From a bacterium (GTDB taxonomy: Bacteria; Krumholzibacteriota; Krumholzibacteriia; LZORAL124-64-63), in NCBI GenBank assembly GCA_018829565.1, contig JAHJTW010000241.1, positions 1 through 35,245 on the forward strand: a DNA stretch of 35,245 bases. Reading direction: 5' to 3'. The notes below the pieces were generated by a model. The model saw only the letters and a list, made by a program, of their open reading frames with translations, searched no databases and was not told the origin of the DNA. This document shows, in pieces, positions 1 through 35,245 of the stretch (positions within the stretch are counted from its first letter, which is position 1; each line of letters opens with the position of its first letter). Made by a program: the position numbers and the translations under genes.

Positions 1-230
1 TAGGGGAAGGGGAGGCCTGAGAGGTTGTGGTGTGGGCACTTAGGGTTGGGGCAGAAGGGAGGGGCCCATGATTCGGGGTTGGAATTGGAGCTGTCCATGT
101 CCGGCCAGGGGCAAGGCCCGGGCCGGGAACAATCTCGACGGCACAACCGAGACCTCAAGGGCCTTGAGGATCCGCCGATACAGGATGTAAGGGGTATACC
201 ATAGAGCGTCATGAACGGAGTCATCCGGCA

Positions 231-1028
231 ATGAACGACAAAGCGGTCCTTTTCGTCGATGACGAGGAAAGCATCCTGAACTCCCTCAAGAGACTCCTCC
301 GCAAGGAACCCTACCTCATCCACACCGCCCTGGGCGGCGAGGCCGGGCTGGAACTCCTCGAGGAAAACACCGTCCAGCTGGTGGTCAGCGACCAGCGCAT
401 GCCCGAGATGACAGGCACACAGTTCCTGCAGAAGGTCAAGGAGCGGTGGCCGGACACGATCCGCGTCGTGCTGTCCGGCTACGCCGAGGCCGACGTGATC
501 GTCGAGGCCATCAACAAGGGCGAGGTCTTCCGCTTCATCTCCAAGCCCTGGAAGGACGAGGCCCTCAAGACCACCATCCGCCAGTGCTTCGACCACTTCG
601 ACATGATCCGGGAGAACCGGCGTCTCACCGAGCAGACGCAGCGCCAGGTGATCCAGCTCAAGAACCTGAACAACCTCCTCGAAGCGTCGGTGGAATCGCG
701 CACCAAGTGCCTCCAGTTCTCGCAGGAGGTCGTCGAGACCCTGCCCCTGATGGTCCTGGGCATCAGCCTCGAGGAGGAGGTCGTGCTGACCAACCATTGC
801 GCCCGGGACCGCCTGGAACCCCTGCGCAGCATGATCCCCGGCACCGACATGAGCGACATCCTGCCCGCCGAGGCGGTGGCCGCCGTCCGCGCATGCCTGG
901 AAAACACCGCCACCGAGGAGTTCCTGTTCAACTGGTGCGGCCGGGACCTGAAGGCGATGCCCGGCCTCCTGGGCCCCGACGACGAACGCAGAGGCTGCGT
1001 CCTGTTGCTGGAGGAGGTGGGCGCGTGA
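231..1028 (+). CDS. Response regulator: REC domain (RpfG-like) with coiled-coil/PAS-like C-terminus
   Basis: VLFVDDEESILNSLKRLL...VVSDQRMPEMTG...RFISKPW receiver motifs; stop overlaps the next gene's start (GTGA). Confidence 0.9.
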   Translation: MNDKAVLFVDDEESILNSLKRLLRKEPYLIHTALGGEAGLELLEENTVQLVVSDQRMPEMTGTQFLQKVKERWPDTIRVVLSGYAEADVIVEAINKGEVFRFISKPWKDEALKTTIRQCFDHFDMIRENRRLTEQTQRQVIQLKNLNNLLEASVESRTKCLQFSQEVVETLPLMVLGISLEEEVVLTNHCARDRLEPLRSMIPGTDMSDILPAEAVAAVRACLENTATEEFLFNWCGRDLKAMPGLLGPDDERRGCVLLLEEVGA

Positions 1029-2227
1029 CCGTCGCCGTCTCCCCCAGCGAACTGATCCTCAAGAGGATCAAGGAACTGCCGCCCCTGCCCGTCGTGGTCA
1101 ACAAGCTGATCCGCATCATGGAGAGCGACCGCAGCTGCGCTGAGGACGTCAAGGAAGTCCTGTCCTCGGACCAGGCCATGGCCGGCAAGGTCCTCAAGCT
1201 CGTCAACTCGTCGTTCTACGGGCTCAGCGGCGAGGTCTCCACCATATCCCGCGCCGTGGTGATCCTGGGCTTCGCCGCCATCCGGAACCTGGCGACCGGC
1301 CTGGGCGTGGCGGGGGCCGTGGCCAGGGCGGGCAAGGGCGGTCCCCAGCAGGAATTCTGGGAACATGCCATCGCCGTGGCTTCGGGGTGCGAGGTCCTGG
1401 CACGGCAGACCGGCTATCCCGACCCCGAGGAAGCGTTCATCGCCGGGTTGCTCCACGACATCGGCCACCTGATCCTGGCCAGGGCCTTGCCCGGAGAATT
1501 CGCGGCCTGCCGGGCGCTCGGCCCGCAGGACATGCTGGACAACGAACTGAAGATTCTCGGCATGGGCCATACCAAGGCCGGCCAGACCCTGCTCAAGCAC
1601 TGGAAGCTGCCCGTCCGGCTGCAGAACGCCGTCCGCTTCCACCACAACCTCAAGGTCGCAACCGGGGGCGAGCAGCCCCTGACCGCCCTGGTGGCCCTGG
1701 CGGACGTCCTGGCCTGCGTCCAGGGCAGCACCTACGAGAGCTCTCTCCAGCAGGACGGATTCCTGGCCCTGGTCCGGGCCGCGGGACTGGACACCCGGGA
1801 AACAGCCGATCTGCTGAAAGCCCTGGACGCCAAGGTCCAGGACACGAGGCACTTCCTGCAGATCGCGACGGATGAAGATCTCGGGGTAGCCGAGCGGACG
1901 GATTTCCCTCCCCTGAAAGCCGTCATGATCTGCACCGACGCGGTCAAGGCCGCCTGGACCACGGGCGCACTGGAATACTTCGGCCACGGCATGATCCCGA
2001 TGGGGGAATTCTTCGCGGGGAGTCCCGTGGACGTGGTGATCCTCGATCCGGCCAGCATCACCGGCGAACAGATGCTGAAGATCAAGCCGGTCATCCTGAA
2101 GCACCAGGACAGGACCGCGGTGTTCGGCTGCGGGGACCAGCCGGTGAACGTCCCCGGCCTGGACCTGACCCTGCCCTCCCTGCCCCTGGCCTTTTCCTGG
2201 GCCGATCTGGCGTCCCTGGCCGGTTAG
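1025..2227 (+). CDS. HDOD domain-containing protein
   Basis: In-frame GTG at 1025 overlaps the upstream TGA by 4 nt. Protein starts MTVAVSPSELILKRIKELPPLPVVVNKLIRIM...VLKLVNSSFYG...LLHDIGHL. The 446..2227 ORF extends falsely upstream. Confidence 0.88.
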   Translation: MTVAVSPSELILKRIKELPPLPVVVNKLIRIMESDRSCAEDVKEVLSSDQAMAGKVLKLVNSSFYGLSGEVSTISRAVVILGFAAIRNLATGLGVAGAVARAGKGGPQQEFWEHAIAVASGCEVLARQTGYPDPEEAFIAGLLHDIGHLILARALPGEFAACRALGPQDMLDNELKILGMGHTKAGQTLLKHWKLPVRLQNAVRFHHNLKVATGGEQPLTALVALADVLACVQGSTYESSLQQDGFLALVRAAGLDTRETADLLKALDAKVQDTRHFLQIATDEDLGVAERTDFPPLKAVMICTDAVKAAWTTGALEYFGHGMIPMGEFFAGSPVDVVILDPASITGEQMLKIKPVILKHQDRTAVFGCGDQPVNVPGLDLTLPSLPLAFSWADLASLAG

Positions 2228-2244
2228 CGGCCGTCCGGCCCGGA

Positions 2245-3450
2245 TCAATCCACCAGCGAAAAGGTCGTCTGTTCCTCCGCCGTAGCCGCGGGATCCTCGT
2301 CCAGATCCGGATTGCGCACCCACAGGGGCAGCTTCAACCCGGTGGTGTCGTGGTAGTTCTGGATCCGTTCGAGAAGGCTGACTGTCACCTCCTGGCCCGC
2401 GGCCACCAGCAGGACTCCCGTGTTCGAGCGGACCTCCTCGGTCAGGACCATCCCCGTCCGCAGCTCCAACATGGTCACCCCGCGGACCTCCTCGATCACG
2501 TCGCCGTCGGCGATGATGGTTTCCAGCAGCCCCAGAAGATGCGGATCGAAAGCTCCTGCCTGGGCCTTGAGGAAGTCGATGGTCCGGCCGGGACTCAGCC
2601 CCAGGGACTGCTGCTTCTCGGCCGCCTCGGCCAGCTTGAGGATGCGCGAACCGAGGGGGATGTCTTCGCCGGCCATGCGGACCTGCGGCTCCCCGCTCCC
2701 GTCCCAGTTCTTGCCGGAATAGAGCAGGATCTCCAGGACCGGCTCGAGCCGGGGGATGTTGCTCAGGACGCTGCGGCTCATCTCGGGCATGCGGGCGGCC
2801 ATGGCCTGTTCCTGGAGGGAGAGCGGCTGGCCCAGGTACATCTTGAGGGCCGTATCCTCGGGCAGGGTGATGCTCCCCACCTGGCTGAACGTCGCGGCCA
2901 CCTCCAGCCGCCAGGGATCCTCCAGCTCCGCCCTCTCCCCCAGGGCCACGGCCAGTTTCCGGATCCTCGTGGCCCGTCCGAACGCAGCCGGGCTGGCCAT
3001 GGCCAGGACGTCCGAGAGGGCCTGGATGCTGCCCATGAGGGTCTGTTCGAGCAGGACCCGTTCGGACATCAGGAGTTCGTTCTGGCGGACCCCGTCGTCG
3101 ATGGCCGCCTTCAGGGCGCTGCTGGAACAGGGCTTCGCCAGGAACCGGAAGATGAATCCCTCGTTCACTGCGCTGACCACGTTGTCCAGCTCCGCGAATC
3201 CGGTCAGCAGGATGCGGACGGTCTGCGGACTGATCCTGCGCGCGTGGCGCAGGAACGTCGCCCCGTTCATCTCCGGCATCTTCATGTCCGAAACGACGAC
3301 CTGGAACGGCCCATCCTCCTGGAGCAGACGCAGGCCTTCCTTCCCGCCGCCGGCCAGGTGGACCTCGAAGTCCTTGCGCAGGCTGCGCTGGATGGCCTTC
3401 AGGATGTTGATTTCATCGTCCACGCACAGGACGCGGGGCTTTTCCGACAT
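2245..3450 (-). CDS. Response regulator with REC domain and degenerate HD-GYP-like output domain
   Basis: MSEKPRVLCVDDEINILKAIQ...VVVSDMKMPEMNG; C-terminal NWDGSGEP...IPLGSRILKLAEA resembles HD-GYP. Start placed at MSEKPRV (ATG 3448-3450). Confidence 0.85.
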   Translation of the reverse strand: MSEKPRVLCVDDEINILKAIQRSLRKDFEVHLAGGGKEGLRLLQEDGPFQVVVSDMKMPEMNGATFLRHARRISPQTVRILLTGFAELDNVVSAVNEGFIFRFLAKPCSSSALKAAIDDGVRQNELLMSERVLLEQTLMGSIQALSDVLAMASPAAFGRATRIRKLAVALGERAELEDPWRLEVAATFSQVGSITLPEDTALKMYLGQPLSLQEQAMAARMPEMSRSVLSNIPRLEPVLEILLYSGKNWDGSGEPQVRMAGEDIPLGSRILKLAEAAEKQQSLGLSPGRTIDFLKAQAGAFDPHLLGLLETIIADGDVIEEVRGVTMLELRTGMVLTEEVRSNTGVLLVAAGQEVTVSLLERIQNYHDTTGLKLPLWVRNPDLDEDPAATAEEQTTFSLVD

Positions 3451-3606
3451 GTCTGCCACTCCCGATCGGGGCCGATACCAAGCTCGCTGGAAAGGATGCC
3501 TTCCCTCCTTTCTTATCGGCAATCCATCATTTCCGTTCAGGAAAAAATTCCACGGCCGAAATGGGAGATGACAAGGAAAGCCCGGATTCCCAGCCCAGGA
3601 GCCGTC

Positions 3607-4923
3607 ATGCCCGACCTGCTCGCCCAGGATCCGAAGGAACTCGCCCGGCTGGTGCATCAGCTCCAGCGGGCCGAGAGCGACCTGCGCGAAGGCGATGCCT
3701 TCTCCCAGGCCATCTTCAACGCCGCCCTGACCGGCCTCCTGGTCATCAACACCGATCTGCGCCAGATCATGCACGCCAACCAGGCGGCCGCCCGCACCCT
3801 GGGCTACCGGGGCGATGACCTGATCGGGGAACTCGCATCGACCGTCATCCCCGAGGCCAGGGGCGGGACCGGGGACTGCTGCATCGAATCCGGATACGAG
3901 AACGAGGAGGGGTTCCTGATCCACCGGGACGGCCATCCCGTCCCCGTCATCCGTTCGGTTTGCCGGGTGAACCACGGCGAGTCCCCCACCGTCGTCTTCA
4001 GCTTCCTGGACATCACCGAGAGGAAACGGGCCGAGGAGCGCCTCCAGGAATCCTGCAACCAGCTGGAATCGGCCAACGAGCAGCTCAAAGCGCACAAGAA
4101 CCAGATCGTCCAGTCGGAGAAGCTGGCCTCGATCGGCCAGCTCGCCGCGGGCGTGGCCCACGAGATCAACAATCCCATCGGTTTCATCTCGAGCAACCTG
4201 GGCACGATCCTGGAGTACGCCGAAACCATGCGGACGCTGCTCCGCCTGTACGGGGAGCGTGACGCCGCGGATCCTGCGGACCCGAGACGCGGGGAACTCG
4301 AACGGAAGATCGCCGCCGTCATTGCTGAGGAGGATCTCGGTTTCATCCTCGACGACCTGGACGGCGTGCTCAACGAATCGATGGACGGCGTCAAGCGGGT
4401 CGCCGAGATCGTCCAGAACCTCAAGAGCTTCGCCCGCGAGGACTCCCCGGAGCGCAAGCCGCACGACATCAACGAGGGCATCGAGGCCATGATCAAGATG
4501 GTCTGGAACCAGCTCAAGTACACCTGCACGGTGGAAAGGGATTACGGAGCGGTTCCCGTGGTCCAGTGCCATCCCGGACAGATCAACCAGGTGGTGATGA
4601 ATGTGCTCGTCAACGCCTCCCAGGCCATGCCGGCCGAGGGTGGAGTCGTCAGGGTCGCCACCGCCGTGGTCGGTGGGGAACTCGAGATCACCATCGCCGA
4701 CAACGGGAAGGGCATTGCCCCCGAGGTCCTGCCCCGCATCTTCGACCCCTTCTTCACCACCAAGGACGTGGGCAAGGGCACCGGCCTGGGGCTTTCCATC
4801 AGCCACGGCATCATCCAGGACCACCAGGGCCGCATCGAGGTGGCCAGCGAGCCCGGTCTGGGCACGGAATTCCGCATCTACCTGCCTTTGACCGGGGACG
4901 CCGACGGGGACATCATCGGCTGA
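3607..4923 (+). CDS. PAS domain sensor histidine kinase
   Basis: PAS region (AIFNAALTGLLVINTDLRQIMHANQAAARTLGY), H-box SEKLASIGQLAAGVAHEINNPIGF, N-box NQVVMNVLVNASQAM, G boxes DNGKGI/GKGTGLGLSI. AGGAG precedes ATG 3607; alternative in-frame ATG at 3568. Confidence 0.9.
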   Translation: MPDLLAQDPKELARLVHQLQRAESDLREGDAFSQAIFNAALTGLLVINTDLRQIMHANQAAARTLGYRGDDLIGELASTVIPEARGGTGDCCIESGYENEEGFLIHRDGHPVPVIRSVCRVNHGESPTVVFSFLDITERKRAEERLQESCNQLESANEQLKAHKNQIVQSEKLASIGQLAAGVAHEINNPIGFISSNLGTILEYAETMRTLLRLYGERDAADPADPRRGELERKIAAVIAEEDLGFILDDLDGVLNESMDGVKRVAEIVQNLKSFAREDSPERKPHDINEGIEAMIKMVWNQLKYTCTVERDYGAVPVVQCHPGQINQVVMNVLVNASQAMPAEGGVVRVATAVVGGELEITIADNGKGIAPEVLPRIFDPFFTTKDVGKGTGLGLSISHGIIQDHQGRIEVASEPGLGTEFRIYLPLTGDADGDIIG

Positions 4924-5099
4924 TCCGGCCCCTTCCCCGCCTGACCGGGGCTCCGACACGCCAAGAGGCGCCCACCGGAGGCTTGGCTCCCGCCGCCGGA
5001 TCTGGTATAACATCCGGAAGACCATCGGACCCGTCCGGCCGCGCCCCGTGCGCGCCTGCGGGATCGATTATCCCCTCCCCGATCGAAGGATGACGCTCC

Positions 5100-8000
5100 A
5101 TGAAATTCCCGTCCCCTGCCCTGCCCGCAGGCGGCCGTCTGGCCGCGGTGCTGCTCGTGCTCGTGGTGGCCCTGACCGCCCAGACCGTCCCGGCCCAGGA
5201 TGAGGCCGACCTGCCCTGGAAGAGCTCGGACTTTTCCGGCCTGAAGTGGCGGGGCATCGGTCCGGCCATCGCCTCCGGCCGCATCGGCGACTTCGCGGTC
5301 GATCCGCGCGACCCCTTCCACTACTACGTGGCCGTCAGCTCCGGCGGGGTCTGGGAGACCCGGAACGCCGGGGTGACCTTCGCCCCCATCTTCGACGGCG
5401 AGGGCAGCTATTCCATCGGCTGCCTGGCCATCGCGCCCGGCAACCCCAACGTGGTCTGGGTGGGCTCGGGGGAGAACAACAGCCAGCGCAGCGTGTCCTA
5501 CGGGGACGGCATCTACAAGTCCAGCGACGGGGGGAAGAGCTGGAAGAACATGGGCCTGGAGCGGTCCATGCACATCGGACGGATCCTGGTCCATCCCGAG
5601 AACGAGAACGTCGTCTACGTCGCGGCCATGGGTCCCTTGTGGGGCCCCGGCGGCGACCGCGGGGTCTACAAGTCCACCGACGGCGGCGAGACCTGGACCA
5701 ACGTCCTGGCCATCGACGAGAACACCGGGGTCGTGGACCTGGTCATGGATCCCCGCGACCCGGACACCATCTACGCCGCGAGCTACCAGCGCCGGCGCCA
5801 CCTGTGGGTCCTGATCAACGGCGGGCCGGGCTCCGGCATCCACAAGACCACCGACGGGGGGGCCAGCTGGACGGAGCTCGAAGGCGGACTGCCCTCCGTC
5901 GACATCGGCCGCATCGGCCTGGCCATTCCGCCCAGGGCGCCGGACACCGTCTACGCCATCGTCGAGGCGGCCGACGACAAGGGCGGCTTCTTCCGCAGCC
6001 TCGACGGCGGGGCCTCCTGGGACAAGATGAGCGATCACGTCGCCGGCAGCCCCCAGTACTACAACGAGATCGTGGCCGACCCCCTCGATCCCGACCGGGT
6101 CTATTCCATGGACACCTTCCTGCAGGTGACCGAGGACGCCGGCCGGACCTGGCGCCGGCTGAGCGTCCGCAGCAAGCACGTCGACGACCACGCCCTGTGG
6201 ATCGATCCCGTCGACCACAAGCACCTGCTGGCCGGCTGCGACGGCGGGGTCTACGAGAGCTTCGACCAGGGCGAGAACTGGCGCTTCATGGCCAACCTGC
6301 CGGTGACCCAGTTCTACCGGGTCGCAGTGGACTACGACACTCCCTTCTACAACGTCTACGGGGGGACCCAGGACAACAACACCATCGGGGGTCCCTCGCG
6401 CACCACCTTCGCCCACGGTCTGAGCAACCGCGAGTGGTACTTCTTGCTCGGAGGAGATGGATTCAAGCCCGCCGTCGACCCTGAAAACCCGGACATCGTC
6501 TACTGTCAGTGGCAGTACGGGAACCTCAACCGCTACGACCGCAAGAGCGGCGAGACCCTGGACATCCAGCCGGCCGCCGAGGCCGACGAGGCGCTGAAGT
6601 GGAACTGGAACTCGCCCGTGATCATCAGCCCGCACGACCACGAGCGCCTCTATTACGCCTGCCAGTTCGTCTATCGCAGCGATGACATGGGCCACAGCTG
6701 GACGAAGATCAGCCCCGACCTGTCGGCCGGCATCGACCGCAATCGGCTCGAGGTGATGGGCCGGGTCTGGAGCGTCGACGCCGTGGCCAAGAACAACTCC
6801 ACGTCCTTCTGGGGCAGCGTCATCTCCCTGAGCGAATCCCCGGTCAAGGAGGACCTGCTCTTCGCAGGCACCGACGACGGCCTGATCCAGGTCCTCGAGG
6901 AGAAGGGCGGGGCCTGGCGCCGGATCGACAAGTTCAAGGACGTCCCGGAGAACAGCTACGTGAGCGACGTCGAGGCCTCCCGCTTCGACCCCGACGTGGT
7001 CTTCGCCAGCTTCGACAACCACAAGCGCGACGACTTCAAGCCCTACGTCCTGAAGAGCACCGACCGGGGCCGCAGCTGGCGGTCCATCGCCGGGGACCTG
7101 CCCGCCAAGGGCACCGTGTACTCCATCGCCCAGGACCACGTCGATCCCGACCTGGTCTTCGTCGGCACCGAGTACGGGGTCTTCTTCACGCGCAACGGTG
7201 GCGTCAACTGGACGCAGCTGAAGTCGGGGATGCCGCCCATCGCCTGCCGGGACCTGGAGATCCAGCGCCGGGAAAACGACCTGGTGGTCGCCACCTTCGG
7301 GCGCGGATTCTACATCCTGGACGACTACACCCCCCTGCGCAGCCTCGAGCCCGCGGATCTCGAGCAGGACGCCCTGCTGTTCCCGGTCAAGGACGCCCTG
7401 ATCTACGTCGCCAGCACCCCCATCGGTGACGCCGGCAAGGGCAGCCAGGGCGACAACTTCTACACCGCCCCCAACCCGCCGTTCGGCGCGGTCATCACCT
7501 ACCGCCTGAAGGAGGGTCTGGAGAGCCTGAAGGACGTCCGCAAGGAAGCCGAGAAGAAGAAGGTCGAGGCCGAGGAGCCCGTCTTCTACCCCGCCTGGGA
7601 CGACCTGCGCGCCGAGGACCGGGAGCACGACCCCGAGGTCATCGTCACCATCAAGGACGAGGCCGGCTCGGTGGTGCGGCGCTTCACCGGCCCCACCGGC
7701 GCCGGGCTGCACCGGGTGGCCTGGGACCTGCGCAAGCCCGACATCGGCCCGGTGAACCTCAAGCGGTCCGGCCCCTCCACCCCCTGGGAGGAAGTGCCCG
7801 CCGGCCCGCTCGCCGGCCCCGGGCGCTACAGCGCCACCATCAGCAAGCGGGTCCGCGGCGAGGAGTCCGTGCTGGCCGGCCCGGTTGCCTTCAACACCGC
7901 CCTGCTCGGCAACAACACCACCCTGGTGGACGACTACGGCGCCCTGGCGGCCTTCCAGGAGGAGGCCAACGAGCTGTACCGCGCCGTCCAGGGCGCGGCC

Positions 8001-8405
8001 CGCATCGCCCGCGACGCCCAGGACCGCCTCGATCACATCCGCCAGGCCATCCAGGACACCCCGGAGCTGGAGCGCGGCCTGATCGACGGGGTCGACGCCC
8101 TCGAGACCAGGCTGAAGGATCTCGGCGTGGTCATGTTCGGTGACCGGACCATCACCAGCCGCAGCGAACCTGCACCTCCCGGCATCTCCGAGCGGGTGGG
8201 CCGCATCCGCTGGGGCCTGAGGGACATCACCTCGGCCCCGACCGAGACCATGCGGCGCAGCCTGGCTGTGGCCGGTCGCCAGTTCGCGCCGGTGCTGGAG
8301 GACCTGCGCGGCCTGGCCACGCAGGACATCCCCGCCCTCGAGCGGCAGCTCGAGGCCGCAGGCGCGCCCTACACTCCGGGCCGCGTGCCCGAGTGGCCCC
8401 GGTAG
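5100..8405 (+). CDS. Exported BNR/sortilin (VPS10)-like beta-propeller protein
   Basis: Signal peptide then repeated YKSSDGGKSW / YKSTDGGETW / HKTTDGGASW / FRSLDGGASW / YRSDDMGHSW / TRNGGVNW (Asp-box/BNR). Confidence 0.88.
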   Translation: MKFPSPALPAGGRLAAVLLVLVVALTAQTVPAQDEADLPWKSSDFSGLKWRGIGPAIASGRIGDFAVDPRDPFHYYVAVSSGGVWETRNAGVTFAPIFDGEGSYSIGCLAIAPGNPNVVWVGSGENNSQRSVSYGDGIYKSSDGGKSWKNMGLERSMHIGRILVHPENENVVYVAAMGPLWGPGGDRGVYKSTDGGETWTNVLAIDENTGVVDLVMDPRDPDTIYAASYQRRRHLWVLINGGPGSGIHKTTDGGASWTELEGGLPSVDIGRIGLAIPPRAPDTVYAIVEAADDKGGFFRSLDGGASWDKMSDHVAGSPQYYNEIVADPLDPDRVYSMDTFLQVTEDAGRTWRRLSVRSKHVDDHALWIDPVDHKHLLAGCDGGVYESFDQGENWRFMANLPVTQFYRVAVDYDTPFYNVYGGTQDNNTIGGPSRTTFAHGLSNREWYFLLGGDGFKPAVDPENPDIVYCQWQYGNLNRYDRKSGETLDIQPAAEADEALKWNWNSPVIISPHDHERLYYACQFVYRSDDMGHSWTKISPDLSAGIDRNRLEVMGRVWSVDAVAKNNSTSFWGSVISLSESPVKEDLLFAGTDDGLIQVLEEKGGAWRRIDKFKDVPENSYVSDVEASRFDPDVVFASFDNHKRDDFKPYVLKSTDRGRSWRSIAGDLPAKGTVYSIAQDHVDPDLVFVGTEYGVFFTRNGGVNWTQLKSGMPPIACRDLEIQRRENDLVVATFGRGFYILDDYTPLRSLEPADLEQDALLFPVKDALIYVASTPIGDAGKGSQGDNFYTAPNPPFGAVITYRLKEGLESLKDVRKEAEKKKVEAEEPVFYPAWDDLRAEDREHDPEVIVTIKDEAGSVVRRFTGPTGAGLHRVAWDLRKPDIGPVNLKRSGPSTPWEEVPAGPLAGPGRYSATISKRVRGEESVLAGPVAFNTALLGNNTTLVDDYGALAAFQEEANELYRAVQGAARIARDAQDRLDHIRQAIQDTPELERGLIDGVDALETRLKDLGVVMFGDRTITSRSEPAPPGISERVGRIRWGLRDITSAPTETMRRSLAVAGRQFAPVLEDLRGLATQDIPALERQLEAAGAPYTPGRVPEWPR

Positions 8406-8427
8406 CCTGGAACCAGGCGTCGAACGA

Positions 8428-8457
8428 GCCCCCGGGTCCCGGCCCGGGGGCTTTTTT
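8428..8457 (+). terminator. Rho-independent terminator after the BNR gene
   Basis: GCCCCCGGG-TCCCGG-CCCGGGGGC followed by TTTTTT. Confidence 0.93.
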
Positions 8458-8475
8458 CTGCGGGAGAGCCGATGG

Positions 8476-9714
8476 TCATTCCCGGCCGAGGGCGTTGATG
8501 GGATCCATCCTGGCTGCCTTGTTGGCGGGATACAGGCCGAAGAACACCCCGATGGAGACCGAGAACAGGGCCGCCCCGATGGTCACGGGGGGCGAGACCG
8601 AGAAGGGGAAGCGCAGCAGGTGGGTCATGCCCCAGGATGCGAGGTACCCCGTCAGGATGCCGATCAACCCTCCGATGCCGGTCAGGGCGCCGGCCTCCAT
8701 CAGCACCTGGAGCAGGACGTCGCGGCGGCGGGCCCCGACGGCCATGCGCACCCCGATCTCCCGCGTCCGCTCGGCCACCGAGATGAGCATGATGTTCATC
8801 ACCCCGATCCCTCCCACCATCAGGCCGATGGAGGACAGGACGACCAGGACCAGCGCGATGCCGCCGGTGACCTTGTCGACCAGTTCGCCGTAGGTCTCGG
8901 AGGAGATGATGTCGAAATCGTTGCCCTCGCTGGGCCGCAGCCGGCGCTCGCGGCGCATGGTGCCGGTGACGTTGGAGATGACCTCGTCGGTGTCCGCCCC
9001 CTCGCGGGCCACCAGGGCGATGTTCCGGTCCTCCATGCCCACGTGGAGACAATCCTTCTCGAAGGTGGTCCAGGGCATGGCCACGTAGTTGTCCCCCATG
9101 GCGCCGATGATGTGGTTCCGGGCCGCCATGGTTCCCACGATGGTGAAGGGCTTGCCGTAGATGTTCAGGGTCTTGCCCACCGGGTCCAGCTGGGGGAAGA
9201 GGTCCTTGCGCGGGCCGTAGCCCAGGACGACGACCCGCGAGCCGGCGGCCACCTCCTGGGCCGTGAAGAACCGGCCCTCGTCCACGGGGATGGAGAAGAT
9301 GTAGTGGAAGTTCTGCGACGACCCGAAGGGCTGGACGAAGTTGGTCTTCTCCTTGCCGTAGCGCAGGACCGTGCCCTGGCTGTTGCTGACCTGGTAGTCG
9401 ACCAGGTCCACCCCTTCGGTCTGCTGGAGGGGGACGATCAGGTCGGGCAGCAGATGGCGGCGGCGGAGCAGTTCCGCAGGATCCTCGCCCCCCAGGCCCG
9501 TATAGCGGGCGACGTAGATGTACGGCCGGTTGGCCGAGACCACGTCGTCGCGGATGCGCCCGCTCAGGCCGGTGACGATGGTGTAGATGGCCAGCAGGGT
9601 GGTCACCCCGATGGCGACGCCCAGGATGAGCAGGGAACTGCGCATCCGGTGCCCGGTGATGGTGCGACCGGCCTCCCGGACCACGTCCTGCCAGAAGATC
9701 CGCCGCTCACTCAT
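8476..9714 (-). CDS. ABC transporter permease, MacB/FtsX type
   Basis: SSIGLMVGGIGVMNIMLISVAERTREIGVRMAVGARRRDVLLQ signature with a MacB-like periplasmic domain. Confidence 0.92.
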   Translation of the reverse strand: MSERRIFWQDVVREAGRTITGHRMRSSLLILGVAIGVTTLLAIYTIVTGLSGRIRDDVVSANRPYIYVARYTGLGGEDPAELLRRRHLLPDLIVPLQQTEGVDLVDYQVSNSQGTVLRYGKEKTNFVQPFGSSQNFHYIFSIPVDEGRFFTAQEVAAGSRVVVLGYGPRKDLFPQLDPVGKTLNIYGKPFTIVGTMAARNHIIGAMGDNYVAMPWTTFEKDCLHVGMEDRNIALVAREGADTDEVISNVTGTMRRERRLRPSEGNDFDIISSETYGELVDKVTGGIALVLVVLSSIGLMVGGIGVMNIMLISVAERTREIGVRMAVGARRRDVLLQVLMEAGALTGIGGLIGILTGYLASWGMTHLLRFPFSVSPPVTIGAALFSVSIGVFFGLYPANKAARMDPINALGRE

Positions 9715-10936
9715 AGCGCAGGGCCTCCACGGGATCGAGGCCGGCGGCCTTCCAGGCCGGGTAGGTGCCGAACACCGCGCCGATCAGGAACGTGGTGCCC
9801 AGGCCCAGCAGCACCGACCAGGCCGCGATCGCGAAGGGCAGCGGCGAGGCCAGGCTGATGACCCAGGCCAGCAGGAACCCGATCAGGATGCCGGCCACTC
9901 CTCCCACCAGGGACAGGGTGATGGCCTCGACCATGAACTGCCAGAGGATGCTGAGGCGCCGCGCGCCCAGGGCCTTGCGGACACCCACCTCGCGCGTCCG
10001 CTCGGTGACCGCCACCAGCATGATGTTCATCAGGACGATGCCCCCGACCACCAGGCTGATCCCGACCAGGGGCACCAGGGCCCCGTAGATGGCCGAGCTG
10101 ATGCCCTTCCAGATGTTGAGCATCTGGTCGCTGGTGCGGACGACGAAGTCCGTGCGTTCGAGGGGGCGCAGCCGATGCCGGATGCGCATGAGGAATGTGG
10201 CCTCGTCCTGGGCCTCCTGCAGCCGGGACAGGTCGGCGGCGGCGACCTTGATGTCCAGCGAACCGCGCGATCCGAACACCTTCTGCCAGGCGGTCAAGGG
10301 CACCAGGGCGAACTGGTTGCGGTTGGCTCCGCCGACCGTGCCCCGGTCCTCGACCACGCCGATCACGGTGAAGTGGCGGCCGCCGATCCTGACCTGCCTG
10401 CCGAGGGGATCGGCGTGCCGGGGGAACAGGTCGCGGGCGACCTCGAAACCGAGGACCGCCACCTGACGGCTGCCCTGCAGATCCTGGGGGATCAGGTGCC
10501 TGCCCAGTTCCAGTGGCAGGTCCTCGATCAGGGACACGTCCTCGGTCACCCCCCTGACCTGGACCCCGCGGAAGGTGCGGCCCTCGCTGCGCAGGTCGGC
10601 GCTCGTGGCGGTCATGGCCGCGACCGTCCGGGCCTCGGTCATGCGGTCGAGCAGGTAGTCGCGGTCCTCGAGGGTCAGGTCGGGGTTGTTCAGGGACTCG
10701 AGGAAGGCGTCGAAGTCGGTCAGGAACTGCAGCTCGTTGATGCGGGAGACGGTGAAGACGTCCGTGCCCTCGTCCAGGACCACCTGGGAGACGTAACGGT
10801 CGGCGCCGTAGATCAGCGAGACCACCGCGATCACCGACATGGTCCCGACGATGTTGCCCAGCAGGGTCAGGAACGTGCGCAGCTTGTGGCCGCGCAGGCT
10901 GTCCAGGGCGATGCGGACCCCCTCGAAGAGGTTCAT
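9707..10936 (-). CDS. ABC transporter permease, MacB/FtsX type
   Basis: VVGGIVLMNIMLVAVTERTREVGVRKALGARRLSILWQF; 8-nt overlap with the downstream permease. Confidence 0.92.
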   Translation of the reverse strand: MNLFEGVRIALDSLRGHKLRTFLTLLGNIVGTMSVIAVVSLIYGADRYVSQVVLDEGTDVFTVSRINELQFLTDFDAFLESLNNPDLTLEDRDYLLDRMTEARTVAAMTATSADLRSEGRTFRGVQVRGVTEDVSLIEDLPLELGRHLIPQDLQGSRQVAVLGFEVARDLFPRHADPLGRQVRIGGRHFTVIGVVEDRGTVGGANRNQFALVPLTAWQKVFGSRGSLDIKVAAADLSRLQEAQDEATFLMRIRHRLRPLERTDFVVRTSDQMLNIWKGISSAIYGALVPLVGISLVVGGIVLMNIMLVAVTERTREVGVRKALGARRLSILWQFMVEAITLSLVGGVAGILIGFLLAWVISLASPLPFAIAAWSVLLGLGTTFLIGAVFGTYPAWKAAGLDPVEALRYE

Positions 10937-12258
10937 CAGTCCTCCGACCGGCCCGGCCGCGACTTCTTCTCCCGCTCGACCTGGGCCCCGTCCTTAAGTT
11001 CCCGCAGGACGCGGAAGGGCCCGGTGACGACCTCCTGGCCGGCTTCGAGCCCCGCGAGGATCTCGAAGTCGTCCTCGCCGGCGATGCCCAGGGTCACGGG
11101 CACGAACTTGGCGAAGCCGTCCTTGAGCAGGAACACGCCCTCGGTCTCCTTGCGCTCGACGTCCTGGTCCCCGCCGGCCGCGGAGTCCGGCCGTGCCCCC
11201 CGGGGCTTGAAACCGAGGTCGGCAAGGGCGGCCTCCTGCTTCGACGCCCGGCGGCCGGAATAACGGCGGATGTCCTCGTCCTTCAGGGGCCACTCCCTGA
11301 CGGTCACGGCGCCCAGGGGAACCGCCAGGACGTCCCCGCGTTCGGCCACCTTGATGTCGGCCTTGGCGGTCAGGCCCGGCCGGATGTTCGCCGGGGCCCG
11401 ATCCAGGGTGATCTTGACCTCGAACTCGACCGCCTCGCTGCTCGACCCGGTGCGGATGCGCAGGGGACTGTGGCCGATCTCGGTCACCGTCCCGGTGAAG
11501 GTGCTGTCGGGGAAGGCGTCGATGGTCACGTCGGCAGGCTGCCCCAGGCGCACGTCCACCACCTCGGTCTCGTCCACCTCGACCCACGCCTCCATGGTGC
11601 CCAGGTCCGAGATCACCAGCAGCACGGTGCCCGGGTTGTTGAGGGTGCCCATGATGGCGTTCTCGCCCTCCTCGACGTTCAGGCGCGTGACCACGCCGGT
11701 CATGGGGGCGATGAGCGTCACCTTCTCCAGGTCGTGCTGGGCGCTGGCCAGGTTGGCCTCGTACTGGCCGATGCGGTTGCGGGCAGCATCCACCCGCGCC
11801 TCCTCGACGTGCGCGGCGGTCCGGGCGGCGGCGAGGTTCTCCTCGGTCGTCAGGCCCTCGGCGAAGAGCTTCTCGGCGCGGTCCCGGTCCTGGACCGCCT
11901 TGGCGAGGGACGCCTCGGCCAGGTCCAGGTCCGCCCGGGCGGCGCGGATGGTCGCCTGCAGCGCCTGGACGGCCGACTTGTACGCCGCGGGGTCGATCTC
12001 CAGCAGCAGGTCGCCCTGCTCGACGCGCTGGCCCTCGTCCACGGCCAGGTGGACGATGGTGCCCATGGCATTGGCGCTCACGTCGACCTGCCGCTTGGGT
12101 TCGATGGTCCCGGAGCAGTTGACCTCGGCCGTCAGGTCCTTGCGGGCCACCTTGCCCGTCTCGACCTTCGCCTCCGCCTTGTCGCCCGAGCGCAGGATCG
12201 ACACGATGACCGCGCCCACGACGAGGACGGCCAGGACGATCAGGATGGTTTTCTTCAC
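10936..12258 (-). CDS. MacA/HlyD-family efflux periplasmic adaptor subunit
   Basis: GTG start; membrane anchor, VDVSANAMGTIVHLAVDEGQRVEQGDLLLEIDP lipoyl/biotinyl-like half, coiled coil, LIAPMTGVVTRLNVEEGE. ATGA overlap with the permease gene. Confidence 0.92.
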   Translation of the reverse strand: MKKTILIVLAVLVVGAVIVSILRSGDKAEAKVETGKVARKDLTAEVNCSGTIEPKRQVDVSANAMGTIVHLAVDEGQRVEQGDLLLEIDPAAYKSAVQALQATIRAARADLDLAEASLAKAVQDRDRAEKLFAEGLTTEENLAAARTAAHVEEARVDAARNRIGQYEANLASAQHDLEKVTLIAPMTGVVTRLNVEEGENAIMGTLNNPGTVLLVISDLGTMEAWVEVDETEVVDVRLGQPADVTIDAFPDSTFTGTVTEIGHSPLRIRTGSSSEAVEFEVKITLDRAPANIRPGLTAKADIKVAERGDVLAVPLGAVTVREWPLKDEDIRRYSGRRASKQEAALADLGFKPRGARPDSAAGGDQDVERKETEGVFLLKDGFAKFVPVTLGIAGEDDFEILAGLEAGQEVVTGPFRVLRELKDGAQVEREKKSRPGRSED

Positions 12259-12285
12259 GCCGTCATCTCCCTTGCCGCAGAACCG

Positions 12286-13035
12286 TTACATGAACATCAG
12301 ACCGATTCCCAAGGGGACGGCCGAGGCGAGCGCCCAGGGCAGCAGGACCGCCACCGCGGCCGCTCCCCGGCTCATGCTGAAGACCCGCTGGAATCCGATG
12401 ACCAGGACCACCAGGCCCCACCACGTGAAGAAATCCCCGTAGGTCATCAGGACCTGGCCCAGGACCGAACTGGGGTCCCGGCCGGGCACCAGGGCGGCCA
12501 GGCCGATGGTGACCTGGTACATGGATTCGGTCGCCAGGATCAGGGGGACCTTGACCACCGATCCGATGGCGAACGGGATCACCGCTCCCCAGGAGACCAC
12601 ACCCAGGGCCTGCTTCATGGTGCCCTTGCCGCCGCCCATCCGGGCGAAGAAGCCGAGGATGAAGCCGAACAGCAGGATCATCACCCAGCTCGAAAACCCC
12701 GACCCCACCGCCTGGATGATCCGCTTGACCGGATCGGGGTCCAGGGCCTGCTCGTACTGCTCCTGCCAGACGTCCTCGGGCATCATCTGCATGAACTTGG
12801 AATCCCGCATCATCTCCAGCTGTTCGGGGCCGCTGATGGGCGTGATCAGCCAGGTGAACCCCGCGATGACCACCAGGACCAGCAGGCCGGGCACCCACCA
12901 CCGCGGGGCGACGGCCACCCGGTCCATGAGGCGCGCGGGGGCTGCCACCAGGTCGCGCAGCCGGGAAGCGAAGGAATCTCCGGCCGGCGGAGACGCAGGC
13001 GAAGGCAGGCTGTCGGGAGCGAACTCGTCGTTCAT
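12286..13035 (-). CDS. Yip1-domain family membrane protein
   Basis: Several hydrophobic segments with Yip1-type layout; start placed at MNDEFAPDSL (ATG 13033-13035). Confidence 0.7.
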   Translation of the reverse strand: MNDEFAPDSLPSPASPPAGDSFASRLRDLVAAPARLMDRVAVAPRWWVPGLLVLVVIAGFTWLITPISGPEQLEMMRDSKFMQMMPEDVWQEQYEQALDPDPVKRIIQAVGSGFSSWVMILLFGFILGFFARMGGGKGTMKQALGVVSWGAVIPFAIGSVVKVPLILATESMYQVTIGLAALVPGRDPSSVLGQVLMTYGDFFTWWGLVVLVIGFQRVFSMSRGAAAVAVLLPWALASAVPLGIGLMFM

Positions 13036-13039
13036 GGAT

Positions 13040-14113
13040 CTACTTCCTCGGTTCGGGGTCAGGCGAGGTCGCCGGCGCATCATCGTCGCCGACGGCCCGG
13101 TGCAGGCGGTGCAGGAGCGAACGGCCCGTCACGGCCAGGGGACCTGCCGCTTCACGGGCGGCCAGGGCCCGGGTGCCGGCGACCGGGTCGTCGTGGCGGG
13201 CCAGGAATTCCCGGGCGAAGGTCCCGTTTTCGATCTCGGCCAGGATCTCGACCATGGTCCGCCTCACATCGTCGCCGATGAGACGCGGGCCCCGGGTCAG
13301 GCCGCCGTAGGCGGCGGTTCCGCTGATGCGCCCGCGCATCCCGTCGATCCCCAGCCGGTGCACCAGGTCGGTGATCAGCTTCAACTCGTGGATACACTCG
13401 AAGTAGGCGTTCTGTTCGCCGTAACCCGCCTCGACCATGACGGCGAAAGCCGACTTGAGCAGTTCGAGCACTCCGCCGCACAGGACGACCTGCTCGCCGT
13501 ACTGGTCGCTCACGCACTCCTGCCGGAAGGTGGTCACGAAACCCCCGCCGGCCAGGCAGCCGACGGCCTTGGCGTACGCAGCGGCGAGATCCCAGGTTTC
13601 AGGCCGGGACGTCCCGGTCACGGCCAGCAGTCCCGGAACACCCCCGCCGGCTGCGTGGGCGGCCAGCAGCATGTCGCCCTGGCCCTTGGGGGCCGCCAGG
13701 AAGCAGTCCCGGGCCGGACCCGGATCGATCTGGTCGAAGGCGACGGCGAAACCGTGGGCGAACCCCAGCACGGCCTCCGGCTGAAGGTGCGGGGCGATGT
13801 CCCGGGCGAAGACCCCGGCCATGGCCTCGTCCGGCAGCAGGAGCATCACCACGTCACCGCGGGCGGCGGCCCGGGCGGGGTCGGACACCTCGAGCCCCTC
13901 GGTGATGGCCAGGTCCCGGCGGGGGGAGCCGTCCCGGGCGCCGACCAGGACACGGACGCCGCTGCGGCGGAGGTTCAGGGCCATGGCCCGTCCCATGGTT
14001 CCGTAGCCGATCACAGCGACGCAACGGCCCGCCAGGGGCCGCAGATCCACGGTCTCGGGCTCGATGACGGACCCCTCGCAAGGGGGATATCCGGGGAAGA
14101 AACGGGTGCTCAT
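13040..14113 (-). CDS. Ketol-acid reductoisomerase-like protein (divergent IlvC homologue)
   Basis: VAVIGYGTMGRAMALNLRRSGVRVLVG, VVMLLLPDE, FAHGFAVAFDQIDP, APKGQGD, SDQYGEQVVLCGG, EAGYGEQNAYFECIHELKLITDL. KARI layout but with altered consensus residues. Confidence 0.8.
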   Translation of the reverse strand: MSTRFFPGYPPCEGSVIEPETVDLRPLAGRCVAVIGYGTMGRAMALNLRRSGVRVLVGARDGSPRRDLAITEGLEVSDPARAAARGDVVMLLLPDEAMAGVFARDIAPHLQPEAVLGFAHGFAVAFDQIDPGPARDCFLAAPKGQGDMLLAAHAAGGGVPGLLAVTGTSRPETWDLAAAYAKAVGCLAGGGFVTTFRQECVSDQYGEQVVLCGGVLELLKSAFAVMVEAGYGEQNAYFECIHELKLITDLVHRLGIDGMRGRISGTAAYGGLTRGPRLIGDDVRRTMVEILAEIENGTFAREFLARHDDPVAGTRALAAREAAGPLAVTGRSLLHRLHRAVGDDDAPATSPDPEPRK

Positions 14114-14141
14114 GCCCGGAGCATAGGGGGAGCGGGCCGCC

Positions 14142-14170
14142 TTGACAAGGACACCCTCATGGGATAAATT
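14142..14170 (+). promoter_or_regulatory. Sigma70-type promoter upstream of the tRNA
   Basis: TTGACA (14142-14147), 17-nt spacer, TAAATT (14165-14170), about 50 nt before the tRNA 5' end. Confidence 0.7.
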
Positions 14171-14222
14171 CTGGCCTTGCTTCGGGGATCCCAGGGTCCC
14201 GTCCGAAAACCGAATATATGGT

Positions 14223-14299
14223 GGCGGCTTAGCTCAGTTGGTTAGAGCAACGGAATCATAATCCGTGTGTCCGGGGTTCGAATCCCTGAGCCGCTACCA
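14223..14299 (+). tRNA. tRNA with CAT anticodon (elongator Met or Ile2 with lysidine)
   Basis: Cloverleaf: GGCGGCT/AGCCGCT acceptor (G1-U72 wobble), GCTC/GAGC D stem, ACGGA-ATCATAA-TCCGT anticodon arm, CGGGG-TTCGAAT-CCCTG T arm, A73, encoded CCA. Lacks the GGG/CCC anticodon stem of initiator tRNA. Confidence 0.95.
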
Positions 14300-14385
14300 T
14301 TTTTTTTTGCCGGTATGCGCCGCTCCCGGGCCTCCCCCATGAGGACGCCCCCAGCCCCGACCCTCCTGGCCGCCTTGGAGGCATC

Positions 14386-15837
14386 GTGAACGGGTCCCTC
14401 TTCCTCCGCGACATCCCCGGGCGCATCAAGGGATTGATGGCGCAGGTCGAGCCGTCCCGCCCCGGGGCCGGCCTCCTGGTCGCCCTCTCGGGAGGGCCAG
14501 ATTCGGTGGCCCTGCTGCTCGGCGCCCGGGAATGGGCCCTGGCCGGGGGGAATCCCCTGGAAGCCGTCCACCTGGACCACGCCCTGCGGGGGGAGGAATC
14601 CGCCGGCGACCGGGACTTCTGCCGCCGGCTCTGCGGCGATCTCGGCATCCCTCTGCACGAACACCGGCGGGATCCCCGGCCGGTCGCCCGGTCCCGGGGC
14701 CTGGGCCTGGAAGAAGCCGGCCGCCACCTGAGGCTGGGCCTCTTCACGGAGATCCTCGACCGCAGCGAGCGCCTCCACGCCGTGGCCACCGGCCATCACG
14801 CCGACGACCAGGCCGAGACCGTCCTGATGCGGCTGTTCCGCGGCACCGGGCCCGCCGGCCTGACGGGGATGCAGGCCCGCGAGGGCCGGCTCATCCGGCC
14901 CCTCCTGGAAATCCGGCGGCGCGACCTCGTGGCCGGGCTGGAAGCGCTGGGCCAGGTCTGGCGGATCGATGCGAGCAACGAAACCGGGGACAACCTGCGC
15001 GCCCGGATGCGGCGGGAGCTCATCCCCCTGGTGGACGACCTGTTCGGGCAGGGCTGCCACCGCAACCCCGCCAGGGTGGCCGATCTGCTGGGCCGGGATC
15101 TGGCGTTCCTGAATCGTCTCACGGCAGAGACAATCGCCCGCATCGGCGGGGGTGGGAACGGGGATAGCCTCGACGTCCCCGGCCTGCTGGGCCTGGACCC
15201 CGTCCTGGCCGCGCGGGTGGTGCACCGCTGGCTCCATGACACCGAACAAAGGCCCCCCGCCGGGGGTAGGGAACCTGACGGCGCAGGACTGGTCCACGTC
15301 CAGGCCATCCTGGACTGGCTGCGCAAGGGGCAATCCGGCACGGGACTGGACCTGCCGGGAGGGCGGAGGATCCGGCGGGATTTCGACCTCATCCGCCTCG
15401 AGACCGTCTCCGGGGGAACCGCGCCCCTGCGGCCGGCGTCTGATTATCGTATTTTGGTGGCGACCCACCCCGGCGGTGTCGACCCCCTCGACCTGGGCCG
15501 CGCCGAGGGCCCGGGAGAGGCCCGCGGTCCTGACGAATGGCGGCTGACCTGCCCCGCCGGCTGTCTCCGCGGCAACATCCAGGTCCGCAATCCCAGACCG
15601 GGCGACCGGCTGCAGCCGTTCGGCCTGGCGGGATCCAAGAAGCTGAGCGACCTGCTCCAGGAGAAGAAGGTGCCGGCCGACCGCAGGGGCTCCGTCCTGG
15701 TGGTGGCCGATGCCGGGGGCGTTCTCTGGGTGGTGGGTCTGGCCCGCGCCGAGCGCACCCGGCTGTTGCCTGATACCGACCGGATGGTTACTATCTCGGT
15801 CTCCAGACGCATGGACAATCCGACGCAAGGGAACTGA
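14386..15837 (+). CDS. tilS: tRNA(Ile)-lysidine synthetase TilS
   Basis: LLVALSGGPDSVALLLGA PP-loop, HLDHALRGEES, ATGHHADDQAETVLMRLFRGTGPAGLTGM, TilS C-terminal domain LSDLLQEKKVP. GTG start. Confidence 0.95.
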   Translation: MNGSLFLRDIPGRIKGLMAQVEPSRPGAGLLVALSGGPDSVALLLGAREWALAGGNPLEAVHLDHALRGEESAGDRDFCRRLCGDLGIPLHEHRRDPRPVARSRGLGLEEAGRHLRLGLFTEILDRSERLHAVATGHHADDQAETVLMRLFRGTGPAGLTGMQAREGRLIRPLLEIRRRDLVAGLEALGQVWRIDASNETGDNLRARMRRELIPLVDDLFGQGCHRNPARVADLLGRDLAFLNRLTAETIARIGGGGNGDSLDVPGLLGLDPVLAARVVHRWLHDTEQRPPAGGREPDGAGLVHVQAILDWLRKGQSGTGLDLPGGRRIRRDFDLIRLETVSGGTAPLRPASDYRILVATHPGGVDPLDLGRAEGPGEARGPDEWRLTCPAGCLRGNIQVRNPRPGDRLQPFGLAGSKKLSDLLQEKKVPADRRGSVLVVADAGGVLWVVGLARAERTRLLPDTDRMVTISVSRRMDNPTQGN

Positions 15838-15842
15838 ACCGC

Positions 15843-17906
<2,064 letters not shown>

Positions 17907-17910
17907 CCCC

Positions 17911-18819
17911 ATGGGCGATCGCGTGTTCAAGGGGGGCTCCGTGCCCCCCTTTCGCGCTCCGGGCTGGAACCTGGGGCGCCTGAGCCTCGAACCCCGGGAC
18001 CATCCCCTGGTCATGGGAGTCATCAACGCCACCCCCGACAGCTTCCATGCCGGCTCCCGCCGGGCCGATCCCGCAGCCGCGGTGGCCGCGGCCCGGGCCA
18101 TGGCCGCCGCCGGGGCCGAGCTGCTCGATCTCGGGGCCGAATCCACCCGGCCCGGCGCGCGAGCCATCGGTCAGGACGAGGAACTCGCCCGGCTGCTGCC
18201 TGTCATCGAGGCCGTCCGCGCCGCCCTTCCCGACATCCCCCTCACCGTCGACACGACCCGGGCGGGTACGGCCCGGGCGGCCCTGGCCGCCGGCGCCGAC
18301 GCGGTCAACGACATCAGCGCCGGCCTGGCCGATCCGGACCTGCTGCCCCTGGTGGCAGGGGCCGGCTGCGGGATGATCCTGATGCACAGGCAGGGAACCC
18401 CCCGGACCATGCAGGACGCCCCGCGCTACGGTGACGTCGTCGCCGAGGTGGCGGGGCACCTCGCCGAGCGGGTGGCGGCCGCCGAGGGGGCGGGCATCCC
18501 CCGCGGTCGGCTGCTGGTCGATCCAGGCATCGGGTTCGGCAAGACCCTGGACCACAACCTGGCCCTGCTGGCTCGGCTCGGGGATCTGGGCGGGGACGTG
18601 GGGCTGCTGCTGGGGGCCAGCCGCAAGCGGTTCATCGGGGACGTGACGGGGGCGGACACCTGCGACCGCCTGCCCGGCAGCCTGGCCGCCCTGGCCGCCG
18701 GCTACCTGGCCGGTGCCGCGGTGGTCCGCGTCCACGACGTGGCCGAATCGGTGCAGTTCCTCAGGGTGCTGGCGGCGGTGGGTCGAGCCGGCCCAGCCGG
18801 AACGCCCGGCCCCAGGTGA
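17911..18819 (+). CDS. folP: Dihydropteroate synthase FolP
   Basis: VMGVINATPDSFHAGSR, LLDLGAESTRPGA, VNDISAG, DPGIGFGKTLDHNLALL, LLGASRKRFIG. Directly follows ftsH. Confidence 0.95.
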   Translation: MGDRVFKGGSVPPFRAPGWNLGRLSLEPRDHPLVMGVINATPDSFHAGSRRADPAAAVAAARAMAAAGAELLDLGAESTRPGARAIGQDEELARLLPVIEAVRAALPDIPLTVDTTRAGTARAALAAGADAVNDISAGLADPDLLPLVAGAGCGMILMHRQGTPRTMQDAPRYGDVVAEVAGHLAERVAAAEGAGIPRGRLLVDPGIGFGKTLDHNLALLARLGDLGGDVGLLLGASRKRFIGDVTGADTCDRLPGSLAALAAGYLAGAAVVRVHDVAESVQFLRVLAAVGRAGPAGTPGPR

Positions 18820-19933
18820 CGGCCAGCTGGTAGGTCAGGTTGCGGACGTCCCCGGTCCACTGGTGGACGAACCCCGCCTCGATGGCCAGGCCCCGGCCCG
18901 GGGGCGTGATCAGCAGGTTGACCCCGGCCTGGGAGTAGTCGTCCAGGGTGTAGAGCGGATCCCCCAGCCCCGAGACCAGATCGTTCCCCCACCACCGCGA
19001 CCCGAACAGCCGCAGGGCCATGCCCTGCTTCAGGGGGACGTCCCCCCGCGCCCACAGATCGTGGCCCGTGCCCTCGTCCAGGGGCTTGGTGTTCGTCTCG
19101 TCCCGGTCGAAGATCCAGCTGTAGCCCAGGCGCCAGCCGTCGAGAGGACCGGCGGCCTCCCGGCCCTGGCCCCAGGACAACCCCGCCAGGTAGATGAGGT
19201 TCTGCTCGATGCGGCCGCTGGTGCTGACCTGGCCTCCCGTGTGGGTCCACATGAATTGCCCGTCCAGGTGCAGACGCCCCCCGACCAGGACGAACCGGTG
19301 GGCCGAGGCGACCTCGAACTGTTCCGAGCGGACCTCTCCCTCGCGGACCCGCCAGTCCACCCAGGTGTCGCTCAGGTAGTGGTCCCGGTCGGCGCGCAGC
19401 TGGAAGCCCTGCTCCACGCCGGTCCGGAACTTCTGCACGTCGTCCAGGATGGCGTCGTGGATCCAGTGGGTCTGCAGCAGGGTGCCTGCGATGAAGTGGA
19501 TCCGAGGGGCGGGATCGTGGACGAGGCGCAACAGGGGGCGCCGCAGGTTCAGGCCATCGTCGTCGCCGAGGTCGTGCCCCAGGACCGCGCCGACCTCGAT
19601 CGTCAGATCGGATGCCGCCCGGTACCGCAGGCGAACGGGCGCCGCGTAGGCCATGAAGGTCTCTCCCAGGGCCCCGGGCACCTGGAACAGCTCCAGGTTC
19701 TTGAAATAAAAGGCCGTCTCCACCGCCAGGTCGGCCTCGCCCACCGGTGGCAGGGGTCCGCACGGGCAGTCCAGGGCGTATCCGGTGCTGCGGCCCACGA
19801 CCGTGCCGCCGCCGAGGGCGGAGAATTCCTCGGCCTTTGATCCCGGCGACGCCGCCAGGGCCAGTCCGATCAACGCGATCGGCAATCCGTGCTTCACGAC
19901 GGCATTTCGAGCAAGACGGCGCATGGTGTCCAC
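18761..19933 (-). CDS. Putative outer-membrane beta-barrel / DUF3187-like protein
   Basis: Signal-peptide-like N-terminus and amphipathic beta-strand pattern through the body (e.g. DGWRLGYSWIFDRDETNT, ITPPGRGLAIEAGFVHQWTGD). 3' end overlaps folP convergently. Confidence 0.7.
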   Translation of the reverse strand: MDTMRRLARNAVVKHGLPIALIGLALAASPGSKAEEFSALGGGTVVGRSTGYALDCPCGPLPPVGEADLAVETAFYFKNLELFQVPGALGETFMAYAAPVRLRYRAASDLTIEVGAVLGHDLGDDDGLNLRRPLLRLVHDPAPRIHFIAGTLLQTHWIHDAILDDVQKFRTGVEQGFQLRADRDHYLSDTWVDWRVREGEVRSEQFEVASAHRFVLVGGRLHLDGQFMWTHTGGQVSTSGRIEQNLIYLAGLSWGQGREAAGPLDGWRLGYSWIFDRDETNTKPLDEGTGHDLWARGDVPLKQGMALRLFGSRWWGNDLVSGLGDPLYTLDDYSQAGVNLLITPPGRGLAIEAGFVHQWTGDVRNLTYQLAVTWGRAFRLGRLDPPPPAP

Positions 19934-19956
19934 CCGTGAGCTTTCCGGTACAGGAA

Positions 19957-19977
19957 ATCCGGACCGCCGGTCCGGAT
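19957..19977 (-). terminator. Hairpin downstream of the 20051..20983 gene
   Basis: ATCCGGACC-GCC-GGTCCGGAT perfect 9-bp stem; on the minus strand followed by a weak TTTCC. Confidence 0.5.
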
Positions 19978-20050
19978 CGATGGGGGGTCATCATAAGCGC
20001 AAACCATCCGGCGGGGCCAGCCCGGACCCGCCTCCCCTGCGCACCGATTT

Positions 20051-20983
20051 CTACCTGATGAGGGTGATCTTGGTCCTGCCTTTGACCTCCCGGGCCTCCA
20101 GATTGACAAGATATCCGCCGGAGGGAACGGGCCGCCCGGCCTCGTCCCTTCCGTCCCACAGCACCGTGACGGTACCGCCCGGGATACCTGTACCGGTCAT
20201 GGACCTGATAAGCCCACCATCGAGGGAGTAGATGCCGAGCTGGAAGGGCCGCCCCTCCTCGAGGGCGAAGGTGATCCGGGTACGGGGATTGAAGGGATTG
20301 GGGGCCGCCCCCATGCGCAGGGGGACGGACGGAGGACCCGGTGACGAGCTCGCGCCTTCACCGATCCTGATCGAAACCGGTTGCACCTGTACCGGACCAG
20401 CCACCGATCCATCCAGGAAAAACCGTGTGGCCTGGGGCGGATCCTGGGCCAGGCTGATGATGGTGTCCGCATCATCCGGACCACAGCGAAAGCGGAGCCG
20501 GTAAATCGTACCCGGCCCGGTCACGCTCGTCCCCGGACAAAGGAAGCTGAAGTTGATGGTGAGGAAGGCGCTGTCGGGTGCGACCTCGAAGAGATGGAAG
20601 GTCTGGGGACAGGCGGCTTTCAGCAACGATCCCACCTGGTCCCTCAGATCGGATTCGCCGAGGAATTCGAGCTTGCGGGGGTCGAAGGTGACCCGGGCGT
20701 CGAAGGCGTTGAAGGCCGGCCCCTGGGCGGTGACCACCAGATCGACCACCACCGTATCTCCAGGTTGAACCGCAGCGTGGTCCGGAACGACGGCGACCTT
20801 GATCGTATCGGTCTCCAGGACGGCGAACGAGCCGGTCCTGGACGGCCCGGTAGCGTCCGCACCGGAAACGGCGGGTCCTGCCGCAAAAAGGAACAGGATT
20901 GGAGCCATCCCCCGGAACCACAAGGCCATGCGTTGCAGGAGGGGACCGGCGCGGACCCTTCTCGTGTCGAGGGCAGCAGCCAC
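20051..20983 (-). CDS. Secreted cohesin-like protein with C-terminal FlgD-Ig/T9SS-type sorting domain
   Basis: VQPGDTVVVDLVVTAQGPAFNAFDARVTFDPRKLEFLG cohesin-like; C-term NPFNPRTRITFALE...LDGGLIRSM...VLWDGRDEAGRPVPSGGYLVNLEAREVKGRTKITLIR. GTG 20983 with GGAGGTGA SD. Confidence 0.82.
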   Translation of the reverse strand: MAAALDTRRVRAGPLLQRMALWFRGMAPILFLFAAGPAVSGADATGPSRTGSFAVLETDTIKVAVVPDHAAVQPGDTVVVDLVVTAQGPAFNAFDARVTFDPRKLEFLGESDLRDQVGSLLKAACPQTFHLFEVAPDSAFLTINFSFLCPGTSVTGPGTIYRLRFRCGPDDADTIISLAQDPPQATRFFLDGSVAGPVQVQPVSIRIGEGASSSPGPPSVPLRMGAAPNPFNPRTRITFALEEGRPFQLGIYSLDGGLIRSMTGTGIPGGTVTVLWDGRDEAGRPVPSGGYLVNLEAREVKGRTKITLIR

Positions 20984-20988
20984 CGGAA

Positions 20989-21600
20989 TCACCTCCGTTC
21001 GAATTCGGCCTTGATGGATCCCCAGGGGACCCGGGTCTCGGGAACGGGGCAACGGTAATCCACCGTACCGGGGATGCAGGTGAAGGGAATGGGGTCGTTG
21101 GACCCCGTCCGCAATTCACCCTGGATGCAGTCCAGATCACTGATCCCCTGCACCTCTCCCTCGAATTCCAGGACCACGATGGCTCCGGGGCCGACCATGG
21201 AGCAGCCGAGGGTTGCGGCATCCACCATGATGGTGCCGTCGACGGCGCCGGGATTCAGCCAGGTAAAGAAGTGGCTGCAACCGGCACCGGTCATGAGGCT
21301 GCCGGCACCTACCGACCAGGGAGTCAGGATGAGGGGATCATACTGGAGGACCAGGGAGAAGCCGCGCAGGTCCGTCACGGCCGCATCCACCTGCAATTCC
21401 ACGCGGTAGATCATCCCGCAGTCGAAGTTTCCCTCCTGGGGTGAAAAGCTCAGCTCCGCCGCCTGCAGGTCCGCTCCGACCGGGCTGCCCGCCACCACGG
21501 CAAGTACCGCCAGAAGTGCCGGGAAGACCCCGCCCCACGACAGGAACGGTATCCCAGGCCGGAATCGGCGCGCGGTCGTCCGGGAGATTCTATTCGACAT
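20989..21600 (-). CDS. Secreted cohesin-like protein without FlgD domain, ending VPWGSIKAEFERR
   Basis: Hydrophobic N-terminal segment; YRVELQVDAAVTDLRGFSLVLQYDPLILTPWSV cohesin-like pattern. Confidence 0.78.
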   Translation of the reverse strand: MSNRISRTTARRFRPGIPFLSWGGVFPALLAVLAVVAGSPVGADLQAAELSFSPQEGNFDCGMIYRVELQVDAAVTDLRGFSLVLQYDPLILTPWSVGAGSLMTGAGCSHFFTWLNPGAVDGTIMVDAATLGCSMVGPGAIVVLEFEGEVQGISDLDCIQGELRTGSNDPIPFTCIPGTVDYRCPVPETRVPWGSIKAEFERR

Positions 21601-21646
21601 GATATCACTCCATGTTCTGGTCTGATCGGTTGTGTCGTTCCGTTAC

Positions 21647-21676
21647 GGGGGATGGCCGCACGAGCGGCCATCCCCC
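21647..21676 (-). terminator. Perfect 13-bp hairpin 9 nt past the stop of the 21686..25843 gene
   Basis: GGGGGATGGCCGC-ACGA-GCGGCCATCCCCC; no U-tract. Confidence 0.6.
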
Positions 21677-21685
21677 TTGCCGATG

Positions 21686-24600
21686 TTACTTCAACAAGGT
21701 GATCTGCCTGCTCATGGTCCTGTCCGGAGCCGAGAAACGGACCAGATAGATGCCGGAAGCCACGCTCCTGCCCTCGGCATCGATACCGTTCCATTCCACG
21801 GATTTCCGGCCCGCGGTCATTTCCTCGTTGATCAGGGTCGCGACCAGCTGCCCCCTGAGGGTGTAGACGCTGACGTTGACCTGTCCGTCCCGCGCCACCA
21901 CGAAGGAGATCTGGGTCTTGGGGTTGAACGGATTGGGGACATTCCCCTCCAGGATGCTCACCGCCGGGAGATCCTGCCGGGTAATACTTCCGGAGGAGCC
22001 TTCCAGCAGAACCTCGGCATTCTCCTTGTCCCTGGCGATGATGTCACCGAAGCCGAGGCCGGGCTCGCCCTGGGCCACCACCCGGAACTGGATCGTGGCC
22101 AGGATGCCCTCGCCGGAAATACCCGCATCCCTGACGCCGAACAGGGCGGCGTCGACGGTGCCGGGCTCGGGGGAAAGGACCATGGTCAGGCCTCCCTGCT
22201 GTTCCAGCAGGTTGCCCGGGACCATGCCCACCGGCTCGACCACCGAGGGATCCCACTCCACGGGAACGCTGAGGCCCTGGATGGTCCCGTCGCCGGTCAT
22301 ACGCAATGCCACCGAGAAGACCTCTCCGAGGCCCGGTACCGGATCAACCGTCATGTCGACGAGATTGAAGCCGGCAGGGGCCGGGTGGCCGAAGCTCTTG
22401 CTGACCTGACCGTAATTGATGGCGAACATCATAAGGTCCTCGAACTGGACCTTGTTGTCCGTCGTCGGCCGTGCGTCCACACTCCAGTCGGTGGTGGGTC
22501 CGACATCCAGGTAGTTCAGCGGATCCCCGTAGACCAGGAGCGCACCGTAGTTGAAGCCCAGGTGGGAGATGTCGCTGGTGTTCACCAGGTTGTCACCTGA
22601 ACCGGGCGTGGACGTATCGTGCACGTCCCCCAGATGGTAGTTCAGGGTGCCGTCGGTGAGACCCGAAGCCGCGGATACGTTCCCGCAGGTATCGGTCACG
22701 TAGGCGGCATAGTAGTAGAAGTCGCGGGTTGCAGGTTCATCCACGTAGGAGGTCGTGGTCGCGGCCACGGTGGCCACCGAGGTCCACCCGTTGGCGAGGG
22801 TGACCGGCGCCGCAGGCACCGCTCCGGTTCCGTCGTCGTACTCGGGATAGTCGCCGTAACCCTTGCGGAAGATCTCGATGGTCGCGGCGTCACCGCCGGG
22901 GGCGGTCCAGCTCAGACCGATCTTGGTCGTGCCGTCGCTGTCGTTGCCCGTCTTGATCTGGGCTGCCGCCAGACCGGCCAGGACCGGCGGACTGGTCAGA
23001 TCGATGGTCACCTCGGCCGGTGCGCCGGGCAGGCCGGGCAGCGGCAGGTTGTTGCAGTCGCGAACGATCACGCTGGTGACCGTGACCAGACCCACCGCAT
23101 CGGCGGTCACACCGGAGGCCAGGGTCACGTCCACCGTGAAGAGTTCCCCGCCTGCGGTCGGCCCGCAGGGCACGCCCAGGATGGCCTGGTCCACCGTGAA
23201 GGAACCGCCTCCGTTGTCGAGGATCTGGTAGTTCAGATTGCTGTAGCCCGCCGCCCAGGAGCCCGTCCCGGTGGACACGTTGATGTCGCTGAGAGCCGCC
23301 GGCGTACAGAGCGCCAGTTCCGGGCTGAGCTGGAAGGTGACGCTGATGCCCCGGGACGGGGTGGCGTCGGTGCGGTTGAAGACCACCGGAACGGTCACGC
23401 AGGGATTCCCCGGAGTGACGCAGCCCGAAGGATCCAGCGCTGCGACGTTGTTGTTCCCGTACTGGTCGCAGTTCCCGCCGACACCGTCCAGCCACGGCCA
23501 GAAGATGATGGCGTCACCCACATCGGCCCCGGAAGAGGGGTTGCTGAGGTGGTTCGGACCGTCGACATGGCCCCACCAGTTGCAGCTGGCCGGGGCGATG
23601 CCCGTGCCCTGGTTCAGCATGGCCAGGGCGCCGGTCTGCTGCCCGCCGTCCAGGAACTGGTTGTTCTGGACGGTGATGGTCGTGGCATCGATGCCGGTCA
23701 GGATCCGCAACCCCTGGGCCAGTTCGGCCGGAGCGGCGAATCCGTTGGTGTGGAATGTGTTGTCCTCGATGAGCACGTTCTGGCTGGGCGTCAGGCTGTA
23801 GGAATTGCCCCACAGCATGAGCGAATAGGACGGATAGCCGGCATGGGGAGACGGCCCGGTATCCTCGAAGGTGTTGCCTTTGATGAGACCGTTCAGCAGG
23901 CCGACCTGGCCGTTGGTGTACCCGTTGTTGCGGAAGGTGTTGTAGCTGATCTCGGAGTTCTTGAACTGGGAACTGAGATTGATTGAAGCTCCGTCGAACA
24001 GGTTGTAAGTCATCAGCATGTTGTCGCTGTTGTAGACCTTGTTGCCTGCGAAGATTGCGCCGCCGGCAAGGTCGTTGTTGCTGATGACCAGGTCATCGAA
24101 GACATCGGAGCCGTCAAAATGGGCAATGGCATTGGAACCGGTCATCCCGGAGGCATCGATGTCGTTCTGGTTGATCAGGACTCCCGGGGCCGTGGTGTTG
24201 AACCAGAAAGCCGCCTGGGCCACCCCGTCGATGATGCAGTTCTCGACCTTCAGGCCCGCGCCTCCGCTCTCGCAGCGGATGAGCTGGCCCGCGGAGCCGC
24301 TTCCGGTGAGGTGGAAGCCGTCGATGACCACGCCTGCCGTCCTGATGTCCAGCAGGTTGCCCGAGGAGACGGTGAGTACGGACTCCGAGGCCGTCCTGCC
24401 GCGGGCGTCCACTCCCGCCTGGGCGCCCAGGAGGTTGACCGCCGCGGTGATCACGATGTTGCCGGAATAGTTACCCGGCATGACGTTCACGGTCGATCCG
24501 GACACGGCGGCGATACCGTCCTGGACGTTGTCGAACGCATCGTAACCCCAGACCAGGCTGGTGCCGTTGGCGGTGTTGTAGACGTCGACTGCGGCCTGAT

Positions 24601-25843
24601 CGACGAAATCGTCATCGACCACCACATCGGTGGGGGCCTCCCCGTAGTACAGGGCGGCACAGTTCTCCCCACCCTCTTCGGGATAGTGGTTGAGGGAGCT
24701 GTAGACCCAGCCCCCGCTCGAGGCCTGCTGGGTGGCGCCGATCCAGTAGGCCATCTTGTTGATCTCGTACTGGTAGGTGGCCTGGTCATAGCCCGCCAGC
24801 GTGAGAACGGAGTAGGCCGTGGATTGCCAGTCGGCGTCGAATCCGCCGTAGGAATAGCTCACCGAACCATCCGAGGCCTGGCTGGCCAGCAGGATGTTGA
24901 GCAGGCCCGGGATCTCGGCGGTGTGGGATCCCGAGGCCGCGAAGGCATCGATCAGGCCGGTGATCCCCAGGTTGTACCAGTAGAAGTTCTTGTCCGTGTA
25001 GGTGGGATCGTAGCCCTGGTCGTCGATGACATCGAAAAGGCCGGGGTTGTCGTTGAATGAATCCTGCCAGAGGACCTCGGCGATGTCGTCGGCGTCGGCG
25101 TCGTAGCCGTTGCCGGGATACCGGGCGTCCAGCATGGTGGCGATGACGGCATAGATGCCGACATCCCAGCCGATGATGCCGTTGGGATAGCCCTGGGTGA
25201 CGCCCCGGACATCGCGAATGTACTGGGCCAGAGCCGTGGCCGAGCCATAAGTCGTGATCCGGCCATCGTACTTGGCCCGGGCGGCGTCCATGAAGGCCGT
25301 GCCCAAAACCCCGGGCAGGTCGTTGTACTTCATCAGGAAGACCATGTCGCCGCCGGAACGGATGTTCGGATCGGCGGCCATGGTAGCGGCGGCGTCGTCC
25401 AGCGCCGTCTTGTAGGTGCCGTCTCCGGTGGCGAGGTAGGCGTAGTAGAGCCCCTGGGCGGTGGCTCCATAGATGTTGCTCGGGCTGACCGCGGTACTGT
25501 GCGTGAAGGCGGGGTCGGTCATTACCCAGTCCCAGCCCCCGTCGTCCGGATCGTCCGGAGTCTCATCGACCCCGTCGACCCCGTTGCCTGCGTTGTCCTC
25601 GGTGGCATCCGCCTGAGCATGCTTCAGGTAGTCGGCACCGGCGGCAAGGGCCGCGGCGAAGTCCACCAGTTCACCCGGATCCTTGGAAGGATCCAGAACT
25701 TCGCGGACCGGCTTGATGACCGGGTTCGCGTTCCCGTCGAAAGGTGTTGCGGGGACGCCGGCCCAGGTCGATCCTGCAAGGATCAACAGGCACGGGACCA
25801 GGAACAGGATTGACCATCGGAAAAAATTAGGATGAGTTTTCAT
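21686..25843 (-). CDS. Large secreted protein (1385 aa): alpha-toroid-like N-terminus, beta-helix, cohesin-like, FN3-like, dockerin-like, cohesin-like, FlgD-type sorting domain
   Basis: MKTHPNFFRWSILFLVPCLLILAGSTWA signal; VVIDGFHLTGSG... beta-helix; YPEYDD FN3-like; LDVGPTTDWS...FEDLMMFAINYG dockerin-like; NPFNPKTQISFVV...GIYLVRFSAPDRTMSRQITLLK. Confidence 0.88.
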   Translation of the reverse strand: MKTHPNFFRWSILFLVPCLLILAGSTWAGVPATPFDGNANPVIKPVREVLDPSKDPGELVDFAAALAAGADYLKHAQADATEDNAGNGVDGVDETPDDPDDGGWDWVMTDPAFTHSTAVSPSNIYGATAQGLYYAYLATGDGTYKTALDDAAATMAADPNIRSGGDMVFLMKYNDLPGVLGTAFMDAARAKYDGRITTYGSATALAQYIRDVRGVTQGYPNGIIGWDVGIYAVIATMLDARYPGNGYDADADDIAEVLWQDSFNDNPGLFDVIDDQGYDPTYTDKNFYWYNLGITGLIDAFAASGSHTAEIPGLLNILLASQASDGSVSYSYGGFDADWQSTAYSVLTLAGYDQATYQYEINKMAYWIGATQQASSGGWVYSSLNHYPEEGGENCAALYYGEAPTDVVVDDDFVDQAAVDVYNTANGTSLVWGYDAFDNVQDGIAAVSGSTVNVMPGNYSGNIVITAAVNLLGAQAGVDARGRTASESVLTVSSGNLLDIRTAGVVIDGFHLTGSGSAGQLIRCESGGAGLKVENCIIDGVAQAAFWFNTTAPGVLINQNDIDASGMTGSNAIAHFDGSDVFDDLVISNNDLAGGAIFAGNKVYNSDNMLMTYNLFDGASINLSSQFKNSEISYNTFRNNGYTNGQVGLLNGLIKGNTFEDTGPSPHAGYPSYSLMLWGNSYSLTPSQNVLIEDNTFHTNGFAAPAELAQGLRILTGIDATTITVQNNQFLDGGQQTGALAMLNQGTGIAPASCNWWGHVDGPNHLSNPSSGADVGDAIIFWPWLDGVGGNCDQYGNNNVAALDPSGCVTPGNPCVTVPVVFNRTDATPSRGISVTFQLSPELALCTPAALSDINVSTGTGSWAAGYSNLNYQILDNGGGSFTVDQAILGVPCGPTAGGELFTVDVTLASGVTADAVGLVTVTSVIVRDCNNLPLPGLPGAPAEVTIDLTSPPVLAGLAAAQIKTGNDSDGTTKIGLSWTAPGGDAATIEIFRKGYGDYPEYDDGTGAVPAAPVTLANGWTSVATVAATTTSYVDEPATRDFYYYAAYVTDTCGNVSAASGLTDGTLNYHLGDVHDTSTPGSGDNLVNTSDISHLGFNYGALLVYGDPLNYLDVGPTTDWSVDARPTTDNKVQFEDLMMFAINYGQVSKSFGHPAPAGFNLVDMTVDPVPGLGEVFSVALRMTGDGTIQGLSVPVEWDPSVVEPVGMVPGNLLEQQGGLTMVLSPEPGTVDAALFGVRDAGISGEGILATIQFRVVAQGEPGLGFGDIIARDKENAEVLLEGSSGSITRQDLPAVSILEGNVPNPFNPKTQISFVVARDGQVNVSVYTLRGQLVATLINEEMTAGRKSVEWNGIDAEGRSVASGIYLVRFSAPDRTMSRQITLLK

Positions 25844-25953
25844 GGCTTTCCCCCTGGAAAAGAGTTCAAAATCGTGTTTCCCACCCAATGATAGGTCCTG
25901 TGGTAAATCACCTCCTCACTAGAATGCCCCCATCCGGGGTTGGCTAGTGCCAT
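25840..25953 (-). CDS. Candidate 37-aa upstream ORF overlapping the main start codon (ATGA)
   Basis: ATG at 25953: MALANPGWGHSSEEVIYHRTYHWVGNTILNSFPGGKP*, with TGA sharing bases with the ATG at 25843. No clear SD. Confidence 0.25.
   Translation of the reverse strand: MALANPGWGHSSEEVIYHRTYHWVGNTILNSFPGGKP
25917..25949 (-). other. Nested hairpin in the 5' leader of the 1385-aa protein gene
   Basis: Minus strand: CACTAG-CCAA-CCCC-GGAT-GGGG-GCATT-CTAGTG, followed directly by AGGAGGTGATT. Confidence 0.45.
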
Positions 25954-26094
25954 CGCAGAAAAAGCAGCATGGCCGTTTCTCTGAAATGCCTGGCGAAAGG
26001 AGATTTCCAGTGGGCGAGGAAAAATCTGGAAAATAATCCATAAAACGGCCCCGGCGGGCGATGTTGGGCCGGGAACCTTAATTTGATCGTCTGG

Positions 26095-26123
26095 ATTCTA
26101 GCAAAAAAAACATTTTCAATCAA
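26095..26123 (-). promoter_or_regulatory. Sigma70-type promoter for the 1385-aa protein gene
   Basis: Minus strand TTGATT, 17-nt spacer, TAGAAT; implies a ~245-nt leader. Confidence 0.6.
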
Positions 26124-26165
26124 GAAACAACAAAAAAAATCTCAATCATCACATCATCCATCGCA

Positions 26166-28019
26166 TCAAGGTAGGTACCTGTCCCTCCACATCTCGAAGA
26201 CAAGGAGCGTCAGGACCGCCGGCCCGGCCCGGTCGTCCCCCTTGAAGTAGGCATCCACGGACTTCCCGACGAAGTCGGGATCGAAGAGCCCCGCCTCCCG
26301 GAGGCGGCCGCGGTCCAGGTAGCGGTCCGTGAGGCTCCGCAGGGGAGCCAGGTCGAAGGAGCGGAAGTCGAAGATGAAGCCCCGCTTGCGCCCGCGCCAG
26401 ACCTCGGGAGGGACGTACCGCTCCAGCAGCCGGGTATGCAGGTACTTGCCGTAACCCTTGCCCCGGATCTTGAAGCGGGTCGGCAGGGCGCAGATGAAGT
26501 CCACCAGGTCGCGGTCGTAGTAGGGGCAGATCTGCTCGACGCCCACGGCGTTGTGGATGGCCCCCGACTTCAGCAGCACCCCGTGCATCACGAAGTAGAG
26601 GGCGAAGCCCATGCGCAGGCGCTCGTAGAGGGGGATGTCCCGGCGGTCCCGGAGGTAGCGATGCACGGCGAAGGTCTCCGGCGGCACCGGCCGGCCCAGC
26701 AGGCGCTCCAGGTCCCTGCTCTTGAGCTTCTTGTGGAACACCCAGGAGAACTCCGGCTGGGTCAGCAGCTCGGCGATCTGCCGGGACGGGGTGCTGAGTC
26801 CCAGCCCCAGTGTCCTGTCCAGGCGATCGGCCACCAGGGCCAGGGGCATCCTCACCAGGTAGGGCACCCAGCGGTAGAGCTGATACCAGGGCCGCAGATC
26901 CCAGTTGCCGTAAAGGCCATCAGGGCCGTCGCCGGCGAAGATCTCGGTGAACTCCCGCCCCACCTCCCGGGTGATGACCAGGTTGGGGATGGCGGACAGG
27001 TCGGCCATGGGCTGGCCGAAGATGTCGGGCAACTGCTCCAGGGACTCGTAGCAGTCATCCTTGGTCATGTAGACGCAGCGGTGATCGCCGAGCCCCAGGA
27101 ACCCGGCCATCTTCCGGGCGCCCGGCACCTCGTCGTGCCGCGGATGCTCAGACCCCAGGGTGAAGGCCACCAGTTCGCCGTCCCAGTGCCGACGCAGGCT
27201 CGCCGCCAGGAGCCCGGTGTCCAGCCCGCTGCTGAGGTAAACCGCCAGGCGTTCGGACCCGGCGGGGATCCTGTCCAGGATCGCGGCCGAGCTCAGCTTC
27301 TCGAGTTCGTCGAGGAGTTCGTTTTCCGTCCTGCCCTCGACATCGGCGAAGGCCCAGCGGTCCCCGATGACCTGATGGTAGAAGGACCGGTGGATCTCGC
27401 CCCGCTCCCAGGCGAGGAACTCGCCCACGCTCAGGCTGGAGACGTCCTTGTAGATCGTCAGCGGAGGATGGATGTAGCCGAAGGACAGGTACTCGGTCAG
27501 CCCCTCGTCCGAAAGCGACAGCGGGCACAGGCCGGATCCGGCCAGCGCCCCGAGATCCGAGGAGAAGACGAGGCTCCCGCCGGATTCCGCGACGAACAGG
27601 CGCTTCAGCCCGTAGGGATCGGCGGCGAGGAAGAGGACCTGCTCCAGGGTGTCGTAGATGGCCAGGGCGAACGAGCCTCGCAGGAACTTCAGGGGCGGCG
27701 CGCCGTGGTGCACATAGGCCGACAGCAGGACCTCCCCGATCGACTCGCCTTCGGCCCTGAACCCATGTCCGGCCAGGTGCTTGGCAAGACGATGGGCGGC
27801 GACCGGTCGCCCGTCCCATAGGCAGACGTGACGGCCATCATCGGATCGGTGGCATCGACCCCCTTCCTGGCTGTAAAGAACGGCGCCGGATGACCTCACG
27901 GTCCCAGGGCTGGAAGGGCGCGCACGGGACGGTCCTTCTGCGATGCCTGCCCAGGGTGGCGACCAATCACAGGGAATTCCGTCGGCGGCAGGCCCGACGA
28001 CCCCGAATATCCTGCCCAA
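26166..28019 (-). CDS. Asparagine synthase-like protein lacking the N-terminal Cys nucleophile
   Basis: AAGGAGG SD then TTG start: M-GRIFGVVG; FLRGSFALAIYDTLEQVLFLAADPYGLKRLFV; YLSSGLDTGLLAASL PP-loop; FAGDGPDGLYGNW; GRKRGFIFDF. Confidence 0.85.
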   Translation of the reverse strand: MGRIFGVVGPAADGIPCDWSPPWAGIAEGPSRARPSSPGTVRSSGAVLYSQEGGRCHRSDDGRHVCLWDGRPVAAHRLAKHLAGHGFRAEGESIGEVLLSAYVHHGAPPLKFLRGSFALAIYDTLEQVLFLAADPYGLKRLFVAESGGSLVFSSDLGALAGSGLCPLSLSDEGLTEYLSFGYIHPPLTIYKDVSSLSVGEFLAWERGEIHRSFYHQVIGDRWAFADVEGRTENELLDELEKLSSAAILDRIPAGSERLAVYLSSGLDTGLLAASLRRHWDGELVAFTLGSEHPRHDEVPGARKMAGFLGLGDHRCVYMTKDDCYESLEQLPDIFGQPMADLSAIPNLVITREVGREFTEIFAGDGPDGLYGNWDLRPWYQLYRWVPYLVRMPLALVADRLDRTLGLGLSTPSRQIAELLTQPEFSWVFHKKLKSRDLERLLGRPVPPETFAVHRYLRDRRDIPLYERLRMGFALYFVMHGVLLKSGAIHNAVGVEQICPYYDRDLVDFICALPTRFKIRGKGYGKYLHTRLLERYVPPEVWRGRKRGFIFDFRSFDLAPLRSLTDRYLDRGRLREAGLFDPDFVGKSVDAYFKGDDRAGPAVLTLLVFEMWRDRYLP

Positions 28020-28301
28020 GCGGAATGCTCCTCCTTGAAGGCCGGGATTCAATCCGGCAAAATCCTGGAATCCCTGCCCAGGACCAAAACCCACCGGAAC
28101 GGTTTGATCCGCCCGCTCCAAGACCTTGGCACTGTGCCTGTTCGGGGCCTACTCGTCAATCCGCATTATTGCAATTTCCTGGATTTTTTTCAAAAAGTAT
28201 GTTAGAATAACAAAAAGGCGGAAATTGTCCGTTGCGCCCCTCCTTCAATTTGTTTTGATTTGGGGGGTTCGATTCTCAAACTGTGGGACTGGAGGATGGG
28301 T

Positions 28302-29042
28302 ATGAAAATTATGAGAACGGCTCTGATGTCGATGGCCTTGATCCTGATCGCCGGCCAGGGGTTGGCCCAGATGGACTTCGATCTGGTCAAGGTTCCCGAC
28401 GGAGACATGCTTCCTTTGAACTTCACCACCGACAAGGAATGCCCTGAAAAGGCCGTGTGCTGCCGCGTCGGCAACCGCAACGACTGGGGTTACACGATCG
28501 AGAACTTCGTCTCGGGCGGCGAGACCTACAGCTACATGTGGGAAGTCCTGCCCACCTGCGGTTTCGAGACCGGCTTCTACGCCTTCACCGCCGGCATGGC
28601 CCTGAACTTCGGCCCCGAGGACGTCCCGGTGACCCTCGAGGTCAGCGCCGCCTTCGAGGAGACCCATCTCGATGGCGGACAGCTGAAGCCAGGCCCGGTG
28701 ATCTGCGAATCCCCCATCTACTCGGGCACCGTCACCGAGCCCGGTTACTACCGGCTGATCATCCCCCTGAAGTCGGCCAACTGCGCGTGCGCCGAGTTCG
28801 GCTGGTACTACGCGGCGTCCATCACCTTCCACAACCGGTTCGAGAACAAGCCCGACCTGATCGTGGACTACTTCCCCGTGGGCGGCACCAGCTGGATCGA
28901 CCAGGGCAACGGCTACTACGACCTGCAGCAGTCCTACGAACTGCCGGGCGAAGTCAAACTCCTGGCCAAGGTCGATGCCTGCTCGACCCCGGTGGCCGAC
29001 GACCAGCAGTCGTTCGGCAGCCTGAAGGCGCTGTTCCGGTAA
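28302..29042 (+). CDS. Secreted Cys-containing protein of unknown function ending SFGSLKALFR
   Basis: SD GGAGG; signal peptide MKIMRTALMSMALILIAGQGLAQ; Cys motifs CPEKAVCC and NCACAEFGWYY. Confidence 0.8.
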   Translation: MKIMRTALMSMALILIAGQGLAQMDFDLVKVPDGDMLPLNFTTDKECPEKAVCCRVGNRNDWGYTIENFVSGGETYSYMWEVLPTCGFETGFYAFTAGMALNFGPEDVPVTLEVSAAFEETHLDGGQLKPGPVICESPIYSGTVTEPGYYRLIIPLKSANCACAEFGWYYAASITFHNRFENKPDLIVDYFPVGGTSWIDQGNGYYDLQQSYELPGEVKLLAKVDACSTPVADDQQSFGSLKALFR

Positions 29043-29065
29043 TCAGGACCACAGCGTGAGGATCG

Positions 29066-29095
29066 CGAAGGGCCTGGGGCAACCCGGGTCCTTCG
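29066..29095 (+). terminator. GNRA-capped hairpin downstream of the 28302..29042 gene
   Basis: CGAAGGGCCTGGG-GCAA-CCCGGGTCCTTCG: 13-bp stem with two G-U wobbles on the plus strand (A-C mismatches on minus). Confidence 0.6.
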
Positions 29096-29920
29096 TCATT
29101 TGAGGAGGATGCCCCGCCCGGTTCCGGAAGCGGATCCGCACCGCAGGCGGAAGAGGTAGGTCCCGGCGGCGGCCGGAAGGCCCCGGTCGTCGGTGCCGTC
29201 CCAGGGGACCCGGACGGTGCCCGCGGGAGCGTACCCGTCCACCAGCACGCCGAGGCTGCGGCCTGCAACGTCGAAGACCTCGAGCCGGACCGGACCATCC
29301 TGGGGATTGGAAAATTCCAGGAAGGTCCTGGGATTGAATGGGTTGGGCCACAAGCGCAGGTCGAGGGCGTTCTGCCGTCCAGGCAGGTCAGCAGTGCTCA
29401 CGCCGTGCCCCACCCGGATGGTGGTGGGAGGAAGGATGACCTCGGGGTACCAGTCGCCGGCGGTGTTGGAGATGTAGACGCCGGCGGGATCCTCCTCGGT
29501 CACCTTGACGACGACCGGACAGACGCCTTCGGCCTGGGCGACGTAATCCCACACGAAAAGTTCACCCGGGCCGTCCAGGTGCAGATCCGCTCCCATGATG
29601 ATGGCGTACCCGTACCAGGTCCCCAGGGTATCGGCCTCGAAGCCCTGGAACACGAAGTAGCCCGAATCGTCGTACAGGGCGCCTGCCTGGCCGCCCAGGC
29701 CATGAACGATGGTGGAATCATAGGACACCGTGACGATGATGGAGCGGACGTCCACGGTATCGTCGATGCAGATGGCCAGCCTTCCGGTGTCGCCCACGGC
29801 TACGACGGCGTCAGGCGGATCGAACCGCAGGTGAACGGCCGCCGAGGCGGGATCGGCCGCCGACAAGCCGAGCAGAAACGCCGATACCGACGCCAGGACG
29901 ATCACCGGGAAATTTCTCAC
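29096..29920 (-). CDS. Secreted cohesin-like protein with C-terminal FlgD-type sorting domain
   Basis: Signal peptide; VGDTGRLAICIDDTVDVRSIIVTVSYDSTIV; NPFNPRTFLEFSNP...VPWDGTDDRGLPAAAGTYLFRLRCG...GRGILLK. Confidence 0.83.
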   Translation of the reverse strand: MRNFPVIVLASVSAFLLGLSAADPASAAVHLRFDPPDAVVAVGDTGRLAICIDDTVDVRSIIVTVSYDSTIVHGLGGQAGALYDDSGYFVFQGFEADTLGTWYGYAIIMGADLHLDGPGELFVWDYVAQAEGVCPVVVKVTEEDPAGVYISNTAGDWYPEVILPPTTIRVGHGVSTADLPGRQNALDLRLWPNPFNPRTFLEFSNPQDGPVRLEVFDVAGRSLGVLVDGYAPAGTVRVPWDGTDDRGLPAAAGTYLFRLRCGSASGTGRGILLK

Positions 29921-29935
29921 GATGTTCCTTTCGGC

Positions 29936-29972
29936 GGGAGCCGCCGCCGGGTCTCCCCGCGCGGCGGCTCCC
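29936..29972 (-). terminator. 11-bp GC hairpin 8 nt past the stop of the 29981..34507 gene
   Basis: GGGAGCCGCCG / CGGCGGCTCCC perfect stem, 15-nt loop, no U-tract. Confidence 0.6.
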
Positions 29973-30080
29973 CCACGCGGTTACTTCATCAGGGTCATCT
30001 TGCGGACCTGGCTGTACGGACCGGCATCCAGCCGGTAGAAGTACACGCCCGAGGCGACCTGCTGATCGGCGTCGTCCCGA
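29936..30080. repeat. Copy 1 of a direct repeat (sorting-domain 3' end plus hairpin)
   Basis: Matches 35101..35245 with 2 mismatches (29954/35119 and 29961/35126); 119 bp exact from 29962. Confidence 0.97.
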
Positions 30081-33000
30081 CCCATCCAGACCACCTCGTG
30101 CTGACCGGCGCCCCGGCGCTCGTTCAGCAACGTCTTGATCAGACGACCGTCCACACCGTAGACCATCAGCCGCACCGACTGCGCTTCAGGCAGCGAGAAG
30201 CTGATCTTCGTCATCGGATTGAACGGGTTCGGATAGTTCGCGTTCAGGCTGAACACGCGCGGCGTCGCCGTGTCCGTCGCCTCGACCAGTTCGACCTTCA
30301 ACTCGCGGTTGTCCGTCCCGCGGGCCTTGATCGCCAGGTCCTCGAACGCGATCGCCGACTCGGCCGACACCGTGAACAGGTCGCCCGAACCGATGAATCC
30401 CTTGCCCGTGCCCAGCAGGGCCACGCTCACGTCGAGTTCGGATCCGATGTTCTTCAGGAACGTCTGTTCGGCCTGCTCATCGAGCAGCACACCGCTCCGG
30501 ACACCGGAAACCGCGGCACGCGCCATCACGTTGACGCCCTTCAGGCCCGAACCGTCGATCAGACGCAGGGCCATGGTGCCGTTGTCGTAATGCACCCAGG
30601 CCAGCTGGACCGTCGCCGAGATCGGAGCCTGGTCCTTCGCGGGACCGACCACGCCGAAGTTCATCGCGAAGACCATCAGATCCTCGAAGTTGATCACGCT
30701 GTCGGTCAGGGGAATGCCCACCCGGCTCCAGTCGTCGGTCGGTCCGACGTCCAGGACGTTGTGGAGACCGCCGAGAGCCACGGTGTTGCCGAACTGGGCG
30801 CCAAGGGCGTTCATGTCGACCGGGTCGACATCGCCGTCGGGAGTCGTGTAGCCCAAGCCGGGGATACCCGTCACGTCGCCCAGCCAGTAGTTCGTCGCCC
30901 GGTCGTTCGCCGCGGCTGCGGGACCCCAGTTGGAGGCCGCATCCACCGGGAACACCTCGTAGTAGTACACGCCGCGGCCGGAGGCCATGCCGTCGTCCAC
31001 GAGGCTGTTGGTGCCGACGGCCACGGTGTCCACCAGCACCCACTCGTCGCTCAGATCGGCCGCCGCCCGGCTCGCAGGGCGGGTCGGGATCACGTCGCCG
31101 GCCAGATCGTCGTACTCGGGGTAGGCCGAGACACCGGTCGTGGTGTCGTACCAGAGACCACGGTAGACCTCGTAGAAGGCCACGTCGGTCCCGTCATGGG
31201 TCCAGCTCACGTCGACCTTCTCGTGGCCCGGGGCCGCCGTGATGCCCGTCACCGCGGCAGGCGCCGTGCAGTCGACCTCGATGGTCGCGCCGGTCGCCGT
31301 GGCGGGAATGGACTGGTTCGCGGGGTCACGCAGCGTGAAGCTGTCGAAGGTGATCTGGGCCGTCCCATCGGAGGCCGTCACGAAATCGATCTTGAACAGG
31401 TCGGTCGTTCCGGCGCCTGAGATCGGCTGAGTGGGGTTGCCCACGGTCGTGCCGGAAATGGTGTACACCCCGCCACCCATGTCGAAGGAGTAGAACTGGG
31501 TCGTCCCTCCGAACGGGGCCAATGACGTGATCGTCCCCCAGTTCACCTCGCCGGTGGCCCGGACCACCGCGTTGAACCCGAACACGTCCGGCGTGTACTC
31601 GTCCGTCGTCAGCCTGAACGTCAGGGTCTGGGTCAGGCCGCAGGTCAGCGGACCGGAGGTCGCAGGAACCACGGCAACGCCCGCAAGGCCGGACCAGGGG
31701 TAGTAATCGATGTGATCGGTAACCTCGTCCCCGAGTCCGCCCGGATTGTACAGCCCTCCGGTTCCGGTATCATCACTGGTGTCCAGGGGTCCGGTGGAAT
31801 CTCCCCACCAGTTGTCTTCCGCCGCGACCAAGAGGCCGTTGGTCGGCACGCCGACCACCTGGAATCCATGCTGCGCGATCGGGTTACCCAGGGTTCCGTT
31901 TCCGTAGATCTCGTTGCCCGAGGCGCTGATGTCCTCGCTACAGTCATAGCAGGCATAGTCCCCGCTCACGGGAGGACTTTCGTACTGGGGATTCCAGTAG
32001 TTGCCCTCGAGATCGAGCATGATGCCGTCCCAGCCGTTGTCATGGATGACGTTCCCCACGAACTGGACGTTTTCGTTCTTGGGACCCATGTAGATGCCGC
32101 ACTTCTGATTGCCGAAGATCTCGTTGCCCTCGATGAGCAGATCCACCGGGCCATAGGCGGTCAAGGGATCGGACACCTTGTCCGAAGAGCCCCGTATCAA
32201 CTGGATGCCATGCCCGTACTTCAGGAAGTCCGGATCATCGCCGGGCAAGCCGGTCTGGCCGTAGATCGTGTTGTTCCGGATGACCAGGTTGGCGAAACCG
32301 CCGGCCGTTTCGATGCCCGACCGGTGCGACCCGTAGATCTCGTTGTCCTCGATCACCGTTCCGGTCATGTCGGCCGGACCAGGCGCCCCGTAGGAATAGT
32401 ACGAGGTCCAGAGGAACACGTTGTCGCCGTTCCCCTGGCAATCGAAGATCTTGTTGCCGGCAAAGGTGCTGTTCACCACCCCGAGATCGTTGTAGGGATG
32501 GTTGATGATGTAGAGGCCCATGCGGCCCTGGGCGCCATCCTGCATGGTCGTGTTGGTGTTGGGACCGATGATGCAGTTGACGACGTCGATGTTGGTGATC
32601 TCCCGGGTGTGGGCATAGACCCTGACCAGGGAGACGTTCTTGTTGGCCACCGCATTCAATTCCTCGACCACGAAACCGTCGAAGGTCACATTGTCCGTGT
32701 CGTGGATGTCCACGATGGCGTCGTATCCCGTGACGGGATCCGGGTGACTGATGATGCTCTCCACCATCGGATCCCAGGCATAGCCCGCGGGCACCGTGTA
32801 TCCGTTCTTATTGACGCCGGCCGTGGCGCCTAGCACGGTCAGGTCCTTCTCGATGAGGATCGCCTCCACATAGGTTCCCGGACCCACGTGGATGGTGGAT
32901 CCCGGATCGGCCTCGGTGACGGCAGCCTGGACGCTCATTCCGTCCGCGACGAAATAGTCCCCCGTGGCGATCTCCAGGATGGTCGAAAAGAGCTCGTAGC

Positions 33001-34507
33001 CCGTGAAGGCCAGGGCGAAGGCCGCGGCGTCCGCCAGGTCGTCCCGCAGGAACGTGTAACCCTCGGAGTCGGTGTATCCCCCCGCCTCACGGAACCGTGA
33101 GTTCCGGACGTTGTACTCGTAGCCGGTGATGCTGTAGGTGCCGTTGAACAGCCCGAACTCGTCCTGACTGAAGACGTAATCCTCGCCGGCGTTCAGGGTA
33201 GCCCCGTCGATGACCACATCGCTCGAACCACGATTCAGGTAAGTGGGACTCGAACAGTAGATGGCGATGGACCCCCAGGCGTTGTCGCCGGTGGTGATGT
33301 TGTCCAGGTCGGCGCCGACCACTCCGGTCAACTGGATGCCGTTGCCGCCCCAGGCGTCGAACGACGAGACTTGGGACAGGACGATGTCGTTGTAGCCGTG
33401 GATGTCCACCCCGGCCCGTTTGTGAGCGCCGATGACCGTGACGTCGGTCATGGTGAGTCCCGTGAACCCACCCGGAGGATTGCCCGTCCCGGAAGCATGG
33501 ATGGGATAGTTCAGGTTCGCCGCATCGCAGACCAGGGTGAAATTCTGGAGGGTGACAGCATCGGCACCCACGGAGAACCCGTACCCCCCGGCGGCAGGGA
33601 TCTGGATGGCGACGCCGGATTCGCTCTCACCCGTCAGGGTCAGCGGTACGGTCACGTTCAGAGTACCGACGGGACTGTAAGGCCCGTTGGCGACGGTGAT
33701 CGTGTCGTAGGGATTGGCGGCGGCCAGCGCGGCCTCGATGGTCATGTAACCCGTCAACTGGGTCGTGTTCTGGACCGGATAGGCATCGTAGATGTAGTAG
33801 TTCCCAACCAGGAAACCGGGGTCGCCGCTGACGTAGTTGGCGAGGGTGTCCCCGAAGATCCAGTTGTAGCCGTAGGCCACGTTGGTGCCCAGTTCATCCG
33901 GGGCACCGGACCCCACCGCATTCAGGGGATCGGCGATGTAGGCAGGCGACGGGGGCATGATCATGAGATCGCCCACGTCCTCGAAGGTCAATCCCGTGGA
34001 CAGGCCCGCGTGGGTGTGGACCCAGCTGGTGCCCGCGCTCGCTCCCGGGGTCTCGTAGACCTTGCAGGTCTTGACCTTCAGGTCGTCCCAGCTCGCGGCG
34101 TACCAGCGGTCGGCCGCCCATTCGGGGTTCGAGGGCTCGTTGGCGATCACCGCGTAATGGCCCAGGCCATCGGTGACCCAGATGTTGAAATAGGGGCCAT
34201 AGAGCGAGCCGGAGGTCCCGACGTCATCGAGACGATCGATGTGGAGGGTCATGATCTCCTGGACCATCGATCCGTTGACGGCGTTGGTGCCCAGGGCTGC
34301 CTTCTGGCCTCCCTCGAAGACCACGAATTCAACGGTATTGTCAGGCGCCGGGAACGTGTTGAGGGTAGGCGGGGTCCCGGAAGTATCCGAGTTCCTGATG
34401 ACAAACGGCGTCCATCCCCCCAGCGGATCCGCAACCGCGGCCCCGGTCAGGGCCAGACAGAATACCAGCCCGACGGCCAGACTGACCTTGCTCAATGAAC
34501 GATTCAT
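29981..34507 (-). CDS. Large secreted protein (1508 aa): beta-helix repeats, cohesin-like, FN3-like, dockerin-like, cohesin-like, FlgD-type sorting domain
   Basis: Signal peptide MNRSLSKVSLAVGLVFCLALTGAAVA; VIEDNEIYGSHRSGIETAGGFANLVIRNNTIYG; SAYPEYDD; LDVGPTDDWS...FEDLMVFAMNFG; NPFNPMTKISFSLPEAQSVRLMVYGVDGRLIKTLLNE...ASGVYFYRLDAGPYSQVRKMTLMK. Confidence 0.9.
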   Translation of the reverse strand: MNRSLSKVSLAVGLVFCLALTGAAVADPLGGWTPFVIRNSDTSGTPPTLNTFPAPDNTVEFVVFEGGQKAALGTNAVNGSMVQEIMTLHIDRLDDVGTSGSLYGPYFNIWVTDGLGHYAVIANEPSNPEWAADRWYAASWDDLKVKTCKVYETPGASAGTSWVHTHAGLSTGLTFEDVGDLMIMPPSPAYIADPLNAVGSGAPDELGTNVAYGYNWIFGDTLANYVSGDPGFLVGNYYIYDAYPVQNTTQLTGYMTIEAALAAANPYDTITVANGPYSPVGTLNVTVPLTLTGESESGVAIQIPAAGGYGFSVGADAVTLQNFTLVCDAANLNYPIHASGTGNPPGGFTGLTMTDVTVIGAHKRAGVDIHGYNDIVLSQVSSFDAWGGNGIQLTGVVGADLDNITTGDNAWGSIAIYCSSPTYLNRGSSDVVIDGATLNAGEDYVFSQDEFGLFNGTYSITGYEYNVRNSRFREAGGYTDSEGYTFLRDDLADAAAFALAFTGYELFSTILEIATGDYFVADGMSVQAAVTEADPGSTIHVGPGTYVEAILIEKDLTVLGATAGVNKNGYTVPAGYAWDPMVESIISHPDPVTGYDAIVDIHDTDNVTFDGFVVEELNAVANKNVSLVRVYAHTREITNIDVVNCIIGPNTNTTMQDGAQGRMGLYIINHPYNDLGVVNSTFAGNKIFDCQGNGDNVFLWTSYYSYGAPGPADMTGTVIEDNEIYGSHRSGIETAGGFANLVIRNNTIYGQTGLPGDDPDFLKYGHGIQLIRGSSDKVSDPLTAYGPVDLLIEGNEIFGNQKCGIYMGPKNENVQFVGNVIHDNGWDGIMLDLEGNYWNPQYESPPVSGDYACYDCSEDISASGNEIYGNGTLGNPIAQHGFQVVGVPTNGLLVAAEDNWWGDSTGPLDTSDDTGTGGLYNPGGLGDEVTDHIDYYPWSGLAGVAVVPATSGPLTCGLTQTLTFRLTTDEYTPDVFGFNAVVRATGEVNWGTITSLAPFGGTTQFYSFDMGGGVYTISGTTVGNPTQPISGAGTTDLFKIDFVTASDGTAQITFDSFTLRDPANQSIPATATGATIEVDCTAPAAVTGITAAPGHEKVDVSWTHDGTDVAFYEVYRGLWYDTTTGVSAYPEYDDLAGDVIPTRPASRAAADLSDEWVLVDTVAVGTNSLVDDGMASGRGVYYYEVFPVDAASNWGPAAAANDRATNYWLGDVTGIPGLGYTTPDGDVDPVDMNALGAQFGNTVALGGLHNVLDVGPTDDWSRVGIPLTDSVINFEDLMVFAMNFGVVGPAKDQAPISATVQLAWVHYDNGTMALRLIDGSGLKGVNVMARAAVSGVRSGVLLDEQAEQTFLKNIGSELDVSVALLGTGKGFIGSGDLFTVSAESAIAFEDLAIKARGTDNRELKVELVEATDTATPRVFSLNANYPNPFNPMTKISFSLPEAQSVRLMVYGVDGRLIKTLLNERRGAGQHEVVWMGRDDADQQVASGVYFYRLDAGPYSQVRKMTLMK

Positions 34508-34768
34508 GGATGTACCCCCGAAATGGAAAAAGGAAATGACAAAATCCCAAAGTGGGATCGGTTGCTTGGAGGCCTGTCCAAGGCGCCAAGGGGCTGAATC
34601 ACCTCGCTCGGTGAATCAGAGGACCGTTCCGTCGGTCATAATTCTGGAGAATATGTGCATTATCCTGCGTTGTATTCCGACGCAAATCGAACGCGAATTG
34701 ATATATCCCGGCGGTGGGGCGAACCCGGGAAACAGGGCGATGGGGGGCGAGGGGGATATCTTCCCAGA

Positions 34769-34972
34769 TCATAGCCTGGATGTCAAGGACATTGCGAAAC
34801 CATAAGGTTGATCCCATGGGGGACCATCCCGGCCGAAATTCCAGAGAATCGAAGGAGGGGCCGCCAGCGGGTCGTAGTTCAGGTTGTTGGACCCCTAGGT
34901 CAGGCTATAGTCCCCGTAGTCCAGGATGTTCAGAGCCGCAGTGCCCATCGTATAAATCCGATCGTCCAGCTT
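34769..34972 (-). pseudogene. Amber-interrupted coding relic
   Basis: One frame reads KLDDRIYTMGTAALNILDYGDYSLT*GSNNLNYDPLAAPPSILWNFGRDGPPWDQPYGFAMSLTSRL* with TAG at 34895-34897; no start codon upstream. Confidence 0.45.
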
Positions 34973-35052
34973 GGAGCGAGATCGTGATCATCCCTCATGA
35001 TGAGGAAACTATCAAGGATAGCTCAAATAATTAAAAATGTTTTCAATTCAAT

Positions 35053-35080
35053 GACCGCCCGGCGGTTGGGCCGGGCGGTC
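35053..35080 (-). terminator. 11-bp hairpin downstream of the partial gene at the window end
   Basis: GACCGCCCGGC-GGTTGG-GCCGGGCGGTC; minus-strand downstream ATTGAATTGAAAACATTTTTAA. Confidence 0.6.
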
Positions 35081-35100
35081 AATTGGCAGGGGTCTATCTC

Positions 35101-35245
35101 GGGAGCCGCCGCCGGGTCACCCCGCACGGCGGCTCCCCCACGCGGTTACTTCATCAGGGTCATCTTGCGGACCTGGCTGTACGGACCGGCATCCAGCCGG
35201 TAGAAGTACACGCCCGAGGCGACCTGCTGATCGGCGTCGTCCCGA
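35101..35245. repeat. Copy 2 of the direct repeat, running to the window edge
   Basis: 145/145 alignment to 29936..30080 with 2 mismatches, both in the hairpin loop. Confidence 0.97.
35146..35245 (-). CDS. Partial CDS: C-terminus of another FlgD-type sorting-domain protein (truncated by window)
   Basis: Ends ...GVYFYRLDAGPYSQVRKMTLMK*, identical at DNA level to the end of 29981..34507. Confidence 0.85.
   Translation of the reverse strand, partial: RDDADQQVASGVYFYRLDAGPYSQVRKMTLMK

Follow-up and report, generated by a model that had tools for sequence, protein, structure and literature searches.

Among the C-terminal sorting tags of bacterial exported proteins, LPXTG, PEP-CTERM, MYXO-CTERM and the C-terminal domains (CTDs) of type IX secretion have each led to a dedicated machine. 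Type IX CTDs (type A, PF18962/TIGR04183; type B, PF13585; and type C) are C-terminal addresses found on Sec-exported proteins of many folds, and are domains of roughly 70-100 residues. PEP-CTERM, GlyGly-CTERM, MYXO-CTERM and IPTL-CTERM are short portable C-terminal motifs carried by dozens of exported proteins per genome; in signals of the PEP-CTERM type the motif is followed by a transmembrane helix and then a basic cluster, and a membrane protease reads them. Cohesin and dockerin modules, in turn, are known from cellulosomes and related extracellular proteins.

We analysed a 35,245-nucleotide stretch of DNA (the window) from a Krumholzibacteriota genome of 4.39 Mb in 353 contigs. Three neighbouring genes in the window encode exported proteins, two of which (P0002 and P0003) have FlgD-type tails that belong with the type IX CTDs. 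The third, P0001, ends in a short peptide which we refer to as the WG tag. At about 9-17 residues, the tag is much shorter than a type IX CTD, has no sequence similarity to one, and replaces such domains on homologous bodies; unlike PEP-CTERM-type signals, it ends the protein and is followed by no helix. Cohesin-like domains in all three proteins and a dockerin-like module in P0003 recall cellulosomes, whereas here they occur alongside beta-helix and FlgD-tail proteins, in a phylum that has type IX secretion, and the trio has neither scaffoldin arrays nor glycoside hydrolases. The explanation that best accounts for these features, to which we assign a probability of about 0.72, is that the trio is a cohesin/dockerin surface module in which the WG tag would act as a portable sorting or recognition peptide read by a receptor.

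Gene order and conservation of the trio

P0003 (25888-21686), P0001 (21600-20989) and P0002 (20983-20051) follow one another on the minus strand. The features of the window are as follows.

P0003: 21686-25888, minus strand; large secreted beta-helix protein with a dockerin-like module, a cohesin domain and a FlgD tail; completes the conserved trio
Dockerin-like module of P0003: 22397-22645, minus strand; two loop-helix repeats (profile A2 against the PDB)
Cohesin domain of P0003: 22058-22327, minus strand; Pfam PF00963, 3.4e-7, above cut-off
P0001: 20989-21600, minus strand; 203 aa, with a Sec signal peptide, a cohesin-like domain and a divergent WG C-terminal tag
Cohesin-like body of P0001: 21046-21456, minus strand; six cysteines in three co-varying pairs (orthologue comparison and profile searches)
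C-terminal tag of P0001: 20992-21045, minus strand; VPETRVPWGSIKAEFERR, divergent from the consensus PVPTExSSWGxIKALFR in having E at +6 and two extra residues
Shine-Dalgarno sequence: 20996-20992, minus strand; GGAGG within the final two codons of P0001 and 8 nt upstream of the P0002 GTG
P0002: 20051-20983, minus strand; signal peptide, cohesin-like domain (about 20345-20809) and FlgD/type IX-type tail (about 20054-20302)
P0005: 29096-29920, minus strand; second cohesin-like protein with a FlgD tail, homologous to P0002 (profile A4 match, 6.9e-18, at 29396-29842), with no tagged partner
P0006: 29981-34507, minus strand; second large beta-helix protein with a dockerin-like module and a FlgD tail, adjoining P0005

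A preliminary description of the window had proposed that P0001 and P0002 are a translationally coupled pair, and both reading frames are present on the minus strand in the ORF listing. P0001 ends with CGG AGG TGA (stop at 20991-20989), followed by a 5-nt gap (TTCCG) and a GTG at 20983-20981; the last codons of P0001 are, as described, the Shine-Dalgarno sequence of this downstream start. The longer open frame of P0002 extends to a TTG at 21052, and a start at the in-frame ATG that lies 54 nt downstream of the GTG would give the protein a signal peptide of more usual form, although no Shine-Dalgarno sequence precedes it; the GTG is the favoured, though not proven, start. In six loci of relatives with the same gene order (the window excluded), P0001 and P0002 overlap by 4 nt at one extreme and stand 20 nt apart at the other. 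The closeness of the two genes is conserved, while the exact overlap of Shine-Dalgarno sequence and stop is local to the window.

A match to P0001 is found in 36 of 58 relatives. The proposed pairing is conserved as well: in 10 or more relatives, genes of the P0001 and P0002 types lie close to each other, usually together with a large dockerin/cohesin gene of the P0003 type. Arrangements vary, with P0001 duplicated within a single ORF at two loci (L210 and L218), its cohesin fused to a FlgD-tailed P0003 at another (L214), and the gene divergently oriented from a P0003-like gene at three more (L208, L212 and L213). The view of the trio as a conserved surface module of the cohesin/dockerin kind, with two different C-terminal addresses among its proteins, forms part of the favoured explanation and shares its overall probability. 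Elsewhere in the window, P0005 and P0006 (29096-34507, minus strand) make up a second pair of a large and a cohesin-like protein, trio-like in design and without a WG-tagged partner.

Domains, tails and cysteines of the three proteins

When searched alone with PF00963, P0001 and P0002 scored 11.9 and 17.2 bits, below the Pfam cut-off of 24.1 bits. Profiles built from their orthologues matched cohesins almost exclusively in the PDB (1.3e-7 for P0001 and 1.1e-8 for P0002), and the two profiles matched each other (99.3%, 9.7e-21, by hhalign); both bodies are thus cohesin-like, as had been claimed, by profile comparison. The P0003 cohesin exceeds the Pfam cut-off on its own (31.0 bits). A Pfam search gave no dockerin match in P0003; with profile A2, all six matches in the PDB were dockerins or dockerin-containing cellulosomal chains, though weak (best 3.4e-4), and the cohesin and dockerin assignments of the three proteins derive in part from such weak profile matches. 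AlphaFold, run on P0001 without an alignment, gave a model of pLDDT 41, which is unusable.

The two tails differ, in agreement with the preliminary description. P0002 ends in a FlgD_ig domain (1.6e-7, above the Pfam cut-off), and P0003 matches both FlgD_ig (1.1e-6) and TIGR04183 (29.1 bits against a cut-off of 23) at its C-terminus. A Pfam search found no FlgD_ig in P0001, which ends in VPWGSIKAEFERR.

The two proteins had also been described as sharing a cysteine pattern. The spacings C-x2-F and C-x3-GPG fit P0001, whereas P0002 has C-x3-F and C-x6-GPG; the likeness reflects a common fold, with differing spacings. Among 16 orthologues of P0001, the cysteines of each of the pairs C108/C133, C61/C184 and C158/C175 are almost always present or absent together, and C148 and C172 of P0002 are likewise gained and lost together in its orthologues. 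As the cysteines come and go in pairs within each protein, they look like intramolecular disulfides inside each domain, and a disulfide linking P0001 to P0002, as earlier suggested, is disfavoured. A further conserved cysteine of P0002, C190 (in FRC, about 20483-20485 of the window), is unpaired and occurs only in P0002 orthologues of tight trios (6 of 12).

Distribution and portability of the WG tag

The tail of P0001, WGSIKAEFERR, is a divergent copy (atypical in its EFERR) of a tag with the consensus PVPTExSSWGx[IVL]KA[LM][FY]R-stop, approximately 17 residues long and located at the very end of the protein. Orthologues of P0001 from the same genus end in AWGAVKARYR, AWGSLKALYR and AWGAVKAVYR, and another ends in SWGALKAIYR. 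Orthologues found through homology of the body retain the tag, with its lysine in 16 of 16 and its tryptophan in 14 of 16. The earlier claim that one of the two proteins carries a different signal is thereby strongly supported, and applies more generally than had been proposed, as the P0001 tail belongs to a phylum-wide C-terminal tag.

In the genome that carries the window, a relaxed pattern (WGx[hydrophobic]Kxx[FY], with the codon after it specified in part) gave 31 matches against one for a reversed control, and all but one of the 31 make up the final 9-10 codons of an ORF; the copies end in FR, YR, FK or YK, or in FN or FS plus one residue. A strict pattern, restricted to the form with arginine and stop, occurs in 78 of 80 Krumholzibacteriota genomes (828 matches versus 2 in the control). 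In a scan of 84,980 species genomes we found at least 118 stretches, where our own estimate of chance matches is about four; 117 of the 118 listed are real ORF ends. By the titles of the 80 records listed, the matches come mainly from Ignavibacteria/'Bacteroidetes', KSB1, Zixibacteria, Calditrichota, Eisenbacteria, Krumholzibacteriota and Effluviviaceae MAGs, in a sample of public genomes searched with patterns that favour canonical tags. Copies are many in Krumholzibacteriota and Eisenbacteria, and usually number one per genome in Ignavibacteria, KSB1 and Zixibacteria. In uncultured phyla a genome can encode up to about 70 tagged exported proteins.

Three tag-bearing contigs come from genomes without SprA (L101, Reyranella; L089, Planctomycetota; L123, Puniceicoccales) and may be mis-binned; the tagged protein of the Reyranella contig falls into a cluster with ones from elsewhere among the tagged loci. 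Two further loci (L112 and L139, DYDD01...) lie in genome G089, the MAG 'Fibrobacter sp. IMS_BF', whose SprA match coordinates are identical to those of G008 from the window's family; G089 is probably a mislabelled Krumholzibacteriota genome.

Outside the FnIII family described below, 106 tagged ORFs fell into 60 BLAST clusters. At the loci sampled, the tag ends at least 60 protein bodies that are unrelated to one another. In a logo with one member per cluster, E at position -4 (31/60), V at -7 (32/60) and S or T at -1 (42/60) stand at positions that no search imposed, and L or M at +6 (46/60) was imposed only by the genome-wide scan. The codons of the tag vary freely, which indicates that selection acts on the peptide. 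A strong signal-peptide-like N-terminus is present in 58 of 63 tagged proteins, as judged by a hydropathy heuristic on genes called as ORFs, and most of the others are truncated or mis-started. None of the 106 carries a PNPFNP/FlgD tail, and the genome of the window has about 130 FlgD_ig matches. The WG tag and the FlgD/type IX tails are two parallel kinds of C-terminal label.

The two labels also replace each other on homologous bodies. Cohesin bodies carry the WG tag in P0001 and a FlgD tail in P0002 and at L214, and the members of one mixed cluster of beta-helix-type proteins bear either label. An FnIII module ends in the WG tag in Ignavibacteria and KSB1, and is followed directly by a FlgD/type IX tail in Krumholzibacteriota (four of four readable cases). 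Judged by these comparisons of homologues, the C-terminal label formed by the WG tag is portable and stands where relatives have a type IX domain.

The FnIII protein is itself a conserved mini-protein of about 130-150 aa, and is the one protein to bear the tag in Ignavibacteria, KSB1 and relatives, usually with one match per genome. As a single-copy exported protein it was seen at L098, L161 and about 60 further loci among L091-L205 (Ignavibacteria, KSB1, Zixibacteria and Calditrichota). Its body is about 32% identical and its tail, TWGSIKAMFR, near-invariant, a conservation that the search pattern imposed in part, though not at T and S. Its structural model shows a confident FnIII-like sandwich, and then a separate C-terminal helix (pLDDT about 70-80). 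Its gene neighbours are varied (MATE, SpoIID-like, Maf-like and glycogen synthase-like, by names read from the sequences), and we found no sorting partner among them; nor did any recurrent neighbour suggesting a partner appear beside tagged genes at the tagged loci sampled.

Possible readers of the tag

No model in NCBIfam or Pfam matched the WG tail, with the proviso that HMMER may miss very short motifs, and we found no description of the tag in the open-access literature, a subscription-only or bioRxiv description being possible. By these sources the tag is undescribed so far. We lean, if only slightly, towards WGx[IVL]KA[LM][FY]R-COOH being an undescribed sorting route of the FCB superphylum, which could be a new, minimal class among the type IX signals or else a pathway of its own that relies on a receptor.

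Under the first of these, the tag would form a short class beside types A, B and C, read by SprA or by a shuttle (PorV or PorP/SprF). SprA is present in the genome of the window (G000:C262), in 78 of 78 Krumholzibacteriota genomes and in 34 of 38 other tag-bearing genomes, and C25/PorU-like peptidases in 38 of 38 genomes checked; both are universal in tag-rich genomes. The tag occupies the architectural slot of the FlgD tail, and the terminal residue of either tail is basic, with a second basic residue 4-5 positions before it. Published evidence places much of the signal of a type A CTD at its extreme end: in P. gingivalis, 22 C-terminal residues of a CTD are enough to secrete GFP, and the final 13, which include conserved lysines, are required (PMC10202324). 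However, the tag lacks sequence similarity to the CTD sandwich, and SprA-bearing FCB lineages have one tag each (Ignavibacteria, KSB1 and Zixibacteria) or no match. SprA has a far wider distribution than abundant tags do; because it occurs throughout the FCB group, even in lineages with no tag among the matches listed, its co-occurrence with the tag is weak evidence for a type IX route. We regard a type IX signal as a tentative possibility.

Alternatively, the tag would be a docking peptide for a shared periplasmic or outer-membrane receptor that retains proteins independently of type IX secretion. It is short and fixed at the C-terminus, with W, G and K invariant and the terminal R nearly so; its modelling as a separate helix in the FnIII mini-protein, and its presence on a single protein per genome in some lineages and on many in others, are also consistent with docking. 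Against this, there is no candidate receptor, and no conserved sorting gene adjoins the tagged genes. Docking of this kind is possible, with the odds somewhat against it.

That the tag controls the gene downstream, by arresting ribosomes or by coupling translation, would fit the overlap of the P0001 tag with the Shine-Dalgarno sequence of P0002, but is very unlikely: a terminator-like hairpin lies at most 90 nt downstream of 19 of 63 tagged genes (3.2 expected), which indicates that many tagged genes end their transcript, and the genes beside members of the single-copy FnIII family vary. Processing by exosortase as a PEP-CTERM/IPTL-CTERM relative, suggested by V-P-x-E-x-S-W, which we take to resemble the PEP/IPTL motif loosely, is largely refuted and scarcely credible, as the enzyme (PF09721) is absent from 16 of 16 sampled genomes of the window's tag-rich family, that of the window included, and the protein ends 0-1 residues past WGxxKxx[FY][RKN] (two in P0001), leaving no room for a transmembrane helix. 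An amphipathic-helix membrane anchor was also rejected, the helical moment being no higher than in shuffles.

On the favoured explanation, a surface module with a receptor-read tag, P0003 and P0002 are exported by Sec and then probably cross the outer membrane via the SprA translocon through their FlgD/type IX-type domains; we infer that the FlgD-tailed members use type IX secretion. P0001 is a Sec-exported cohesin whose terminal WG tag is most likely read by a putative periplasmic or outer-membrane receptor, which would sort or dock the tagged protein to a different site of the envelope. Binding between cohesin and dockerin might then link P0001 with the assembly of P0003 and P0002. The tag runs parallel to the type IX tails, and perhaps uses type IX machinery.

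Set beside the sorting tags that have led to dedicated machines, a tag so short and sharply defined on exported proteins of uncultured phyla offers a direct handle, as a peptide for receptor pull-down (PVPTEASSWGSIKALYR) or in a reporter fusion. A profile of the tag would allow many exported proteins of unknown function to be annotated, and the natural tail swaps on homologous bodies make it directly testable whether the two labels are read by the same or by different machines.
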